DNA of 64,000 bases from a virus. Below the pieces are notes generated by a model. The model saw only the letters and a list, made by a program, of their open reading frames with translations, was not told the DNA's origin and searched no databases. The position numbers and the translations under genes are program-made. Within the stretch, counting starts at the first letter, position 1. Each line of letters opens with the position of its first letter. This document shows, piece after piece, positions 1 to 64,000 of this stretch. Where the stretch lies: IMG/VR virus record IMGVR_UViG_3300010388_000214, positions 1 through 64,000 of that record; one strand, 5' to 3'.

Positions 1-452
1 TGCTGATTTCTCAGTCACGAAACAATATCTCTGCTATGTATACCTCACAGCAGCCCACTGGTGGACAAGCAACAAAGTTCTACTCGTCAACAGTTATCAA
101 ACTGTTCTCGTCTGAGTCCGATAACCAGGCGATTAAGGGCAAGATTCCTGTAGGAGACAAGCTTATCGAAGAGAAGATTGGTCGCAAGATTAACTGGGAT
201 TTACAGTTCTCTAAGACCTCTGCAGGTTTCCAGTCTGGCAGCTATGACTTCTACTTCAAAGGCCCTCAGATCGGCGTAGACGGCGTTGGAGACCTAGTTG
301 ACACCGCAGAGCTAGCAGGTATTGTAAACCGCACAGGGGCATGGTACATCGTTTCTGAGGACAAAAAAGTCCAGGGTAGAGAAGCATTCATTAACTATGT
401 TAAAGAGAATGAAGACTTCCGCAAGTCTATTGAGGAACAATTAAATGGCTAA
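1..452 (+). CDS. RecA-like recombinase, C-terminal part (5' truncated by window)
   Basis: The reading frame is open from base 3 to the stop at 450-452, so the gene enters from the left of the window; the internal ATG at 36 is probably not its start. The visible part reads SRNNISAMY, then a TGG..TKFYSS segment and a charged tail. This matches the end of the RecA core, where a TTGG-x-ALKFYASVRLDIR segment precedes the small C-terminal domain. The family promotes homologous strand exchange. It heads a DNA-metabolism operon with nucleases downstream, which fits. The ATPase core is outside the window, so catalytic residues cannot be checked. Confidence 0.72.
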   Translation, partial: LISQSRNNISAMYTSQQPTGGQATKFYSSTVIKLFSSESDNQAIKGKIPVGDKLIEEKIGRKINWDLQFSKTSAGFQSGSYDFYFKGPQIGVDGVGDLVDTAELAGIVNRTGAWYIVSEDKKVQGREAFINYVKENEDFRKSIEEQLNG

Positions 453-624
453 GTATGTAGTACATGCAGGATCATTCCCATGCCATGTTTGTCGTGTAGA
501 AGTTAAAACTATTAGACATTACCTAAGAGATAAGACTCTAACCTGGATGTGTCCAGATAGACACGTTTCAGAGGTAAGTCTTGAGACTAGAAAGTCGAGG
601 GCAGACTATGAGCGAGAAGAGTGA
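445..624 (+). CDS. Small zinc-ribbon-like protein, 59 aa
   Basis: ATG at 445 overlaps the preceding stop by 8 nt; the product begins MAKYVVHAGSFPCHVC and has CHVC plus a second CPDRH cluster about 20 residues on, a likely four-ligand zinc site. It overlaps the next start (608) by 17 nt, so translation is probably coupled. The function is not recognised; its position between the recombinase and a small nuclease suggests a DNA-metabolism accessory. Codon use looks like its neighbours. Confidence 0.6.
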   Translation: MAKYVVHAGSFPCHVCRVEVKTIRHYLRDKTLTWMCPDRHVSEVSLETRKSRADYEREE

Positions 625-895
625 GTCTAAGCGTATTGGTGCCAAGCAGCACAAGAACTCTGGTCGCAACACTCAAAAGGGTGATGCTACTTGGGAAAAC
701 TTTTGTGTTGACTTCAAAGAAGTAGGAAAGTCTTTTACTTTGAATAAAGAGGTTTGGGCTAAGGCCTGTACCGATGCAATAAAAAACAATGCAGACCCAG
801 CCATTATCGTGGTAATCGGTGAGGGTGCATACAAAACAAGACTAGCAGTGGTAGAGTTATCAATGTTAGAACAATTAGTTGAGGATACAAAATAA
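608..895 (+). CDS. Small PDDEXK-like nuclease (Holliday-junction-resolvase-like)
   Basis: The frame is open from 581, but the ATG at 608 (MSEKSESKR) is preferred because it lies within the end of the upstream gene in a coupled arrangement. The 95-aa product carries GDATWENFCVDFKEVGKSFTL, where D..K follows the pattern of small PDDEXK nucleases in actinophages annotated as Holliday junction resolvases, with a conserved W and a hydrophobic strand after it. Inferred role: cutting branched DNA during recombination or packaging. Its stop overlaps the next ATG by 1 nt. Family assignment is by motif only. Confidence 0.55.
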   Translation: MSEKSESKRIGAKQHKNSGRNTQKGDATWENFCVDFKEVGKSFTLNKEVWAKACTDAIKNNADPAIIVVIGEGAYKTRLAVVELSMLEQLVEDTK

Positions 896-1629
896 TGAAA
901 ATACTATTTCTAGACCTAGAAACAACACCTATGACAGCACATACCTGGGGTTTGTGGGACCAAAACATCTCGCTAAAGCAGATCCTAGCCTCTACGGAGG
1001 TCATGTGCTTTGGTGCACGTTGGTACGGTCAGAAGAAAGTTATCTTCAAGTCAGTACATCATGACGGCAAGCAGGAGATGCTTAATGAGATTCACAGACT
1101 TATGGACGAAGCTGATGCTGTTGTAGGGTGGAACTCTGCAGCATTTGACGTAAAGCACCTTAAGCGTGAATTCTTGGAGGCAGGAATGCTTCCTCACTCA
1201 CCCACCAAGGACATTGACCTCATGACTGTTGTCAAGTCACAGTTCAAGTTCCCATCCAACAAGCTTGATTATGTAGCACAACGCCTAGGTGTTGGTGCAA
1301 AGGTTGAGCACTCAGGGTTCGATCTTTGGATTAAGTGCATGGCTGGCAATAACAAAGCATGGGCAGAGATGAAGAAGTACCAGATTCAGGATGTTAATCT
1401 ACTTATTGATCTGTACGAGAAGCTTCTTCCCTGGATCAATTCTCACCCAACTGTTGGTATGTACGAGAACATTGATGATGCTTGCCCCAACTGTGGCTCT
1501 CAGAATCTACGTCCAGAAGGTGTCTACGTAGGCACTACAGGCTCCTACGACAAGTTCCAGTGCAACGATTGTGGCAAGTGGGTTAAGTCAAGCAAGAGTA
1601 ATCTTACAAGCAAAACTAGCGGTATCTAG
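895..1629 (+). CDS. DEDD-family 3'-5' exonuclease with C-terminal zinc ribbon
   Basis: The 244-aa product begins MKILFLDLETTP, the ExoI D-x-E motif of RNase H-fold exonucleases (metal ligands D7 and E9). VGWNSAAFDVKHL (about residues 78-90) is the ExoII region and the segment around YQIQDVNLLIDLY (about 162-174) supplies the last Asp. The C-terminal 50 residues add CPNC and CNDC, a zinc ribbon. DnaQ/ribonuclease H-like enzymes remove 3' nucleotides; in phages they serve proofreading or DNA degradation. ATG overlaps the previous stop (TAATG). No polymerase is visible in this window, so it may act as a stand-alone nuclease. Confidence 0.8.
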   Translation: MKILFLDLETTPMTAHTWGLWDQNISLKQILASTEVMCFGARWYGQKKVIFKSVHHDGKQEMLNEIHRLMDEADAVVGWNSAAFDVKHLKREFLEAGMLPHSPTKDIDLMTVVKSQFKFPSNKLDYVAQRLGVGAKVEHSGFDLWIKCMAGNNKAWAEMKKYQIQDVNLLIDLYEKLLPWINSHPTVGMYENIDDACPNCGSQNLRPEGVYVGTTGSYDKFQCNDCGKWVKSSKSNLTSKTSGI

Positions 1630-1651
1630 TCGAAAGTGGTATACTAAGGTA

Positions 1652-1966
1652 ATGGAAACAACAGTAGAAAACAAATCAACACTAGAAATGATTAACGGTT
1701 TAAGTGAAATTGCAGATTATATGGAGGATGAAGAACTCACTTCTGCACTTACTATGATCGCTAAGCTAATAATTAAACCAGATATTCCTCTGCAAGTTGC
1801 TACAGTCGAGATTGTTCGACTACAAGCAATTGCTGCCAAGATGTCGTTCAAGGCAACTTGGCTTACCAACGTAGACAAGGGAGACAGAGCGAAGAAGAAT
1901 ATCTACTATACTGCTGCAGAATCTGTAAACAATTTGGTTTCGGCACTTAAGTATATTACTCGCTAA
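1652..1966 (+). CDS. Hypothetical helical protein, 104 aa
   Basis: The frame is open from 1571 but the ATG at 1652 (METTVENKS) avoids a long overlap with the exonuclease gene. A TATACT -10-like box lies at about 1640-1645, very close to this start, in the pattern seen repeatedly in this genome. The product is predicted mainly alpha-helical (LQVATVEIVRLQAIAAKMSF), with no recognised motif. It sits between two nuclease genes, so a role in DNA processing is possible but unproven. Confidence 0.65.
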   Translation: METTVENKSTLEMINGLSEIADYMEDEELTSALTMIAKLIIKPDIPLQVATVEIVRLQAIAAKMSFKATWLTNVDKGDRAKKNIYYTAAESVNNLVSALKYITR

Positions 1967-1969
1967 GGT

Positions 1970-2773
1970 ATGACTATGAAAAATTTACTAACACAGGTAA
2001 TGGAAAAGCCAGTAGACAAGAAGATCACAGAAGCTTTTAGCACTGAGGGTCTTGTTGAGGCTATCCAGCACGGTTACATTGCAAAGCGTGGACCAAAGCA
2101 CCAGCAGAAGAAGACATTTGCTCCTTCTACTATTGCCTATGGACACGGAGAATGTGCTCGTTACTGGTACCTTGCATTTGACGGGGGTACATTCGAGGAC
2201 AACGCAGATGCATTTGCAGGTGCCAATATGACTAATGGTACTCTGTCTCACAATAGAATCCAGGCAGCTATGGCTGATGCTGGAATCCTCAAGGATGCAG
2301 AGTTTAAGATTATCAACAATGACCCACCCATCTTTGGATACGGTGACGTCATTCTTGACTGGGAAGGCGAAGAACTTCTCGGTGAAATTAAGACTATGAT
2401 GAATGAGGGCTTCGAGTATCGCAAGATGAATCGTAAGCCAAAGCCTGGACACTTGATCCAGCTACTTATTTACATGAAGATTCTACAGAAGCGTAAGGCT
2501 GTTCTTATCTATGAGAATAAGAACAACCACGAACTACTTGTGCTTCCAGTAGAAATTAATGACTATTACATTAAGTGGGTAAATGATGCATTCGAATGGA
2601 TGCGAACAGTCCGTAAGGCATGGGTCGACAGAACCCTACCAGAAAAGACTTATCGCTCAAATTCGAAAATCTGTAAGAACTGTCCTTTGAGCAAGGTCTG
2701 TGCAGATGCAGGTTCGGGAGATGTAAGAATAAATCGCCTGGAGCCTATCGATGAAAACATGTCAATGGTGTGA
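1970..2773 (+). CDS. Cas4/RecB-like PDDEXK nuclease with putative Fe-S cluster
   Basis: The 267-aa product has GYGDVILDW (residues about 122-130) followed by LLGEIKTM, the D-x(n)-E-x-K catalytic triad of PD-(D/E)XK nucleases. Single Cys at about residue 64 (GECARYW) and a C-terminal CKNCPLSKVC give the four cysteines that bind [4Fe-4S] in Cas4 and AddB-type enzymes. This combination is typical of phage Cas4-like exonucleases that resect DNA ends for recombination. It starts 3 nt after the upstream gene and overlaps the next by 23 nt. No CRISPR array or other cas gene is visible, so it is a phage recombination nuclease rather than part of a CRISPR system. Confidence 0.78.
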   Translation: MTMKNLLTQVMEKPVDKKITEAFSTEGLVEAIQHGYIAKRGPKHQQKKTFAPSTIAYGHGECARYWYLAFDGGTFEDNADAFAGANMTNGTLSHNRIQAAMADAGILKDAEFKIINNDPPIFGYGDVILDWEGEELLGEIKTMMNEGFEYRKMNRKPKPGHLIQLLIYMKILQKRKAVLIYENKNNHELLVLPVEINDYYIKWVNDAFEWMRTVRKAWVDRTLPEKTYRSNSKICKNCPLSKVCADAGSGDVRINRLEPIDENMSMV

Positions 2774-3038
2774 TGCAGCTTTTGATCCAAAAGTAAGCTA
2801 TCAAATTTATTGCTCTGAGCAGTGCAGAGATTCTGCAACTAAAGAGAAGATCACGCAAAGATACGCAATTGCAAGACGCAATAAGATGATGTCAAAGCCA
2901 AAGCTTTGTAAGAGCTGCAACAAACCGCTATCTGTTTATAATGATGACCTACTGTGCTCTTCTTGTGTAGTTAATCCAAAAGATGTTTCTAGAACTCTTA
3001 GAGAGATGAAAGGCCTTGCTAATGGAAAAGATAAGTAA
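2751..3038 (+). CDS. Double zinc-finger protein, 95 aa
   Basis: The product has CQWC...CSEQC near the N-terminus and CKSC...CSSC in the second half, two four-Cys zinc sites. The start overlaps the Cas4-like gene and the end overlaps the RuvC-like gene, so it belongs to the recombination operon. It is probably a nucleic-acid-binding accessory. The exact partner is unknown. Confidence 0.7.
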   Translation: MKTCQWCDAAFDPKVSYQIYCSEQCRDSATKEKITQRYAIARRNKMMSKPKLCKSCNKPLSVYNDDLLCSSCVVNPKDVSRTLREMKGLANGKDK

Positions 3039-3576
3039 GTTTGTTTCAATTGATGCAAACAGCACTAGCATTGCCTTCGCTATCTGGTCTGATGATAACT
3101 TAACTAGTTATGGAAAGATATCTTGGGCAGGTAAGACTAACTATGAAAAGGTACAGCAGGCCTCTCAGGTAGTTCGTGATTTCTTTAATTACTACAAAGA
3201 CATAGACACGGTAGTTATCGAGCACACCGTATTTATGAATAGCCCTAAGACCGCTGCTGATCTAGCCCTGGTTCAGGGTGCTATTCTAGGAGCGATGTCT
3301 TTAGCAGGGGTAGAGACAATTAAGTCCACCAACCCAATTGCATGGCAAACCTTTATTAAGAATGGTAGACTTACTACACCAGAGAAACAGCTTATTCGTA
3401 ATGAGTTTCCTGGAAGATCTGATGCTTGGTATAAAAACAAGGAGCGAGAGTTCCGTAAACAAAGAACAATTAAGTTTGTTAGTGATCGATACAAAAAGAA
3501 CATTAGCGATAACGATGTTGCTGATGCTGTTGGTATTGGACACTACGCTATCTTTAACTGGGAAAAATTGGGTTGA
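3022..3576 (+). CDS. RuvC-like Holliday junction resolvase / RNase H fold
   Basis: A TTG at 3016 is possible, but the ATG at 3022 with AAAGG upstream is the better start. The protein opens VSIDANSTSIAFAIW (first acidic ligand D in beta-1), has VVIEHTVFMNSPKTAADLALVQG (second acidic residue E) and ends with DNDVADAVGIGHYA, the D..D motif at the end of RuvC. Arrangement and length (about 184 aa) fit a phage RuvC-like resolvase acting on four-way junctions before packaging. It lies just upstream of the terminase genes, consistent with that job. Confidence 0.78.
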   Translation: MEKISKFVSIDANSTSIAFAIWSDDNLTSYGKISWAGKTNYEKVQQASQVVRDFFNYYKDIDTVVIEHTVFMNSPKTAADLALVQGAILGAMSLAGVETIKSTNPIAWQTFIKNGRLTTPEKQLIRNEFPGRSDAWYKNKEREFRKQRTIKFVSDRYKKNISDNDVADAVGIGHYAIFNWEKLG

Positions 3577-3587
3577 CAAGGAGAGCT

Positions 3588-3743
3588 ATGGCTGCTAAAC
3601 TATATACTAACAAGGCTTGGCTGACCAAGCGTTATTTAATGGACAAGAAAACTCCAGAAGAAATTGCTAAGGAATGCGGAGCTTCTGTAGAAACCATTTA
3701 TGTCTATTTGGCAAAACACGGATTAAGGAAAAGTAAACGGTGA
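3588..3743 (+). CDS. Small helix-turn-helix protein, 51 aa
   Basis: ATG at 3588 follows AAGGAGAG at ideal distance. The product (MAAKLYTNKAWLTKRYLM...) has TPEEIAKECGASVETIYVYLAKHG, a classic helix-turn-helix. The stop overlaps the next GTG start. It resembles the minus-strand HTH protein at 41978-42160 in layout (WL...Y-HTH). Probably a DNA-binding regulator or packaging accessory. Confidence 0.7.
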   Translation: MAAKLYTNKAWLTKRYLMDKKTPEEIAKECGASVETIYVYLAKHGLRKSKR

Positions 3744-4027
3744 GTAACAGAAAACTAGAAGAGGCACTGGCCAAGCGTGAAGAGCAGGACATTCTGCGTG
3801 GACTACACGACCGTGGCCAGGACATGGTCAATCATCCAAAGCACTACACATCGGATCCTTCTGGTGTAGAGGCTATTGAGATTACTCGTCACCGTAACTT
3901 TAACATTGGTAATGCCATCAAATACCTATGGCGTGCTGGTCTCAAAGACGAGCAGAAGACCATTGAAGACCTTAAGAAGGCTATCTTTTATATTAGTGAT
4001 GAAATTAACCGTTTGGAGAACATGTAA
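3740..4027 (+). CDS. DUF3310 family protein
   Basis: GTG start overlapping the previous stop (GGTGA). The 95-aa product contains VNHPKHYTSDPSGVEAIEI, FNIGNAIKYLWRAGLKD and DLKKAIFYISDEI, the signature of the DUF3310 family, often annotated as phage nucleotide-kinase-like. The biochemical role in most phages is unsettled. Its C-terminus overlaps the next ATG by 1 nt. Confidence 0.82.
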   Translation: MSNRKLEEALAKREEQDILRGLHDRGQDMVNHPKHYTSDPSGVEAIEITRHRNFNIGNAIKYLWRAGLKDEQKTIEDLKKAIFYISDEINRLENM

Positions 4028-4347
4028 TGGCACGTCCTAAAAAGTTTATAATTCCAGAGATTGCACGCAAGTACGTGCGAGAAGACTCTGTTACCCTTGA
4101 GGATGGCAACGTTATTGAGCGTGGAGACATGTTTAAAATTAAGGGCAAGAACAGTTTTGGTATTGGTGAGTGGGGTCTTATGTTTAAGTTTGACCACCTA
4201 GTTACTAATACAGAAAACGGTAAAGTCTACGTAGAATGTTTTGAGATGTTCCGTGGCAAAGCTGGGGTAATGCGAGCATTCCCAGTAGACCGTATCAAGC
4301 GTATTCCAAAGAAGAGGAGCAAGCGTGTCAGAACCAGCACTAGTTGA
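4027..4347 (+). CDS. Conserved phage-type hypothetical protein, 106 aa
   Basis: ATG overlaps the preceding stop (TAATG). Basic at both ends (ARPKKFIIPE..., RIPKKRSKRVRTSTS), with beta-rich middle (EDGNVIERGDMFKIKGK), suggesting a small barrel that may bind nucleic acid. It directly precedes the terminase small subunit and overlaps it by 23 nt. No family is recognised with certainty. Confidence 0.7.
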   Translation: MARPKKFIIPEIARKYVREDSVTLEDGNVIERGDMFKIKGKNSFGIGEWGLMFKFDHLVTNTENGKVYVECFEMFRGKAGVMRAFPVDRIKRIPKKRSKRVRTSTS

Positions 4348-4855
4348 ACATCTAGACCAGATGAACAAGATCGTTTCCAAGTACCTAGAGGGCAACGATC
4401 CTACAAAGATTTCTAAAGAGCTATCGCTCCCACGACAGAAGGTAGTAGCCTACCTGGAAGAGTGGAAAGTTATGGCATCTAACAATGCTGCTATCCGTGA
4501 ACGTGCACGTGAGGCACTGGTAGCTGCAGATACACACTATAATAAATTGATTAGTCAAACATACGAGGTAATTGATGACGCCACTACTCAGGCTAATCTT
4601 GGTGCTAAGACTACTGCTATCAAGCTTGTACTTGATATTGAGTCACGTCGCATTGACATGCTACAGAAAGCTGGCCTTCTGGAAAACAAAGAGCTTGCAG
4701 AAGAAATGATTGAGATTGAGAACCGACAGGATATCCTGATGAACATTCTTAAAGACATTGCTGCTGAGCACCCAGAGGTTCGTGACAAGATTATGCGTCG
4801 TCTATCTGAGGCATCTAGAAAGAATGAGACCATTACGGTAGTACACGATGTTTGA
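4325..4855 (+). CDS. terS: Terminase small subunit-like protein
   Basis: GTG start within the upstream gene. The N-terminus has a HTH-like segment (DPTKISKELSLPRQKVVAYLEEW), followed by a long helical region (residues about 60-165), which is the usual build of a TerS: DNA recognition then oligomerisation. It overlaps the large-subunit gene by 8 nt. Assigned partly by position; sequence alone would only support a HTH-plus-coil protein. Confidence 0.68.
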   Translation: MSEPALVEHLDQMNKIVSKYLEGNDPTKISKELSLPRQKVVAYLEEWKVMASNNAAIRERAREALVAADTHYNKLISQTYEVIDDATTQANLGAKTTAIKLVLDIESRRIDMLQKAGLLENKELAEEMIEIENRQDILMNILKDIAAEHPEVRDKIMRRLSEASRKNETITVVHDV

Positions 4856-6629
4856 TGATTTTTTAGAGGCACTCAAAGATAACCACTTTGCTGAAACACC
4901 AGTAGATGTGAAGACATTTGTAGAGGGCGAAGCCTACCTAGGACAGCCACAGCTCTCTGATATTCAGTATGACATTGTGCAAGCAATGAGTCAGATCTAT
5001 AAGCTAGAGGACCTCCAGGAGCTTATGGGGACAGCTGAGGGTGCAGCATACTACAAGAAGTACACCAAGAATGAACTGATTCTTCAGCTTGGCAAGGGTA
5101 GCGGTAAGGACTTCGTGTCTACCGTAGCGTGTGCATATGTAGTGTACAAACTCCTATGCCTTAAGGACCCAGCTCGTTACTACGGAAAACCATCTGGCGA
5201 TGCTATCGATATTATTAACGTGGCTATTAACGCACAACAGGCAAAGAACGTGTTCTTCAAAGGCTTTAAGACTAAGATTGAGAAATCTCCATGGTTTGCT
5301 GGAAAGTTCTATTCTAAGGCAGACTCCATCGAGTTCGATCATGCCATCACCGTTTACTCTGGTCACTCTGAACGAGAGTCCCACGAGGGTCTGAACCTCC
5401 TCATGGCGGTTCTTGACGAGATCTCTGGTTTTGCCTCTGAGGTTGGTACTGGTAATGAGCAGGGCAAGACTGCTGACAACATCTACAAAGCCTTCCGTGC
5501 ATCTGTAGACTCACGTTTCCCAGACCTAGGCAAGGTAGCTCTCCTATCATTCCCACGTTACCCTGGTGACTTCATTTCGCAGCGGTATGACGATGTAATT
5601 CTAGACAAAGAAGTAATCACTAAGACTCATAAGTTTATTATGAATGACGAGCTTCCAGAAGACATGGAGGGCAATAGTCTGGAGATTACGTGGGATGAAG
5701 ACGTTATCCTTAACTATAAGTATCCAGGCATGTTTGCAATCAAGCGTCCTACCTGGGTAGTTAACCCTACCCGTAAGATTGACGACTTTAAGCTTGCCTT
5801 CTACACAGACCTGGGTGATGCCATGCAGCGTTTTGCCTGTGTACCTACCTATAGCTCTGACGCATTCTTTAAGCAGGTAGACAAGGTTAAGTCTTGTATG
5901 ACTCTTCGCAACCCTATCGACAGCAACAAATCATTTGATGAAACGTTTGTGCCAGATCCAGAGAAGACTTACTACGTTCATGCTGACCTTGCACAGCTTC
6001 ACGATAAGTGTGCGGTAGCAATTGCTCACGTAGAGAAATGGGTAAATATCCAGGTAGTTAAAGACTACCAGCAAGTAGCACCTATCGTAGTAGTAGATGC
6101 AGTTGTGTGGTGGGAGCCAAAGATTGAAGGTCCTGTAAACCTTTCCGAGGTTAAGCAGTGGATTCAAAACTTAAGGCGACAAGGTTTCAACATAGGCATG
6201 GTCAGCTTTGACCGTTGGCAATCATTCGATATCCAGAATGAACTGAAGCAGGTGGGTATGAGAACTGAGACTGTTTCTGTTGCCAAGAAACATTACGAAG
6301 ACATGGCTATGCTTGTCTACGAAGAGCGACTGGCTATGCCTATGATTGATCTTTTGTTTGAAGAGCTAACAGAGCTTAAGATTATGAAGCAGAACCGAGT
6401 AGACCACCCTCGCAAGAAATCTAAAGACCTTGCGGATGCTGTGTGTGGTGCCATCTTTGGTGCTATCTCTCACACCCCAAAGAATATAAACCAGCAGGTG
6501 GAAATCCATACATTTAGGGATAAATCTAAACAGATAACTTTGAATCCTCAAGATAATGTGATAGAATTAAAACCTAAGCCGATGCCAGACGATGTCAAGG
6601 AATACCTTGGCCGCTTCGATCTAATTTAG
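4848..6629 (+). CDS. terL: Terminase large subunit
   Basis: 593 aa. ELILQLGKGSGKDFVSTVACAY (about residues 76-97) is the Walker A of TerL packaging ATPases, and LLMAVLDEISGF (about 184-195) is the Walker B with catalytic Glu. The C-terminal half has YYVHADLAQLHDKCAVAI, an RNase H-fold nuclease Asp, a second Asp in MVSFDRWQSFDIQNEL and the late KSKDLADAVCGAIFGA motif. It therefore has both motor and nuclease domains. The gene lies among recombination and nucleotide-metabolism genes, more than 55 kb from the portal gene (62620), which is an unusual separation. Confidence 0.92.
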   Translation: MFDDFLEALKDNHFAETPVDVKTFVEGEAYLGQPQLSDIQYDIVQAMSQIYKLEDLQELMGTAEGAAYYKKYTKNELILQLGKGSGKDFVSTVACAYVVYKLLCLKDPARYYGKPSGDAIDIINVAINAQQAKNVFFKGFKTKIEKSPWFAGKFYSKADSIEFDHAITVYSGHSERESHEGLNLLMAVLDEISGFASEVGTGNEQGKTADNIYKAFRASVDSRFPDLGKVALLSFPRYPGDFISQRYDDVILDKEVITKTHKFIMNDELPEDMEGNSLEITWDEDVILNYKYPGMFAIKRPTWVVNPTRKIDDFKLAFYTDLGDAMQRFACVPTYSSDAFFKQVDKVKSCMTLRNPIDSNKSFDETFVPDPEKTYYVHADLAQLHDKCAVAIAHVEKWVNIQVVKDYQQVAPIVVVDAVVWWEPKIEGPVNLSEVKQWIQNLRRQGFNIGMVSFDRWQSFDIQNELKQVGMRTETVSVAKKHYEDMAMLVYEERLAMPMIDLLFEELTELKIMKQNRVDHPRKKSKDLADAVCGAIFGAISHTPKNINQQVEIHTFRDKSKQITLNPQDNVIELKPKPMPDDVKEYLGRFDLI

Positions 6630-6636
6630 GAGAGAG

Positions 6637-7012
6637 ATGTTAGATGTAGTTTACTACTCCAACAGGTCTGGCAACACTAAGCGTTTTGTTGAAAAGCTGG
6701 GGTACGAAAGTATCTACTCAGTATCAGAATTACCATTAGCCACCAAAGAGTATGTACTTTTTGTACCCACTTACGGAGGAGGCGAAGGTGAATACGCAGT
6801 GCCAAGGCCAGTAGCAAAGTTCCTGAATGTTCAAACAAACAGAGATCTTATGCGTGGCGTTGTAGGTTTTGGAAATACAAACTTTGGTGAGCACTACTGC
6901 AAAGCAGCAGAACTAATTGTTGCAAAAACAGGTGTGCCACTTTTAGCAAAAATAGAACTTCTGGGTACTCCAGAAGACGTACAACTAGTACAGGAAAGGT
7001 TGAGGAAACTAA

Positions 7013-7035
<23 letters not shown>
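6637..7035 (+). CDS. nrdI: NrdI-like flavodoxin for class Ib ribonucleotide reductase
   Basis: 132 aa starting [22 protein letters not shown], an FMN-binding P-loop of the NrdI type, with [22 protein letters not shown] and [21 protein letters not shown], the two further flavin-contact loops. NrdI supplies oxidant to activate the Mn2 cofactor of NrdF. AGGAGAG precedes the ATG. The gene overlaps nrdE by 23 nt, giving the order nrdI-nrdE-nrdF common in class Ib operons; an nrdH redoxin gene is not seen next to it. Confidence 0.9.
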
Positions 7036-10088
<3,053 letters not shown>

Positions 10089-10089
<1 letters not shown>

Positions 10090-10262
10090 TGGCTAAAGAA
10101 ATTGACTTCGACGAATGGGTCGAAATCGGTACAACAAAGGGTTGGATCACTCCGCCTTTCTGCAACACTCATGACGGTGATCCGTATATGACTGATGAAG
10201 AAATGCAAGAGTGGGAAGACGGTGGGGACCCCTGCTGCCCTGTATTTAAGATTATTCAGTAG
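10089..10262 (+). CDS. Small acidic Cys-containing protein, 57 aa
   Basis: The frame extends upstream to 10077, but TAATG coupling to nrdF supports ATG 10089 (MAKEIDFDEWVEIG). The protein has PFCNTHDGDPYMTDEEMQEWEDGGDPCCPVF in its second half, a Cys/His pattern that recurs in small actinophage proteins. Unknown role; cotranscribed with the reductase genes. Confidence 0.68.
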
Positions 10263-10270
10263 GGGGTCTA

Positions 10271-10987
10271 GTGAAGATAACACTAACTCCATTTTCACAA
10301 ATGGCAGAGCTAGTCATTCCTGCACCACAAAAGGCATCTAACTTTTTGCCAGAGTGGTTTAAGAATGCACCCACGCATGAAGAAGGATATAACGGAAACA
10401 AGATATCCAGGACACATGCAGGAGGCACTACAGCAACCATGAAGGGGTGTAATCCTCTTCTGGATACGTTGACTGGGGGCTACATTTTCCAGCTTGCAGC
10501 AGACGTTGAGTTCCACTTTGACGGGCACGAGTTTGTTCCTAGGTGGCTTGTGGACTTCCCACTAGTCTCTGGGCAGGGGCATTATCAATCTATAGGTTTG
10601 CCTCGTCCAGATGAAAGGTCATACACTTCTTGGAAGTGGGTTGCTGGATGGAAGATGAATACTCCAAAGGGGTATAGCACTCTATTCACGCATCCGTTTA
10701 ATCGACATGACCTACCATTTAGAACATTCTCGGGTATTGTTGAGACTGATAAGTTTAGTATGCAAACAGACTTTCCTTTTCAGCTAATCTCAGATCCAGG
10801 CAAGGACCATGTTCTGATTAAAAAAGGTACACCAATCTGTCAAGCAATTCCGTTTAAGAGGGATAACTGGAAGTCAGAGATTGTAAAATATGACGACAAT
10901 AAAAGAACCAAGCAAATGTTTGATCTTTATTCTATTGCAGATAAGTCTTATCGCAATCAATTTTGGGAAAGAAAAACTTACAACTAG
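10271..10987 (+). CDS. Conserved phage protein of unknown function, beta-rich
   Basis: GTG start after AGGGGG. The 238-aa product has MNTPKGYSTLFTHPFNRHDLPFRTFSGIVETDKF followed by a DFPFQLI strand and a late IKKGTPICQAIPFKRDNWKS, a pattern I recall from uncharacterised proteins of large aquatic phages. The KGTPI-Q-IPFKR segment and the beta content suggest a jelly-roll fold. The 41234-41977 protein seems to be built similarly. No catalytic motif is evident. It ends the operon: a new promoter begins 2 nt later. Confidence 0.72.
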   Translation: MKITLTPFSQMAELVIPAPQKASNFLPEWFKNAPTHEEGYNGNKISRTHAGGTTATMKGCNPLLDTLTGGYIFQLAADVEFHFDGHEFVPRWLVDFPLVSGQGHYQSIGLPRPDERSYTSWKWVAGWKMNTPKGYSTLFTHPFNRHDLPFRTFSGIVETDKFSMQTDFPFQLISDPGKDHVLIKKGTPICQAIPFKRDNWKSEIVKYDDNKRTKQMFDLYSIADKSYRNQFWERKTYN

Positions 10988-10988
10988 C

Positions 10989-11018
10989 TTGACAAACAGC
11001 TAAGACTGTGAGTATAAT
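10989..11018 (+). promoter_or_regulatory. Promoter of the tRNA operon
   Basis: TTGACA (10989-10994), an 18-nt spacer and TATAAT (11013-11018): a near-consensus vegetative promoter. It begins right after the stop of the upstream gene and drives tRNA-Asn, tRNA-Asp and tRNA-Thr. Confidence 0.75.
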
Positions 11019-11073
11019 TGAATAGTATCATCACCTAGCATCACTCAACGATATTCACTGGTGGTGGTATATT

Positions 11074-11143
11074 GCTCCATAGCTCAACGGCAGAGCAGGA
11101 AGCTGTTAACTTCAAGGTTCCTGGTTCGAATCCAGGTGGGGCA
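11074..11143 (+). tRNA. tRNA-Asn (GTT)
   Basis: A cloverleaf can be drawn: acceptor GCTCCAT pairs with GTGGGGC (with G-T pairs), D-arm AGCTCA..GAGC, anticodon loop CTGTTAA with anticodon GTT, T-arm CCTGG-TTCGAAT-CCAGG. The base of the anticodon stem has a G-A mismatch. CCA is not encoded. Confidence 0.85.
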
Positions 11144-11156
11144 GCGAATAACTAAA

Positions 11157-11335
11157 TAGCGTATAAGTTTACTCTAGGTCTCTGAACAATACCTAGAGAA
11201 AATGATGCAACCGAAACTATCGTTGCTGCTTCCATTCGGATAGCCGTTCAGGGCGAGTCCACTAAGGGGGTATGCTAGGTTGTACAGCCATTGGGTGTTT
11301 CGCATAGGCTTAATCCTGTCCCACGAATGGCACTT
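11157..11335 (+). other. Structured spacer between tRNA-Asn and tRNA-Asp
   Basis: About 180 nt without a convincing ORF. It holds an 8-bp hairpin CTCTAGGT/ACCTAGAG (11172-11179 with 11191-11198) and a second one closed by GCCATT/AATGGC (11287-11292 with 11326-11331). It could be processing signals of the polycistronic tRNA transcript or a small RNA. No further tRNA cloverleaf is seen. Confidence 0.4.
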
Positions 11336-11409
11336 GGCCCTATAGCTCAGTTGGTTAGAGCGTCTGCCTGTCACGTAGAAGGTCGCCAGTTCAAGTCTGG
11401 TTAGGGTCG
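11336..11409 (+). tRNA. tRNA-Asp (GTC)
   Basis: Acceptor GGCCCTA pairs with TAGGGTC, discriminator G; D-arm AGCTCAGTTGGTTAGAGC; anticodon loop CTGTCAC gives GTC; T-arm CCAGTTCAAGTCTGG. All arms are well formed, 74 nt. CCA is not encoded. Confidence 0.93.
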
Positions 11410-11480
11410 CAATAGGTAAGAATGATCAGCTTACCTGCCGACAGTCGGTCGCTCGTAGGGAAAGCGATACCCCTACTCTT

Positions 11481-11552
11481 GCCCCTATAGCTCAACGGTA
11501 GAGCACCTGTCTTGTAAACAGGAGGTTGTGATCTCGGAATTCACTGGGGGCC
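11481..11552 (+). tRNA. tRNA-Thr (TGT)
   Basis: Acceptor GCCCCTA pairs with TGGGGGC; D-arm AGCTCAACGGTAGAGC; anticodon stem CCTGT/ACAGG with loop CTTGTAA, anticodon TGT. The T stem is weak (GTGAT with TTCAC, one mismatch) and the loop is TCGGAAT-like. Short hairpins fill the spacer before it (11410-11480). The FmdB-like gene starts 15 nt downstream. Confidence 0.85.
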
Positions 11553-11566
11553 GAAAAGGAGGCTTT

Positions 11567-11746
11567 ATGCCAATCTATGAATACAAATGTATCGAATGTG
11601 ATACAAAATTAACATTAGTTAAATCAGCAGATGATCGTGATAAAGATCTTCCTGCATGTAAGTCTTGCAATTCAGATATAAAGCGTGTATACTCTAAAGT
11701 AGGAGTTGCCTTTAAGGGCAGCGGCTTTTATTCCACAGACAAGTAA
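11567..11746 (+). CDS. FmdB-type zinc-ribbon protein, 59 aa
   Basis: The frame is open from inside the tRNA-Thr gene, but ATG 11567 after GGAGG starts the family consensus MPIYEYKCIEC. A second CKSC and the terminal GSGFYSTD complete the FmdB putative regulatory zinc-ribbon pattern. These are common in Actinobacteria and their phages; molecular role unclear. Confidence 0.88.
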   Translation: MPIYEYKCIECDTKLTLVKSADDRDKDLPACKSCNSDIKRVYSKVGVAFKGSGFYSTDK

Positions 11747-11755
11747 GGGGTTGTT

Positions 11756-12007
11756 TTGACAACTGTGATTGAACCAGAAATTGTAGAAGAAGTAAAGACA
11801 CGGGTACTAACGCTTAATGATCGTTGCGATGCAAAAGCGTGTGGTGCTGCAGCTCTTGTAAAGGTTTCTGGGGTATCTGGAGAGCTACTCTTTTGTGGAC
11901 ACCACTACAATAAGGCAGAAGACTCTGAGGCCATGAAGAAGTTTGCGTTTGAGATCATTGACGAACGCTGGTCAATGCAAGGCGAGAACCGCCTTAAGGG
12001 GGACTAA
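11756..12007 (+). CDS. DUF7455-like small zinc protein
   Basis: TTG start after AAGGGG. The 83-aa protein has RCDAKACGAAALVKV then GELLFCGHHYNKAE, a C..C....C-x-H-H arrangement found in small actinobacterial and actinophage proteins (DUF7455). Likely a metal-bound fold; function unknown. Stop overlaps the next ATG. Confidence 0.75.
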   Translation: MTTVIEPEIVEEVKTRVLTLNDRCDAKACGAAALVKVSGVSGELLFCGHHYNKAEDSEAMKKFAFEIIDERWSMQGENRLKGD

Positions 12008-12333
12008 TGTCTAGACACAATGACATGCTTGAAGAAATGATTCTGGCAGGTGCTGCAGAGGTAGCTGGTATTGATGATAACGGTGAGCTTACCTATAGCT
12101 TTACCAAAAAGATGCCAGACCTTTATCCAGAACTTGCTCAAACTATTGAGGCTGGAATCTATAGTCACTTCCTTGTTCTTTGGGAAAAAGGTTTTGTAGA
12201 TATTACAATGGCAGACGATGACCCCGTAGTAACCCTAACTGAAAAGTCTAGGGACTTGACAGAGCTAAGTAAGCTAACCGATCACCAGCAGCTTATTATG
12301 CAAAACATTATTGAATACTTTTCTGAAGAGTAG
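12007..12333 (+). CDS. Hypothetical acidic protein, possible winged-helix, 108 aa
   Basis: TAATG coupling to the upstream gene. Sequence shows helix-rich N-terminus, a beta-wing-like GFVDITMADDDPVVTLTEKSRDL and a helical end. This resembles a winged-helix domain, but the evidence is weak. Its stop lies immediately before a new promoter (12334). Confidence 0.65.
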   Translation: MSRHNDMLEEMILAGAAEVAGIDDNGELTYSFTKKMPDLYPELAQTIEAGIYSHFLVLWEKGFVDITMADDDPVVTLTEKSRDLTELSKLTDHQQLIMQNIIEYFSEE

Positions 12334-12345
12334 TATAATTAACTG

Positions 12346-12759
12346 ATGGAGTTTTTTGTTGGTGCAATAATTACCCTAGTTGCAATAGTTGTAACCAGGA
12401 AGTTTATTGTGCGAGACATTGAGAATAAAAATAAAATAGATATTGTTTATAGTCAATCAAATGTATATGAGCTTATCAGACCTTTTATTCCAGACAGCCT
12501 AATCAGGCAGCTAGCCCCAAGCCAAAGTAGTAAGCACTACGACAAGATCTTTACCAAAATTTTGGTGGTAGATGAAATGGCTTACTGGATTAAAGAGAAC
12601 ACATTCTATAGTGCAAGCCTTGTGGATGGCAATGTGGACAAGGCAACAGCTAAGCCAGTTGACACAATGGCTATGGACAAGGTACAATTAGATAAGATGA
12701 TTAATATCATTGAAACTTTAACGAAGGGCAACTTTAATGATTATAGGAATTCAGGGTAG
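12346..12759 (+). CDS. Membrane-anchored hypothetical protein, 137 aa
   Basis: TATAAT at 12334-12339 lies 6 nt before the ATG, so the mRNA is probably leaderless. N-terminal hydrophobic segment FFVGAIITLVAIVVT (residues 3-17) would be one membrane span; the rest is a soluble, charged domain. No motif recognised. It overlaps the next gene by 23 nt. Confidence 0.68.
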   Translation: MEFFVGAIITLVAIVVTRKFIVRDIENKNKIDIVYSQSNVYELIRPFIPDSLIRQLAPSQSSKHYDKIFTKILVVDEMAYWIKENTFYSASLVDGNVDKATAKPVDTMAMDKVQLDKMINIIETLTKGNFNDYRNSG

Positions 12760-13090
12760 TAAGAACTTCTCAGACTACAATGTCTTTCTTCGTGCTATGG
12801 GAACAGCTCTATCTAGCATGTCAGAAGGAGACGAGCAGTTCACCATTATGTCTGCAGGACCAGCAAGGTTAAACTCTATGGGTATGGAATTTACAAACGT
12901 ATCTGAGCGTAGCCTGAAGGCCCGTGGCATTCATGCAAAGATTGTTAAGGTTCCCGTTGCTTGGTTTGATAAGAATATGCAGGTAGTGGATCACTTCATG
13001 TATTTCAGTCTTCCCAAAGAGACCGTGTCACCCCTGGTGGCTAAGGCAGAAGACTTAGATCTTGATGTAGGAATCTATCGGTATGCTTAG
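12737..13090 (+). CDS. Rossmann-like protein, possibly DUF2493/SLOG
   Basis: 117 aa opening MIIGIQGSKNFSDYNVFLRAM, which resembles the start of DUF2493 proteins (GSR-x-F-x-D), a SLOG-superfamily nucleotide-binding fold. A second segment FTIMSAGPARLNSM is reminiscent of the G-x-x-x-G-x-D loop, although Asp is missing. If correct, it binds a nucleotide-derived ligand. It overlaps the deaminase gene by 8 nt, a context consistent with nucleotide metabolism. Confidence 0.5.
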   Translation: MIIGIQGSKNFSDYNVFLRAMGTALSSMSEGDEQFTIMSAGPARLNSMGMEFTNVSERSLKARGIHAKIVKVPVAWFDKNMQVVDHFMYFSLPKETVSPLVAKAEDLDLDVGIYRYA

Positions 13091-13439
13091 CAAAAGCGAA
13101 GAGGCCTTTCTTTCAGTAGCAAGATATCTTTCTAAGAAATCTGCTGCTAGACAGAAGCACGGAGCAGTTGTGGTTAAGTCAGGGCGTGTCCTTGGTACTG
13201 GCTACAACAAGGATAAGAATCATCCGACACAGGTGTCACCAGAACATATCAAAACGCATTGTAGTCGTCATGCTGAAATAGAGGCGATGAAAGATGCTAA
13301 CTGGAATGTACGTGGTGCAGTTCTTTATGTTGCCAGACTAAATCGTCAGGGTAGCGATAGGAACAGCAGACCTTGCAAACACTGCGAGGTAGTAATACAA
13401 ACAATGCAAATCAAAAAAGTAATATACACAGAAGGTTGA
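13083..13439 (+). CDS. Cytidine/deoxycytidylate deaminase-like protein
   Basis: 118 aa. Zinc ligands and catalytic Glu are visible as CSRHAEIEAM (H-A-E) and RPCKHCEVVIQ (P-C-x-x-C). The N-terminal KHGAVVVKSGRVLGTGYN is the substrate-binding strand-loop of the family. Deamination of dCMP to dUMP would feed the ThyX encoded at 22596-23300. It is short compared with dCMP deaminases of about 150 aa, so base or nucleotide specificity is uncertain. Confidence 0.85.
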   Translation: MLSKSEEAFLSVARYLSKKSAARQKHGAVVVKSGRVLGTGYNKDKNHPTQVSPEHIKTHCSRHAEIEAMKDANWNVRGAVLYVARLNRQGSDRNSRPCKHCEVVIQTMQIKKVIYTEG

Positions 13440-13444
13440 GAAAG

Positions 13445-13654
13445 ATGCAAATCACATCACTTAATCAAATGGAAGAGATTGTCGCAAACAACAAGTCCCT
13501 CAGCTGGGATGGTTGGACAGTTCTCCACACAAAGCAGGACCCAACCGCATGGTCAAAGACCAACGGTGTATTTAGAAATTCACAATGGCATGTACAGAAC
13601 CGTTACGAGCCTGTCGAGAATGGATGGAATATCCCATTAAAGCTTGTGAGGTAA
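13445..13654 (+). CDS. Hypothetical protein, 69 aa
   Basis: The frame extends back to 13373 inside the deaminase gene; ATG 13445 after GAGAAAG is the likely start (MQITSLNQMEEIVA). Contains a Trp-rich middle (SWDGWTVLHTKQDPTAWSKTNG) of the type seen in small actinophage proteins. Unknown function; 1 nt before the WhiB gene. Confidence 0.65.
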   Translation: MQITSLNQMEEIVANNKSLSWDGWTVLHTKQDPTAWSKTNGVFRNSQWHVQNRYEPVENGWNIPLKLVR

Positions 13655-13655
13655 C

Positions 13656-13940
13656 ATGGACAAGCATGAGTGGAAAGATCTAGGATCTTGCAGGGACTAT
13701 GACACTAACTTATTCTTTGATAAGTATGAAGATAATCTTGAACTCAGGCCTGCCATTGACAAGCTATGTTCTGACTGCCCAATGGTAAAGCAATGTTTTG
13801 CTGTTGGTGTCTCTCAGAAAGAATGGGGAGTCTGGGGAGGTGTGTATATTGAGAATGGAAAAATTTCCAGGGAATTCAATAAGCACAGGTCTAAAGAGGA
13901 TTGGTCTCAAACCTGGCAATATCTAACGATGGATAATTAA
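13656..13940 (+). CDS. WhiB-family transcriptional regulator
   Basis: 94 aa with the WhiB layout: single Cys (GSCRDYD, residue 12), then CSDCPMVKQC giving C-x2-C-x5-C, and the GVWGGVY turn. The four cysteines bind a [4Fe-4S] cluster; the C-terminal basic tail is short (FNKHRSKEDW). WhiB proteins bind the host sigma factor region 4 and are found only in Actinobacteria and their phages, so this gene is the strongest host marker. Phage WhiB proteins can repress host whiB genes and exclude superinfection (known for phage TM4); that role here is inference. Confidence 0.92.
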   Translation: MDKHEWKDLGSCRDYDTNLFFDKYEDNLELRPAIDKLCSDCPMVKQCFAVGVSQKEWGVWGGVYIENGKISREFNKHRSKEDWSQTWQYLTMDN

Positions 13941-13942
13941 TT

Positions 13943-14158
13943 ATGGAAATGTGGTCATGGGTATTAGCTGCAATTGGTGTAGCTGGAATATTCTTTGTTG
14001 GTCAAAAGACTATTTGGGGTTGGCTAATTCTATTAGCTAACGAATGCATATGGTTTGTTTATGCCATTGCAACAGAACAATATGGTTTCATATTTTCTGC
14101 CATAGCATATGCCACGGTATATGTTAGATCCTATTTACACTGGAAAAGAGATAAGTAA
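13943..14158 (+). CDS. Small membrane protein, three predicted spans
   Basis: 71 aa: WSWVLAAIGVAGIFFVG, GWLILLANECIWFVYAIA and FIFSAIAYATVYVRSYL are hydrophobic segments. A PnuC-like topology is suggested by Trp/Tyr content, but size is far too small for the whole transporter. Follows WhiB by 2 nt and overlaps the next ATG. Confidence 0.65.
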   Translation: MEMWSWVLAAIGVAGIFFVGQKTIWGWLILLANECIWFVYAIATEQYGFIFSAIAYATVYVRSYLHWKRDK

Positions 14159-14394
14159 TGTACACAGATGAAATGAAGAGAGCCTTCTACTCTGTTACGC
14201 CACCTAAAAACTTTGGCGTTCAGATTGTTGACAACGAGCATTTCCTGACAGTAAAGGCAAGTGCAAAGCAATTCTTTAACTTGCTTGACGAAGATAAGCG
14301 TGATGCTGTTGAGTATATGGTTCGAGTCAAGAAGGCACTAGAAGACAATGGTGCAATCGTAATGCTTGTAAGAGATGGCGAAGAAGGTTTGTAA
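14158..14394 (+). CDS. Hypothetical protein, 78 aa
   Basis: ATG overlaps the previous stop (TAATG). Sequence MYTDEMKRAFYSVTPPKNFGVQIVDNEHFLTVKAS... shows a mixed alpha/beta domain without known motif. Directly followed by the next gene with no gap, so it is part of the same operon. Confidence 0.65.
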   Translation: MYTDEMKRAFYSVTPPKNFGVQIVDNEHFLTVKASAKQFFNLLDEDKRDAVEYMVRVKKALEDNGAIVMLVRDGEEGL

Positions 14395-14775
14395 ATGAAT
14401 ACAGAATTGCTTTCTCTGATTGGCTTTATCGTATATACACTATTGTTTTGCCTAGTCGCATTTGGCTACTCCAGGTCTCTGATTAATAATAAAAGCATTA
14501 GAAATCAGCTTGCAGCAGAAGTAATTGAAAAAGCAGCACTAACAGCACGCATCGATCAACTAGAAGGTGCACGTGACTCTGACAAGATTGAGAATACAGA
14601 AGGCTTTCTACGCTTTGTATCTGAATCTCGTGAGTGGGCTTTTGAGTATATTGAGGATGTGCAGCAAGCACTACTCGCCTACGATATAGCTCTCAGTACT
14701 GATGATGCAAAAATAATTAATGATGCATATAAAAAGTTAATCAGCTTCTTGCCAGATGACGATGTGGTATCATAG
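14395..14775 (+). CDS. Membrane-anchored coiled-coil protein, 126 aa
   Basis: N-terminal span LIGFIVYTLLFCLVAFGYS (residues 7-25), then a coiled-coil (NQLAAEVIEKAALTARIDQLEG) and an acidic helical domain. It has the look of an Rz-like or membrane-scaffold protein but lies far from the lysis genes, so no function is assigned. Confidence 0.65.
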   Translation: MNTELLSLIGFIVYTLLFCLVAFGYSRSLINNKSIRNQLAAEVIEKAALTARIDQLEGARDSDKIENTEGFLRFVSESREWAFEYIEDVQQALLAYDIALSTDDAKIINDAYKKLISFLPDDDVVS

Positions 14776-14831
14776 AATTGCCTGCTCTTCGGAGGGGTAA
14801 TACAAATAACTCGCTTAAAAGGAGTGATAAT

Positions 14832-15287
14832 ATGGTAAAAACATACAAAACAATGATGGACGTATTTAACGATCCATTCCTCATTGGGTTTAGTCGGGAA
14901 TTCGATAGGCTCAATACACTACAGAAGACAAACTCTTCTATCTCATATCCACCATACAATGTGGTAAAGTATACGGATGACGAATATGATCTGATGCTTG
15001 CAGTTGCTGGCTTCTCGATTGACGATCTGTCCGTAACCATAGATGATGGAAATCTGATTGTGGCTGGAGAGATTTCAGAATCACCAGCTGCTGAACCAGA
15101 GTATCTCTACAAGGGTATTGCCACACGCAAGTTTACTCGTAAGTTTGCACTTGGTGAATATATGGAGGTAGAGAAGACATCTCTAAAGGATGGAATCCTA
15201 CGCATTTTCATTAAACGTAATATTCCAGAAGAACAAAAGCCAAAACGCATCGAAATCATCGATCACAGTGCTAACAATAAGTATTAG
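14832..15287 (+). CDS. HSP20 / alpha-crystallin small heat-shock protein
   Basis: ATG 14832 after AAAGGAG is preferred over upstream in-frame codons. The 151-aa protein holds the crystallin domain: DDEYDLMLAVAGFSIDDLSV, GNLIVAGEIS, FTRKFALGEYMEVEKTSLKDGILRIFIKR (the last gives the A-x-x-x-n-G-x-L equivalent), then KPKRIEI. Such ATP-independent holdases are frequent in large phages. Ends convergently 40 nt from the glycosyltransferase gene. Confidence 0.88.
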   Translation: MVKTYKTMMDVFNDPFLIGFSREFDRLNTLQKTNSSISYPPYNVVKYTDDEYDLMLAVAGFSIDDLSVTIDDGNLIVAGEISESPAAEPEYLYKGIATRKFTRKFALGEYMEVEKTSLKDGILRIFIKRNIPEEQKPKRIEIIDHSANNKY

Positions 15288-15327
15288 TAAGTAGATCGCA
15301 GTCCTGAGCATGACTTAAAACTGCTCT

Positions 15328-17235
15328 TTAATGATATGCTTTTGCTCTGTAGTTAATAAAGATGTTTTCGTAGCCACGGGCACGGAAGTCTTGGCACACA
15401 ACGACCATTTCGCAATCGCCTTCACCAGTCTTCTTATTGATCCAGTGGTGTCTAGCACCTTCCTGGAATGGCTTGGCACGGTACAGGCATAGTCCGCTAG
15501 AGGTAGACAGGTACCTTCCATAATGCTTTGTTCGGTATCCGTCTTCAAGGGGGAACACACCAGGCTGGTATTCATCTGTAGTCCTGGTAGCCCATACGTC
15601 ATAGAATGTACCGTTTGGACGAACAGACATGGCAGAGACAACGTCAAAGTCTGGCTCAAGTGTTTCAAATTCAAGAAGCTCCCTGATGTCACCCACACCA
15701 AACTTTACGTCACCCTCAAACATGAGCACGTAGTCGGCGGTATCTAAGAAGCCTGCAGCCTCAATAGCCTTGTTTCTAGCAATGGACAGATTCATAACTC
15801 TTTCTTCATCCTTAACAGAACCAAAATACTTAGTGTTAACATTCTCACTAATGATCGAGATACCCTTAAGCATGGACCAGTCAAAGCTAAACAACAACCT
15901 CTTAGTGCTATCGGTAGAGTCGTTCTCATAAATAGACAAGTAGAACTCATGTTCTGGGAAAGCCTTTACCACATCAGCGATCTGCTTGTGGTACTGCCCC
16001 ATTTGCTTTTCTCTATTACGAATAATAGAATACATAAGTATCTTCTTTTTAGGGATCAATTTCTTGATTGCTTTGTTTAGTGCCTCTGCACTTAGCATTG
16101 ACTCTACAACATCTTTAAATTCACCCTGGATCTTCTCCCAGTCAAAGCTCTTAGCAAGCTTGTAGCTGCTTTCTGACAAACTAGCGTATACCTTGGTATC
16201 CCCTAGTTTTAAAATGGCTTCTACCATTTCGTCAGAATTGTCTCCAATCAGCATACATGAGCTAATTTCTTCTCCAGAGAACCCTCTGGCACCGACGGTA
16301 GAAGAAACAATGGGAAGGCCATAGCTTAACGCCTTCATAACCTTAAGGTGTGTGCCTGCTCCACTCTCCATGGGGTTAATGAATACACCAGAAGACTTAA
16401 ATAAATAGTCTAATGTTTCGTCATCGACCTTGCCAAGGATTTCGATGTTGTCAGATGGCTTCATTGTTTTAAGAGCATTGCTTGCGTCACCAACAACCTT
16501 GAAGGTGTAGTCTGGCAAAGCCTGAGCAATTGGAAGAAGGTTCTTTGCTGCAACAACGTTTGGTGGGTGACCGCTACCAACAAACAAAACAACTTTGTTG
16601 TTTCTGGATACATCAGCATCTGGCTTTCTAATCTGCGTACCGTTTGGAATATACACAGACTTCTTGTTTGTCTTGTAGAACTCACGAATCTTCTGCTCGT
16701 CTTGAGTTGAACAGTAAGTGTAAAGGTCACAAAGATTTAGGGCAAGCTCCTCCATCTGAGCCGTAACCTTTAGGTCTAAAGAGTTTACTTTGTATAGTTG
16801 TTCAGCAAGTGTGATCTCTGCATTGTGTGACGCATAGATAACTGGTAAGTTATTTACATTAAGTTCATCAAATAAAGGTGCTGTTGCAAAGTGATCGAGA
16901 ATAACTAAATCAGTATCCTTTAACTCTTTTCTAACAACATTCTTAAACTTTGTCATAAAGTCTTTTAGCAAGTAAATGGTTAGGTCACGACTTTTGCCAT
17001 CCAGTCTCTGCCTCTGGTTGTTGCCTCTTCTTGCTGTGCCTGGGTCAGCTGCATAAACAGAAAACTTTGTGCCATCTGCGAGGGTAGTGCTATGATCTTC
17101 TCCACCCCAACTAAAAGCCACAACGTGTACGTCATGCCCACTAATAGATTCTAAGAGTTTAAATGATCTTTCTGACCCACCAGAACTTGTGTCTAACATG
17201 TTTGGGTTTGCTGAGATTACTAATATTTTTGCCAT
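15328..17235 (-). CDS. Two-domain glycosyltransferase (GT-B GT4-like plus GT-A-like)
   Basis: The frame extends to 17325, but ATG at 17235 (MAKILVISANPN) is 9 nt downstream of TATACT, a leaderless arrangement. The 635-aa protein has an N-terminal GT-B fold: SGGSERSFKLLE, NGTQIRKP, VVLFVGSGHPPNV, ETLDYLFKSSGVFINPMESGAGTHLKVMKALSYGLP (the E-x7-E donor site region). From about residue 400, KKKILMYSIIRNRE, IYENDSTDSTKRLL and ADYVLMFEGDVKFG form a GT-A domain similar to Anp1-type enzymes. Likely it decorates a phage or host glycan. It is divergent from the Dps gene. Confidence 0.85.
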   Translation of the reverse strand: MAKILVISANPNMLDTSSGGSERSFKLLESISGHDVHVVAFSWGGEDHSTTLADGTKFSVYAADPGTARRGNNQRQRLDGKSRDLTIYLLKDFMTKFKNVVRKELKDTDLVILDHFATAPLFDELNVNNLPVIYASHNAEITLAEQLYKVNSLDLKVTAQMEELALNLCDLYTYCSTQDEQKIREFYKTNKKSVYIPNGTQIRKPDADVSRNNKVVLFVGSGHPPNVVAAKNLLPIAQALPDYTFKVVGDASNALKTMKPSDNIEILGKVDDETLDYLFKSSGVFINPMESGAGTHLKVMKALSYGLPIVSSTVGARGFSGEEISSCMLIGDNSDEMVEAILKLGDTKVYASLSESSYKLAKSFDWEKIQGEFKDVVESMLSAEALNKAIKKLIPKKKILMYSIIRNREKQMGQYHKQIADVVKAFPEHEFYLSIYENDSTDSTKRLLFSFDWSMLKGISIISENVNTKYFGSVKDEERVMNLSIARNKAIEAAGFLDTADYVLMFEGDVKFGVGDIRELLEFETLEPDFDVVSAMSVRPNGTFYDVWATRTTDEYQPGVFPLEDGYRTKHYGRYLSTSSGLCLYRAKPFQEGARHHWINKKTGEGDCEMVVVCQDFRARGYENIFINYRAKAYH

Positions 17236-17278
17236 TGTAATAATAGTATACCATCTCCGCTGTGTTATAATTATAGGT

Positions 17279-17725
17279 ATGGAACAACTCATTAGCCTAC
17301 TGAAGGCACTGCTAGCAGACAACATTACATTACGCTTTAAGGCACAAGGATACCACTGGAACGTCGAGTCGGATGACTTCGCACAGTTCCACAGTTTTTT
17401 CGGAAAGATCTACGAAGACTTTGAGGGTGCAACCGATGCACATGCAGAGTGGATCCGTATGCTTAACGCCTACGCTCCTTACAGAATCTCAGAGTTCTTT
17501 GACTCTACCTCTATCTCAGAGCCACTGATTGTCGGAGATGCAGAAGAAATGATTGCAGATCTTTACGATGCGGTAGAGAAGCACAAGGAAGACCTTATTG
17601 CTGCAGGTATTGTAGCCAATGGACTTAACGAGTTTGGCCTTGCAAACTTCTTGGCAGAGCGACAGACTGCTTGCCAGAAGTGGTGCTGGCAGTTACGCTC
17701 TAGCATGGAGATGGAAGAAGACTAA
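17279..17725 (+). CDS. Dps/ferritin-like DNA-protection protein
   Basis: TATAAT (17266-17271) ends 7 nt before the ATG, so the message is probably leaderless. The 148-aa protein has LRFKAQGYHWNVESDDFAQFHSFFGKIYEDFEGATDAHAEWIR, which contains the ferroxidase H-W and D..E residues of Dps. Further helices give the four-helix bundle. It would oxidise and store iron and shield DNA from peroxide. It overlaps the next gene by 1 nt, in an operon with head-associated proteins. Confidence 0.82.
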   Translation: MEQLISLLKALLADNITLRFKAQGYHWNVESDDFAQFHSFFGKIYEDFEGATDAHAEWIRMLNAYAPYRISEFFDSTSISEPLIVGDAEEMIADLYDAVEKHKEDLIAAGIVANGLNEFGLANFLAERQTACQKWCWQLRSSMEMEED

Positions 17726-18087
17726 TGCCATACAAGATTAGCGGTAAGGGTAACGCACTTGGTTGCTCTGGATACGGAGTACAGGATGATGCTGGTAAGA
17801 CAGTTGGATGTCACGCTACCCGTGCAGAGGCAGAGGCTCATGTAGCAGCTCTTTACGCTAACGTAGAAGATGCTAAAGACATGTCTTTTACTGTTGACCC
17901 AAAGTACCCTGGAGCTGGTATTAAGCGTCCAGAGCAGGGTAGAGCAGGTGGAAAGACTGGTTCTGGCATTAGAAGTCAGTACGGTAAGAAGCCAAAGAAA
18001 ACAAATCGTGGACGCTCTCCAGATGCACTTAACAGTAACGGTGCACTTGGAACAACTGGTGGCGGCATGTCTCTTGGAGGAATATAA
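17725..18087 (+). CDS. Phage structural-type protein with CHATRAEAEAH motif, 120 aa
   Basis: The N-terminus (GNALGCSGYGVQDDAGKTVGCHATRAEAEAHVAALYANV) is a small module often found in actinophage capsid-maturation or head proteins. The C-terminal half is Gly/Lys/Arg-rich and disordered. ATG overlaps the Dps stop. Role likely virion-associated, inferred from domain occurrence. Confidence 0.65.
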   Translation: MPYKISGKGNALGCSGYGVQDDAGKTVGCHATRAEAEAHVAALYANVEDAKDMSFTVDPKYPGAGIKRPEQGRAGGKTGSGIRSQYGKKPKKTNRGRSPDALNSNGALGTTGGGMSLGGI

Positions 18088-18605
18088 TGGATGATTTAAT
18101 TAAGGCACAAGGACCCTGCTGGGATGGATATATGCAGCGAGGAATGAAGCCTGGTGAAAACGGTAAGATGGTCCCCAACTGCGTACCTGCAAAGAAGGCA
18201 GACGATCTATGGGAAGACGATGACACAGTTGAGTATGACACTGAGTCCATGGCAAAGGCAGAAGGCTACTCTCCTCCTGCTGGTGCACGCTCTGCTGCTC
18301 GTAGAGCAATTAAGTTTAAGGAAGATGGGAAGGCAACTGGTGCAGGTACAGCTGTAGGTTGGACTCGTGCAGGTCAGCTTGCTAGAGGAGAGACCCTGTC
18401 TCTTAGTACTGTTAAGCGTATGTACTCATATTTTTCTCGTCACGAGGTAGACAAGAAGGGTAAGGATTGGGCAAACCAGTCAAACCCATCTAACGGATAC
18501 ATCATGTGGCTTGCATGGGGTGGAGACGCAGGGTATTCCTGGTCACGTGGCATCGTAGAGCGTGAGAAAAATAAAAAATTCTGGCAAGGCTCAGCCTTTG
18601 AGTAA
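18087..18605 (+). CDS. Conserved phage protein with CWDGYMQRGMKPGENGK module, 172 aa
   Basis: N-terminal CWDGYMQRGMKPG..VPNCVP is a short Cys-pair module common in actinophage head/protease proteins. The second half (YSPPAGARSAARRAIKFKEDG..., LSTVKRMYSYFSRHEVDK, SNGYIMWLAWGGDAGYSWS) is a domain often fused to prohead proteases or portals in other phages. Here it stands alone. Its enzymatic role is unknown. Confidence 0.7.
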   Translation: MDDLIKAQGPCWDGYMQRGMKPGENGKMVPNCVPAKKADDLWEDDDTVEYDTESMAKAEGYSPPAGARSAARRAIKFKEDGKATGAGTAVGWTRAGQLARGETLSLSTVKRMYSYFSRHEVDKKGKDWANQSNPSNGYIMWLAWGGDAGYSWSRGIVEREKNKKFWQGSAFE

Positions 18606-18624
18606 TTAGTGGTACAATTAAAAC

Positions 18625-18906
18625 ATGAGTACATTACACAATCTTTATACAGTGGGAACCACACAGGTTGCCGTCTCCGAGCCATCTACAACATCTGGTC
18701 GTGACGTCACTATTCAAAACGTAAACGCTTCTGGATACATCTATGTAGGTGGCACAGGAGTGACTACCGAAAATTATGGATATAGAATTTCAGCCAACCA
18801 CGCTATCTCTTTTGAGTTAGACTCACAAGATGAACTATACGTTATTGGATCAACAAGCAACATGAAGGTTGCTGTAATCTCTATCAACTTAGAAGGAAAG
18901 CAGTAA
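18625..18906 (+). CDS. Small beta-rich structural-type protein, 93 aa
   Basis: TACAAT (18613-18618) ends 6 nt before the ATG: a predicted leaderless start. The product (MSTLHNLYTVGTTQVAVSEPSTTSGRDVTIQNVNASGYIYVGG...) is made of beta-strands ending in MKVAVISINLEGKQ, typical of small head-decoration or tail-surface proteins in large phages. Overlaps the next ATG. Confidence 0.68.
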   Translation: MSTLHNLYTVGTTQVAVSEPSTTSGRDVTIQNVNASGYIYVGGTGVTTENYGYRISANHAISFELDSQDELYVIGSTSNMKVAVISINLEGKQ

Positions 18907-19358
18907 TGGCTAGGTTTACTAATCCAGCAACCGCATCAGACCTAAACCTTGTTGTTGTAGATACGTCATACGTTCTAGGTGGTGGAACCCTGAATGGTAG
19001 TCAGCCAACTTTTAATGGCGATCCACTTTTTGCTGGTAGCTATGTAAAGGTTGGAAGTCTTGTACACTTTAGAGCCACGGTGACGATGACAAACATTACT
19101 GGTTTTGGTACTGGACAATACTACATGACGCTACCGTTTAACGCCAAGTATGAAGAGTATATTCGTGGTGGTCATCTTCACGATAACTCTACCAACAAAT
19201 TTTACTCCATCTCTGCACAAACTACACCAGGATCAAATGTCATTAAGCTTTGGACTACAGCAAATAATGGTGACGACGTACCGTTTACATCGTCTGTTCC
19301 ATTTAACTTGGCAGTAGCAGATGACTTCCATGTCTCTGGTAGCTACATCGCAGCTTAA
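18906..19358 (+). CDS. Beta-sandwich-like structural protein, 150 aa
   Basis: Ser/Thr/Gly-rich sequence with alternating strands (VKVGSLVHFRATVTM, TGQYYMTLPFNAKYEEYIRGGHLHD, NKFYSISAQTTPG). Such proteins in phages often cap or decorate the virion. Same operon as the preceding gene. It ends 1 nt before the 3' end of the oppositely oriented tmRNA. Confidence 0.65.
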   Translation: MARFTNPATASDLNLVVVDTSYVLGGGTLNGSQPTFNGDPLFAGSYVKVGSLVHFRATVTMTNITGFGTGQYYMTLPFNAKYEEYIRGGHLHDNSTNKFYSISAQTTPGSNVIKLWTTANNGDDVPFTSSVPFNLAVADDFHVSGSYIAA

Positions 19359-19359
19359 G

Positions 19360-19681
19360 TGGAAGTGCAGGGAATCGAACCCTGGTCCTAGTATGAGGCT
19401 AACCGTACTTCTACATGTTTAGCTAGTTTAACTAATACAGACAGAGATGTTACTAGCAACACTCTGCCCAACTATACCATCCTAAGAAGCGTCACTTTAT
19501 TTTAAGAACTTGCCGCTCAGCGTGACCACTGCTAACAAGGTGCTTTCGCAGACAACCTAAGCTGCTAGAGCGTATTCGGCGTTATATTTTGCACTTATCC
19601 GATTGACACAAGTGAATTGTTTGTGCCCGTCAATACATGCTTCTCCAGATATCCGATACTAGTCGAAAACCTTTCACTCCC
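19360..19681 (-). ncRNA. ssrA: tmRNA
   Basis: On the minus strand the 5' end GGGAGTGAAAGG..TTCGACT and 3' end with T-arm CAGGGTTCGATTCCCTG and CACTTCC-A fold into the tRNA-like domain (GGGAGTG pairs with CACTTCC). The tag frame reads GCA AAA TAT AAC GCC GAA TAC GCT CTA GCA GCT TAG = AKYNAEYALAA-stop (about 19557-19592). It ends in YALAA as host actinobacterial tags do. CCA is not encoded. tmRNA rescues stalled ribosomes and marks the products for proteolysis. The HNH gene lies 8 nt upstream in the same orientation. Confidence 0.94.
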
Positions 19682-19689
19682 CTATTTAG

Positions 19690-20112
19690 TTATGAGTCTA
19701 GTGTAGCATATTCTTCTGGGAATAATCTAGCATTGGTACGAAGTTTGTGGCAGTTTGAGCAGACCACATCGCACTTTGCAATCTCTTCCCAGGCCTTGTC
19801 GGGACCGTACTTTTTTAGGATGTGGGAGACCTGACCAAACTTCTTAAACTCTGGTAGGTGATCAAACTCTAGTACATAGTGGGGGTAGTCCTTCTCACAA
19901 TCAATGCAACCCATACGTTCTTTGTATGCCTGGATCGCCTCTAGCTCGCTGCCGTGCTCATGACGCATCTTCTTTGATACGTTAACTTTAGAGTCTCTAT
20001 TTAAATGATAAGAGATGACGGTCATTTCACAATTCAATTCACGTTGGATATCTGCATAAGAGGCACCTGCCATTCTCATGTTAACGATTCTCTGTTTGAT
20101 TGTAAGACTCAT
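19690..20112 (-). CDS. HNH endonuclease with N-terminal HTH
   Basis: 140 aa. The N-terminus has an HTH (MAGASYADIQRELNCEMTVISYHLNR). The nuclease part has CIDCEKDYPHYVLEFDHL and CDVVCSNCHKLRTNAR: two CxxC zinc knuckles with D-H, N/S and H catalytic positions of the HNH family. TATACT ends 7 nt before the ATG (leaderless). The gene shares a 30-nt divergent promoter region with the gene at 20146 and is directly upstream of tmRNA. It is probably a free-standing homing-type or defence nuclease. Confidence 0.88.
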   Translation of the reverse strand: MSLTIKQRIVNMRMAGASYADIQRELNCEMTVISYHLNRDSKVNVSKKMRHEHGSELEAIQAYKERMGCIDCEKDYPHYVLEFDHLPEFKKFGQVSHILKKYGPDKAWEEIAKCDVVCSNCHKLRTNARLFPEEYATLDS

Positions 20113-20145
20113 TGATAATAGTATAGCAGATGATATAATTGATTG

Positions 20146-20835
20146 ATGGATTACGTTTATATCACCCGTGGCGGTGACAATGAGGAGCTTCGATACTCTT
20201 TAAGATCCATAGCTAAAAACGCTCCAGAAGGCCGTGTGTGGCTTGTAGGAGGTAAACCAGATTGGTTTGCTGGTGGACACATTCCAGTTAGGGATACTGG
20301 TGGCAAGTTTAAGAACATAGCCGCATGTTTGTTGGCTGCAGCAAGCTCAGAAGAAATCTCCGAAGACTTTGTTTTAATGAATGATGACTTCTTTATTTTA
20401 GAAAACATCGCAAACTTTTTACCCCTATACGGTGGCACCCTTGCTTCTAAGATTGCCGCATACACGGACCTGCTAGGTCCCACAGCATACTCAGGTCTAC
20501 TTGGCAGAGCCATGAAATACATGCAGTCTAAAGGGGTAAAGGAACCTTTAGACTACGACATCCACGTGCCGTTACCAATTAATAAAACAAAGTTTCTTGA
20601 GGTTGTCCCACGTGATACGCTTGCTCCACGTTCTGTATATGGAAACCTGGCAAACATCGGCGGTAGCGAGATCGTTGACGTAAAGACATACAACAATGCT
20701 AGGTATAGATCAAAGTCCTATACATACGACAAAGACAATTCACCATTCATATCAACCAATGATGATTCGTTTGCTATCTTATATGATAACGTTCTTAAAG
20801 AAATGTTTCCAGAGCCATCACAGTACGAGTCCTGA
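20146..20835 (+). CDS. Stealth-like sugar-phosphate transferase / glycosyltransferase
   Basis: ATG 20146 is 6 nt after TATAAT (20134-20139; TTGATA-like -35 overlaps the divergent HNH promoter). The 229-aa protein opens MDYVYITRGGDNEELRYSLRSIAKNAP, continues GRVWLVGGKPDWF and has FVLMNDDFFIL, the D-D motif typical of Stealth-type capsular phosphotransferases and GT-A enzymes. Later PRDTLAPRSVYGNLANIG is less typical. It overlaps the FkbM methyltransferase gene tail-to-tail. Likely modifies a surface glycan. Confidence 0.75.
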   Translation: MDYVYITRGGDNEELRYSLRSIAKNAPEGRVWLVGGKPDWFAGGHIPVRDTGGKFKNIAACLLAAASSEEISEDFVLMNDDFFILENIANFLPLYGGTLASKIAAYTDLLGPTAYSGLLGRAMKYMQSKGVKEPLDYDIHVPLPINKTKFLEVVPRDTLAPRSVYGNLANIGGSEIVDVKTYNNARYRSKSYTYDKDNSPFISTNDDSFAILYDNVLKEMFPEPSQYES

Positions 20836-21468
20836 GTTAATCCAGATTTGATCCTGGATACCCTCCCACTGATACGATGTATGGCAAAGTAAGAAGCCAC
20901 GCTCAAGCATAAGGTCTATAACCATGTTGTTATTCTTGTGTCCTGGGTGTCTGTCAAACATTTCTGTTTCTAAATGAAATAGTTTGACATTGTGAACGTA
21001 GTCACCCATGCCCATAATAAATTCATAGCTGTACCCCTCAATATCTACCTTGACAATATCTATGGTTTTTTCCTGCAGCTTATTGGATTCAATAAACGTA
21101 TCCATTCTTGTTACTGGCACAGTAATCGTATTGTATGTGGCTTCCTCAAAGAATGAAAAGTTTTCGATAGAGGAAGACCCCTCATGATCCTTGTCATCAG
21201 AAACTATTTGAGTAAACTCTGTTGTGCCATCATACTCGTGAACGGCAGTATAAAAGGTTTTAAATCCTGGGTAGTTTTTCTTAATGTTTTCAATCGCCAA
21301 TGGGTTGGCATCGATTGCGTAGACATACCTAGTCTTAAGTTTGTTTCCTATATAAGACGCATCGTGACCATCACGAGAACCAACATCAAATAGTATGGTT
21401 GCTTTGTCCCCAAAGTATTCTTTATACTGTTCTACTATTGGATCAAGCCATTCATTATTCTTAATCAT
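20818..21468 (-). CDS. FkbM-family methyltransferase
   Basis: 216 aa. SAM-binding ILFDVGSRDGHDASYIG (motif I, residues about 25-41), YVYAIDANPLAIENIKKNYP (motif post-I), and the FkbM hallmark IDIVKVDIEGYSYEFIMGM. These enzymes O-methylate sugars or small molecules. TATAAT ends 8 nt before the ATG. Adjacent to a sugar transferase, so it probably caps a glycan. The exact substrate is unknown. Confidence 0.88.
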   Translation of the reverse strand: MIKNNEWLDPIVEQYKEYFGDKATILFDVGSRDGHDASYIGNKLKTRYVYAIDANPLAIENIKKNYPGFKTFYTAVHEYDGTTEFTQIVSDDKDHEGSSSIENFSFFEEATYNTITVPVTRMDTFIESNKLQEKTIDIVKVDIEGYSYEFIMGMGDYVHNVKLFHLETEMFDRHPGHKNNNMVIDLMLERGFLLCHTSYQWEGIQDQIWINSGLVL

Positions 21469-21485
21469 ATTATCTAATTATACAG

Positions 21486-21558
21486 TACCCTCGACAGGAT
21501 TCGAACCTGCGGCACATGGGGTAGAAACCCATTGCTCTATCCACTGAGCTACGAAGGC
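21486..21558 (-). tRNA. tRNA-Arg (TCT)
   Basis: Minus-strand acceptor GCCTTCG pairs with CGAGGGT; D-arm AGCTCAGTGGATAGAGC; anticodon stem ATGGG/CCCAT with loop TTTCTAC, anticodon TCT; T-arm GCAGGTTCGAATCCTGT. 73 nt, discriminator A, no encoded CCA. It decodes AGA, a codon that looks frequent in the phage tail genes. Confidence 0.94.
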
Positions 21559-21566
21559 ATGTGATG

Positions 21567-22277
21567 CTAAAGCTTAATAGCTCTAGCAAACACTACACGA
21601 GATGCCATCTTGGATGCACTAATGATAGCGATAGGTGCAGCTACAGATAGCACAACACCTGCCCACATTTGTGGATTAACAATGTCCCAGTTCCAGAAGT
21701 CCAGGGTGTGGAAAGCGTTAGCACCAACTGCAATAGCAGCAAATGAGATCATTCCCCATAGTGCACCACCAGTCTTCTCTGGATTGCCGTCATCGTCTAC
21801 ACGAGATGCAAGGACAAGGTATGCAACAAGAAAGATAAGATACATAAGCTCAATAAAGAAGAAGAACAGTCCAGCCATCCATGCGGCAGACAGTCCTACA
21901 AACTCAGCTACAGAAGTAATACCATTAAAGGATACGATAGCAGATGAAACAAATGCGATACCTACAGCCACAAGCCAGGTCACAAGAACGATCTTCTGGT
22001 CTACCTGAATCTTAGCAGCACGCTTAGACTCCTGAATACGGTATAGCTCTTCACGCTTTGTGAGTGGGCTTGGCACGGGAACATTGTCGTCTAGCCAACC
22101 ATCCTCACCTGCAAGCTCCCACTCATTTTCTGGTGAAGCTTCGTAGCTTGGCACAATAGTCTCCTCGAATGGTACAGAGACTGGTGTTCCATACCCAGTC
22201 TGATCTACTTTGTCTGACACGTTAGTCTCCTTGTTTTTAAATCTTCCATAGCCAATTCGTGAGTATGCGTTTGACAT
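21567..22277 (-). CDS. Multi-span membrane protein (DUF2637-like)
   Basis: The frame extends to 22304, but the ATG at 22277 (MSNAYSRIG) follows AGGAGTGAG; TATAAT at 22303-22308 marks a short leader. The 236-aa protein has a soluble, acidic N-terminal 100 residues, then four hydrophobic segments (VTWLVAVGIAFVSSAIV, AAWMAGLFFFFIELMYLIFL, GALWGMISFAAIAVGA, MWAGVVLSVAAPIAIISA). The topology resembles actinobacterial DUF2637 proteins. Function unknown. Confidence 0.72.
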   Translation of the reverse strand: MSNAYSRIGYGRFKNKETNVSDKVDQTGYGTPVSVPFEETIVPSYEASPENEWELAGEDGWLDDNVPVPSPLTKREELYRIQESKRAAKIQVDQKIVLVTWLVAVGIAFVSSAIVSFNGITSVAEFVGLSAAWMAGLFFFFIELMYLIFLVAYLVLASRVDDDGNPEKTGGALWGMISFAAIAVGANAFHTLDFWNWDIVNPQMWAGVVLSVAAPIAIISASKMASRVVFARAIKL

Positions 22278-22318
22278 CTCACTCCTAAAACTAAGTACAT
22301 CCATTATAGCTTATTTAG

Positions 22319-22603
22319 TTAACCAATGATGGCTAAAATGTCACGGTATGCAATGATAAGAAGTTCTTCACCATCATGCTCAATCTCTGTACCCTGGTAC
22401 TTAGAGAATGCTACACGGTCTCCAACCTCAACATCAATTTCAATAACGCTACCGTTATCAAGAACCTTTCCAGGTCCCTTTGCAAGGACAATTCCAGTAC
22501 CCTGCTTTTCTTCCTGTACGCCTGCAAGAACAAAGCCAGACGATGTGGTCTGCTCTTCCTTGTCTCGACGTAGAACTAGTTTATCTTCAATTGGTTTAAG
22601 CAT
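22319..22603 (-). CDS. GroES-like co-chaperonin
   Basis: ATG 22603 after AAGGAGAT. 94 aa: MLKPIEDKLVLRRDKEEQTTSSGFVL, then GTGIVLAKGPGK, VGDRVAFSKYQGTEI and ELLIIAYRDILAII match Cpn10 throughout, including the mobile loop with its Gly-hydrophobic contact (TSSGFVLAG). No GroEL gene is in this window, so it probably acts with the host GroEL, as T4 gp31 does. It overlaps the ThyX gene by 8 nt. Confidence 0.92.
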   Translation of the reverse strand: MLKPIEDKLVLRRDKEEQTTSSGFVLAGVQEEKQGTGIVLAKGPGKVLDNGSVIEIDVEVGDRVAFSKYQGTEIEHDGEELLIIAYRDILAIIG

Positions 22604-23300
22604 TTTTAATCTCCTTAGCTGCTTTAAATACCTCTGGGAATGCATCTGTAGATAGTTGTTCTACAGCCTGTGCATACTTCTGAATCTCCCACTGTGCATC
22701 ATGCTCTAGACGTTGGTCTAGAAATGTCATGACACCCTGCAGGGATGTGGTCCAACGCCAACGTACGTACATGCCGTACGCAGGAAGGAATAGGCGTGCT
22801 AGCTCTGGTGCAATACCATCATCCATAGCCTTATGGTACGCAGTAGTCCCGATACCAATGATGTCTAGTAGTGCATCAAAATGCTTCTGTCCTAGTTCAA
22901 GATCAACTGGCTCACCGCTACCCTGCTTAGAGTTCTCAGGCTTGCTTCGCCATTCACCTGGAAGCGGAACATAGAACTTCTCTTCCTCAGTAATGTAGCG
23001 ACGACTAGATTCGTTCCAGCCATTCTGATCGTCCACATGAGTAGAGCTAACAGCATACTTCCACCATTGACGTGCAACAAACAGTGGTGCATAGACCTCA
23101 AAGGTCATAGCTGCATGTCGCAATGGGCTAGTGTGTCCTTCACGAATCAAGAACTGAATTAGTTTAGCATCACGAGGTTCGAAGTCACCAGACTCCTTAT
23201 CGTATGATACACGGGCAGCATTAACTACCGACAGGTCATCTCCGAGGGTATCAACAAGGCGAACGTAGCCTTCATCCAATACATCAATTACCGACTCCAA
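22596..23300 (-). CDS. thyX: Flavin-dependent thymidylate synthase
   Basis: TTG start after GGAGG. 234 aa with VVNAARVSYDKES, LIREGHTSPLRHAAMTFEVYAPLFVARQWWKYAVSS and WNESSRRY, the FAD/dUMP binding region of ThyX; YVRWRWTTSLQGVMTFLDQR follows. The standard R-H-R signature is replaced by WKYA and a short insertion (THVDDQNG) separates it from NESSRRY. It makes dTMP with CH2-THF and FAD. Together with the deaminase and RNR genes it gives the phage its own dTTP route. Confidence 0.9.
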   Translation of the reverse strand: MESVIDVLDEGYVRLVDTLGDDLSVVNAARVSYDKESGDFEPRDAKLIQFLIREGHTSPLRHAAMTFEVYAPLFVARQWWKYAVSSTHVDDQNGWNESSRRYITEEEKFYVPLPGEWRSKPENSKQGSGEPVDLELGQKHFDALLDIIGIGTTAYHKAMDDGIAPELARLFLPAYGMYVRWRWTTSLQGVMTFLDQRLEHDAQWEIQKYAQAVEQLSTDAFPEVFKAAKEIKNA

Positions 23301-23524
23301 ATGTAGCCTCCAATGCCACCAACAATCATCATGAGAAAGATTACTAGAGCGTAGAACTGTCCAAAGAAGATTGACAGGATAGTTATAACTAGAGCCATTG
23401 CCCCACCTACGATAGCTAGAGCCAGGGGGAACCCAATAGCACCAACAATGATTGCTGACAAGGTTTTGTTCTCGTTATAAAAATTAATAAAGGTTTGCTT
23501 AACGGACTTCATATAGTTCATCAT
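23288..23524 (-). CDS. Small membrane protein, two spans
   Basis: ATG 23524 (MMNYMKSVKQT) after GGAG is preferred over a TTG at 23539. Two spans: LSAIIVGAIGFPLALAIVGGAMALVITILSI and FYALVIFLMMIVGGIGGYIW, with abundant Gly. It overlaps the genes on both sides, so expression is coupled to thyX. A holin-like or ion-leak role is possible but not supported by context. Confidence 0.65.
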   Translation of the reverse strand: MMNYMKSVKQTFINFYNENKTLSAIIVGAIGFPLALAIVGGAMALVITILSIFFGQFYALVIFLMMIVGGIGGYIWSR

Positions 23525-23831
23525 CTTTTGCTTCTCCAAAGCTGTTGTCTAGGACACGGTAATAGTCTCCGTATCGATCGTACTGGTCATAACAGAAATC
23601 ATAAATTGCTGTGTGATACCAGCGAATTGGTTTTTCGTTATCTGCTCGTACAACTATCTTGGTAACGATTCTACTGCAAAGATTACCCCACTTCTGAAGC
23701 AGTGGGTCGTAATGACGATGCACAAGAACCGCATTCCAGTCTGAATAACTTAGTGTTCTTTCTGCCTTTAGGTCAACAATAGGACCAAGGTCAATGGTTC
23801 CAGTATCAACTGTAACTTTTTTCTTTGCCAT
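23499..23831 (-). CDS. Hypothetical protein, 110 aa
   Basis: Starts MAKKKVTVDTGTIDLGPIVDLKAER; the central part (LSYSDWNAVLVHRHYDPLLQKWGN) and a Tyr/Asp-rich end (YDFCYDQYDRYGDYYRVLDN) have no recognised motif. GAGAGAGA precedes the ATG. It begins the 23.8-22.3 kb minus-strand operon. Confidence 0.65.
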   Translation of the reverse strand: MAKKKVTVDTGTIDLGPIVDLKAERTLSYSDWNAVLVHRHYDPLLQKWGNLCSRIVTKIVVRADNEKPIRWYHTAIYDFCYDQYDRYGDYYRVLDNSFGEAKDDELYEVR

Positions 23832-23856
23832 ATTCTCTCTCTCGTTTATGGTCTTA

Positions 23857-23916
23857 TTAGTTTACAGCACTGTGTGGTTTTTCGCAAGTACAAATGAAAC
23901 CGCAGTTTTCACACAC
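23857..23916 (-). CDS. Cys-rich microprotein, 19 aa (GTG start)
   Basis: TATAAT (top strand 23922-23927) ends 5 nt before a GTG that opens a 19-aa frame, MCENCGFICTCEKPHSAVN. CxxC plus CxC suggests a metal site. It resembles the 11-aa frame at 42202-42237 (CTC followed by Lys). If not a protein, the region is the leader of the 23831 gene. Confidence 0.4.
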   Translation of the reverse strand: MCENCGFICTCEKPHSAVN

Positions 23917-23936
23917 ACACTATTATAACTAGTTAA

Positions 23937-24149
23937 TTAGACATCTTCCATGCCAAGCACTGCATAGGCAAGTGCAATGGCGTTGCGAATAACAGGCGAG
24001 TGTCGATTCTCAATGTGTAAAAGAGCATACTCAAGGCTAGCAACATTGGCCTGGTAGAGTGGACGAAGCTTTTCGTCATCTTCTAAAAGATCTTCACTCC
24101 AACGATTAAGGGTGTTGATAGCTTTAGCAAGCAATAGTTCGGGTTTCAA
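23937..24149 (-). CDS. Hypothetical helical protein, 70 aa
   Basis: TTG start 9 nt after AGGAG. Helical throughout (LLLAKAINTLNRWSEDLLEDD...). It lies 11 nt downstream of the 31-aa membrane microprotein. Unknown function. Confidence 0.62.
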   Translation of the reverse strand: MKPELLLAKAINTLNRWSEDLLEDDEKLRPLYQANVASLEYALLHIENRHSPVIRNAIALAYAVLGMEDV

Positions 24150-24160
24150 AATTGTTTCTC

Positions 24161-24256
24161 CTAATTAATTATAAAGTAGATAAAGATTCCTACCACTATA
24201 CAGAATACCACACCTGCCGTTAGAATGGCAGATTTAAGGTCATCATTCTTGTACAT
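24161..24256 (-). CDS. Single-span membrane microprotein, 31 aa
   Basis: ATG 24256 lies inside the end of the upstream gene, giving a 14-nt overlap. MYKNDDLKSAILTAGVV continues as FCIVVGIFIYFIIN: a short cytoplasmic head and one hydrophobic span. Its stop overlaps the ribosome-binding site of the next gene. The coupled position and clean span support a real gene. Confidence 0.55.
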   Translation of the reverse strand: MYKNDDLKSAILTAGVVFCIVVGIFIYFIIN

Positions 24257-24440
24257 CTTCTACCATTCGAAGACGCAGACCAGTCTCTGTGGTAGTGACA
24301 TCAAGTGCCATATCTGGTCTGATTGCAGCAAGCTCTTCATCGGAAATCTCTACATCGTTTCCTAGCTTGTGCATCGCAATTGTAAAAAGAGACTCAAGGT
24401 TACGAAGATACTTCTCTTGGTCTGTTGGTTGTTCGCTCAT
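24243..24440 (-). CDS. Hypothetical acidic protein, 65 aa
   Basis: MSEQPTDQEKYLRNLESLFTIAMHKLGNDV.. then beta-rich VTTTETGLRLRMVEDVQE. GGAG precedes the ATG. Upstream (24490-24530) a TTGACA-N17-AATAAT promoter candidate and a GCCCACC/GGTGGGC hairpin separate it from the NlpC/P60 gene. Confidence 0.63.
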   Translation of the reverse strand: MSEQPTDQEKYLRNLESLFTIAMHKLGNDVEISDEELAAIRPDMALDVTTTETGLRLRMVEDVQE

Positions 24441-24489
24441 TACTTCTCCAAAATAGTTTATTTAAATGTGTAGGAAAACATCATGCCCA

Positions 24490-24530
24490 CCCTTAATATT
24501 ATTTCATAAAGGTGGGCAGATGTCAACCAT
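24490..24530 (-). terminator. Hairpin between the NlpC/P60 gene and the 24440 gene
   Basis: On the minus strand GCCCACC and GGTGGGC (top 24484-24516) can form a 7-bp stem after the NlpC/P60 stop. The run of T after it is weak. A TTGACA next to it may also start the following unit, so this could be an attenuator-like leader. Confidence 0.4.
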
Positions 24531-25108
24531 TAATTAACACGAATAATTACAGAGTAGGTGTATGGATCAGAATCAATGTTAGTGTGAGTAACACCGTTCC
24601 TCCATCCAAAACCACCATGCACAGCCGTACCGTCACCTGCATAGATTGCAACGTGACCAGGACGCATCATAATGTCCCCAGGCTGAATTTGTGAATGATC
24701 CACCTGAACGCCAAACTGTCCAAATTGCATTGGACCTAAGTCTGGCACTGAGTATCCGATAGCACGCAAAGAGTTTTCAACCATTGCAGTACAGTCCTCT
24801 GCCCAGCCAAGCTGTGCAAAAGCAGCACCAAGTAATCCTTGGTTTCCAGGTAGTGAAGATGTCGATGGCTTTGAGTTGACAGGCTCGACCTCAATCGATG
24901 CCTCAACAACAACCGCATCTCTTTGTACTTTTGGCAAAGCATCAGAAGTAATACTGATAGTCTGACCAATAGCACGGGAATCTGTTTTGACTTCTTGAAC
25001 TTCTACTTGATTAGATTGAGGGAATTCGATTCCGTAGGCTGGTGTGCTAGTTACACACACCAAGCCAGTTCCAACAATCAGACCAAGAGTCCTCTTAAAA
25101 TAAAACAT
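24530..25108 (-). CDS. Exported NlpC/P60-like peptidoglycan hydrolase
   Basis: ATG 25108 lies 7 nt after TATACT; the upstream in-frame ATGs are less likely. The 192-aa product begins with a Sec signal (MFYFKRTLGLIVGTGLVCVTSTPAYG). The mature C-terminal half has QLGWAEDCTAMVENSLRAIG (catalytic Cys) and PGDIMMRPGHVAIYAGDG..VHGG (catalytic His), as in NlpC/P60 endopeptidases. It lies outside the lysis cassette and is exported, so it more likely remodels or blocks the host surface. Next to another exported protein. Confidence 0.8.
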   Translation of the reverse strand: MFYFKRTLGLIVGTGLVCVTSTPAYGIEFPQSNQVEVQEVKTDSRAIGQTISITSDALPKVQRDAVVVEASIEVEPVNSKPSTSSLPGNQGLLGAAFAQLGWAEDCTAMVENSLRAIGYSVPDLGPMQFGQFGVQVDHSQIQPGDIMMRPGHVAIYAGDGTAVHGGFGWRNGVTHTNIDSDPYTYSVIIRVN

Positions 25109-25152
25109 GTTCACCAGTATAGCAGCGTATTTTATAAATGGCAAGTCCGACA

Positions 25153-25623
25153 CTAGCATCCAGCATAATTATATGCGTCAAGTTCAAGCCAGTCACGATT
25201 TGTAATGACACCTTTTTCCATGCTGATCAGGTCTTTTACATACTGATCGTAATGACGAAACTCGTGAACAATTACACAAGAAATATATTCTTCTCCATAG
25301 CTATCAGCTACGTGTGTAACGGTAATGTGATGGTTTCCTGGAAAATAGCATCCAGTCACTTCAGACGAGTCCTGTCCATAAACAGGACACGTTCCATAGA
25401 ATACTGGAAGGGTAATCCCCATGCTCTCTGCCAAACTATTTAGATATGGATCTCCAGGTTTGGTCAGCATGACTGGCTCAGGTTTTGGGGTAGGGATAGG
25501 GTCAACCTTTGCATACGTAACCGTATGGTTAGCAATAGAAGGCTCAGCCTTATCCTGTTCCCAGAAAAAACTAGATAGCGGTATTGCCAGTGAGGCAACC
25601 ACTCCAATCACAAATAGTTTCAT
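25153..25623 (-). CDS. Exported HExxH protein (putative metallopeptidase)
   Basis: ATG 25623 overlaps the preceding stop (TGATG). The 156-aa product has an N-terminal hydrophobic signal/anchor (LFVIGVVASLAIPLSSFF), a Pro-rich linker (PIPTPKPEPVML) and a domain with ISCVIVHEFRHYDQYV, a zincin HExxH variant (H-E-F-R-H). Two Cys pairs (GTCPVYG..VTGCYF; the end AGC) may form disulfides outside the cell. No homologue recognised. Together with the NlpC/P60-like gene it forms an exported pair. Confidence 0.68.
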   Translation of the reverse strand: MKLFVIGVVASLAIPLSSFFWEQDKAEPSIANHTVTYAKVDPIPTPKPEPVMLTKPGDPYLNSLAESMGITLPVFYGTCPVYGQDSSEVTGCYFPGNHHITVTHVADSYGEEYISCVIVHEFRHYDQYVKDLISMEKGVITNRDWLELDAYNYAGC

Positions 25624-25817
25624 CACTGATCTTTGTTAATCTTGCTAGCAAGCATCGCCTGTACGTGCTTAAACTCTTGAAGTACACGACGTACCTTGAA
25701 TAGCTCATACTGTGTCAGCTCAATCTCGGTGCTGCCAGCAAACTCTTTATCGGTCTCTACATAAACTGGATACCATTCATCCTGCTCAAAGATAACCTTA
25801 ACTGTCTTATTATCCAT
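25623..25817 (-). CDS. Hypothetical protein, 64 aa
   Basis: MDNKTVKVIFEQDEWYPVYVETDKEFAG: beta strands followed by a helix (ELTQYELFKVRRVLQEFKHVQAML). Overlaps the upstream gene by 8 nt and the downstream by 1 nt, so it is in an operon. Unknown function. Confidence 0.65.
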   Translation of the reverse strand: MDNKTVKVIFEQDEWYPVYVETDKEFAGSTEIELTQYELFKVRRVLQEFKHVQAMLASKINKDQ

Positions 25818-26043
25818 ACAAGGCCTCCAAACCTTTGCGTACGCAAACCTCTACTCCGTCAGAGTATTTGTGCTCAAACTGTACAGCCACGTCGCTCCAC
25901 CAATCTGGACGGGTGTTGCTTGCAACCCTATCTGTAACAGTATAGATATGCACTTCATCCGTACCTTTGAGTTCTTCATCACGCCCAATATGGACGGTAT
26001 TGATGTATTTATCATTAATCCTAATATCAACATGAATAGGCAT
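25810..26043 (-). CDS. Hypothetical protein, 77 aa
   Basis: ATG 26043 with GGAGG 8 nt upstream is preferred over GTG 26055. MPIHVDIRINDKYINTVHIGRDEELKG suggests a beta-rich fold. Overlap TAATG with the upstream microprotein gene. Unknown function. Confidence 0.65.
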   Translation of the reverse strand: MPIHVDIRINDKYINTVHIGRDEELKGTDEVHIYTVTDRVASNTRPDWWSDVAVQFEHKYSDGVEVCVRKGLEALYG

Positions 26044-26192
26044 TAGAACCTCCACTCACAACAGATAGCATTGATATAAGACATAGCAGTCTTAGCATCA
26101 ACGTGTCCGTTTAGATTATCGTTTACAATTTCGGTAATTGCTGCCATTGGGTCAAGCTGAGTGTCCCAACCTCGCAAGTCTACTGTTGCCAT
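26043..26192 (-). CDS. Hypothetical microprotein, 49 aa
   Basis: MATVDLRGWDTQLDPMAAIT followed by EIVNDNLNGHVDAKTAMSY and ending AICCEWRF. The stop overlaps the next ATG. A TTGACA (top 26268-26273), 17-nt spacer, CATAAT (26245-26250) promoter lies 50 nt upstream inside the neighbouring gene. Confidence 0.6.
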   Translation of the reverse strand: MATVDLRGWDTQLDPMAAITEIVNDNLNGHVDAKTAMSYINAICCEWRF

Positions 26193-26304
26193 TACACACC
26201 TTACAGTTGTCGTCTGAACATTCCTGGCAGATGCCAGTACTACTATTATGAACTATTGACGACTGATTGTCAATAGGTTGAGTAGAAGTATTCATTCTTT
26301 TCAT
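26152..26304 (-). CDS. Zinc-ribbon microprotein, 47-50 aa
   Basis: ATGs at 26304 and 26295 are in frame. The product has GICQECSDDNCKVCNG: C-x2-C-x4-C-x2-C, a compact zinc site. It overlaps the downstream gene by 41 nt and the upstream gene by 35 nt in another frame, which is unusual; the Cys pattern is the main support. Confidence 0.45.
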   Translation of the reverse strand: MKRMNTSTQPIDNQSSIVHNSSTGICQECSDDNCKVCNGNSRLARLGHSA

Positions 26305-26407
26305 CCGCAAAGTTTAAGTAACTAACTAGGTTTTCTGCTTCCTGCACACTTAACTTTCTGATTGCGATCAAGTGTCCGTCTGACTTTCTTCTTATAAAAT
26401 AATTCAT
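26270..26407 (-). CDS. Hypothetical microprotein, 45 aa (leaderless)
   Basis: TAAAAT (top 26414-26419) ends 6 nt before the ATG. MNYFIRRKSDGHLIAIRKLS followed by VQEAENLVSYLNFADEKNEY: a small mixed fold. A divergent promoter for the + gene at 26464 begins 25 nt away. Confidence 0.6.
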   Translation of the reverse strand: MNYFIRRKSDGHLIAIRKLSVQEAENLVSYLNFADEKNEYFYSTY

Positions 26408-26427
26408 ACTTTTATTTTATCACGAGA

Positions 26428-26457
26428 CTTGACATACCGCTAGCCTAACTGTATTAT
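26428..26457 (+). promoter_or_regulatory. Promoter of the 26464 leaderless gene
   Basis: TTGACA, 17-nt spacer, TATTAT, then 6 nt to the ATG at 26464. It faces the minus-strand TAAAAT promoter of the 26407 gene. Confidence 0.65.
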
Positions 26458-26463
26458 TGGAGT

Positions 26464-26556
26464 ATGAGTAAATTTGGACAATGCTATAGCAACCAACATG
26501 AATACTGTTTGGTTGCCATAGGGAAAAGAGTCTGCGATTGTGACTGCCACAGGTAG
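26464..26556 (+). CDS. Cys/His-rich microprotein, 30 aa (leaderless)
   Basis: MSKFGQCYSNQHEYCLVAIG then KRVCDCDCHR: five Cys and two His in 30 residues. The ATG lies 6 nt after the -10 box. It overlaps the next frame by 17 nt. The CDCDCH end suggests metal binding. Confidence 0.55.
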   Translation: MSKFGQCYSNQHEYCLVAIGKRVCDCDCHR

Positions 26557-26719
26557 CGAATACTTTCGGGGTAGAGAAGAACGAGAAGAAGAAATCATAC
26601 AGTTACTAATAAAGGAACTATACAACGTAAGCTGTTGTTGTGATACATCTTCATTCGGAGAACACTATCTATCCTGTAAACAACCAGATAACATTATTGA
26701 TTTGATTAGGAATAACTAA
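26540..26719 (+). CDS. Hypothetical protein, 59 aa (GTG start)
   Basis: The frame runs between stops with GTG 26540 as the only plausible start near the upstream gene's end. VTATGSEYFRGREEREEEIIQLLIKEL is helical; a Cys cluster (NVSCCCDTSS, LSCKQ) follows. Stop overlaps the next ATG (TAATG), supporting translation. Confidence 0.5.
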   Translation: MTATGSEYFRGREEREEEIIQLLIKELYNVSCCCDTSSFGEHYLSCKQPDNIIDLIRNN

Positions 26720-26916
26720 TGACCACTAAGAAAGAACAACTAGCGTTTGCGGCAGGTGTCGTCTTTGAACGTAATCGTATTATTGATTTAATCGCACAGC
26801 AAATTCAGGATTGCCCTAATGGCATTGAAGATGGGTGCGATGGCTGTAAGCAGGACATGGCATTCATTAACGTACTGCTTTCTCAGTTTGAGGCTGAAGA
26901 TGAAAATAATTCGTAG
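26719..26916 (+). CDS. Hypothetical protein with CPNG..CDGC, 65 aa
   Basis: TAATG start. Helical (FAAGVVFERNRIIDLIAQQI) with DCPNGIEDGCDGCKQDM in the middle, a possible three-Cys metal site. Overlaps the next gene by 17 nt. Unknown. Confidence 0.62.
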   Translation: MTTKKEQLAFAAGVVFERNRIIDLIAQQIQDCPNGIEDGCDGCKQDMAFINVLLSQFEAEDENNS

Positions 26917-27043
26917 ACACTATAAAAGCGTCACCAAGCACTACCGCTTTAACACCTGGAAAAGTGGTAACTACCGTGCCTTCGACCTGTACTGGGGAAA
27001 GCATTTGTTTGTGTTAGGATTTGAGATAGGAAAGAAGCGATGA
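26900..27043 (+). CDS. Basic microprotein, 47 aa
   Basis: ATG 26900 (MKIIRRHYKSVTKHYRFNTW) lies in the end of the upstream gene. Aromatic and basic residues dominate; ends GFEIGKKR. The stop overlaps the next ATG. It may bind nucleic acid. Confidence 0.6.
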   Translation: MKIIRRHYKSVTKHYRFNTWKSGNYRAFDLYWGKHLFVLGFEIGKKR

Positions 27044-27408
27044 ACATTGAAGAAGAGATTCTACATTTAACTAAAGCTTGGCTTAATTACATTGCACCAG
27101 ATCATCACAAAGATCGTGACTGCCATTTCTATGTAAAAAAGATTTGGTCATACGGTGACCAGCCTTACTATCAGGCATATCATTATGGGTACGTTGCCTC
27201 AGACTTCGAGGGTACCAAGTGTGACACACTAGAAGAAGCACAAGAAGAACTAAGAGACTTCCTCTACATGTCTATACACAAAGAATATGAGTGGCTTAAG
27301 AAAGTCATTAATAAAGCTAGCAAGAATGAAGATGGCTGGGGTCCAGAAGACTTTGAAGAGCGACTGACTGGTTTGGATAGACTAAAGGGCTGGAACGACT
27401 ATCGATAG
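27040..27408 (+). CDS. Hypothetical protein, 122 aa
   Basis: Aromatic-rich (WSYGDQPYYQAYHYGYVASDFEG) followed by helices (TLEEAQEELRDFLYMSIHKEYEW). No motif recognised. It ends 10 nt inside a convergent minus-strand microgene. Confidence 0.68.
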   Translation: MNIEEEILHLTKAWLNYIAPDHHKDRDCHFYVKKIWSYGDQPYYQAYHYGYVASDFEGTKCDTLEEAQEELRDFLYMSIHKEYEWLKKVINKASKNEDGWGPEDFEERLTGLDRLKGWNDYR

Positions 27409-27494
27409 TCTTCACCCATAACGTCACCAACGCATTGGTCACAAAGATCGATCCATAGTTGGTCGACCTGATCTCCACATCTTAAACACTTCAT
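27399..27494 (-). CDS. Zinc-ribbon microprotein, 31 aa (leaderless)
   Basis: TATAAT (top 27501-27506) ends 6 nt before the ATG. MKCLRCGDQVDQLWIDLCDQ continues CVGDVMGEDYR: two CxxC pairs 13 residues apart, the minimal zinc-ribbon arrangement. It is convergent with the + gene at 27040. The promoter plus Cys pattern make this a credible gene. Confidence 0.6.
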   Translation of the reverse strand: MKCLRCGDQVDQLWIDLCDQCVGDVMGEDYR

Positions 27495-27554
27495 AGTTTA
27501 ATTATACACTACGCTAAGTTCGGCGTGCGAAAGCTCGGCGGGAGAAATAAAGGG

Positions 27555-27583
27555 TTGACAAGCAACCCATACAGGAGTAAAAT
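27555..27583 (+). promoter_or_regulatory. Promoter of the 27590 operon
   Basis: TTGACA (27555-27560), 17-nt spacer, TAAAAT (27578-27583), then 6 nt to the ATG at 27590. This is a consensus promoter placing the start site at the A of ATG. Confidence 0.75.
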
Positions 27584-27589
27584 TATAGT

Positions 27590-27868
27590 ATGAGAAACAT
27601 TAATGAGATTACAACCGAGCAGCTACGTGAAGCCTCCAGTAAAGGTTTTGTGGCATCCCTCGGTTATCGATCTATTGCTGACAACGAGTTTGACTACTGG
27701 CTTGTACGTGAACGACACCGTGTAGCTGATCTGGCTATAGCTAAAGAACGTAAGCGTATCTTTGTTAGCATTATGGCTAACGTAAACAAAACAGTAGCTG
27801 CAGCAAAGCGTGGCGATAATCCTATCGATATGACTTGGCTATTTGAAGAACTAATGAAGGAAGACTAA
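27590..27868 (+). CDS. Hypothetical protein, 92 aa (leaderless)
   Basis: MRNINEITTEQLREASSKGFVASLGYRSI... helical and basic; ends MTWLFEELMKED. Expressed from the promoter just upstream without a Shine-Dalgarno site. Stop overlaps the next ATG. Function unknown. Confidence 0.67.
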   Translation: MRNINEITTEQLREASSKGFVASLGYRSIADNEFDYWLVRERHRVADLAIAKERKRIFVSIMANVNKTVAAAKRGDNPIDMTWLFEELMKED

Positions 27869-28149
27869 TGATTGTAGATTACAACCACACATGGATGCTT
27901 GGCGATGACTGGGACTGTGATACCTGTGGGTACACCTATAACTCACTCCGACTTGAGGAGTTTGACGATGATCTTTGGTGTTTAACGATGCATGTGGGTT
28001 GTTATGGTGGTGAGTCTGCAATGTCTAATGACGAAAACTTTGCGGTATTGGCAGAAGCAATCATTATTGACTGCCTTAGCTATGAGAACTTCTCAGAGTC
28101 TGATGCAGACTATTTACGTAAACTAATTAAGGAACTATCTAATGTCTGA
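27868..28149 (+). CDS. Hypothetical acidic protein with CDTC, 93 aa
   Basis: MIVDYNHTWMLGDDWDCDTCGYTYNSLRLEEFDDD... one CxxC, with a second Cys pair spread further (WCLTMHVGC). A possible zinc-bound N-terminal domain and a helical end. Overlaps the next gene by 8 nt. Confidence 0.66.
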   Translation: MIVDYNHTWMLGDDWDCDTCGYTYNSLRLEEFDDDLWCLTMHVGCYGGESAMSNDENFAVLAEAIIIDCLSYENFSESDADYLRKLIKELSNV

Positions 28150-28480
28150 TTACACACCTACAACAGAAGAAGTACTTTATTGCTCTAGCTGCTGGGCCGA
28201 CCTTAAGCTTTACCCACCAGCCACAGAACTGGTATTTGAACGTGATTTCACCGTGAATACTGAAACAGTGCGTAAGGTTTACCGCTATGTCAGAACAGAT
28301 GCCACCGAGTTTGACCGTTGGCTTGCTGAAGTAAAAGCACAAGCAGTAGCGGAATGGCAAAAGCAACACTGGGCTGAGTTCAACAAGAGTCTTGCCCTAG
28401 ACCCTTACCGACAGGGAGAAAAGATTATCCTAAGTAACAACGACTATGATCAACTACGCAAAGCATTGGATGAAGAATGA
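28142..28480 (+). CDS. Hypothetical protein with N-terminal CSSC, 112 aa
   Basis: MSDYTPTTEEVLYCSSCWADLKLYPP, then helices rich in Ala/Lys (WLAEVKAQAVAEWQKQHW). The CSSC alone does not define a zinc site. The end overlaps the next microgene by 4 nt. Confidence 0.66.
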   Translation: MSDYTPTTEEVLYCSSCWADLKLYPPATELVFERDFTVNTETVRKVYRYVRTDATEFDRWLAEVKAQAVAEWQKQHWAEFNKSLALDPYRQGEKIILSNNDYDQLRKALDEE

Positions 28481-28572
28481 AAGAGTTTTTATTTAAACCA
28501 CGATTTTCAATAGCGTGGTTAATGTTGTTTATAACTATATCGGTAGTGATGCGAGCTTGGATGGGATTATGA
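28477..28572 (+). CDS. Single-span membrane microprotein, 31 aa
   Basis: ATG 28477 overlaps the preceding stop. MKEFLFKPRFSIAWLMLFIT followed by ISVVMRAWMGL: positive N-terminus then one hydrophobic span. The stop overlaps the ATG of the next gene at 28569. Confidence 0.55.
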   Translation: MKEFLFKPRFSIAWLMLFITISVVMRAWMGL

Positions 28573-28862
28573 TCGAGGGTATCTTAGCACTCTTCGCAAT
28601 ACTTATCGGAGCATTAGTTGCACCATACATCAAAGACTACTTTAATCCAGAGCTAAAACCTACTGGAGTAGAGGGTGAGGTACATTACGTAACGGGAGGT
28701 GCCACATACAAGTTTCCTGTTTATGCAGACAAAGCTCCACCACTCAATCCACATCTTGGTATGTCTTGGCTAAACCTTAATGATTCTAATATATATGCTT
28801 GGGATGGACAGGTTTGGAAATTACGTGTAGAACCCAAAGAAGGAGATCTGTGGCTATGGTAA
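28569..28862 (+). CDS. Membrane-anchored protein ending in GDLWLW, 97 aa
   Basis: ATG 28569 (MIEGILALFAILIGALVAPYI: one N-terminal span). The second part, NLNDSNIYAWDGQVWKLRVEPKEGDLWLW, ends in a motif that recurs at the C-termini of tail-associated proteins at 54470 (GDLWFW) and 57192 (GDIWMW). It overlaps the next gene, which has the related PTPGDLWMESKP. Confidence 0.62.
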   Translation: MIEGILALFAILIGALVAPYIKDYFNPELKPTGVEGEVHYVTGGATYKFPVYADKAPPLNPHLGMSWLNLNDSNIYAWDGQVWKLRVEPKEGDLWLW

Positions 28863-29110
28863 GTTACGAATACATTGAGTCCCAAATTATGGGGGCAGCT
28901 CAAGAAGCAATTGACTATGCTAAAACTACCTATGACAAACTATATACGTGGCAACCAGTATGGAAAACTCTTCGCTTTGATGGAGAGGTTTGGAAAGAAG
29001 TAAGTGCACCAGGAAATGTCACATGGCGTTGGTATGGTAATCCTAATGATAAGGTAAACAGTATCTTCAATCCTACTCCTGGAGATCTATGGATGGAGAG
29101 CAAACCATAA
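28856..29110 (+). CDS. Hypothetical protein with VW..GDLW module, 84 aa
   Basis: ATG 28856 overlaps the previous stop. An N-terminal helix (YIESQIMGAAQEAIDYAKTTYDK) precedes a Trp-rich part: QPVWKTLRFDGEVWKEVSAP and PTPGDLWMESKP. It appears to be related to the C-terminal half of the preceding gene product. Last gene of the + unit; a terminator follows. Confidence 0.62.
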   Translation: MVSYEYIESQIMGAAQEAIDYAKTTYDKLYTWQPVWKTLRFDGEVWKEVSAPGNVTWRWYGNPNDKVNSIFNPTPGDLWMESKP

Positions 29111-29157
29111 ATTTCGGGGTATAAATAATATCCCCCATCATCCCTATATTAACAATT

Positions 29158-29201
29158 AACCCTAGTCAGAACACATCGTCTTGATTAGGGTTTTTTGCTT
29201 T
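29158..29201 (+). terminator. Rho-independent terminator of the 26.5-29.1 kb unit
   Basis: AACCCTAGTC ... GATTAGGGTTTTTTGC: stem AACCCTA/TAGGGTT with loop of about 20 nt and a T6 run. Confidence 0.75.
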
Positions 29202-29647
29202 GCCAAACCCCCTATCCCCATATCCCCCATAACCCCATATCCTGGTTTGACAGAGATCTAAATACCCCCAAAAGTTATCCACAATTGTGTAAAAGTTATC
29301 CACAATTATGTTACTGATTATATAATTAGACAGGGTTTGGAGATGTTGTGGTTTGTCTATTGGGTAAGAGAACGCCTGTATCAAGGCCGATCGTAATCCC
29401 AAACCTCCAAACCTCCCTATCCAAACCTTTCAAACCTCATATCCTGGTGTCCAAACCTGTGGATAAACCTGTGGATAACTTATCAAAACCTGTGGAAAAC
29501 TATCCAAAACCAGGAGAAAGTGTTTCTATATATAGGAGAAATGCTTATAAATATCAAGAATGGTTTGTTATTTGATATGCCGCCAAACCTTTCAAACCTT
29601 ATATAGTTATACATTGATCGGCGGTATTTTGGAGGGCATCGTAATGT
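29202..29647. other. Convergent intergenic region with DnaA boxes and CAAACC repeats (origin candidate)
   Basis: About 450 nt without a convincing gene. It has TTATCCACA boxes at 29275-29283 and 29296-29304, and inverted ones at 29458-29466 and 29470-29478 plus a one-mismatch copy at 29491-29499. CAAACC-type hexamers occur about ten times on the top strand. CATATCCTGG occurs twice (about 29235 and 29438). AT-rich stretches and position between converging gene fields resemble a plasmid-like origin, but other regulatory roles are possible. Confidence 0.45.
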
Positions 29648-29722
29648 CTAACCTTTAAACCAAGTATTAAGCCAGAACATAACTATACATGCTATTAACA
29701 CTATAGGTAATACTACTTCCAT
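29648..29722 (-). CDS. Single-span membrane microprotein, 24 aa
   Basis: AAGGAGATC lies 4 nt before the ATG at 29722. MEVVLPIVLIACIVMFWLNT then WFKG: essentially one transmembrane helix. The strong ribosome-binding site supports it. The longer frame from 29893 is not needed. Confidence 0.55.
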   Translation of the reverse strand: MEVVLPIVLIACIVMFWLNTWFKG

Positions 29723-29889
29723 TTGATCTCCTTTCTTGGTTTGATATTGATGGTTTGATATTCCCCCAGAAAAAGTCCAGCGATTTTTTGAAGCCCATCG
29801 TAATGTCTTTCGTAAATAGGGTTTGAAATGTAACGGTTTGGTAACGAGTGCCCCCAGCCTCCCAGGCTTCCCTGAGAGGAGGAGGTCGA

Positions 29890-30162
29890 TCACTCTTCTA
29901 ACCCGAGCAAGTCCTCTAGACTATCAAACCCTTCGTCTTCTAGTTCTAGTCCTGCTAACAACAATTCAAATGTCTCGTTGATGAACATCTCTGACTTAGC
30001 CGTAGCCGCAACTATCTCTGTAGAAATAGCATAAGCCAATGGCAACCCTAGGTCATTGTATTGGATAAAGTCCTGAAACTCCTGGTCTCCCTTGTATCCT
30101 ATCCACAACTCCGCAAGGATATCGCAACGGCTAGAAAAGGGAGTGGTGAGCGAGTCGGTCAT
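29890..30162 (-). CDS. Hypothetical acidic protein (paralogue of 30337-30621), 90 aa
   Basis: ATG 30162 with GAGAAAGAAG upstream; TTG 30180 is the alternative. CDILAELWIGYKGDQEFQDF, YNDLGLPLAYAISTEIV, and a helical FELLLAGLELEDEGFDSLEDLL match, segment by segment, the product of 30337-30621. Overlaps the intervening gene by 32 nt. Unknown function. Confidence 0.65.
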   Translation of the reverse strand: MTDSLTTPFSSRCDILAELWIGYKGDQEFQDFIQYNDLGLPLAYAISTEIVAATAKSEMFINETFELLLAGLELEDEGFDSLEDLLGLEE

Positions 30163-30340
30163 ACTGTTCTTCTTTCTCAAGTTGTGCTACCTCAGCAATG
30201 TGCTGGATACGATTGAATTGTACGCTAGACGAATGAATTGCTAAATACTTGCCAACGTGGTCAAGGTCTAGCGTGATGTCGTTTAGAATATCTGCTAACA
30301 TCTTGGCAATCTTCTGTTCTTTGGTTTGGCTTCGTCTCAC
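30131..30340 (-). CDS. Hypothetical helical protein, 69 aa (GTG start)
   Basis: GTG overlaps the upstream stop (GTGA). MRRSQTKEQKIAKMLADILND... a basic then helical sequence. It sits between the two paralogues. No motif. Confidence 0.6.
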   Translation of the reverse strand: MRRSQTKEQKIAKMLADILNDITLDLDHVGKYLAIHSSSVQFNRIQHIAEVAQLEKEEQYDRLAHHSLF

Positions 30341-30621
30341 AATACATCTTCTCCTGTCGGCAACAATTCTTCGAGGTCTGTATATCCCTTGTCGCTAACC
30401 TCTAGCAAGTCAAGGAACAAACCCCAAGCCTCGTCAATCAAATCGTAGGCGTGCTTGCCTTTGGGTTCAATCATTTCCAAACTTAGCATAAACGCTAATG
30501 GCAAACTCATTGTGGCATAATCCACAAAGTTCTTCCAACGACCCTCGTCATCTTCTCTGTCATAGGCAACCCAGAAGTCACCTAGTATCTTACACTTGTT
30601 CTCAAAAGTAGTTTTTGTCAT
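30337..30621 (-). CDS. Hypothetical acidic protein (paralogue of 29890-30162), 94 aa
   Basis: CKILGDFWVAYDREDDEGRW, YATMSLPLAFMLSLEMIE and DEAWGLFLDLLEVSDKGYTDLEELL show clear similarity with 29890-30162 (same order and spacing). Looks like a tandem duplication with a gene inserted between the copies. Predicted all-helical. Confidence 0.66.
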   Translation of the reverse strand: MTKTTFENKCKILGDFWVAYDREDDEGRWKNFVDYATMSLPLAFMLSLEMIEPKGKHAYDLIDEAWGLFLDLLEVSDKGYTDLEELLPTGEDVL

Positions 30622-30633
30622 AGTCTATCCAGT

Positions 30634-30993
30634 CTACAGGTTGTAGGTTACAAAGTCAAGCCATACCCTGACGGATTCGGGAATGGTCTTATATACATCT
30701 TTAAATGAATTAGCATCTATCCAGAAGTCGTCATCACCATAGTAGTCTCCACCATGTTCTGGTGTAAGGCCTAGGGTCAAAGCACGGTACTCTTCTTGTG
30801 TGAGTACTAGGTTCAGTGATTCCATTTCATCACTAATAGAATAGTTATCACCATCCCACTCTAGACGATATGGACACAGCATCCATTCCGTGTAAGCTTC
30901 CTCGGGAGGAAGAATCGTAGACATGTCAGCACCACGATTGTAAACGTTGATGTCGAAGTTATCAGTTACTAGTTCTTTAACCATAGAGGTCAT
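30634..30993 (-). CDS. Hypothetical acidic protein, 119 aa
   Basis: Three close ATGs; 30993 (MTSMVKELV) is best spaced from AAGG. Acidic, with EWMLCPYRLEWDGDNYSIS and HGGDYYGDDDFWIDANSFK. Overlaps the upstream gene by 17 nt. Not recognised. Confidence 0.64.
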   Translation of the reverse strand: MTSMVKELVTDNFDINVYNRGADMSTILPPEEAYTEWMLCPYRLEWDGDNYSISDEMESLNLVLTQEEYRALTLGLTPEHGGDYYGDDDFWIDANSFKDVYKTIPESVRVWLDFVTYNL

Positions 30994-31369
30994 AGTCATC
31001 CTTACTCATTTCACAAAATTGGCAAACTTGAATTGTCTTCATATCCATTTCACGGAGGTAGTCCATCCAAAGATGTTCACCTGTGATGTCGCATTCATCA
31101 GCCTCGTACAGGTCAATCTCAATGTCGCCTGCCTCACCTTCCCACGGTACCTCGGTAACGTAGTAGCAGAGACGATTAACAAACATAGCACCATTAGTGA
31201 TTACACTAAAGTCGCCACCGTCGAGGAATGTCCAAACACGATTGTCTTCAATAATAGATTCAATAAACTCTAAGTCGACCCCATAGGTCTCATAGATACG
31301 GATTTCATTATGGTCATTTGTAATTGGCTTGTACTTGTCAAACCATTCATCATACTCTAATTCAGTCAT
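30977..31369 (-). CDS. Hypothetical acidic protein with C-terminal CQFC, 130 aa
   Basis: Very acidic; late segment ADECDITGEHLWMDYLREMD then QVCQFCEMSKDDYD. The CxxC with the earlier Cys/His may bind zinc. Ocr- or DNA-mimic-like acidity is noted but not evidence of function. Confidence 0.65.
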   Translation of the reverse strand: MTELEYDEWFDKYKPITNDHNEIRIYETYGVDLEFIESIIEDNRVWTFLDGGDFSVITNGAMFVNRLCYYVTEVPWEGEAGDIEIDLYEADECDITGEHLWMDYLREMDMKTIQVCQFCEMSKDDYDLYG

Positions 31370-31410
31370 ATATCCATTCTCTCAGCTATGGGGTTAAAAG
31401 TCAATAGTTA

Positions 31411-31500
31411 TTATGGATTCATTCTTTGGGCTACCGCTCGTTCAAACTCAGCCTCAAGTCGATCAATCTCGTCGATCATTTCATACCAGTTCTTGCTCAT
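31411..31500 (-). CDS. Helical microprotein, 29 aa
   Basis: MSKNWYEMIDEIDRLEAEFE then RAVAQRMNP: an amphipathic helix. GGAGATCTA precedes the ATG, which overlaps the upstream stop (TAATG). Confidence 0.5.
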   Translation of the reverse strand: MSKNWYEMIDEIDRLEAEFERAVAQRMNP

Positions 31501-31676
31501 TAGATCTCCTCTAGTTCGTCAATAAAGTTAGCAGGGGTGTCGGATCCAAACATCTGATCAGCTTCTTCTGGTGTCAACCAGATCACACCAGGAGGGTTTG
31601 GGGTATAAAAGTATTGTGCACTTTTATAATCAAAGTATAATTCAAGACTCTCTAAGTCATCACGCATTGTTATCAT
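31500..31676 (-). CDS. Hypothetical acidic protein, 58 aa
   Basis: ATG 31676 (MITMRDDLESLELYFDYKSA) with GGGAGAG 8 nt upstream is preferred over upstream in-frame ATGs. Contains FYTPNPPGVIWLTPEEADQM. Overlaps the upstream zinc microprotein by 17 nt. Confidence 0.6.
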   Translation of the reverse strand: MITMRDDLESLELYFDYKSAQYFYTPNPPGVIWLTPEEADQMFGSDTPANFIDELEEI

Positions 31677-31752
31677 ATTCTTGCTCTCCCTCGCATAGTG
31701 GACAAAAGGGGGTACAGTCAAAGCTACCCTCATGGTTAGGACATTCAATCAT
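31660..31752 (-). CDS. Zinc-finger-like microprotein, 30 aa (leaderless)
   Basis: TATACT (top 31760-31765) ends 7 nt before the ATG. MIECPNHEGSFDCTPFCPLC then EGEQEYDNNA: C-x2-H...C-x3-C-x2-C. A compact metal-binding pattern with its own promoter. Confidence 0.58.
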   Translation of the reverse strand: MIECPNHEGSFDCTPFCPLCEGEQEYDNNA

Positions 31753-31753
31753 G

Positions 31754-31921
31754 TTAACCAGTATATCTTGAATCAATGGATAAAGCAACATCGACACGGT
31801 CAAGGTCATAAGCTTCTTCAAGCTCTTCCCAATCGGCAGCAGTCCAATGGCTAGTCTTAACAATAACTACCTTATCAGCACTACCGTAGTTACCGTCGCT
31901 AGCAAAGTAATGACTACTCAT
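31754..31921 (-). CDS. Hypothetical microprotein, 55 aa
   Basis: MSSHYFASDGNYGSADKVVI then VKTSHWTAADWEELEEAYDL. GAAGAAGAAG precedes the ATG and the frame overlaps the upstream stop. Its 3' end contains the promoter of the zinc microprotein. Unknown. Confidence 0.6.
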   Translation of the reverse strand: MSSHYFASDGNYGSADKVVIVKTSHWTAADWEELEEAYDLDRVDVALSIDSRYTG

Positions 31922-32093
31922 CTTCTTCTTCATCCTCTAGATATTGGTCAACCTCAATAGAGTAGACACCGTCATATGACGTGCCGTCTTCCTGATAGTC
32001 ATACTCCCAAGCCAAAGCTTCTGCTTCTTCGGGGGTATCAGCTTCAACATCAAAAGAGTAATCAACTCTCATATTAACTAAGAACTTAGCCAT
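31914..32093 (-). CDS. Acidic hypothetical protein, 59 aa
   Basis: MAKFLVNMRVDYSFDVEADT, then PEEAEALAWEYDYQEDG and a DEEEDE end. A beta-alpha-beta pattern with EAEALA helix resembles small phage proteins of the DpnD/PcfM-like type, tentatively. TAATG coupling upstream. Confidence 0.62.
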   Translation of the reverse strand: MAKFLVNMRVDYSFDVEADTPEEAEALAWEYDYQEDGTSYDGVYSIEVDQYLEDEEEDE

Positions 32094-32200
32094 TAGTATC
32101 CTTTCAATATGTCTGACAGTTGGTCTAACTGTTCTGGGGTTAGTCTTCCGATTACACTTGTGTCGATTGCGTTAGCAAACATATCCTGTATTTCGTTCAT
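32093..32200 (-). CDS. Helical microprotein, 35 aa (leaderless)
   Basis: The promoter TTGACA-N17-CATACT (top 32207-32235) ends 6 nt before the ATG. MNEIQDMFANAIDTSVIGRL then TPEQLDQLSDILKGY. The stop overlaps the next ATG. First gene of the unit running to 29.6 kb. Confidence 0.58.
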   Translation of the reverse strand: MNEIQDMFANAIDTSVIGRLTPEQLDQLSDILKGY

Positions 32201-32206
32201 ATAATA

Positions 32207-32235
32207 AGTATGACTTAGATAAAATGGTTTGTCAA
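32207..32235 (-). promoter_or_regulatory. Promoter of the 32.2-29.6 kb minus-strand unit
   Basis: Minus strand TTGACA, 17 nt, CATACT. The same -35/-10 pair is used at 33424-33452, 34035-34064 and 35046-35074. Confidence 0.75.
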
Positions 32236-32360
32236 TATTTCTGGGCGTTTTGTTACCCTATCGTAATCATTGCACAATGACTATATATATAGTTATAAAC
32301 ATTGGCGGCCCCCGATCCTGGTGGGGTAGGCAGTTTATTCTCATGCCTAGGAGTGTCCGC

Positions 32361-33380
32361 CTATGCGGTAGCTAGTTGAACAACCTTGAGCAAACGGTTC
32401 TTCTCTGCGTTGATAGCAGGGTCAAAGCCAGATGCGGAAGCCAAGACTGATTCGTTGTTACCCTTGCGACCAGAACGGTACCAGTCGAGACGCTCAGTCA
32501 TTGCGTTGAACGCACCCCAAGCGGTTCCACTAATCATGTGGTTGAACTCACCCTGATAGATGTCCTCAATCAGTTCCAGCTTGGTCTGCCACTTGGACAG
32601 AGAACCCTTAGAGTCTTTCTCTGGCATGGGGTAAGCAAGAGCAACGATTTCGTCAAACTTAGCCTTAGAGATTTCAGTCTCAATCATAGCCTTTGCCATG
32701 ATGTCGAATTCATCCATGTATGCGTTAGCAAGTCCCAAAGCCTCACGAGCTGCGATAACTTTACCCTCAGCGGTCTGAGTGTGACGAATCTTGAACGACT
32801 GCTTGATGTTACGGTTGCGACCTACACCACCACCGATAGCAAGGTTCAGAGTGTTAGCACAGACAACACGCACAGGGGTGATGCTTGCCTGAATCGCTAC
32901 AGAACCGTCATGAGATGTGTTGACGAGGAGGTAGGTGTTTACCTTGTCACCAACACCGTTAGGGTCTAGGACAGTCTCACGCTCAAGAGCAATGGAACCA
33001 AACACCTGACGACCACCCTTGATAGAACCAGCAGTCTCCCAGCGACCACCACCGTCTAGGATGTTGTCACCAAATGAGAACAGGTCTTCATTCTGGAGGG
33101 TACGGTAACGCTCACCAACAACGCCAAGCACGTCAGTCTGCTTCTTGTCGAATGGGTTAGAGCGAGCAACAAAATAGTTAGTCTTGTCTGAGGTAAAGTT
33201 CTCAGGCATAGGGATTTCTTCAAGACGAACATTCCAGTTGTCCAAGTGTGCCAACTCTAGCATCTTGGTTGTGTTTACTTCTTCCTCGAACACAGTACCC
33301 AAACCATGCCAAGCTGGTTCACGGAAAGAGGCAAAGGTAGTCTTGCCAGTTACTGAGTCGATTTCTAGTTCGTGTGCCAT
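32361..33380 (-). CDS. DUF932 family protein
   Basis: 339 aa. REPAWHGLGTVFEEEVNTTKMLELAHLDNWNV, VVGERYRTLQNEDLFSF, ETAGSIKGGRQVFGSIAL, TYLLVNTSHDGSVAIQASITPVRVVCANTLNLA and GTAWGAFNAMTERLDW match the phage/plasmid-like TIGR03299/DUF932 family over its whole length. The family is widespread in phages and plasmids, sometimes in anti-restriction loci, but its biochemical function is unsettled. The gene is the largest of the minus-strand field, has its own promoter (33424-33452) and a long leader. Confidence 0.9.
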   Translation of the reverse strand: MAHELEIDSVTGKTTFASFREPAWHGLGTVFEEEVNTTKMLELAHLDNWNVRLEEIPMPENFTSDKTNYFVARSNPFDKKQTDVLGVVGERYRTLQNEDLFSFGDNILDGGGRWETAGSIKGGRQVFGSIALERETVLDPNGVGDKVNTYLLVNTSHDGSVAIQASITPVRVVCANTLNLAIGGGVGRNRNIKQSFKIRHTQTAEGKVIAAREALGLANAYMDEFDIMAKAMIETEISKAKFDEIVALAYPMPEKDSKGSLSKWQTKLELIEDIYQGEFNHMISGTAWGAFNAMTERLDWYRSGRKGNNESVLASASGFDPAINAEKNRLLKVVQLATA

Positions 33381-33423
33381 GTGGCTACTTCTTTCTTTAG
33401 GGGATGAATTGCTTACTTATATA

Positions 33424-33452
33424 AGTATGACAGTGTTTAGCTATCTTGTCAA
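33424..33452 (-). promoter_or_regulatory. Promoter of the DUF932 gene
   Basis: Minus strand TTGACA, 17 nt, CATACT. Leader of about 35 nt with GAAAGAAG before the ATG at 33380. Confidence 0.75.
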
Positions 33453-33613
33453 CCATCTGGGGGGTATTTTCTTACCTTCGTAATTAAACTGTTACATTCG
33501 GGGGGCCGCAGGGTATTTAGAGTGAGCAGTTTCAGATCAATGCTCAGGACCTGGCCTAGGGGAAAGAAAGGAATAAGAACCCTAGGCCATCATCGGTAAC
33601 CCCTTACCGAGAA

Positions 33614-33808
33614 TTAAAACAAACGTTGCTTGTGGTCCAGAAAGGTACCAGTAATGAATGCACGTACATGTGCGTAAGCTTCTGCACGTCCTTCTTCATA
33701 TGCAGCTTCGAAAGGACATCCGTCGGTCTCTTGTTCATTCATCGACTCAACAGCTTCGTCTTCCTTCTTGTGGAAGTACTGCAGCAGCTCAGATACTAGT
33801 TCATCCAT
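33614..33808 (-). CDS. Hypothetical helical protein, 64 aa
   Basis: MDELVSELLQYFHKKEDEAV..., EAAYEEGRAEAYAHVRAFI. Stop is followed by the 33.5 kb GC-rich element. TAATG coupling with the upstream gene. Confidence 0.62.
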   Translation of the reverse strand: MDELVSELLQYFHKKEDEAVESMNEQETDGCPFEAAYEEGRAEAYAHVRAFITGTFLDHKQRLF

Positions 33809-34005
33809 TAGTTGCCTACGAATTCAACTACAGTGTCAGCTTCTTGGTACTCGACCATGTCAAGCTTTTCTTCAGTGATATCAAACTCAGGCCAGTAATC
33901 AGCATCCTCGTTACCCTGCGAGACGTGAAAGATTGCAAGAGCTTCGTCTTCACTGTCCGCCTGCACGGAATAGGTATTGCCAGATGTTATAAAGTATGTA
34001 GCCAT
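33808..34005 (-). CDS. Hypothetical protein, 65 aa
   Basis: ATG 34005 (MATYFITSGNTYSVQADSED) with AAGAAGG upstream. Beta-alpha-beta pattern with EDEALAIFHVSQ, similar in layout to the 31914 protein. Own promoter at 34035-34064. Confidence 0.64.
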   Translation of the reverse strand: MATYFITSGNTYSVQADSEDEALAIFHVSQGNEDADYWPEFDITEEKLDMVEYQEADTVVEFVGN

Positions 34006-34034
34006 GTTGGCCTTCTTTCTTTGTCGGTAATACA

Positions 34035-34064
34035 AGTATGACAGCTGTGGGGGGTATTTGTCAA
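34035..34064 (-). promoter_or_regulatory. Promoter of the 34005-33614 pair
   Basis: Minus strand TTGACA, 18 nt, CATACT. Confidence 0.75.
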
Positions 34065-34215
34065 CCTTCGTAACCTAAACGTTACATTTGCGAGGGGCCG
34101 CCCAAATCCCCTAGCCATCACGACAAACGATCAACTAGGGGTGGGTGAGCAGTTTTTATTCCACCAGCATACTCAGGCTAATGAGGCAGTTTTATCTCAT
34201 ACCCAGGAGTAATTA

Positions 34216-34659
34216 CTAGAGTAGGTCAATCACCGTGTTGTAGGTAGTTGCCGAGACTTCCTCCTGAGAGGTCATCTTCAGTACCTTTAGGTTACGCTCT
34301 AGCAGGGACTTGCGTGTCGTATACTCACGACCAAAGTGCTGTGACTCATTTGGCTTGCTTGGTTCTTTGGGTGCTTCTGGCAAACCAAGCAGGTCAGAGT
34401 TCACGCTAACACGAACAGAGTTACCGTATTCATTTGATACACGGATAGGCGAGTCATACTCGTTGCCAATTAGTTCTGGCTTACCAAGTGCTTTGATAAC
34501 AGCCTCAACAACTGCTTTCTGGTGGTCTGCCTTAGCCTTGCGGTACTCCTCCATTTGAGCAGGGTACACAGCCAAGTCAGCCTCAATCTTAGCAAGAGAT
34601 GCCTCAATGTCAGCAATGAGAGATGCGGTAGGGATTTTCACAGAGAGTGAACGAGCCAT
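34216..34659 (-). CDS. Hypothetical coiled-coil protein, 147 aa
   Basis: N-terminal coiled coil (IADIEASLAKIEADLAVYPAQMEEYRKAKADHQKAVVEAV), a central region with repeated VSNEYGNSVRVSV strands, and a C-terminal helix. No known motif. Downstream of the pseudoknot-like structure at 34750-34819. Confidence 0.66.
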   Translation of the reverse strand: MARSLSVKIPTASLIADIEASLAKIEADLAVYPAQMEEYRKAKADHQKAVVEAVIKALGKPELIGNEYDSPIRVSNEYGNSVRVSVNSDLLGLPEAPKEPSKPNESQHFGREYTTRKSLLERNLKVLKMTSQEEVSATTYNTVIDLL

Positions 34660-34749
34660 AATTGTTTATCTACTTTCTTATTTACTAGGGGTTAGTGTCT
34701 GGGTAGTTTAGACAGACATACCCAGGTCTGTTTTCCTTTTGGAAAGTGT

Positions 34750-34819
34750 GTAGGTGGGGGTCTGGCTAGACACGGCTACCTCTCGGAAACCAGACATTAC
34801 GGGTAGCGAACCCACCTAC
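34750..34819 (-). ncRNA. Predicted pseudoknotted RNA element in the leader of the 34659 gene
   Basis: A 9-bp closing helix GTAGGTGGG/CCCACCTAC (34750-34758 with 34811-34819) encloses two interleaved 6-bp helices: GTCTGG (34760-34765) with CCAGAC (34790-34795), and GCTACC (34775-34780) with GGTAGC (34802-34807). Interleaving makes an H-type pseudoknot. It begins 8 nt after the stop of the 34973 gene and lies about 90 nt before the next ATG, so it could be a riboswitch-like leader, processing site or nuclease-resistant 3' end. Confidence 0.5.
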
Positions 34820-34826
34820 GGTTAGA

Positions 34827-34973
34827 CTACTTTACGGTAGTCCAGCGAGTGTCACCGTTTGCGAGGGTGAGACGAACACGGCTTGAGCCAGTTGCGTTCT
34901 TCACGATTTCCTCAACGATACCCGATACACCAGATGCCTGAGTGGTAAAGGTTTCTCCGATTACTGCGTTCAT
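34827..34973 (-). CDS. Small beta-rich (SH3-like) protein, 48 aa
   Basis: MNAVIGETFTTQASGVSGIV, then EEIVKNATGSSRVRLTLANG and DTRWTTVK: strands typical of a tiny SH3-like barrel. The ATG is 73 nt downstream of the 35046-35074 promoter. It may bind RNA or protein. Confidence 0.6.
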   Translation of the reverse strand: MNAVIGETFTTQASGVSGIVEEIVKNATGSSRVRLTLANGDTRWTTVK

Positions 34974-35045
34974 TTTATTACTGCTTCCTTGTAGTGAGCC
35001 AACTTTGACTGATTTGTTTTACCAAGTCGTTTACTTGATATATCT

Positions 35046-35074
35046 AGTATGACATCAAATCTGGGGGGTGTCAA
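35046..35074 (-). promoter_or_regulatory. Promoter of the 34973 gene
   Basis: Minus strand TTGACA, 17 nt, CATACT. Confidence 0.75.
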
Positions 35075-35140
35075 GCCTTATCGTAACCTTTTTTATAACA
35101 GGTTGGTAACGGTCGGGGGCCGATCCCCGTTGGGGGTAGC

Positions 35141-35701
35141 CTATGAAGCACTACCCCGAACGATGACCCAGATAAGAGCTTGAGCAGTACGAGGTGTCAG
35201 ACCAAACTCTCCTGCAACTTTACGCACAGCACGAGACAGTTCTACATACTGAGACTGAGAGGGGGAGTCAGTTCCCAGGTTAGCTGCACGACACATCCAA
35301 ATGTCAATAACTACAGCGTCTTTGTCACCTGCAATAGCACGAGCGAATGCATTAGTCTTTGGACCTTTGAGAGCGTCAAACCCTAAGTCAATGCTAGTCT
35401 GTGCCATTTTGTAGTTGTTAGGCAAACCCTTTACCTCATGACCAAGCGAGAATGCAATAGCCTTAGAGATATTACTAGCCCAACGCTCACGAGGTGAGAA
35501 TGCAGAGACAACGCTTGCACCAACTTCAAGTGTGGTGTTTAGGTTGCGAGCAACTTCTTCTGCAACTTCTTCTGCATCCCGATACCAGACACTAGCCTCT
35601 TCGACCTGACCGAGAGTAGCATTCATGAGTAGGTTGCGATACATGCCAGTGTAGTTCTTGATACGGGTGGTTACTTCTGGCTTTACGATTGTGGTTGTCA
35701 T
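35141..35701 (-). CDS. Conserved phage/plasmid protein, HhH-GPD-like (DUF7178-like)
   Basis: 186 aa: GASVVSAFSPRERWASNISKAIAF, GPKTNAFARAIAGDKDAVVIDIWMCRAANLG and a C-terminal LTPRTAQALIWVIVRG. The 'GPK(T)..FA..I.GD.DAVV.D.W..R' block is shared by a family found on phages and plasmids and looks like a helix-hairpin-helix glycosylase fold with a D-x-W core. Catalysis has not been shown. Own promoter at 35728-35755. Confidence 0.68.
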   Translation of the reverse strand: MTTTIVKPEVTTRIKNYTGMYRNLLMNATLGQVEEASVWYRDAEEVAEEVARNLNTTLEVGASVVSAFSPRERWASNISKAIAFSLGHEVKGLPNNYKMAQTSIDLGFDALKGPKTNAFARAIAGDKDAVVIDIWMCRAANLGTDSPSQSQYVELSRAVRKVAGEFGLTPRTAQALIWVIVRGSAS

Positions 35702-35727
35702 GGGGTGTTCCTTTCCTTATATAAATA

Positions 35728-35755
35728 ACTATACAGTTACCCACGGACATTTGCA
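35728..35755 (-). promoter_or_regulatory. TGTCCGTGGGT-type promoter (site 1)
   Basis: Minus strand TTGCAA, 17 nt with TGTCCGTGGGT (top 35739-35749), then TATAGT. First of 11 sites with this spacer block. Confidence 0.7.
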
Positions 35756-35844
35756 AGGGTATTCTTAACTATCTTAATAACGAATAGGTAACGGATCAGC
35801 GGCCCCCGTGGGGGTAGAGAAGTCAATCCCCACCCCCAATGGTA

Positions 35845-36327
35845 TTACCAAGAAGCCTGATATATAAATGAAATATCGCTTGTGATAGTTTTGTCTAGCA
35901 GAGTCTTCAACTCTTTCTTAGTACGCTTGAGGTCTTCCCAGTACCACTTGTCTATTTCAGTAGAACCAAAGAAGAAACCAGAAACAGGCTCTAACTCAGA
36001 CGTATCTTTAGTTGCGATAACATCTGTAACAGTAAACAGCAACTCTTCCAACCTCTCACGGCTAACATAAACAGGCTGGCACTCGTCTACACCGTTAGCA
36101 CAGTTAGTGATAAACCAGTTATGGATTTGGTTAGACTTACGCCAATAGATAGCAGTCTCAGTTACAGACAGGCCAACGCTTTCGTCTGAGGCTAGGCTGT
36201 TGAGGTTTGAGGCGGTAAGAACTTCGAGATAGTCTCGGTTCTTCTCACGCTGATAGTCACCATCTACAACCTTGTAGTTGTTAGCAGGAATAAACTTACG
36301 GACTTCCAGGTACATATCGAGACCCAT
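35845..36327 (-). CDS. Conserved phage protein of unknown function, 160 aa
   Basis: MGLDMYLEVRKFIP start, YWRKSNQIHNWFITNCANGVDEC, and EPVSGFFFGSTEIDKWYWEDLKRT: this combination recurs in a family of uncharacterised phage proteins (start MGLDMYL, HNWF-x-x-N-x-x-x-G-x-D-x-C, GFFFGS). Trp-rich core; function unknown. Own promoter at 36359-36386. Confidence 0.78.
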   Translation of the reverse strand: MGLDMYLEVRKFIPANNYKVVDGDYQREKNRDYLEVLTASNLNSLASDESVGLSVTETAIYWRKSNQIHNWFITNCANGVDECQPVYVSRERLEELLFTVTDVIATKDTSELEPVSGFFFGSTEIDKWYWEDLKRTKKELKTLLDKTITSDISFIYQASW

Positions 36328-36358
36328 TAGGGACTCCTTTCTTTTGAGGTTTGGTTAC

Positions 36359-36386
36359 AGTTTAGCAGTACCCACGGACATTAGTC
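36359..36386 (-). promoter_or_regulatory. TGTCCGTGGGT-type promoter (site 2)
   Basis: Block at top 36370-36380; -10 TAAACT; TTGACT -35 overlaps the stop codon of the 36545 gene. Confidence 0.7.
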
Positions 36387-36545
36387 AAGGTCATCTACTA
36401 AAATAATTTCTTTGTTGAACTGGATTGCTTCCTCTAGCATATGGAGCATACCCAATTCTTTTGAGGTCAGGTTGTGGGTGGTGAACAGGTCTGTGGGGGT
36501 ACCAGTCTCAGTGTCCACTACTCGGATAAATAGGTCTAGTGCCAT
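36381..36545 (-). CDS. Hypothetical microprotein, 54 aa
   Basis: MALDLFIRVVDTETGTPTDL then FTTHNLTSKELGMLHMLEEA, ending VDDLD. TAATG coupling upstream; the stop is embedded in the next promoter. Unknown. Confidence 0.6.
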   Translation of the reverse strand: MALDLFIRVVDTETGTPTDLFTTHNLTSKELGMLHMLEEAIQFNKEIILVDDLD

Positions 36546-36748
36546 TAGTTCTTATACTCCCTAATTGTAAATTCTTCTGTACCGTTTTCTAGTGCATCTT
36601 CATATTCTTCGACAGTACTGAAATAATAAAACACACCGTCGTCATTTACTTCTGAGTAATCAGTAATAAAGTCATCAGAGATAACGACATAAGTAAAAAA
36701 CTCGTCTCGTGGGTCATCTCGCCAAGTGACTAGGACTTCCTTTTCCAT
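36545..36748 (-). CDS. Hypothetical acidic protein, 67 aa
   Basis: MEKEVLVTWRDDPRDEFFTYVVI, FYYFSTVEEYEDALENGTEEF. AAGGAG-like sequence upstream; TAATG at both ends. Acidic beta-alpha fold; unknown. Confidence 0.63.
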   Translation of the reverse strand: MEKEVLVTWRDDPRDEFFTYVVISDDFITDYSEVNDDGVFYYFSTVEEYEDALENGTEEFTIREYKN

Positions 36749-36909
36749 TATGCATACTCCTTGATTGCTCGGTTCTTTACAGTGCTACGGGTTCGCAGTC
36801 TGTTTGGTCGGTTGTCATGTGTGCCAGAGGCATTGGACTTACGCAGTTCACGCATACCAATAATGTATGCCGTGTTCTGAATTTTCTGGGGTGGTTTCGC
36901 TTTCTTCAT
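36748..36909 (-). CDS. Basic microprotein, 53 aa (leaderless)
   Basis: CATAAT (top 36916-36921) ends 6 nt before the ATG. MKKAKPPQKIQNTAYIIGMR, LRTRSTVKNRAIKEYA: very basic, likely nucleic-acid or ribosome binding. Confidence 0.6.
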   Translation of the reverse strand: MKKAKPPQKIQNTAYIIGMRELRKSNASGTHDNRPNRLRTRSTVKNRAIKEYA

Positions 36910-36915
36910 AAACTA

Positions 36916-36943
36916 ATTATGACATGACCCACTGACATTCCCG
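36916..36943 (-). promoter_or_regulatory. TGTC(A)GTGGGT-type promoter (site 3)
   Basis: Block at top 36927-36937, 5 nt, CATAAT; start codon 6 nt later. Confidence 0.68.
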
Positions 36944-36971
36944 ATTTTGGGGGGCCGCCCGAAGGCCCATT

Positions 36972-37094
36972 CTAGATGAATTCGAATGGGTCTCGGTCTT
37001 GGAAGATATCCTCGAAGTCCTGCATGGTATATGCTCCAGGGTTAGCCATGTAGTCTCGGTAGTCTGCCATGATCTCTTCTGCTTGCTCGTCCAT
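36972..37094 (-). CDS. Acidic microprotein, 40 aa
   Basis: MDEQAEEIMADYRDYMANPG then AYTMQDFEDIFQDRDPFEFI. AGGAGAGG precedes the ATG inside the upstream gene's end. Strongly acidic, helical. Confidence 0.57.
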   Translation of the reverse strand: MDEQAEEIMADYRDYMANPGAYTMQDFEDIFQDRDPFEFI

Positions 37095-37095
37095 A

Positions 37096-37284
37096 TTATC
37101 CTCTCCTAGGTTTTGCTTTTAGTTCTCCACGGTGGAATCTAGTTACAAACTCTCTCGCTGCTGGCCAGTACTCTAGGTTGAATGCTCGCTCATTATGCAT
37201 CTCAACCATATCCAAGGCTAGCTGTTCGATTAGCTTGCGGTCAGTAATGATTACTGGCTTTATGTATGTCTCACGCTTAGTCAT
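37096..37284 (-). CDS. Hypothetical protein, 62 aa
   Basis: MTKRETYIKPVIITDRKLIEQLALDM... with a basic end (ELKAKPRRG). ATG overlaps the previous stop (TAATG-type). Unknown. Confidence 0.62.
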   Translation of the reverse strand: MTKRETYIKPVIITDRKLIEQLALDMVEMHNERAFNLEYWPAAREFVTRFHRGELKAKPRRG

Positions 37285-37565
37285 TAGTCTAACTCACTCT
37301 CGATAATCCACATACCCAAGCGGTATGACTCAACGATATCCCAAGCCTTGACCCACTCACTGCCACGGAATGTAACACCCTCTGGCAACTTGATTTTGAG
37401 GTGACCCTCTCCGTCATTCACGGTGTCAATAGCCTCGACTGCTGTATCAACCATCTGCTGAGGAATTGGAGGATAGCAATTCGTCTGGAAGTGTAGGCTA
37501 ATTTGCTGTTCAAGTGTGAAGCCTAGTTCGTCATCTTGAAGTGCTAGTGCTGATAAGTTTCCCAT
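37284..37565 (-). CDS. Conserved phage hypothetical protein, 93 aa
   Basis: ISLHFQTNCYPPIPQQMVDTAVEAID..., HLKIKLPEGVTFRGSEWVKAWDIVESYRLGMWI. The 'H-x-x-x-N-x-YPP-P-x-M' followed by a V-x-LP strand pattern is known from small proteins in actinophages. Function unknown. Confidence 0.68.
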   Translation of the reverse strand: MGNLSALALQDDELGFTLEQQISLHFQTNCYPPIPQQMVDTAVEAIDTVNDGEGHLKIKLPEGVTFRGSEWVKAWDIVESYRLGMWIIESELD

Positions 37566-37592
37566 TAGTTTTCCTTTTCTTTTGATACTATA

Positions 37593-37620
37593 AACCTATC
37601 ACAAGCCACGGACATTATCA
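37593..37620 (-). promoter_or_regulatory. TGTCCGTGGCT-type promoter (site 4)
   Basis: Block at top 37604-37614; -10 TAGGTT; TTGATA in -35 position. Confidence 0.62.
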
Positions 37621-37678
37621 ACGTAATCGTAAGATCTTTTGGTAACAGTTAGATAACGAAGGGCCGCCTCGCACTCCC

Positions 37679-37804
37679 CTAGAAGGGGAGCTTGAGGTTT
37701 TTGTTTGCTTCTTTTAGTTCGTTTATCTCATTACGCTGAGCAACGATAATGATACCAGCAATGATTAGGCTGAACCACATACCCCAGAACAATAGGTCTA
37801 GCAT
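37679..37804 (-). CDS. Single-span membrane microprotein, 41 aa
   Basis: MLDLLFWGMWFSLIIAGIII followed by VAQRNEINELKEANKNLKLPF: one span then a short coiled coil. The stop lies in a CTCCCCT/AGGGGAG hairpin (37676-37691) that may terminate the unit. Confidence 0.58.
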   Translation of the reverse strand: MLDLLFWGMWFSLIIAGIIIVAQRNEINELKEANKNLKLPF

Positions 37805-37992
37805 TAGTTTACCTCCACCTTGTAGCAAGCGTCTACAAACTTTACAGCCAAGAAACGGTCATTGTCCTCAGCAAACATAGCACAGAAGTCGTTCACCATA
37901 TTGTCAAACTTTTCTTCCAAGCCAATAGACATTTCCTGGTAGAAGTCGTTCAGGATTTCAGCGGTAGCAACGTAGTCTTTACGTGTCATCAT
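37804..37992 (-). CDS. Hypothetical helical protein, 62 aa
   Basis: MMTRKDYVATAEILNDFYQEMS..., NMVNDFCAMFAEDNDRFLAVKFVDAC. The segment resembles helical proteins that often accompany phage early genes. TAATG coupling downstream. Confidence 0.62.
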   Translation of the reverse strand: MMTRKDYVATAEILNDFYQEMSIGLEEKFDNMVNDFCAMFAEDNDRFLAVKFVDACYKVEVN

Positions 37993-38010
37993 TTTATTTA
38001 TTTCCTATTC

Positions 38011-38166
38011 TTAGTTAGCGAATGTGTCGAGAATGTTTTTGTAGGCGTCACGCTTACCGATAAAGTAAGACTTAGAGAGTTCCGAGGCGTAAGGGTCTGC
38101 GATGAAGTCATCAGCAATTTTGATTAGTTCGTTCAGAACCTTTACGGAGAGTGTTACAGTTGTCAT
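38011..38166 (-). CDS. Hypothetical microprotein, 51 aa
   Basis: MTTVTLSVKVLNELIKIADD then FIADPYASELSKSYFIGKRD. GAAAGGAAAACTA precedes the ATG. Unknown; own promoter at 38191-38218. Confidence 0.6.
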   Translation of the reverse strand: MTTVTLSVKVLNELIKIADDFIADPYASELSKSYFIGKRDAYKNILDTFAN

Positions 38167-38190
38167 TAGTTTTCCTTTCGTTATGTCTAA

Positions 38191-38218
38191 AGTCTATACC
38201 CACCCACTGACATTCTCA
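38191..38218 (-). promoter_or_regulatory. TGTC(A)GTGGGT-type promoter (site 5)
   Basis: Block at top 38202-38212, then TAGACT (top 38191-38196). GACACGCCG lies upstream at 38224-38232. Confidence 0.66.
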
Positions 38219-38280
38219 ACCCCGACACGCCGTGTTTCTTAAACTTTCTTAAAACTTTTTTGGCGATCGGGGGCCGCTTC

Positions 38281-38529
38281 CTAGTAGTCGTCTCCATAGA
38301 AGCCACCATCGTTTGCTCCACCGTAGTCCTCGTCGTCACCCCAGCCAGCAGAGGCAAGAGCATCGGCATCCATCCAGGACTCGTCAGACCAGTCGTCTGC
38401 GGAGTCAGCGAAGAGGTCTTCCTCACGCTGGTCCTCGTCGGTCAGGAAGATAAGTTCGTTGTCCTCCCCGAGGATTGCGTCTGCCAAGACAGAGGTGTCG
38501 AACTCTTCGATTGCGAGAATGTTGGTCAT
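38281..38529 (-). CDS. Very acidic protein, 82 aa
   Basis: MTNILAIEEFDTSVLADAIL..., LTDEDQREEDLFADSADDWSDESWMDADAL, ending NDGGFYGDDY. Around 30 Asp/Glu in 82 residues with few basic residues. Such charge is typical of DNA-mimic anti-restriction proteins, but no such family is recognised. GAAAGGAAAA precedes the ATG. Confidence 0.68.
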   Translation of the reverse strand: MTNILAIEEFDTSVLADAILGEDNELIFLTDEDQREEDLFADSADDWSDESWMDADALASAGWGDDEDYGGANDGGFYGDDY

Positions 38530-38553
38530 GAGTTTTCCTTTCGTTGTAAAACA

Positions 38554-38581
38554 AATCTAACACAAACCACAGACATTTTCA
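38554..38581 (-). promoter_or_regulatory. TGTCTGTGGTT-type promoter (site 6)
   Basis: Variant block at top 38565-38575; -10 TAGATT. Confidence 0.6.
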
Positions 38582-38653
38582 AGCGGTTTGCAGCGTTTAT
38601 CTTAATTAACTTAATAACTTTTTGGTAACGACGGGGGGCCGCCTGTGTATAAC

Positions 38654-38662
38654 TTATCCACA
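38654..38662 (+). promoter_or_regulatory. DnaA-like box TTATCCACA
   Basis: Exact match; lies 3 nt from the stop of the 38832 gene, next to a GGGGGGCCGCC element. Confidence 0.55.
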
Positions 38663-38664
38663 GG

Positions 38665-38832
38665 TTAACATTCGGGGTACATTCCATAAATTACCTGTGG
38701 GAATACCCCAGGAATATCCCTAGAGTTGTCGATAATTATCTGAGCTTCCTCACGGGTAAAGACAATCTGTGACATTATGTCTTGGAATGTCTTTTCATCT
38801 CTTAGAGTTATTTCATAGCCTAGCTTTTCCAT
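38665..38832 (-). CDS. Hypothetical microprotein, 55 aa
   Basis: MEKLGYEITLRDEKTFQDIM, QIVFTREEAQIIIDNSRDIP. TAATG coupling with the zinc microprotein upstream; the stop is next to a DnaA-like box (38654-38662). Confidence 0.6.
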   Translation of the reverse strand: MEKLGYEITLRDEKTFQDIMSQIVFTREEAQIIIDNSRDIPGVFPQVIYGMYPEC

Positions 38833-38969
38833 TACTTGAGACCCTTTCCTGCTGGGTGGAGAGCAATAGCACGCTCTAACTCACGGTGCTTTCGCAACTC
38901 AGCAAGTGAGGTGTTGTAGTGAGCAAATTTAGTCTTGAAGCCACATTCTGGGCAAGTGTACTGAGTCAT
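38832..38969 (-). CDS. Zinc-finger microprotein, 45 aa
   Basis: MTQYTCPECGFKTKFAHYNT then SLAELRKHRELERAIALHPA. C-x2-C with two later His (HY, KH): a C2H2-like arrangement. GGAAATTGAA precedes the ATG. Confidence 0.62.
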   Translation of the reverse strand: MTQYTCPECGFKTKFAHYNTSLAELRKHRELERAIALHPAGKGLK

Positions 38970-38996
38970 TTCAATTTCCTTTTCTTTGTTATCTAA

Positions 38997-39024
38997 AGTC
39001 TAGCGGTACCCACGGACATTATGC
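38997..39024 (-). promoter_or_regulatory. TGTCCGTGGGT-type promoter (site 7)
   Basis: Block at top 39008-39018; -10 TAGACT (top 38997-39002). It overlaps the stop of the 39165 gene. Confidence 0.66.
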
Positions 39025-39165
39025 CTTGAAGGCAGACATTGCCACAATTTTAGTTGTGTACATTTTCTTGGCAATTGCCTGAGCGTGCCAAGTGTTGGAA
39101 GCCATAGCGAATACGGTGAAACGCTCACCTGTTGCTAACTTACCTGAGACTTTGTATTCAATCAT
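39019..39165 (-). CDS. Hypothetical microprotein, 48 aa
   Basis: MIEYKVSGKLATGERFTVFA, NTWHAQAIAKKMYTTKIVAM. A beta-alpha-beta pattern. GGAAATAAAA precedes the ATG. Confidence 0.6.
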   Translation of the reverse strand: MIEYKVSGKLATGERFTVFAMASNTWHAQAIAKKMYTTKIVAMSAFKA

Positions 39166-39200
39166 TTTTATTTCCTAACTCTTAGTTTCTTTATATCTAA

Positions 39201-39228
39201 ACTCTACACCCACCCACGGACATTCTAA
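39201..39228 (-). promoter_or_regulatory. TGTCCGTGGGT-type promoter (site 8)
   Basis: Block at top 39212-39222; -10 TAGAGT (top 39201-39206). Confidence 0.64.
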
Positions 39229-39371
39229 CTGTTGTAGTCGAAACATACATTCTGGTTAGGATATTCCAATTCGAATTCTTTACGCTTAGCGTCTACGGTA
39301 TCGCGATCGCGACCCCAGAATTCGTTTAGCAACTTTCCAGTTCCTCTTTCAATTACTTGTACAATCCACAT
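39225..39371 (-). CDS. Hypothetical microprotein, 48 aa
   Basis: ATG 39371 (MWIVQVIERGTGKLLNEFWG) with AAAGGA upstream is preferred over the in-frame ATG at 39434, which lies in the promoter. Contains RDTVDAKRKEFELEYPNQNV. Unknown. Confidence 0.6.
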   Translation of the reverse strand: MWIVQVIERGTGKLLNEFWGRDRDTVDAKRKEFELEYPNQNVCFDYNS

Positions 39372-39421
39372 ATTTGGATTCCTTTCTCTTAGATTCTTTT
39401 TCTTACTTTCTTTATATCTAA

Positions 39422-39449
39422 AGTCTATACCCACCCACTGACATTTTGG
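39422..39449 (-). promoter_or_regulatory. TGTC(A)GTGGGT-type promoter (site 9)
   Basis: Block at top 39433-39443; -10 TAGACT (top 39422-39427). GACACGCCG upstream at 39455-39463. Confidence 0.66.
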
Positions 39450-39479
39450 GGTGCGACACGCCGTAACGTAAGAAAAAAC

Positions 39480-39500
39480 TTATCCACAAAGTTATCCACA
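39480..39500 (+). promoter_or_regulatory. Two DnaA-like boxes
   Basis: TTATCCACA at 39480-39488 and 39492-39500, immediately before a GGGGGCCGCC element. Confidence 0.6.
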
Positions 39501-39539
39501 GGGGGCCGCCAAATCGGCGGTATGTCAAGTGACACGCCG
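39492..39539 (-). repeat. Composite intergenic repeat, copy A
   Basis: Minus strand order: CGGCGTGTC, TTGACATACCGCC, GGCGGCCCCC, TGTGGATAAC. The CCGCC/GGCGG arms form a hairpin; the end is a DnaA box. Copies B (40027-40076) and C (40600-40650) share order and most bases. Confidence 0.7.
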
Positions 39540-39719
39540 TTAGTCACCAATCATTTTACGATAGGCGTTGAAGACATCCTTGTCAGTGTACTGACTCTGT
39601 GCCGATAGCAATTCGTCATACTTAGCCTGACTTGCTTTCCAGATACGACCGTCATCTGACATAGCATCTTCAAAAGCACGCATCTTTGCCGATAGTAGGC
39701 TTTTCATTAGTTCATCCAT
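39540..39719 (-). CDS. Hypothetical helical protein, 59 aa
   Basis: ATG 39719 (MDELMKSLLSAKMRAFEDAM) after AGAAAGGA. Helices throughout; ends VFNAYRKMIGD. Followed directly by composite repeat A. Confidence 0.62.
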   Translation of the reverse strand: MDELMKSLLSAKMRAFEDAMSDDGRIWKASQAKYDELLSAQSQYTDKDVFNAYRKMIGD

Positions 39720-39735
39720 TTTGGAATCCTTTCTT

Positions 39736-39879
39736 TTAGTTACGAACACGGCTAATTGAAACCGAGTAAAAGTCATCACGAGCATAAGCCCGTTCGATGG
39801 CTTCGGCTTCATTGAAACCTACGAACATAGTTTCGTGAACGAAACCACCATCTTTTTCTTTGATAATTACTTTGAACAT
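39736..39879 (-). CDS. Hypothetical microprotein, 47 aa
   Basis: ATG 39879 after AAAGGAGAACTAAA. MFKVIIKEKDGGFVHETMFV then GFNEAEAIERAYARDDFYSV: beta-alpha-beta fold similar in outline to the 39019 and 33808 proteins. Confidence 0.62.
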   Translation of the reverse strand: MFKVIIKEKDGGFVHETMFVGFNEAEAIERAYARDDFYSVSISRVRN

Positions 39880-39945
39880 TTTAGTTCTCCTTTCTAAGAG
39901 ACTTTCTTTTTTATTTCCATATTTAGTTTTTCTTTCTATATTTAC

Positions 39946-39973
39946 ATAGTAACAGTACCCACTGACATTTTGG
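39946..39973 (-). promoter_or_regulatory. TGTC(A)GTGGGT-type promoter (site 10)
   Basis: Block at top 39957-39967; -10 TACTAT (top 39946-39951). Confidence 0.66.
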
Positions 39974-40026
39974 GGCATTTTCGGGGGGTTTTTGGTAACG
40001 GAATTATAACGAAGTTATACACAGAG

Positions 40027-40076
40027 TTATCCACAGGGGGCCGCCAATTTTGGCGGTATGTCAAGTCGACACGCCG
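40027..40076 (-). repeat. Composite intergenic repeat, copy B
   Basis: Same order as copy A: CGGCGTGTC, TTGACATACCGCC, GGCGGCCCCC, TGTGGATAAC; a further TTATACACA box at 40015-40023. Confidence 0.7.
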
Positions 40077-40178
40077 TTAGTCCCAATAACTACTATTGGA
40101 TCGACCATATGAGTTAGTCCACCAGGTAGGCACACTGTATTCGTTATCGATTGATTCTGTAGTTGTTTCATTATCCAT
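40077..40178 (-). CDS. Hypothetical microprotein, 33 aa
   Basis: MDNETTTESIDNEYSVPTWW then TNSYGRSNSSYWD: Ser/Thr/Asn/Tyr-rich, low complexity. Overlap with the upstream stop region supports coupling. Confidence 0.45.
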   Translation of the reverse strand: MDNETTTESIDNEYSVPTWWTNSYGRSNSSYWD

Positions 40179-40179
40179 A

Positions 40180-40287
40180 TTAGTTATCTTCTTTCATTAG
40201 TTCTACTTGTACGCCTAGCAGTTCTTCTGCTGACATATCCTCTATATCGATTACACCTTCTGGTGTGAGTATCTTGAAGAATCCCAT
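40180..40287 (-). CDS. Hypothetical microprotein, 35 aa
   Basis: MGFFKILTPEGVIDIEDMSA then EELLGVQVELMKEDN. TAATG coupling with the upstream zinc microprotein. Confidence 0.52.
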   Translation of the reverse strand: MGFFKILTPEGVIDIEDMSAEELLGVQVELMKEDN

Positions 40288-40418
40288 TAGAATTCGCAAC
40301 CATATGCGTCTAGGCATATCTTGCAGGATTCTTCCTGACATTCATTACAGAATACTGATTCTGTATAGTTATCACAGATATCGCAAAACGCTAATCCAAT
40401 TTCATTTAGTAAGTTCAT
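40287..40418 (-). CDS. Cys-rich zinc microprotein, 43 aa
   Basis: MNLLNEIGLAFCDICDNYTE, SVFCNECQEESCKICLDAYG, CEF: three CxxC pairs, enough for one or two zinc ions in a B-box-like layout. GGAGTTCATA precedes the ATG. Confidence 0.6.
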   Translation of the reverse strand: MNLLNEIGLAFCDICDNYTESVFCNECQEESCKICLDAYGCEF

Positions 40419-40484
40419 TATGAACTCCTTTCTTTAGTGAGAATCTTATTTGCTTATTTCTAAGGCTCATATTCTCTATTTATT

Positions 40485-40640
40485 TTTTCTTTCTTTCTTT
40501 ATATTATCAGTCTATACCCTATCCCAGAAAAAGCAAGCCCAAAAGCCACAAAATTTCAGCCTATTTTTTGTAGGCTACTTACAAGAGTTATCCACATAGT
40601 TATCCACAGGCGGCCCCTCATTTGCCAGGGTATGTCAAGG
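40485..40640 (-). other. Leader/promoter region of the 40418 gene
   Basis: Between 40419 and 40634 no gene is seen. On the minus strand TTGCTT, 16 nt, TAGACT forms a weak promoter (top about 40509-40536), followed by a purine-rich leader. Composite repeat copy C is at 40600-40650. Confidence 0.4.
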
Positions 40641-40650
40641 CAACACGCCG
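40600..40650 (-). repeat. Composite intergenic repeat, copy C
   Basis: CGGCGTGTT, TTGACATACC, a diverged hairpin with GGGGCCGCC in the reverse sense, then two DnaA-like boxes (40588-40596, 40600-40608). Confidence 0.62.
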
Positions 40651-40736
40651 ATGATGATAAGAATAGTATTGATCAGTAGCAAGGCTATACATACCCACCC
40701 TGCTACCCCACCTACCCTATCCAAGAGACCACACAC
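40635..40736 (-). CDS. Single-span membrane microprotein, 33 aa (GTG start, tentative)
   Basis: GTG 40736 overlaps the 40842 gene by 20 nt. MCGLLDRVGGVAGWVCIALL then LINTILIIIGVLP: one hydrophobic span. The stop overlaps the TTGACA of repeat copy C. Confidence 0.4.
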   Translation of the reverse strand: MCGLLDRVGGVAGWVCIALLLINTILIIIGVLP

Positions 40737-40842
40737 CCAAGATGAATGCATAGAAGCCTAGCATTATCAAGAACATCATTCCTGTATAGACAATGCCACG
40801 AACAAATCCACGTACGAGATAGTATAGCTTAGAGTGTTCCAT
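40717..40842 (-). CDS. Membrane microprotein, 41 aa
   Basis: MEHSKLYYLVRGFVRGIVYT then GMMFLIMLGFYAFILGVWSLG: basic head and one span. GGAGTTCTA precedes the ATG, which overlaps the upstream stop. Confidence 0.58.
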   Translation of the reverse strand: MEHSKLYYLVRGFVRGIVYTGMMFLIMLGFYAFILGVWSLG

Positions 40843-41054
40843 TAGAACTCCTTCGATTCAATGTGTTCCCATACTGCACCAACAAGACCACCAAGGCAAG
40901 AGACAGCAACTACACCAAGCATCCAAGTGATAGCAATCGGTGCCATACTCTGAGTGATAGGAGTGTAGTCAATGCTTGATGCCCAATCGAATGAGAAGGC
41001 AAAGCTTGTGATGAAGAGTGATGCTAGTACAATCATTAGTGCTACGAGTTTCAT
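40842..41054 (-). CDS. Membrane protein, 70 aa
   Basis: MKLVALMIVLASLFITSFAF looks like a signal peptide or first span; APIAITWMLGVVAVSCLGGLVGAVW is a second span. AAAGGA precedes the ATG. Together with the next two microgenes it forms a membrane-protein unit. Confidence 0.62.
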   Translation of the reverse strand: MKLVALMIVLASLFITSFAFSFDWASSIDYTPITQSMAPIAITWMLGVVAVSCLGGLVGAVWEHIESKEF

Positions 41055-41085
41055 TTTCTGTCCTTTGTTATTTCCTGATATATAT

Positions 41086-41114
41086 ATTCAATCACGACCC
41101 ACGGACAATGTCAA
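41086..41114 (-). promoter_or_regulatory. TGTCCGTGGGT-type promoter (site 11) with consensus -35
   Basis: Minus strand TTGACA (top 41109-41114), 17 nt containing TGTCCGTGGGT (41097-41107), TTGAAT (41086-41091). GACACGCCG upstream at 41117-41125. Confidence 0.7.
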
Positions 41115-41233
41115 GCGACACGCCGTGTGCTCACTAAAAAGTACCCCCCACCCAGTACTCAAATCATGTATCGTACATCTTTAAAAATTATTCAGATTTT
41201 CTGTAATTCTGATTTTCAAAATTTTTCAGATTT

Positions 41234-41977
41234 TTACTCAACAACGTTTTTACGGATCTCAGACAGAACCATCTCTGGCATCATAGACTGCTCTGAGTGC
41301 TGGTAGCGATAATCCAAAGTCTTGTTGCGGCCATAGATGTTTGGTGAGTTACTAGTCTCCTTAGTCAGAGCAAGTAGATTCTCGTTAAACATGTAACGCT
41401 TAAACACAACCTTCTTGTCAGTCATGATCTCAAGGAAGAACAGTGGGTCATCCTCTTTGACTGAAAACTTTCGGGTAGTCTTAGGAATGTGGTAATCCAA
41501 GTTCCAAGAGCGATACCACTTACCAATATTAAACTCTCCTGGTGACATACGTGCACCTTCCATTGGTGATACAGCAGGAAAGTATGGAGCTGTAAATCTA
41601 GCTACGACTGGTTCTGATGAAAAGAACAACCATGATAGATTATAGATAACATCAATTTGGTCGGGGAAGCTAGAAGGTCTCTCATGATACATTCCTGCAA
41701 TAGACTTTACATTCATACGAGGACTCTTTGCTGGGTCTGGTTCGTTCTCAAAGTAATAGTCTGGAATTTCAAATTCGTCATCGATAGCTGATCTAAATAC
41801 AAACACATTGTCTAATGTATTTCGTGCAGCAGGACATTGCGACATAAGAGATCCAGGAATCTTCTCACGATGAAGGTTTGTATAAACATTCTCTGGTTTG
41901 CGATACAGCATAGCCATAGACTCTGTGCTTGGCATGTAGTTTGCTGGTGCCCAGTAGATCGTAATTTCTTCTGACAT
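41234..41977 (-). CDS. Conserved phage protein of unknown function, 247 aa
   Basis: MSEEITIYWAPANYM start; VIYNLSWLFFSSEPVVARFTAPYFP, SPGEFNIGKWYRSWNLDYHIP and KEDDPLFFLEIMTDKKVVFKRY. I recall this pattern (beta-rich, 'F-P...G.F.I.KW.R..N') from uncharacterised proteins in aquatic T4-like phages. The late 'DPLFFLEI..D.K.V.KR' strand pair is similar in layout to the KGTPICQAIPFKR end of the 10271 protein. No catalytic motif. Confidence 0.7.
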   Translation of the reverse strand: MSEEITIYWAPANYMPSTESMAMLYRKPENVYTNLHREKIPGSLMSQCPAARNTLDNVFVFRSAIDDEFEIPDYYFENEPDPAKSPRMNVKSIAGMYHERPSSFPDQIDVIYNLSWLFFSSEPVVARFTAPYFPAVSPMEGARMSPGEFNIGKWYRSWNLDYHIPKTTRKFSVKEDDPLFFLEIMTDKKVVFKRYMFNENLLALTKETSNSPNIYGRNKTLDYRYQHSEQSMMPEMVLSEIRKNVVE

Positions 41978-42160
41978 TTATGGTAGCTTCAACTCGGGGG
42001 TAGACTTAATCAAGTTATAAGTCAAAGCCCATTTATTTATAAGCTTATAAGACACATGTAGATCCTTAGCGATCTGTCGAACTGTCTTGGTTTGTAGCTG
42101 TTCAGCTAGCCAGGTCTTATCCTGATAGTATTTGACGTATCCGTCTTTCATTGTTTCCAT
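41978..42160 (-). CDS. Helix-turn-helix protein, 60 aa
   Basis: METMKDGYVKYYQDKTWLAEQL, then KTVRQIAKDLHVSYKLINKWALTYN, a helix-turn-helix. Similar in design to the + strand protein at 3588. GGAGAGAAT precedes the ATG; a TAAAAT box with leader lies upstream. Possible regulator of the minus-strand field. Confidence 0.7.
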   Translation of the reverse strand: METMKDGYVKYYQDKTWLAEQLQTKTVRQIAKDLHVSYKLINKWALTYNLIKSTPELKLP

Positions 42161-42201
42161 ATTCTCTCCTTTATGGTTTGGTATCTAAATTTTATCAGAC
42201 A

Positions 42202-42237
42202 CTATTTCTTTTTGCAAGTACAGGTATCTCCACACAT
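42202..42237 (-). CDS. Cys-rich microORF, 11 aa (tentative)
   Basis: Frame MCGDTCTCKKK begins 5 nt after the stop of the 42443 gene. Three Cys in 8 residues; resembles the 19-aa frame at 23857-23916. No separate ribosome-binding site is clear. Confidence 0.25.
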   Translation of the reverse strand: MCGDTCTCKKK

Positions 42238-42242
42238 AAACG

Positions 42243-42443
42243 TCACCACTTCCCCATAGGGCATACGGCCTTCTCTAACGTTGTTTTGAGCTTCATGTAA
42301 CATCCACACTTACGACATTTTGTTAGACGCTTATCTAGCCACTCACAGCCTTTACAAATTTCTAAACGCTGCTCAATGAGTTCTCTATCTGATCTCGGTT
42401 GTGATGGATCAAACAGATCTGTAAACTTTACGTCTTTGGCCAT
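42243..42443 (-). CDS. Zinc-ribbon protein, 66 aa (leaderless)
   Basis: TAAAAT (top 42450-42455) ends 6 nt before the ATG. LEICKGCEWLDKRLTKCRKCGCYMKLKTTLEKAVCPMGKW is a phage zinc-ribbon family with C-x2-C...C-x2-C-x-C...C-P-x-G-x-W. Similar small proteins are frequent in large phages. Confidence 0.8.
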   Translation of the reverse strand: MAKDVKFTDLFDPSQPRSDRELIEQRLEICKGCEWLDKRLTKCRKCGCYMKLKTTLEKAVCPMGKW

Positions 42444-42455
42444 ACATCTATTTTA

Positions 42456-42614
42456 TCACGTCTTAAGCATTGAGTTCAGATAATTCATTTCGTGCTCTGC
42501 ACTAACAAAGCCAGTGCCTTCAGTGGTCTTACAGTCTACACAAAATTTAATAATCATGTATCCGCCATTGTGGCTATCGGTTTGACCTATTTTCCAATTA
42601 TGTTTACAATCCAT
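42456..42614 (-). CDS. Zinc-binding microprotein, 52 aa
   Basis: TATAGT ends 5 nt before the ATG. MDCKHNWKIGQTDSHNGGYM, KFCVDCKTTEGTGFVSAEHE: C-x-H and C-x2-C, a zinc-ribbon-like pair of sites. A second, stronger promoter (TTGACA-N18-TACAAT) starts 150 nt further upstream. Confidence 0.62.
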   Translation of the reverse strand: MDCKHNWKIGQTDSHNGGYMIIKFCVDCKTTEGTGFVSAEHEMNYLNSMLKT

Positions 42615-42800
42615 AATCTACTATATCAAATTTTCGACGGTATCAATCAGCTTGTCTGATTCCGAAGGAGGCATTGTCCACAAAAGGATAACTCCCCATA
42701 ATCGGTCATAGTATTAAACCAATATATATCTGATCTATGCCGTATGAGGAGCTATAGATATATTGTACACCCATTTGAAAAGGTTTGTCAAGGTTTGAAA
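42615..42800 (-). other. Long leader region upstream of the 42614 gene
   Basis: Minus strand promoter TTGACA (top 42786-42791), 18 nt, TACAAT (42762-42767) followed by about 145 nt of leader. It holds two tiny frames (20 aa with CGQC; 17 aa MPPSESDKLIDTVENLI) and one TTGTCCACA box (42674-42682), the actinobacterial DnaA-box form. No larger gene. Confidence 0.45.
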
Positions 42801-42801
42801 G

Positions 42802-42847
42802 AAAAACCCCTAGCCGTAAATTAGAATGTGAGATCTACGGTTAGGGG
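42802..42847 (-). terminator. Rho-independent terminator
   Basis: Minus strand CCCCTAACCGTA ... TACGGCTAGGGG followed by TTTTTC: stem of about 12 bp with one mismatch and a T-run. It ends the short RNA started by a TATAAT box at about top 42872-42882. Confidence 0.75.
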
Positions 42848-42884
42848 AGCTTGGTTTTCTTGACTGGGACTTCTATTATATCAA

Positions 42885-42923
42885 AAGAAAATCCCCCACC
42901 TGCCGCAGCCTCCGATGGGGGAT
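42885..42923 (-). terminator. Rho-independent terminator of the 42.9-43.04 kb RNA
   Basis: Minus strand ATCCCCCA ... TGGGGGAT, loop of 17 nt, followed by TTTTCTTTT. Confidence 0.75.
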
Positions 42924-43037
42924 CCAATAGGTCGTCGGCTTTCGCAGAGGTCTCTATTGTTACTCTTTGTGGGAAGGACTTCCTTCACCATGATGTGGCC
43001 TAGTAAACTACGCCGAGAAGGACCTTGTCTTCTCATT
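42888..43037 (-). ncRNA. Candidate small structured RNA (or leaderless 51-aa ORF)
   Basis: Promoter TTGCAA (top 43067-43072), 17 nt, TATAAT (43044-43049) and a strong terminator (42885-42923) bracket about 150 nt. The RNA can form GAGAAG/CTTCTC, whose loop AGGTC can pair with a downstream GACCT, and TCGGC with GCCGA: interleaved helices, i.e. pseudoknotted. A 51-aa frame (MRRQGPSRRSLLGHIM...) starts 7 nt after the -10, but its end is made by the terminator, which argues for RNA. Confidence 0.52.
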
Positions 43038-43058
43038 AATACGATTATAGCAAAGAAA

Positions 43059-43086
43059 ATCTCCCCTTGCAAGCAGAGGGGGAGAT
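43059..43086 (-). terminator. Terminator of the tRNA-Trp transcript
   Basis: Minus strand ATCTCCCCC ... GGGGAGAT followed by TTTTCTTT. The TTGCAA of the next promoter lies in its loop. Confidence 0.72.
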
Positions 43087-43105
43087 CGAGACAATTCTAT
43101 TGTAG

Positions 43106-43176
43106 CACCCCACCGAGGAATTGAACCCCGTCCAACAGGTTTGGAATCTGTCATGCTGCCGTAACACTTGTGAGAT
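43106..43176 (-). tRNA. tRNA-Trp (CCA)
   Basis: Minus strand acceptor ATCTCAC pairs with GTGGGGT (two G-T pairs), discriminator G; D-arm GTGT/GCAT; anticodon stem ACAGA/CCTGT (one mismatch) with loop TTCCAAA, anticodon CCA; T-arm CGGGG-TTCAATT-CCTCG. A weak cloverleaf, but all arms present. Confidence 0.78.
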
Positions 43177-43264
43177 AGACAACCTAGCCACCGTAGATCC
43201 TAAGATTTCCTGCGTAGCTAGGTCTTAACATATTAATTATAGCAAATATTTTTACACATTGCAA
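43177..43264 (-). promoter_or_regulatory. tRNA-Trp promoter and 5' hairpin
   Basis: TTGCAA (43259-43264), 17 nt, TATAAT (43236-43241). The 5' leader has an ACCTAGC/GCTAGGT hairpin (43182-43188 with 43217-43223), probably a processing determinant. Confidence 0.68.
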
Positions 43265-43783
43265 TAACATGTAAAGAAAATCGCAAAAACTTTACATATC
43301 GCCTAACATGTCTTATGTCAAATGAAAGACAACTTTACTTTGTAGAAAACAAATGAAAGCTAAATGAGGTTTACTTTCATTTAATGCCTTATATAGTCGT
43401 CATAAAGTTGGTTAATGCCTGTTATATTCGTCATTATTCAACTATTCGGGATTTCCGAACAGTTCACTTATTCGGTTTTTCCGAACAACTCAAATCAGTA
43501 CGTACCTTCCGAAAACCAGGAAAAGTTGGTGTCAAACCACAATAATTGGTTTAAATCGGAACGAACATTCTTATCTGTTACCATTTCGTTATCATTCTGT
43601 TACATATCTGTAACATTTACCCATATTCAAACCATATCTCGGATTCTGGGAGGTTAAGGTTTGAGGTTTGGGTATGTAATTCTCACCGCGAACTTTACGC
43701 CGTCGAGCTTTGCGATGCTTATTCATCTTAGTTATCAACATGTTGTGGATAACTTTTAAAAAGGACACTATAATAGTAATATC
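43265..43783. other. Intergenic region with inverted repeats and DnaA-like box
   Basis: About 500 nt. Two copies of a TTCGG-N3/4-CCGAA palindrome (43446-43460 and 43471-43486) in a 25-bp direct repeat, ACATGTAAAG/CTTTACAT arms (43268 and 43298), several GTTAC/GTAAC motifs, CAAACC/GGTTTG motifs near 43650-43670 and TGTGGATAA at 43744-43752. Apart from the tentative minus-strand microORF at 43592, no gene is seen. It separates the minus-strand field from the late + genes and probably holds operators. Confidence 0.5.
43592..43726 (-). CDS. Tentative basic microprotein, 44 aa
   Basis: Frame MNKHRKARRRKVRGENYIPK then PQTLTSQNPRYGLNMGKCYR; very basic start. No clear ribosome-binding site. Kept because the N-terminus looks protein-like; it may be chance. 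Confidence 0.3.
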   Translation of the reverse strand: MNKHRKARRRKVRGENYIPKPQTLTSQNPRYGLNMGKCYRYVTE

Positions 43784-44098
43784 ATGACAATTTCGGAATG
43801 GCAGGGGATTCTAGGTTTAATCATAGCAATATCAGCTGTAGCAGGAATTGTCTTTGCTATTCTCCGTTTCTATATCAGAGCATTTGCTAAACAAGAATTA
43901 GAAGACATCAGACACGAACTTAAGCCTAATAGTGGATCGTCTATGAAAGATCAGGTAACACGGCTAGAAGCAAATCAGAAAGTGATTACGGAAACTCAGA
44001 AAACAGACAGTGAAAGATTTGATCACAAACTAGACAAGCTGGAAGATAAGGTCGACAAGATGTTCGAAATAATCCTTAAGCACTTTGGTAACAACTAA
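43784..44098 (+). CDS. Holin-like membrane protein with coiled coil, 104 aa
   Basis: TATAAT (43769-43774) ends 9 nt before the ATG. One N-terminal span (GILGLIIAISAVAGIVFAILRFYI), then RHELKPNSGSSMKDQVTRLE, a segment typical of small actinophage membrane proteins next to lysis genes (DUF2746-like), and a coiled coil. It precedes the endolysin gene, so a holin or antiholin role is likely. Confidence 0.7.
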   Translation: MTISEWQGILGLIIAISAVAGIVFAILRFYIRAFAKQELEDIRHELKPNSGSSMKDQVTRLEANQKVITETQKTDSERFDHKLDKLEDKVDKMFEIILKHFGNN

Positions 44099-44248
44099 TC
44101 CCTTATATATTAATATATATATACTAGATATCTTAGCTAGCTGTTATAGTTCTCTTATCAATTATTACAATTATACACACAAGTTCCTATGTCTTGATAC
44201 CAAAACCTCATATTCTTTGATAACATTTTGATAACGTTATGATTATGT

Positions 44249-44316
44249 TATAATTTTATATAGCTACTACTTAGGTTTTCTCTCTCATACCCACTTACCT
44301 AGGTAGTAGCTTTTTT
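44249..44316 (+). terminator. Terminator hairpin with its own upstream -10 box
   Basis: AGCTACTAC (44262-44270) pairs with GTAGTAGCT (44303-44311) followed by T6: a strong terminator. TATAAT at 44249-44254 would start an RNA right at the hairpin, giving a transcript of only about 55 nt. Confidence 0.68.
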
Positions 44317-44390
44317 AATGCCCTCCTGATTTCTTATTATTTAATGGTATAATTAAACTGATCTTGTTAAAGATCTAAGGAGAGTTTATT

Positions 44391-45185
44391 ATGAGTCAAT
44401 TTCAAAACTGGCTAAATAGTGTTAACGGTAAAGCCATTGAGATGGATAAGTCGTACGGAGCACAATGCTGGGACCTATGGTCACACTATGGAGTCAACAT
44501 GCTTGGCGTTACATTCTGGAAAACAGGAACAAACGCTGGTGGGGGATGCCCACAACACTCAGGCTTCACATGTGGCCTGTGGAAGACATTTGATCGTTCA
44601 GGTCTAGGCGAATGGCTGACCCCTGTACAAGGTCCACCTCAGCGTGGAGACGTAGCTATTTGGGAGTGGGGTTCCCCTGCAGGTCCTAACAGCCACGTTG
44701 CCATTGTTGTAGAAGACCGTGGAAGCAACGTATACTGCATGACACAGAATCCTGGTGCTGCACACTACGCAAACCTTTCAAAGGCTGGTATTCTCGGATA
44801 CCTTCGCCCAGACAACCAGTCCTTCTTTGATGGTCCTGGTGCTGGTTCAACTCCTGCTGCAACTGGAACAATTGCTGAACTAGCAGCTGCGGTTATCCGT
44901 GGTGAGTTTGGTAACGGTCCAGACCGTGTAGCAGCTCTTGGTGCAAACTATGATGCTGTTCAGGCAGAGGTTAACCGTATTCTAGGTGGTGGCTCAGCAG
45001 CTCCTGCTCCTGCACCAGTATCTAGCGGTACACAGCACGTCGTAGTTCCAGGTGATACACTCTGGGATTTGAGTGCTGCATACCTCGGAGATCCAACTAG
45101 ATACATGGAGATCTTCAATGCGTCAAACTTTAGTTCTGGAAATCCAAGCTTGATTTATCCAGGAGAAATCGCTATTATTCCTTAA
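44391..45185 (+). CDS. Endolysin: CHAP, Cpl-7 and LysM domains
   Basis: 264 aa, AAGGAGAG before the ATG; promoter with extended -10 TGGTATAAT at about 44346. CHAP domain (residues 1-145): SYGAQCWDLW with catalytic Cys and GPNSHVAIVVED with His. A Cpl-7 repeat follows (TIAELAAAVIRGEFGNGPDRVAALGANYDAVQAEVNRIL, about 160-200). C-terminal LysM (HVVVPGDTLWDLSAAYLGDPTRYMEIFNASN..IYPGEIAIIP) binds peptidoglycan. This three-part plan cuts peptide cross-bridges from within. Followed by the holin gene. Confidence 0.94.
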   Translation: MSQFQNWLNSVNGKAIEMDKSYGAQCWDLWSHYGVNMLGVTFWKTGTNAGGGCPQHSGFTCGLWKTFDRSGLGEWLTPVQGPPQRGDVAIWEWGSPAGPNSHVAIVVEDRGSNVYCMTQNPGAAHYANLSKAGILGYLRPDNQSFFDGPGAGSTPAATGTIAELAAAVIRGEFGNGPDRVAALGANYDAVQAEVNRILGGGSAAPAPAPVSSGTQHVVVPGDTLWDLSAAYLGDPTRYMEIFNASNFSSGNPSLIYPGEIAIIP

Positions 45186-45201
45186 GGAGGAGAGAAAACA
45201 T

Positions 45202-45708
45202 ATGGAAAAGACACACTTCGTTAAGCAGGTATTTGACTACCTGTACCCGAGTAAAAACCGTGTAATCGCAGCTGTTGCGTTTGTTCGCACATTCAAGCAG
45301 GCAATTACTGGTACATCTGTAGTTGGTGGATCTGGATTGATCGCTATCAACGCAGGAGACATTGCAAACCTTAACTGGGAAGTTGTTATGTACACAGCAA
45401 TTGCTGTAGTTCTAACAGCTATCATTGCAGGTGCATCAGCTTTTGATGACGTATCTCGCAATGGTCTAAACAGCAAGTACATGGATGCGGCAACAACTCC
45501 AGAGCCTTCTGTTATTGTAGACCCAGCAGTGGTCAAGCAGTTATTGCGTCCAGCATCTTTTGTTCCTGCACCTGCAGAAGCACCAAAGGCTGCAGCTAAG
45601 CCAGCTACCCGTAAAAAGGCAACACCAAAGGCTACAGCAGCAGCTAACAAGGTTGTAGAGAACACCTTGAAGGCTGACCAGGCTCCAGCAGTTGAAGAGC
45701 CAATGTAA
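45202..45708 (+). CDS. Holin
   Basis: 168 aa. GGAGGAGAG precedes the ATG. Segment FVRTFKQAITGTSVVGGSGLIAINAG and VVMYTAIAVVLTAIIAGASAFDDV are membrane-spanning; the latter resembles r1t-type holins of actinophages. A long Ala/Pro/Lys-rich tail (PAEAPKAAAKPATRKKATPKATAA) is unusual in length. Position next to the endolysin supports the call. A terminator follows at 45724. Confidence 0.8.
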   Translation: MEKTHFVKQVFDYLYPSKNRVIAAVAFVRTFKQAITGTSVVGGSGLIAINAGDIANLNWEVVMYTAIAVVLTAIIAGASAFDDVSRNGLNSKYMDAATTPEPSVIVDPAVVKQLLRPASFVPAPAEAPKAAAKPATRKKATPKATAAANKVVENTLKADQAPAVEEPM

Positions 45709-45723
45709 TAACATTACAAGCGG

Positions 45724-45759
45724 ATACCCCTCGACTAATACTCGGGGGGTATTCTTTTT
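45724..45759 (+). terminator. Rho-independent terminator of the lysis unit
   Basis: ATACCCC / GGGGTAT stem (loop of about 15 nt) followed by TCTTTTT. Confidence 0.78.
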
Positions 45760-45773
45760 GCTATACTTAGGTT

Positions 45774-46511
45774 ATGAATAGAAAATTAGACTGGATTCCC
45801 AGATTTGACGAAAGGTCAAAGAACTTTCCCGTAAGAGGGATTTTAAAGAAACGTGTAGCACGTAAAAATGTTTTGTGGGTAGCAGGTCCAATCCTGGATC
45901 AGAAATCAGAAGGTGCCTGTGTAGGATTTGGGTGGACAGCACAAGCACTTGCCACTCCATTTGTTGTGAATCTTAAGACGCTTCCAGGAAAAGCACCAAA
46001 GACGCCACAACCTTTTGCTCGTTATGTATATACAAGTGCACAAAAGGTAGACGAGTATCCAGGAGAGTCTTACGAAGGAACTTCTGTTCTAGCTGGAGCA
46101 AAGGTTATGGAAAAGCATTTAGCTATAGCTTCATATTCTTGGGCATTCAACATTGATGACATCATTGATGCACTAATTCAAAAAGGACCAGTTGTGCTTG
46201 GTATTAACTGGTATGACGGAATGTACGAGGCACCAAATGGTGTGCTTTCTGTAACTGGAGATCATGTTGGCGGACACTGTCTTCTAGCTATTGGTTATAC
46301 TGTTTCTTCTCCTAAGTTTGGTGGCAACCCTACTGTTACCCTGCAAAATTCTTGGGGTAAAAAATGGGGTATCAATGGATTGGCAGAGATATCTGTACAA
46401 GATCTAAGAAAGCTAATGATGGAACAAGGAGAAGCTTGTATTCCATCCAAAACAGCATACGTAAAAAAAGCATCAATGGTTGACGCTATCAAGGGCATTT
46501 TCTCTAGGTAG
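45774..46511 (+). CDS. Papain-like (C1) cysteine peptidase
   Basis: TATACT (45762-45767) ends 6 nt before the ATG. 245 aa; active-site Cys in LDQKSEGACVGFGW, His in GDHVGGHCLLAIGY and Asn in VTLQNSWGKKWGINGLAEI: the C1 family triad in correct order. No signal peptide or prodomain is seen, so it may act inside the host or as a virion component. Phages rarely carry C1 peptidases beside the lysis cassette. Confidence 0.88.
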   Translation: MNRKLDWIPRFDERSKNFPVRGILKKRVARKNVLWVAGPILDQKSEGACVGFGWTAQALATPFVVNLKTLPGKAPKTPQPFARYVYTSAQKVDEYPGESYEGTSVLAGAKVMEKHLAIASYSWAFNIDDIIDALIQKGPVVLGINWYDGMYEAPNGVLSVTGDHVGGHCLLAIGYTVSSPKFGGNPTVTLQNSWGKKWGINGLAEISVQDLRKLMMEQGEACIPSKTAYVKKASMVDAIKGIFSR

Positions 46512-46593
46512 CCTCTTTAAAAATGCCAATGGTGTATAATGTAATTACTTAAACTTTTATTTAGTTGAGAATTTCTTGGAGGCCCAATTTTAG

Positions 46594-49334
<2,741 letters not shown>

Positions 49335-49335
<1 letters not shown>

Positions 49336-49850
49336 TGAGTCAGCTAAGAGTAAATAGCATTGGAAACCTAGATGGGTCTAAAATAGATTCTACTAGCGAT
49401 ATTGTTGATGTTGCCTTACGTAATGATGTTGCTTATGCACAAATTAATAAAATTGCCCTAACAAGTTTTGGATCTGGACATCAAAATATTTTATGGGATG
49501 AAGTTGCCATTAGTAAAAATATCAGTCTTTTATCAAATCAAATTTATTTTTCATTACCTGGCGTATATCAAATTACAGTGGGTATGAGAATTGGAAATAC
49601 TGCTTCAGATTCTTGGACAGGTATTAACGTTTTCTATCCTGCTACTAGCACTATTATTGCACGAAGCTATGGAACTGGTAACGTTGCAAATGATCCAGGA
49701 CCATTTCAGTTTACTTTGCTAGCAGAAATTACCCAAGTAAATGTACCATATCAAGTTAGACTGTATAGAGCAGGCGGAAGCTTGGTTCAAAGTACCCCAG
49801 ATACAGAAGCAGGTAGAGCTATAGTTATGAATATTGTGAAGGTGAGCTAA
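49335..49850 (+). CDS. Tail-associated protein, C1q-like, 171 aa
   Basis: ATG overlaps the previous stop (TAATG). MSQLRVNSIGNLDGSKIDST.. then QIYFSLPGVYQITVGMRIGN and beta strands at the end: a C1q/TNF-like jelly roll often found in phage fibre tips. The start motif 'S-L-R-V-N-S-I' is shared with the next two proteins (TLKTNKVENVAG, TIKVDNIQNSSS). Confidence 0.72.
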
Positions 49851-50824
49851 TGAGTACTTTAAAAACAAACAAGGTTGAAAACGTTGCTGGAGATGTGGGA
49901 ATTCAGTTTGATCCAGTATCTAAGCGTATTGAGCTTCTTAGTCATGGTTTTGTTTTAAATTTTGATGGTGTCAACATTGTTCCACAGGATAAGAGCAGAT
50001 CACAATTTACTTTTTCTGCTTCAGATCAAAGCTGGGTGGTGCCAGTGGGTGTAACAAAAATTTATGTTAAGTTATGGGCAGCAGGAGGAGCAGGTGGAGG
50101 ACCTGGATGGTCAACAGGCGGTTTTGGTGGCGGTGCAGGGCATACTCGTGGAATTATTCCAGTAACCCCAGGCGAAACATTAACTATTCGTGTACCACGT
50201 GGTGGATACGCAAATCCAGGAGCAACAAACGCACCATTTGGTGGTGGGTCTTCTACAGGTGGTGGTGATAATCAGTACGCTGGAGGTGGTGGAGGATATT
50301 GTGGAATATTCCGTGGAACAACACCTTTGCTAATTGCTGGTGCTGGTGGTGGCGGCGGCTGTCAAACTGGAAGTTACGGACAGAACCACGGTGGTGCTGG
50401 CGGAGGCCTAACTGGTCGTAGAGGTGAGTGTGGAAGAAATAACGTTGGATATACTGGCGGTGGTGGAACTCAAACTGCAGGTGGAACTGGAGGTAACGGT
50501 GGCAACTCTACTGGAAATTCTGGGTCATATCTTCAAGGTGGATCAGTAAACGGAAACGTCTACGGCGGTGGTGGCGGCGGTGGCTACTATGGTGGTGGCT
50601 CAGGATCTTACGGTGCATCGGACATGGCTGGCGGTGGCGGCGGATCTGGATATGTTGCTCCGTCAGTAATTATGGGGTCAACATATTCGGGTACTGGAAG
50701 ATATCCAGCAGGAACAGACGACATTGATTACCCTGCAAGCACTACGTCAAACTACACATCTATTGGTTTTGGTGGGGTTCAGCAGTCGCATGGTGGAGAC
50801 GGATTTTTGGTAATATATTACTAG
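49850..50824 (+). CDS. Glycine-rich tail protein, 324 aa
   Basis: N-terminal module (LKTNKVENVAGDVGIQF) followed by QSWVVPVGVTKIYVKLWAAGG and long Gly-rich stretches (GGGGGGYYGGGSGSYG). Similar to T4-like gp38/adhesin and glycine-rich tail-tip proteins whose Gly-rich motifs contact receptors. Overlaps the gene before by 1 nt. Confidence 0.75.
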   Translation: MSTLKTNKVENVAGDVGIQFDPVSKRIELLSHGFVLNFDGVNIVPQDKSRSQFTFSASDQSWVVPVGVTKIYVKLWAAGGAGGGPGWSTGGFGGGAGHTRGIIPVTPGETLTIRVPRGGYANPGATNAPFGGGSSTGGGDNQYAGGGGGYCGIFRGTTPLLIAGAGGGGGCQTGSYGQNHGGAGGGLTGRRGECGRNNVGYTGGGGTQTAGGTGGNGGNSTGNSGSYLQGGSVNGNVYGGGGGGGYYGGGSGSYGASDMAGGGGGSGYVAPSVIMGSTYSGTGRYPAGTDDIDYPASTTSNYTSIGFGGVQQSHGGDGFLVIYY

Positions 50825-50834
50825 GAGATAAATT

Positions 50835-51434
50835 ATGGCATCAACAATTAAAGTAGACAATATTCAAAACTCGTCAAGTCAAGACCTATTTGTCAATGGG
50901 TATCCAAGGCAGCCTGGTTCTGTAATTGAGTACCTAACTGGTCCTTGTGATGGATTAACCGCAACTGTTGGATCTGGAACATACACATTTCAAAACGTAA
51001 CCGCCACACAAGATTTTTCTACAACTTATTTAGATATTACTGGTAGCACTATTGCCTATACTCCACCTCCAGGAACCTCTCGGGTAATTTATAGATTTGA
51101 CTTTTCTTATGGTTGGCGTGATACAGCTCACTCAATTCAGCATTACAAATTTTTTATTGACGGCACAGAAGTTGTTTATGCAAGACATAGCAAGTCAGCA
51201 CAGTATCTTGAAAATAAGTCAACGTTTGAGTGGACAATCCCTATTGGCGGATCTCCCAATACAAATACTGGTCGACAGTCTGGATGGACAACTCCAAAAA
51301 CACTAAAGCTTCAGGCAAGACGTTACGCTAACGTATCTAATGGTGGAGTAATCCACGGTTCCTACTATTGGGACGGTGGCGGTTTGTCGAACCAGTTTTG
51401 TATGCCAACACTGAGCATTATCGCTATTGCTTAG
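50835..51434 (+). CDS. Tail-fibre-tip-like protein, 199 aa
   Basis: MASTIKVDNIQNSSSQDLFVNG, the shared N-terminal module, followed by a beta-rich jelly roll (VIYRFDFSYGWRDTAHSIQHYKFFIDGTEVVYARHSKSA). AGGAG precedes the ATG. Probably another fibre tip. Confidence 0.7.
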   Translation: MASTIKVDNIQNSSSQDLFVNGYPRQPGSVIEYLTGPCDGLTATVGSGTYTFQNVTATQDFSTTYLDITGSTIAYTPPPGTSRVIYRFDFSYGWRDTAHSIQHYKFFIDGTEVVYARHSKSAQYLENKSTFEWTIPIGGSPNTNTGRQSGWTTPKTLKLQARRYANVSNGGVIHGSYYWDGGGLSNQFCMPTLSIIAIA

Positions 51435-51448
51435 GATATAATTATATA

Positions 51449-52258
51449 ATGGCTGAAATAGACTTTCCAGATACACCATCTGACGGTGACGAATATGCTA
51501 ACTATGTTTATAGTTCCTCTTCTGGGTGGAACAAAAAACCACCTGCACATCTTTACGATCTTGACGACGTAAGTATGGCTGGATCTCCAACTCACGGTAC
51601 TACTCTTGAGTACGACATCGTTAGAGGTTGGGGAGCAGGAGTTGGATTAGTATTCCCAGTTGGAGGAATTAGTGTATTTGCTGGAGCCACCCCTCCGTCA
51701 AACTATTTGCTTTGTGATGGATCTGTGGTTGCAAGATCTTTATACCCCAAACTTTTTCAAATCATTGGAACTACGTATAACACTGGAGCAGAAGCATCTA
51801 CAGACTTTAGGCTTCCAAACCTTAATGGTCGTGTAGCAGCAGGTGCAGATAGCTTTGACACAAATTTCGGGTATCTGGGAAGAGTCGGTGGATCTAAGAC
51901 TCACACTCTTACAGTTAACGAAATGCCTTCTCATACCCATATTCAAGACGCACATACGCACACTCAAAACTCACACTCACACACACAGGATTCACACAAT
52001 CATGGTATGACGATTGGTTTTCAGCCAAACAGCTGGGAAGCAGCAAACTTTGGGCTAGGGTACTTTGGTAGCTTGCAAAATGCCTGTGCCGTTACTGGTG
52101 GTTGGGACATTGGAACTACAGGTACTGCACCAAATATCGCAAATACAACAGCAGTAAACCTAGAAAATACAGCCACAAATCAAAATACTGGTGGAGGACT
52201 TTCTCACACAAATCTTCAGCCATACATTTCTATGAAATATATAATTAGATTTGAATAA
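51449..52258 (+). CDS. Collar-domain fibre with HxH repeats, copy 1
   Basis: ATG 51449 is 6 nt after TATAAT (51437-51442). 269 aa: N-terminal IDFPDTPSDGDEY..W, collar (PPSNYLLCDGSVVARSLYPKLFQIIGTTYN, about 72-101), a LPNLNGRV strand, then a His-rich repeat (PSHTHIQDAHTHTQNSHSH, about 160-180) and LQPYISMKYIIRFE end, as in collar proteins. Paralogous to the next two genes. HxH motifs may bind metal as in T4 gp37 tips. Confidence 0.86.
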   Translation: MAEIDFPDTPSDGDEYANYVYSSSSGWNKKPPAHLYDLDDVSMAGSPTHGTTLEYDIVRGWGAGVGLVFPVGGISVFAGATPPSNYLLCDGSVVARSLYPKLFQIIGTTYNTGAEASTDFRLPNLNGRVAAGADSFDTNFGYLGRVGGSKTHTLTVNEMPSHTHIQDAHTHTQNSHSHTQDSHNHGMTIGFQPNSWEAANFGLGYFGSLQNACAVTGGWDIGTTGTAPNIANTTAVNLENTATNQNTGGGLSHTNLQPYISMKYIIRFE

Positions 52259-52273
52259 GGTATAATTAGTTTT

Positions 52274-53074
52274 ATGGCAGATCTAAACTTTCCCACTTCA
52301 CCGCTAGATGGCGATACTTATGGTGACTACGTTTATGATTCTGCAACTGAAAGTTGGATTCTCAATTCAGATATTCTTCTTAGTAACGCTAAAGACGTAG
52401 ACTTTTCTGGATTAGCTGATGGTGACACAATATCTTACTCTACAGCTACTAGCAAATGGGTAGCTAATTCTGGTAGAAGAATACCTGTCGGTGCACTCTT
52501 CCCTTATCCGTCACTTTTGGCTCCAGAGGGCTACATTTCTTGTCAGGGACAAATACTCTCTCAAACAGAATATGCAGACCTCTACTCTGTCGTTGGCTCT
52601 TTGTATAATATTGGAGGAGAGCCATCTGGATCATTTAGAATCCCAAACTTGACCTCAAGAGTTCCAGTTGGGTATAGTTCTGGGGTATCCGAGTTTGATC
52701 CAGTAGGAAAGTACTCTGGAGGAAATACTCATAGGCTAACCATTAGCGAATTGCCATCACATACACACACTCAGGATGCACACAGTCACAGCCAAAACGC
52801 ACACAACCATACACAAGATTCTCACAGCCATAGTGCAACAACTTCTTTCTACAACTATGGTGGCAACTTTGGTTATGGATATTTTGGTTCGTTTAGAAAC
52901 CGTGTAGGCGTTACTGGTGGTTGGGGTCTAGGTACGACATCTGCCCAGCCCACCATCAACGGAACGGCAGCTGTTAATCAAAATGCCACCGCTCAAAATA
53001 TGAATACTGGTGGCGATGTTCCACACAACAATACTCAGCCGTATCTAACGCTTAACTATGTAATAAAATATTAG
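52274..53074 (+). CDS. Collar-domain fibre with HxH repeats, copy 2
   Basis: TATAAT (52261-52266) ends 7 nt before the ATG. 266 aa, same order: FPTSPLDGDTYGDYVYDSAT, APEGYISCQGQILSQTEYADLYSVVG, LPSHTHTQDAHSHSQNAHNH, NTQPYLTLNYVIKY. A separate promoter for each copy suggests independent expression. Confidence 0.86.
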   Translation: MADLNFPTSPLDGDTYGDYVYDSATESWILNSDILLSNAKDVDFSGLADGDTISYSTATSKWVANSGRRIPVGALFPYPSLLAPEGYISCQGQILSQTEYADLYSVVGSLYNIGGEPSGSFRIPNLTSRVPVGYSSGVSEFDPVGKYSGGNTHRLTISELPSHTHTQDAHSHSQNAHNHTQDSHSHSATTSFYNYGGNFGYGYFGSFRNRVGVTGGWGLGTTSAQPTINGTAAVNQNATAQNMNTGGDVPHNNTQPYLTLNYVIKY

Positions 53075-53098
53075 TCGTTAAGGTATAATTAAATTATA

Positions 53099-53908
53099 AT
53101 GACTATTAATTTTCCCAACTCTCCTACAGATGGCGACAGGTATGATGGATTTATTTATACTTCCGCTACAGATACCTGGGACATTATTGCTATTGATTCC
53201 ATTACTGATGCTGGAGACGTAAGCATACCTTCTACACCAGCAAATAACGCATCTTTTGGTTTTGATCATGACTCTCAACAATGGGAAGCAATGGCTCCAG
53301 CTGTATCCGTTGGACAGGTATTTGCATATTCTGGAACAACAGCACCAGAAGGATACCTTATTTGTAATGGGCAAGAGGTTAGCCAAACCACATATTCAGA
53401 TCTATTTTCCGTATGCTCTACTTCTTATAATACTGGTGAAGAATCTTCTGGAAATTTTAGAGTGCCAGACTTAAAAACAAGAATTCCAGTTCAGGTAGAT
53501 GCTTCAGACTCCAGTTTTAATCTTCTGGGTAAGACTGGTGGCAGCAAGAATGTAACTTTGGATACTACCCAAATACCATCTCACACACACACACAACTTC
53601 CACATAATCATATTCAAAATGCCCACAACCATACTCAGGCATCACATAGTCACACTTTGGGTGTTCCCTTCTACCCATCTGGTTGGGAAGCTGGTGGCTA
53701 TGGAACAGGGTATTATGGATCATTCCGAAACCGTGTAATTATTTCTGGTGGTGGTACAGGTATTGGTAGTGATGGTCGTGCTCCTGCAATTCAAAACCAG
53801 ACAGCCACAAACCAAAACACCACAGCAGTAAACCAAAATACTGGTGGTGGTCAAGCACACAATAATTTACAATCTTACGTTGTGGTACAATATATTATTA
53901 AGACTTAA
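53099..53908 (+). CDS. Collar-domain fibre with HxH repeats, copy 3
   Basis: TATAAT (53084-53089) ends 9 nt before the ATG. 269 aa: FPNSPTDGDRYDGFIYTSAT, APEGYLICNGQEVSQTTYSDLFSVC, IPSHTHTQLPHNHIQNAHNH, NLQSYVVVQYIIKT. Third tandem member. Divergence is mostly in the tip region after the His repeat (PSGWEAGGYGTGYYG). Confidence 0.86.
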   Translation: MTINFPNSPTDGDRYDGFIYTSATDTWDIIAIDSITDAGDVSIPSTPANNASFGFDHDSQQWEAMAPAVSVGQVFAYSGTTAPEGYLICNGQEVSQTTYSDLFSVCSTSYNTGEESSGNFRVPDLKTRIPVQVDASDSSFNLLGKTGGSKNVTLDTTQIPSHTHTQLPHNHIQNAHNHTQASHSHTLGVPFYPSGWEAGGYGTGYYGSFRNRVIISGGGTGIGSDGRAPAIQNQTATNQNTTAVNQNTGGGQAHNNLQSYVVVQYIIKT

Positions 53909-53918
53909 TGGAGGAACT

Positions 53919-54170
53919 ATGCTGGTACCTAGTAATGCTACAGCTGAGGCTATCGAAAAGATGCAACAGCAAAATTTTAGCTACCAAAATCAGCTAGATA
54001 CTCTGACTGCACTAATGGCAGATAATGAAAGATTGATTCAAGAGCTTTTGCCTGCTGGCACATGGGAAGAGGTTGAGGATCCAGACACAACCGACACCCC
54101 AGACGGAGAGGGACTGTTGCCAACGCCATTCCCACCACCAACTAATCCAGAATTGGATACAACAAGCTAG
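53919..54170 (+). CDS. Small tail-associated protein, 83 aa
   Basis: ATG 53919 after GGAGG (MLVPSNATAEAIEKMQQQNF...). Coiled coil N-terminus, then a Pro/Asp/Thr-rich tail (DTPDGEGLLPTPFPPPTNP). Resembles the small C-terminal linkers seen in fibre operons. Unknown. Confidence 0.62.
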   Translation: MLVPSNATAEAIEKMQQQNFSYQNQLDTLTALMADNERLIQELLPAGTWEEVEDPDTTDTPDGEGLLPTPFPPPTNPELDTTS

Positions 54171-54182
54171 TAGGAAATAATC

Positions 54183-54470
54183 ATGCCAGTAAACTTTCCT
54201 ACCAGTCCAGCTCTCAACGACACGTATACCTACTCTGGTCGTGTCTGGAAGTGGAATGGAAAAGCATGGGAGTCTATCAGCTCTAGCTATGGACCAACTG
54301 GACCTCAAGGTCTGTCTGCGTATGAAGTAGCAGTCGATAACGGTTTCATTGGAACAGAATCCGAATGGCTAGCTGCATCTCTAAACACAATAGAGGGCAA
54401 TAATATTAAAGTTACAGTAGCTGAGAATGCACCAACAAGTCCCGATACTGGCGACTTGTGGTTTTGGTAG
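54183..54470 (+). CDS. Tail protein ending in GDLWFW, 95 aa
   Basis: FPTSPALNDTYTYSGRVWKWNGKAWESI, GPTGPQGLSAYEVAVDNGFIGTESEWL (a short collagen-like/tail chaperone-like link) and the terminal SPDTGDLWFW motif shared with the 28569 and 56677 products. Virion-associated by context. Confidence 0.66.
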   Translation: MPVNFPTSPALNDTYTYSGRVWKWNGKAWESISSSYGPTGPQGLSAYEVAVDNGFIGTESEWLAASLNTIEGNNIKVTVAENAPTSPDTGDLWFW

Positions 54471-54481
54471 GTGATTAGCTA

Positions 54482-55576
54482 ATGCCAAGAACCCAGGGTA
54501 ATGGTGTAACAATTGGTTCCAGCGTCAATAATAACTATTTCTTTATTGACTGGTCAGAAACCGTAAACTATAGTGCAAACACTTCAACCATTAGCTGGTC
54601 GGCATATTTTCACTACACATCTTCTGACGCACAGCTGGACGATGGAGATGCAAGTATTGGTGGAAATCTTGTTTGGGATGTTCCAGGCAGAGTTAAAAAC
54701 TATGCAGGCACATTCACCACAAGAGACCATTTTTTGGCTTCTGGATCAATTACTTTAGGTCATACCAATGATGGTGGTGGTACCTTTAACGTATCTGGTA
54801 GCGTTTTTGGTTCTCTTTCAGCTAGATCTTCCGCTTCCGCAAACTATAGCTTTACAGCAATTGATAGAACCCCAACTACTCCATCAATTAGTGGTGGGCT
54901 TAGGGCTACAGATGGACTAAGCTTTTCTGCAGTCGCAACTGGTGGGGTGAATAACTCTGGACCCACTGTAACCTTTACGCTGCAAAGATCTACAAACAAT
55001 GTAGACTTTACCGATATATCTTCTACAACAACATCTGGTGCCACGCTTACAGCTTCAGGACTTACTGGAAGCACAGTTTATTACTTTAGAATTAAGGCGT
55101 CAAACTCTGTTAGTACAAAGTATTCGTCATCCATTACTTCTAACGGCGTACCAACCGCACCAGCATCGCTAACATACGTAAAGACTGGAAGAAATGTCGC
55201 CCTTACAGCAACCGCATCTTCATCTGCTGGCGGAGGAACAATCTCCTCTTATTCCGTACAATACAGAACTAGTTCGGATGGCGGTTCTAGCTGGGGTAGC
55301 TGGGGAAATACTCAGACTATGACATCTCTGCAATATACATACTCGCTATTGCCACCAGCATTAACCTATGACTTTAGAGTATACTCTACAAACGAAGTTG
55401 GAAACAGTCCTACAACATCTATTGCTACACCATTCTTTGTCGCAGCTGGTGGAAAGAGGTGGAATGGCACAGCGTTTGTCGCAACCCAGACCGCCAAGAG
55501 GTGGAATGGGACATCCTGGATAGATCTAACAACTGCTAAAAGGTGGAATGGGTCATCGTGGGTAGATCTTTCTTGA
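54482..55576 (+). CDS. Tail protein with fibronectin-III domains and WNG repeats
   Basis: 364 aa. Beta-rich N-terminus, then Fn3-like units (PSISGGLRATDGLSFSAVATGG..VYYFRIKASNSVSTKYSS and PASLTYVKTGRNVALTATAS..LTYDFRVYSTNEVGN). C-terminus has three KRWNG(T/S)-type repeats (KRWNGTAFVATQTAKRWNG..., ending KRWNGSSWVDLS), probably a sugar-contacting tip. Confidence 0.8.
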   Translation: MPRTQGNGVTIGSSVNNNYFFIDWSETVNYSANTSTISWSAYFHYTSSDAQLDDGDASIGGNLVWDVPGRVKNYAGTFTTRDHFLASGSITLGHTNDGGGTFNVSGSVFGSLSARSSASANYSFTAIDRTPTTPSISGGLRATDGLSFSAVATGGVNNSGPTVTFTLQRSTNNVDFTDISSTTTSGATLTASGLTGSTVYYFRIKASNSVSTKYSSSITSNGVPTAPASLTYVKTGRNVALTATASSSAGGGTISSYSVQYRTSSDGGSSWGSWGNTQTMTSLQYTYSLLPPALTYDFRVYSTNEVGNSPTTSIATPFFVAAGGKRWNGTAFVATQTAKRWNGTSWIDLTTAKRWNGSSWVDLS

Positions 55577-55605
55577 TGTATAATATTATTAACAGATAGG
55601 AAAGT

Positions 55606-56658
55606 ATGAGAGTAGCAGTTTACACAATTGCATTAAATGAAGAACAGTTTGTGCAGCCATGGTATGAGTCTGCAAAAGAAGCAGACTACCTACTTATTGC
55701 AGATACTGGATCTACCGATGAAACAGTGCAGCGTGCACTTGAGCTTGACATTGACGTTGCTCATATATCAGTTAAACCGTGGAGGTTTGACGATGCCCGT
55801 AACGCATCCTTGGCTGCCTTGCCAGATGATATAGATATCTGCATCGCACTAGATATGGACGAAGTGCTTTTGCCAGGGTGGAGAGAAGAGCTTGAAAAGG
55901 CTTATGCTCAGCAAGCTACTAGGCCAAGATACAAATATACCTGGAACTGGAAAGAGGACGGCTCTCCAGGACTTCAGTATGGCGGAGACAAGATTCACGC
56001 ACGTCATGGCTATAGGTGGAAGCATCCAGTACACGAAGTGATAGTGGCCGATCGCATACAGGAAAAACAGGTTTGGTGTAATTTAGAAATTCACCATCAC
56101 GCAGACAATTCAAAGTCAAGATCTTCCTACCTGCCATTATTAGAGCTTTCGGTAACGGAAGATCCATTCAATGATCGTAATGCATTTTACTACGCCAGAG
56201 AGCTGACATTTTATGGACAGACAGATAAGGCAATTAAAGAACTTAACCGATACCTGTCACTACCAACCGCAACCTGGGGTGCTGAAAGAGCCAGGGCACA
56301 CAGGTATTTAGCACAGTACGACACTGACAATACAGAGATTCATCTCAAGAATGCAATTAGTGAAGATGCTGGTAGACGAGAGCCAATCGTAGACTTGGCA
56401 ATGATGTATTACAAAAAGGGTGAGTGGAGAAGCTGCTATAGAGCAGCCTTAGACGCTTTGCAAATAAGGGAAAAGCCTCTAGACTATCTCTGCGAAGAGT
56501 TTGCCTGGGGAGATGCTCCGTACGATTTAGCCGCTATATCTGCATACCATCTAGGCCTAACGCCAACAGCCATTAAGTATGGCAAAAAGGCTGTAGCCCT
56601 GAACCCAAACGATGAAAGACTGAAGGCCAACCTGAAGTTTTATTTAAACAAAGACTAG
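55606..56658 (+). CDS. GT2-type glycosyltransferase with TPR-like tail
   Basis: 350 aa. Leader with AGGAAAG and TATAAT at about 55570. N-terminus MRVAVYTIALNEEQFVQPWYES, LLIADTGSTDETVQRA, ICIALDMDEVL (the D-x-D/D-M-D motif of GT-A), then helical repeats (AFYYARELTFYGQTDKAIKELNRYLSLP, RAHRYLAQYD.., KPLDYLCEEFAWGDAPYDLAAISAYHLG) of TPR type. It lies inside the tail-fibre cluster, so its substrate may be a virion protein. Confidence 0.85.
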   Translation: MRVAVYTIALNEEQFVQPWYESAKEADYLLIADTGSTDETVQRALELDIDVAHISVKPWRFDDARNASLAALPDDIDICIALDMDEVLLPGWREELEKAYAQQATRPRYKYTWNWKEDGSPGLQYGGDKIHARHGYRWKHPVHEVIVADRIQEKQVWCNLEIHHHADNSKSRSSYLPLLELSVTEDPFNDRNAFYYARELTFYGQTDKAIKELNRYLSLPTATWGAERARAHRYLAQYDTDNTEIHLKNAISEDAGRREPIVDLAMMYYKKGEWRSCYRAALDALQIREKPLDYLCEEFAWGDAPYDLAAISAYHLGLTPTAIKYGKKAVALNPNDERLKANLKFYLNKD

Positions 56659-56676
56659 TTATGTTATAATTGGGAT

Positions 56677-57192
56677 ATGGCTAATATTGGATCCTCAACA
56701 TTTGACTCGCTGATTCCTGACATCACCGACATTGCCGATATTCAAAAAGCTTTCAAGCTTTATCACTTTGGAAATACTGAGCTAACATCAACTTCTGGTC
56801 AGGGTATTTGGGGACACCTAACCTCTATTAGTTCTGCTGTTGCCACTAAAGCAAATATTGCTAGCCCCACATTTACTGGTACAGTCACGATGCCAGCTGG
56901 AACAATTTCTTCTGTAGCACTAAAGCTGGTTGCAGGCACAAACCTAACAACTCCAGTAGCAGGTGCTGTAGAGTTTGACGGAACAAACTTATACTTTACC
57001 CCATCTTCTAGCAGAAAAACTGTAGCTTTTACTGATTCGAACATTACTGGTACTGCCGCAGCTGCACAGTCTGTTTTATATTATGGAGGATCTTCTGGAT
57101 CCATGAATTATTCAGCACCCAACAAGAAAATCTTTACTGGATCGACTCCACCATCATCTGGTGTAGCAGTTGGCGATATTTGGATGTGGTAG
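56677..57192 (+). CDS. Tail protein ending in GDIWMW, 171 aa
   Basis: TATAAT (56665-56670) ends 6 nt before the ATG. DSLIPDITDIADIQKAFKLYHFGNTEL..ISSAVATKANIASPTFTGTVTM is the phage fibre repeat N-terminal pattern; the end STPPSSGVAVGDIWMW is the shared Trp motif. Virion component by context. Confidence 0.72.
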   Translation: MANIGSSTFDSLIPDITDIADIQKAFKLYHFGNTELTSTSGQGIWGHLTSISSAVATKANIASPTFTGTVTMPAGTISSVALKLVAGTNLTTPVAGAVEFDGTNLYFTPSSSRKTVAFTDSNITGTAAAAQSVLYYGGSSGSMNYSAPNKKIFTGSTPPSSGVAVGDIWMW

Positions 57193-57195
57193 TCA

Positions 57196-58644
57196 ATGGC
57201 TTCGGGTACAGGTTCTTCCGATAGAGGCTATTATCTAAGAGCCAATATTACGCAGGGTCAGCAAGACTCTACTAATAACAGAACCTATTGCTATGCATCA
57301 ATCGAGCTTGTAGCGACAAACCAGTATTTCTCTAACTGGACTGGCGAAGGAAACTTCCAGGTAAACGGAGGCGTAGTCCAATACTACGGCGGTAAGTACT
57401 ACATGACTGGTACATATACATCGATTACTATTGGTTCTTGGGAAGGATGGGTTGGACATAATAGTGTTGGTGAAGCAACTCTAAGTGTCTACTCTCTGTT
57501 CAATATTCCAAACGGAGCAAGTTATACTCCAAGAAATATTTCCGTATCATATCAGGAAACTCTGCCAAACTATACCAGATTACCAAGCAAGCCAAGCATC
57601 ACTCTAGACTCTAGAGATCGTGGAACTATTAACATGACTGCTAGTTCTTCGGTACCTTCTGGTGCACCAGCAATTACATCTTATACGTGGGAATACAGCA
57701 CAAATGGGTCTAGCTGGACAAGTATTGCTGGACAGACCACCTCTACACTTAACTGGACTGGTGCTACTGCAACCACCCAATACTATATAAGAGTTTATGC
57801 AACAAACACTGAAGGAAACAGCTATTCTGACTCAAGTGCATTAATTTCTGCAGCACCAAGTCAGCCAATAGCAGCTACGCTATCAAGAGACGGAACATCA
57901 ATCTCTGCAGTACTATCCACCCCAGCAGCCAATGGTAGCAGTCTAACAACCTTTACAGTTCAAGTAGATACAGTTTCTTCCTTTGACTCATTAGGACTTT
58001 CCACAACTAGTGGTATTTTAGCAAGCCCGTTTGCAATCCCAGAACTTTCACCAGATACTACCTACTATTTGAGATACAAGGTTGGATCTACCAACAGAGG
58101 AGACTCTGACTATTCCGCATCTTCAAATGTAACCATTCCTCCAGTTCCTTCGGGACCCACAATTACAACAGCACTAACAAAACAAGTTAGAAAGGTAACC
58201 ATTGACTGGAATGCCCCATCTGTTTCTGGTGGAACTACAATTCTGGGGTACCAGGTAGAAGCCAGGTATAGCGAAGATGGTGGATCTACCTGGGTAAATA
58301 GTTTTGAACAAATAGCTACTCCTGCAGCTGGAACTACCATTTTAGAAACTGCAGATTTAAATATTGCAAAAACTTATCAATTTAGAGTACGGGCAGTAAC
58401 AGATGTAGGGCTGACAGCCTACTCTTCCACGGCTTCTCTGACGGAATACAATAGTATTTTTATTTCTGCATATGGCTATCGTCACGACGGAACAAACTTC
58501 AATACTGCAATTCAGTTTGCTGCAAGATATACTGGAAGTTCTGGAGATTCCATTGTTGTAAATGGAACAACCTACACTGGCTGGAAAACAATAGAAAACG
58601 TAAAACGCTATACTGGCTCAGAATTTATATCTTTGACTCAATAG
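57196..58644 (+). CDS. Tail protein with multiple fibronectin-III domains
   Basis: 482 aa. Fn3-like units are visible at about residues 135-215, 220-310 and 315-415 (SKPSITLDSRDRGTINMTAS, PSQPIAATLSRDG, PSGPTITTALTKQVRKVTIDW), and a C-terminal YRHDGTNFNTAIQFAARYTG..VKRYTGSEFISL repeat like the preceding WNG-repeat protein. Fn3 domains in tail proteins contribute to carbohydrate binding. Confidence 0.8.
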   Translation: MASGTGSSDRGYYLRANITQGQQDSTNNRTYCYASIELVATNQYFSNWTGEGNFQVNGGVVQYYGGKYYMTGTYTSITIGSWEGWVGHNSVGEATLSVYSLFNIPNGASYTPRNISVSYQETLPNYTRLPSKPSITLDSRDRGTINMTASSSVPSGAPAITSYTWEYSTNGSSWTSIAGQTTSTLNWTGATATTQYYIRVYATNTEGNSYSDSSALISAAPSQPIAATLSRDGTSISAVLSTPAANGSSLTTFTVQVDTVSSFDSLGLSTTSGILASPFAIPELSPDTTYYLRYKVGSTNRGDSDYSASSNVTIPPVPSGPTITTALTKQVRKVTIDWNAPSVSGGTTILGYQVEARYSEDGGSTWVNSFEQIATPAAGTTILETADLNIAKTYQFRVRAVTDVGLTAYSSTASLTEYNSIFISAYGYRHDGTNFNTAIQFAARYTGSSGDSIVVNGTTYTGWKTIENVKRYTGSEFISLTQ

Positions 58645-58691
58645 ATAAATAATTAAAACCTAGTATGGTAAGATTGTTTTAGGTGAATTAA

Positions 58692-61600
58692 TTGTCAACT
58701 CCATCAAATCTTTATGCAGAAAAGGTGTTTTCGGAACATCCAATTGCACTGTGGGCACTTGACGATAAATGTGACTACATCAGTTATGTCAGCGAATCAA
58801 ACAGAAGATTCTATGACTACACAACTCAGTGGTTGTATACTGGCATGACGCCATCTTCTGGGGAGAGTGGAACGGTTGTAGAGTTTTCTGCAACTTCTGC
58901 TATCGTGGACGAAAAATTTGTTTTTCAAGATTCTGCGGTAACGAAGATTACACCTCCAGCACTCACAGTAGGTCAAACAGGAACTTTTACAATAAGTAGC
59001 AGGTTTACAATTGATGTAGTTAGTAGATCCTTTTCTGTCGCACTCTATCAATACTCTGACGTAGCACTAACTAGCGTAGAGATTTCTGCTACGGCAACTG
59101 GATACTCTCAGACCGAAACTTTCTCCAGTCTTCAGGCAAACAAGCAAAACCATCTCTGTGCAACTTTTAGTACAACAGAAGAAGTCAATGACATAACTAT
59201 TTCAATTGAGATTACCTATCCATACTCTGCAACAGCTACAGAAATATACTTAAACGGATTTTCTATTGGATCTTTTAGTGAAGAGTTTTCTGCAACTTCT
59301 TTGGGAATTGACTATCAGCAACAGCTTCCTACAGACATTGCACTATCACAGCGTAATGGAGTAAAGGCGTTGGCCTATGGGTCAGAACAGGACTACGGAT
59401 ACTACCTTTTATCTGACACAACACTACTTGCAAAAAACTCAAGTATCCCCATGGTTTACGGTGCATCAAACTCCACTATTCTTCACGAGGCAAATCAGAC
59501 AGAACCACACATGATCCTTCCAGGAAAAGGCTTTATGAATGAAAAGGGGAAGACTAATACCCTAACTCTAGAGGCATGGCTGAGAATTAATTCAAACAAT
59601 GCATCTGAAAGAATTATTGGGCCAATTGCATCAGAGGACGGACTTTACGTAGACGGGCCATTCCTGGTTCTTAGAATTGATGACAAGACATGCTCTCACT
59701 TTGTCGGGGAATGGTTTAGGCCAATGCTAGTAGACGTTATTGTTAGCAAGTCTACAGCATCCCTAATGGTAAATGGAGAATCTGTTGCATCAATAGATCT
59801 TTCGGACTCAACCCATAACTACGCTTCGCCAGAAGATTCAAGTGGAAAAAGTCAGGACTGGATTGGGTTTTACTGTTATGGAAATGTGACTTCTGTAGAG
59901 GTAGACTGTGTTGCCATTTATCCATATGAAGTTAGTGAAGTGTTGGCTAAGAAGAGATTTGTTTCTGGCCAAGGAGTGGTGTATCCACAAGACATTAACG
60001 TAGCCTATTCTGGTGAATCTATTTTTATCGACTACATATATTCGAACTATGCAAAAAATTATGAGTTTCCAACAATATCTAGCTGGCAGCAAGGCTTCTT
60101 TGATAACTTGGATGTTTCTTCAAAAAAACTGTCATCGCCAACATATCAGCTACCTAGCGTTTCGTCTAGTGGCGGATCTGCATACACCATATCTAAGCTA
60201 CAAAAAGATCTAAATCCAACCCACGGTGCAATTTCACTAAAAGAGCCATCAGACTGGTCTGACAAGAACTCTTACCTTTATTTTCCATCACTCAACATCT
60301 TGCAAACCACAGTTTCTGCCATCTTGGGAATTTTTTATAAATCAGAAACTGATTCTTCCACAAATAGGCAGACGTTAATTAAAATTGTTAATACGTTAAA
60401 TGATAGCTATGTTCGAATTTCGTTGGAAGATGAAACTCTTAGATATTCTTACAAGGTGATGGGTCAAGCAGAACTAACTTTAGATTATAGTGATGAAAAC
60501 GAAACAGTAGACATTACAAAGGGAGATCTATTCTCGGCAGGAATCAATATTTCAAAAATTTCTGAAAAATATCCAGAGCTAAAGGAATTTTTCTCAAACA
60601 GAAGTTCTCTATCCGTAATGATTGCAGGCGACTACTCTGGAACAGACTCTTCGCTAGATACAACATTTAGTGGAAGAATGTCTAGCATTAGTTTTTGTAC
60701 TGAAAAAAATGTACAAGAGTTTGACCTATTCTTTAGTGCGGACGGCATCTTGGATACTACCGAAACAACACTTCCTGCAGCAAGTTATAGCCTAGTTCTT
60801 AGCGATGTTTCTGGGGTATCGAAAATAGAGGTTAGTACAAAGTCTTACTGGCAATCACATGTTCCACTTTCTTCTCTCTCAAAACTACAAACTAGCTCTA
60901 CTGGGGTAGTTAGTGACGGAATTGACTTTGTTCAGATTAATCTTGACTACCCACAAACTAGGCCAACAGCTACCGCAGAACTAGATCCAAGACTGGATGA
61001 TGTAAAAACATTTGTAACCTTTCAATATATTTCTGATGGGGCAAATAAAGATCTATCTGAATTTACATCGCTAACATTTGATTCAGAAAAGGTGTTTTTG
61101 GTAGAACCAGGATCAAGCTCAGAAGACTGGACGGAAACAAAGTATCAGGTTATTGACGGAACGATTGTTTATCCACCAGAACTGCAAGACGGAGAGTCCT
61201 ATGTAGACATAGCACTTTGCATTCATATGGAAATTGTTGCGAACAATTCTTTAAGTAATAAATTGGTTACCAGATTCCTAAAACTTGGATCTCAAAGCTT
61301 GTCTAATAATGCCTCTGTAGCGTCTTCGCCAATAAACAAGATTGGAACAAAGTTTGGCAAGGGGCTTTATCCATATAAAGAAAATGCTACTAATGGATTC
61401 CCTGGAAACATTTCCTATAAAGCTAAAAACCCATTTAGAATATTTAGAGGTTCTGGACCTCACCTTTACTTAACTCATAATTCTGGAATCTCTGTTGCTG
61501 GAGAGTATGATAGTAATGTAAATAGGGGTCTGTTTGCAAGACTAAACAGAGATGCTTTTGCTAATACAAACATCAGCTCTCTGCAAATGTCGGTCCTCTG

Positions 61601-62237
61601 GAATAATAAATTATTTCCAGAGACTCCACAAAAGATTTTTGAAATTGATGCATCTACTGGTGTTTACAACTTCTACGTGGAGGCCGTAGACGGGTTACGC
61701 AGACGTGGAAAAATTACTGTAACTCTTACGTCTGGTACCGTTGAGTCTGGAACCAACACAGTATTCTTCTATTGGAACGGTAACGTTGTTACCAATCCCG
61801 TTATGACACTGGGAGAGTGGGGAATGCTCGGCATCGTATTTAAGCCATACCTGGTGTTTAATAACTCTGTCGGGTATATTAAATTTACTTCGCCAATGAT
61901 AGTCAACAACCTTTCTACATATCAGTTAGACTCTTCATCTCAAGCTCAGCAGATCGTTTACAAGACCTGGCAAGATATTGAAGACAACCCATCCGAAGAC
62001 GAATGGGACGAATGGTATGTGGAGGGCGGAACCTCAAAAACATGGGAAGATGCGTTTTATAAAGTCGCAACATTCAACCCATCTATTGATCCTGCAGAAA
62101 TTTACAAGACATATATTGGTACAAACAAGATTATTGCAGATAGTTCTTCGCAGTCTGGTCAGGTTAGGTTAAATAAGTATGAGTATGTAACATATGGTGG
62201 CGTACAGCGTGACAGTTATCCAGTCGGTCTCTTATAA
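58692..62237 (+). CDS. Large tail protein with LamG-like domain, 1181 aa
   Basis: TTG start after AGGTGA. MSTPSNLYAEKVFSEHPIALWALDD is the module at the start of actinophage minor tail proteins; TNTLTLEAWLRINSNNASERIIGPIA..GLYVDGPFLVLRI is a concanavalin/LamG-like fold. Long beta-rich regions follow. Its size and place next to the fibres suggest a tail tip or side-fibre protein. No enzymatic motif. Confidence 0.8.
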   Translation: MSTPSNLYAEKVFSEHPIALWALDDKCDYISYVSESNRRFYDYTTQWLYTGMTPSSGESGTVVEFSATSAIVDEKFVFQDSAVTKITPPALTVGQTGTFTISSRFTIDVVSRSFSVALYQYSDVALTSVEISATATGYSQTETFSSLQANKQNHLCATFSTTEEVNDITISIEITYPYSATATEIYLNGFSIGSFSEEFSATSLGIDYQQQLPTDIALSQRNGVKALAYGSEQDYGYYLLSDTTLLAKNSSIPMVYGASNSTILHEANQTEPHMILPGKGFMNEKGKTNTLTLEAWLRINSNNASERIIGPIASEDGLYVDGPFLVLRIDDKTCSHFVGEWFRPMLVDVIVSKSTASLMVNGESVASIDLSDSTHNYASPEDSSGKSQDWIGFYCYGNVTSVEVDCVAIYPYEVSEVLAKKRFVSGQGVVYPQDINVAYSGESIFIDYIYSNYAKNYEFPTISSWQQGFFDNLDVSSKKLSSPTYQLPSVSSSGGSAYTISKLQKDLNPTHGAISLKEPSDWSDKNSYLYFPSLNILQTTVSAILGIFYKSETDSSTNRQTLIKIVNTLNDSYVRISLEDETLRYSYKVMGQAELTLDYSDENETVDITKGDLFSAGINISKISEKYPELKEFFSNRSSLSVMIAGDYSGTDSSLDTTFSGRMSSISFCTEKNVQEFDLFFSADGILDTTETTLPAASYSLVLSDVSGVSKIEVSTKSYWQSHVPLSSLSKLQTSSTGVVSDGIDFVQINLDYPQTRPTATAELDPRLDDVKTFVTFQYISDGANKDLSEFTSLTFDSEKVFLVEPGSSSEDWTETKYQVIDGTIVYPPELQDGESYVDIALCIHMEIVANNSLSNKLVTRFLKLGSQSLSNNASVASSPINKIGTKFGKGLYPYKENATNGFPGNISYKAKNPFRIFRGSGPHLYLTHNSGISVAGEYDSNVNRGLFARLNRDAFANTNISSLQMSVLWNNKLFPETPQKIFEIDASTGVYNFYVEAVDGLRRRGKITVTLTSGTVESGTNTVFFYWNGNVVTNPVMTLGEWGMLGIVFKPYLVFNNSVGYIKFTSPMIVNNLSTYQLDSSSQAQQIVYKTWQDIEDNPSEDEWDEWYVEGGTSKTWEDAFYKVATFNPSIDPAEIYKTYIGTNKIIADSSSQSGQVRLNKYEYVTYGGVQRDSYPVGLL

Positions 62238-62255
62238 TATGGTATACTTGTAATC

Positions 62256-62627
62256 ATGGAAAAGATTATGAAGGGTCAGATTGGTAAGACCAAGATCCAG
62301 GTTATTGAAGAGCCATTCTCAAACGCAGGTGTATATGTTTGGAAAAAGGCTAGCGGCAAGTTTTTTACAGATGGGGAAGGCAACGTTCTTAACATTCCAT
62401 CGATGCGTGGTGACGAAAGCAAGATTCGAGAAATCTCTGATGCAGCTGCGTACCACGGTGAGCCAGACGGAGAAGCTATCTTCTTCCCCAACGTTGCCAG
62501 GGTATCTGACGAAGAGCACAGCGAACAGCTTGATCGTATGAAGCAGGGACTAATCCCATCGATGAACGACCTTGGTGCATTGATTGCAGCCAAGAAGACA
62601 CAGGAGATGTACGGTAACGATGACTAA
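62256..62627 (+). CDS. Hypothetical phage protein, 123 aa
   Basis: TATACT (62243-62248) ends 7 nt before the ATG. TKIQVIEEPFSNAGVYVWKKASGKFFTDGEGNVLNIPSMRGDESKIREI is beta-rich; ends EMYGNDD. Overlaps the portal gene by 8 nt, implying coupled expression, so perhaps a head-assembly protein. Confidence 0.7.
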   Translation: MEKIMKGQIGKTKIQVIEEPFSNAGVYVWKKASGKFFTDGEGNVLNIPSMRGDESKIREISDAAAYHGEPDGEAIFFPNVARVSDEEHSEQLDRMKQGLIPSMNDLGALIAAKKTQEMYGNDD

Positions 62628-64000
62628 CGAAGTAACTAGAATTCCTATTCCAATTAGAATAGAAGACGGATTTGAGGAAGTAAAGACTCCATCAAACGAC
62701 CCATTCTTTAAGGCATGGGACGAGGTAAAGAACTATAACGGCATTGATGCAAACTTTAAGCGTCGTGCTTCTCGTATCTCTAAGGTAGAAATGTCTGAAG
62801 AGTACATGGACTCTGCTAACGCATATGCAACTGGTAGAGATGACGCAAAGTCAAAGAAGCTCAACCCTGGTGTGGTTTATCGTAATGCTTACGGAATCTT
62901 TGACGTAATCACACCCCCATACGACGTATACCAGCTTGCTGGATACTACGACACATCATTTGCAAACCACGCAGCCATTGACGCAAAGGTTGAAAACACC
63001 GTCGGTCTTGGCTACGACTTTATTGTTTCTGACAGAACCATGATGAAGCTTGAGATGACAGAAGACAAGGAAGCGGTTGGCAGAGCACGTAAGCGTATTG
63101 AGCGTGCAAAGGTTGACCTTCGTAGCTGGCTTGAAAGTCTTAACGAAGATGAAAGCTTTACAGAAACTCTAGAAAAGGTTTACACAGATGTTCACGCAAC
63201 AGGAAACGGCTACATCGAAATCGGCAGAACCGTAAATGGCGAAATTGGTTATGTTGGCCACATCCCAACAACCACAATGCGTGTACGTCGACTACACGAT
63301 GGTTTTGTTCAAATCATTGCAAACAAGGTTGTTTACTTCCGTAATTTTGGGGCAAAGAATCAGAACCCAATCACAACTGATCCACGTCCTAACGAGATTA
63401 TTCACATCAAGGAGTACTCTCCGCTAAACACATTCTATGGTGTACCAGACACAATTGCAGCTATGGCATCCTTGCTTGGTGACGCATTTGCTTCTCAGTA
63501 CAACATTGACTACTTCCAGAACAAGGCCGTGCCACGCTATGTGGTTACCCTAAAGGGTGCATCTCTTTCTACAGAGGCAGAGGACAAGTTGTTCAGATTC
63601 CTTCAGACTGGTCTTAAAGGGCAGAACCACCGCACACTCTACATCCCTCTTCCAGGAGACTCTGACCAGAATAAGGTTGAGTTTAAGATGGAGCCAATTG
63701 AAAACGGTATTCAGGAAGGTTCTTTTAACCAGTACCGCAAGCAGGTAAGAGACGACATCCTCATTGCTCACCAGGTCCCACTATCCAAGCTTGGTGGCGG
63801 AGATAGCTCTAACGTTGCAGCTGCCCTGTCTCAGGATAGAACCTTTAAGGAGCAAGTTGCAAGACCTGCACAGCGTAACCTAGAAAAGGTTTTGAACAAG
63901 ATTGTTCGTGAAAAGACCGATGTTCTAGAGTTTAAGTTTAACGAGCTAACTCTTACAGACGAGACAGCACAGTCTCAGATTCTTGAGCGTTACGTACGCA
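62620..64000 (+). CDS. Portal protein (3' end beyond window)
   Basis: ATG 62620 overlaps the preceding stop; the frame stays open to the right end (460 codons). VYRNAYGIFDVITPPYDVYQLAGYYDTSFANHAAIDAKVENTVGLGYDFI, VYTDVHATGNGYIEIGRTVNGEI.., HIKEYSPLNTFYGVPDTIAAMASLLGDAFASQYNIDYFQNKAVPRYVV, and LIAHQVPLSKLGGGDSSNVAAALSQDRTFKE are the hallmarks of the PBSX/SPP1-type portal family. It forms the dodecameric vertex ring for DNA entry. It is more than 55 kb from the terminase genes. Confidence 0.92.
   Translation, partial: MTNEVTRIPIPIRIEDGFEEVKTPSNDPFFKAWDEVKNYNGIDANFKRRASRISKVEMSEEYMDSANAYATGRDDAKSKKLNPGVVYRNAYGIFDVITPPYDVYQLAGYYDTSFANHAAIDAKVENTVGLGYDFIVSDRTMMKLEMTEDKEAVGRARKRIERAKVDLRSWLESLNEDESFTETLEKVYTDVHATGNGYIEIGRTVNGEIGYVGHIPTTTMRVRRLHDGFVQIIANKVVYFRNFGAKNQNPITTDPRPNEIIHIKEYSPLNTFYGVPDTIAAMASLLGDAFASQYNIDYFQNKAVPRYVVTLKGASLSTEAEDKLFRFLQTGLKGQNHRTLYIPLPGDSDQNKVEFKMEPIENGIQEGSFNQYRKQVRDDILIAHQVPLSKLGGGDSSNVAAALSQDRTFKEQVARPAQRNLEKVLNKIVREKTDVLEFKFNELTLTDETAQSQILERYVR

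Follow-up and report, generated by a model that had tools for sequence, protein, structure and literature searches.

Phage-encoded tmRNAs are already well known. PMC9004378 counts a tmRNA in 402 of 18,146 phage genomes and states both helper and host-protein-degradation hypotheses for the molecule, and ten tmRNA-bearing phages are named in PMC4131195. The descriptions of the Streptomyces BE phages (Stanwilliamsviridae) each report a tmRNA, and Bxz1, likened here by description only, is likewise a large actinophage with a phage-encoded ssrA. The methylophage Melnitz, whose aquatic host is likewise streamlined, also has a tmRNA, but one that is permuted, two-piece and of alphaproteobacterial type, with a glutamine riboswitch, according to PMC9004378. 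The isolated Nanopelagicales phages described in PMC10202952 are 39-kb phages and, subscription papers aside, no published report of a tmRNA in Nanopelagicales phages was found. The virus DNA analysed here (the window, a stretch of 64,000 nucleotides from a 95.6-kb virus record) carries a further example of this known kind of gene, in a phage with the Streptomyces BE phages among its relatives.

The tmRNA gene and its surroundings

An earlier note, made from the letters of the window, had claimed a phage-encoded tmRNA with the tag AKYNAEYALAA. ARAGORN calls such a one-piece gene (Table 1), and the full RF00023 model (1-374) matches at 19357-19681 (-) with an E value of 2.9e-35, well over its gathering score of 47 bits, which bears out the claim by the covariance-model check proposed with it. 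The locus is also the one proposed, although ARAGORN starts it at 19359 rather than 19360 and places it on the minus strand, where no strand had been given. This is the sole RF00023 match in the whole record.

The molecule shares with one-piece RF00023 tmRNAs a tRNA-like domain with the G3.U70 acceptor stem and the T-arm, a long P2, the resume site ATAAGTGCA with its resume codon, a short tag with an ALAA-type end (YALAA), a stop and pseudoknots. G3.U70 is the identity pair by which AlaRS recognizes its substrates for alanine. It is kept in 20/20 viral tmRNAs, though acceptor pairs 4-6 vary and other pairs of the stem covary, and in 8/8 members of the covariation set. An automatic rule for this pair failed in three of 90 host rows (L160, L189 and L193), where the script seems to have taken a stretch past the gene end. 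These rows are Nanopelagicales ssrA genes, the putative host order, from the 90 of 97 genomes over the cut-off that were retained, seven being dropped for contig ends or lowest scores.

The 3' end of the window gene reads A-CTT, with CCA not encoded, and directly abuts the stop codon of a convergent ORF (18906-19358). This is ordinary among host-order ssrA genes, most of which are alike in this respect (CCA encoded in 24 of the 90). A near-twin tmRNA in record G001, with the same tag and 96% identity, has an encoded CCA.

Table 1. Positions of the tmRNA, its parts and its neighbouring features in the window
Feature	Position	Strand	Basis or remark
tRNA cluster: Asn(GTT), Asp(GTC), third tRNA	11073-11552	+	ARAGORN, Rfam, by eye
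WhiB-like gene	13671-13844	+	PF02467, 43.9 bits
tmRNA (ssrA), one-piece, 323 nt	19359-19681	-	ARAGORN; RF00023, 93.8 bits; covariation
3' pseudoknot (third ring)	19422-19468	-	second arm GCUAGU/ACUAGC: double changes at 3/6 pairs
PK2 pseudoknot	19491-19539	-	second arm GUCAC/GUGAC: 5/5 pairs changed on both sides among relatives
Tag frame GCA AAA TAT AAC GCC GAA TAC GCT CTA GCA GCT TAG (AKYNAEYALAA, stop)	19557-19592	-	ARAGORN and alignments
PK1 region	19592-19627	-	covariation in the first stem; CACUU/AAGUG a plausible second arm
Acceptor stem, 5' strand GGGAGUG, pairing with 19361-19367 CACUUCC and keeping G3.U70	19675-19681	-	sequence comparison
HNH endonuclease gene, next upstream of the tmRNA and on its strand	19690-20112	-	PHROG phrog_3106, E 1.1e-19
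Extended -10 promoter-like TGCTACACTA, within the last HNH codons	19699-19708	-	conserved upstream block
tRNA-Arg(TCT), ~2 kb upstream of the tmRNA	21485-21558	-	ARAGORN
tRNA-Trp(CCA), weak	43105-43176	-	ARAGORN; Rfam 34.2 bits, gathering 29

In 10 of 13 loci, the tmRNA is preceded by an HNH gene on its own strand. The sequence before the tmRNA is too short in L310, one of the three exceptions, and the other two, L237 and L269, are different contexts. A block of approximately TGNTAYACTAnnnYATAAYTnAATAG is found upstream of 8/8 related tmRNAs, G032 departing from it at one mid-block base. It reads as an extended -10-like element and, behind it, a short leader of which part is outside the HNH frame. 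A consensus promoter scanner makes no call at this block. The window has four copies of the element TGNTAYACTA where 1.7 are expected, a count equalled in 9 of 100 shuffles, and the full record is not enriched in it either. As the excess in the window is not significant, a widespread phage promoter family is not supported.

Two other promoter-like sites, divergent from each other, occur between the HNH and Stealth-like genes, namely TTGATA-16-TATAAT (20112-20139, +; 11 of 12) and TGCTATACTA (20113-20128, -), the latter of the same type as the site upstream of the tmRNA. The region 15328-21468 around the tmRNA also encodes a two-domain glycosyltransferase, a Stealth-like protein (below cut-off) and an FkbM methyltransferase, and these sugar- and methyl-transfer genes are perhaps for surface glycans.

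The five tRNAs counted in the earlier note were all located in the window, four by ARAGORN (Asn, Asp, Arg and Trp) and the fifth by Rfam only. The latter, a tRNA-like gene at 11481-11552 (+), appears by eye to be Thr(TGT) with a non-standard T-loop. The tRNA-Arg(TCT) gene likewise stands 2-3 kb upstream of the tmRNA in L002, L230, L232 and L233, and ARAGORN finds no tRNA in the remaining 31.6 kb of the record. In BE phages, the tmRNA belongs to a tRNA array or is close to one, whereas that of the window is placed between the HNH gene and the convergent gene.

Pseudoknots and tag peptide

For the covariation analysis, eight related viral tmRNAs were aligned and a pseudoknotted structure was written from the window sequence. 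In this alignment, 91.4% of 488 cells are paired and both sides have changed in 30 of 62 pairs, compared to a mean of 13.1 in shuffles (0/500 reach 30) and to 6-9 when the structure is slid as a control. These figures do not include the second arm of PK1, whose partner, the resume-site stretch, is invariant; by eye, this arm is seemingly absent in L231. The first stem of the 3' pseudoknot fits the alignment poorly (66% of cells). Failure to fold into pseudoknot rings had been put forward as an argument against the tmRNA, and compensatory changes instead support the pseudoknot arms, including two second arms. The single-sequence fold is not significant (z -1.36), as expected because a pseudoknotted RNA was folded by a pseudoknot-free program, and RNAalifold, which cannot draw pseudoknots, gives a fold partly different from the written structure. 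Three rings are counted in the window tmRNA and the usual fourth is not seen, four being typical of tmRNAs as described in PMC11915505. This missing ring could lower the activity of the molecule.

ALAA-type tag ends are read by ClpXP. Tags were compared among 20 viral tmRNAs (the window, 12 IMG/VR contig loci and seven BE phages). The underlying survey gave 56 calls in 91 loci, some of these loci being copies of one contig; the calls outside the 20 were omitted by eye as other tmRNA types, and the scan behind the choice of rows covers the 80 stretches listed of 119. Relatives carry tags such as AKYTPEEYALAA, ADIKTQYALAA, ANDKTKYALAA and ADKSQFALAA, and the viral first halves include AKYNAE, AKYTPEE, ADIKTQ, ANDKTK, ADKSQ and ADKSS. 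The end is [YF]ALAA in 19/20 (YALAA 11, FALAA 8), with YALAA codons that vary synonymously, the remaining one being ALVTV in Streptomyces phage Circinus. In the 90 host-order loci, two extra 'tmRNA*' calls (L113 and L145) being set aside, there are 47 distinct tags whose first halves vary likewise and whose ends are FALAA (57), YALAA (23), LALAA (5), LTLAA (3) or VALAA (2).

AKYNAEYALAA is absent from all 90 host-order tags, so that the tag does have a first half of its own, as the earlier note stated, with the YALAA end intact. That this half is special is not supported, however, because it varies among relatives and among hosts; judged from these sequences, its differences look like ordinary drift. 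The retained degradation end speaks against a re-direction of stalled products, also suggested in the note, and a special re-directing tag was rejected as the main reading since host-order first halves are equally variable and the end is conserved.

Other tags depart further from the usual pattern. In Circinus (MK620896, L222, 1501-1796), the tmRNA frame gives ADNIDAEYEALCAEYALVTV, with no LAA end and an intact acceptor stem. Ten IMG/VR tmRNAs (L249, L252, L260, L267, L286, L287, L290, L302, L306 and L309) have long tags of about 25 aa, conserved in frame, with the motif ENF[LF]..A....GE[LV]A[VL]A and ends LAVA, VALA or VAVA rather than LAA. A search with L267 and L260 against annotated phages gave no match.

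Relatives, putative host and a short RNA of BE phages

The terminase of the window phage is ~53% identical to a Streptomyces BE phage terminase, which makes it a likely terminase kin of this group. As in the large actinophages invoked in the earlier note, a full tmRNA of 267-298 nt is present in 7/7 BE phage records examined, with tags mostly ending in [YF]ALAA; unlike them, the window tmRNA has a different tag half and falls outside their tree clade. In Rhodococcus phage Peregrin, the RF00023 score is only 14.4 bits. Compared to annotated phages at the nucleotide level, the window tmRNA gives only two weak 35-base matches, in two copies of one phage.

WhiB is used as an actinobacterial marker gene in PMC6802176. 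It is found in 22 of 27 records searched and, among 14 control genomes, in Corynebacterium only. The window phage is an actinophage by this criterion, and Nanopelagicales is its putative host order from WhiB and one terminase relative at 62% in a Nanopelagicales MAG, which may be merely a binned phage contig.

A tree was built from 107 distinct tmRNAs, and the program warned of long branches. A branch supported at 99/99 separates all 88 host rows from the viral ones. Among the latter, the seven BE phages make up one clade (100/100), and twelve IMG/VR rows including the window form a weak group (73/20). As the host rows stand apart, the window tmRNA is no recent host copy. It also differs from host ssrA in its tag, and at 323 nt it is ~45 nt shorter than the host genes (362-394 nt in the 90 Nanopelagicales loci). 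Within the viruses, a tmRNA over the cut-off is present in three of 35 terminase-related contigs, many of which are fragments; contigs G009, G011 and G016, at 98-116 kb, have none. The tmRNA is an accessory, dispensable gene in the wider clade.

Besides the full tmRNA, the BE phages Yaboi, StarPlatinum and EGole carry an RNA of ~80 nt that matches the tRNA-like part of RF00023 alone, at NC_048730 85821-85901 (L224), MH576965 87769-87849 (L225) and NC_055791 87963-88042 (L226). Its scores (43.0, 41.6 and 36.5 bits, respectively) are all under the gathering value of 47, and ARAGORN does not call it a tRNA in Yaboi or EGole. It keeps G3.U70 and has the invariant core GAAAGCCGACAATGGA; across nine sequences, 153/153 cells are paired, and three helices show one double change each. 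By BLAST, 82 Streptomyces phage records contain it, a GenBank entry and its RefSeq copy being taken as two. The matching records number 92, and in the 60 rows listed for them no annotated feature lies under it; in a second listing three of 45 rows have a tRNA-Val there, which looks like a neighbouring gene. The short RNA resembles the DS6A molecule, described in PMC4131195 as little beyond a tRNA-like domain, and by this analogy it is possibly a decoy for SmpB or AlaRS. Model R1 finds no convincing copy in the window phage: the best score is 15.3 bits (43543-43636), compared to 101-112 for true copies and ~14 at the window tRNA-Arg and the tmRNA itself.

A probable role in ribosome rescue, and alternative readings

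The window RNA most likely assists ribosome rescue as an auxiliary molecule and has an extended -10 promoter of its own, and it is probable that it is a functional, phage-owned actinophage tmRNA that supplements host ribosome rescue in lytic growth. SmpB is found in 0/4 phage records searched and in 60/60 genomes of the putative host order, and a search of the phage record for ClpP gave nothing; therefore, host SmpB and host proteases would be needed. For expression, charging, tagging and the benefit to the phage, we infer the following course. The phage would transcribe the tmRNA from its own promoter, host enzymes would append CCA, and AlaRS would charge the RNA through G3.U70. Host SmpB would deliver it to ribosomes that have stalled at a broken mRNA or at one of the non-stop kind; these ribosomes would restart at GCA, append AKYNAEYALAA and terminate. 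The released ribosome would return to phage mRNA translation and the tagged fragment would go to a host protease of ClpXP type. The net effect would be that host ribosome rescue is topped up during lytic growth.

A broader scheme, in which the clade takes over host ribosome rescue with ring-reduced tmRNAs competing for SmpB and setting the tagged products, the Streptomyces branch adding the ~80-nt RNA to decoy SmpB or AlaRS, is unlikely. It is distinctly doubtful that the window tmRNA itself acts as a competitor that draws SmpB or AlaRS from host ssrA and thus dampens or retargets host quality control. The failure to find SmpB in the phage would fit such competition, as would the short RNA of the related BE phages and the mycobacteriophage DS6A-like molecule with a tRNA domain only, which is described as inhibiting tmRNA, perhaps by titrating SmpB. 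The window RNA, however, retains a full mRNA part, the resume site and a selected tag, and no short copy was found in its phage.

The tmRNA might instead be a replacement copy resisting a host nuclease directed against tmRNA or tRNA in abortive defence. Resistant phage tRNAs are proposed in PMC10264068, tmRNA is cleaved by HigB in M. tuberculosis according to PMC3912914, and the phage has an RNA unlike host ssrA together with five tRNAs of its own. This role is nevertheless improbable, as the tag and loop differences fit drift and no cleavage site is known. Finally, although integration commonly takes place at the 3' end of ssrA, as described in PMC11915505 and PMC9004378, a host relic or pseudogene (a host-derived pseudogene was raised as an objection in the earlier note), such as a piece of ssrA that imprecise excision left behind as an attachment site, is very improbable and was rejected from the comparison with host sequences, the tree position, the full length with covarying helices, the conserved promoter-like block and gene order, and the failure to find a tyrosine integrase in the record.

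With the supplementary rescue RNA proposed here, uncultured actinophages gain a tmRNA lineage that covariation supports and in which the order of HNH gene, promoter-like block and tmRNA is conserved. The tag end that is kept, together with a first half drifting as in hosts, argues for ordinary degradation tagging and not for a changed destination of the tagged products. Because close relatives have the tmRNA only patchily, comparing them offers a test of what such a gene is worth to a phage.
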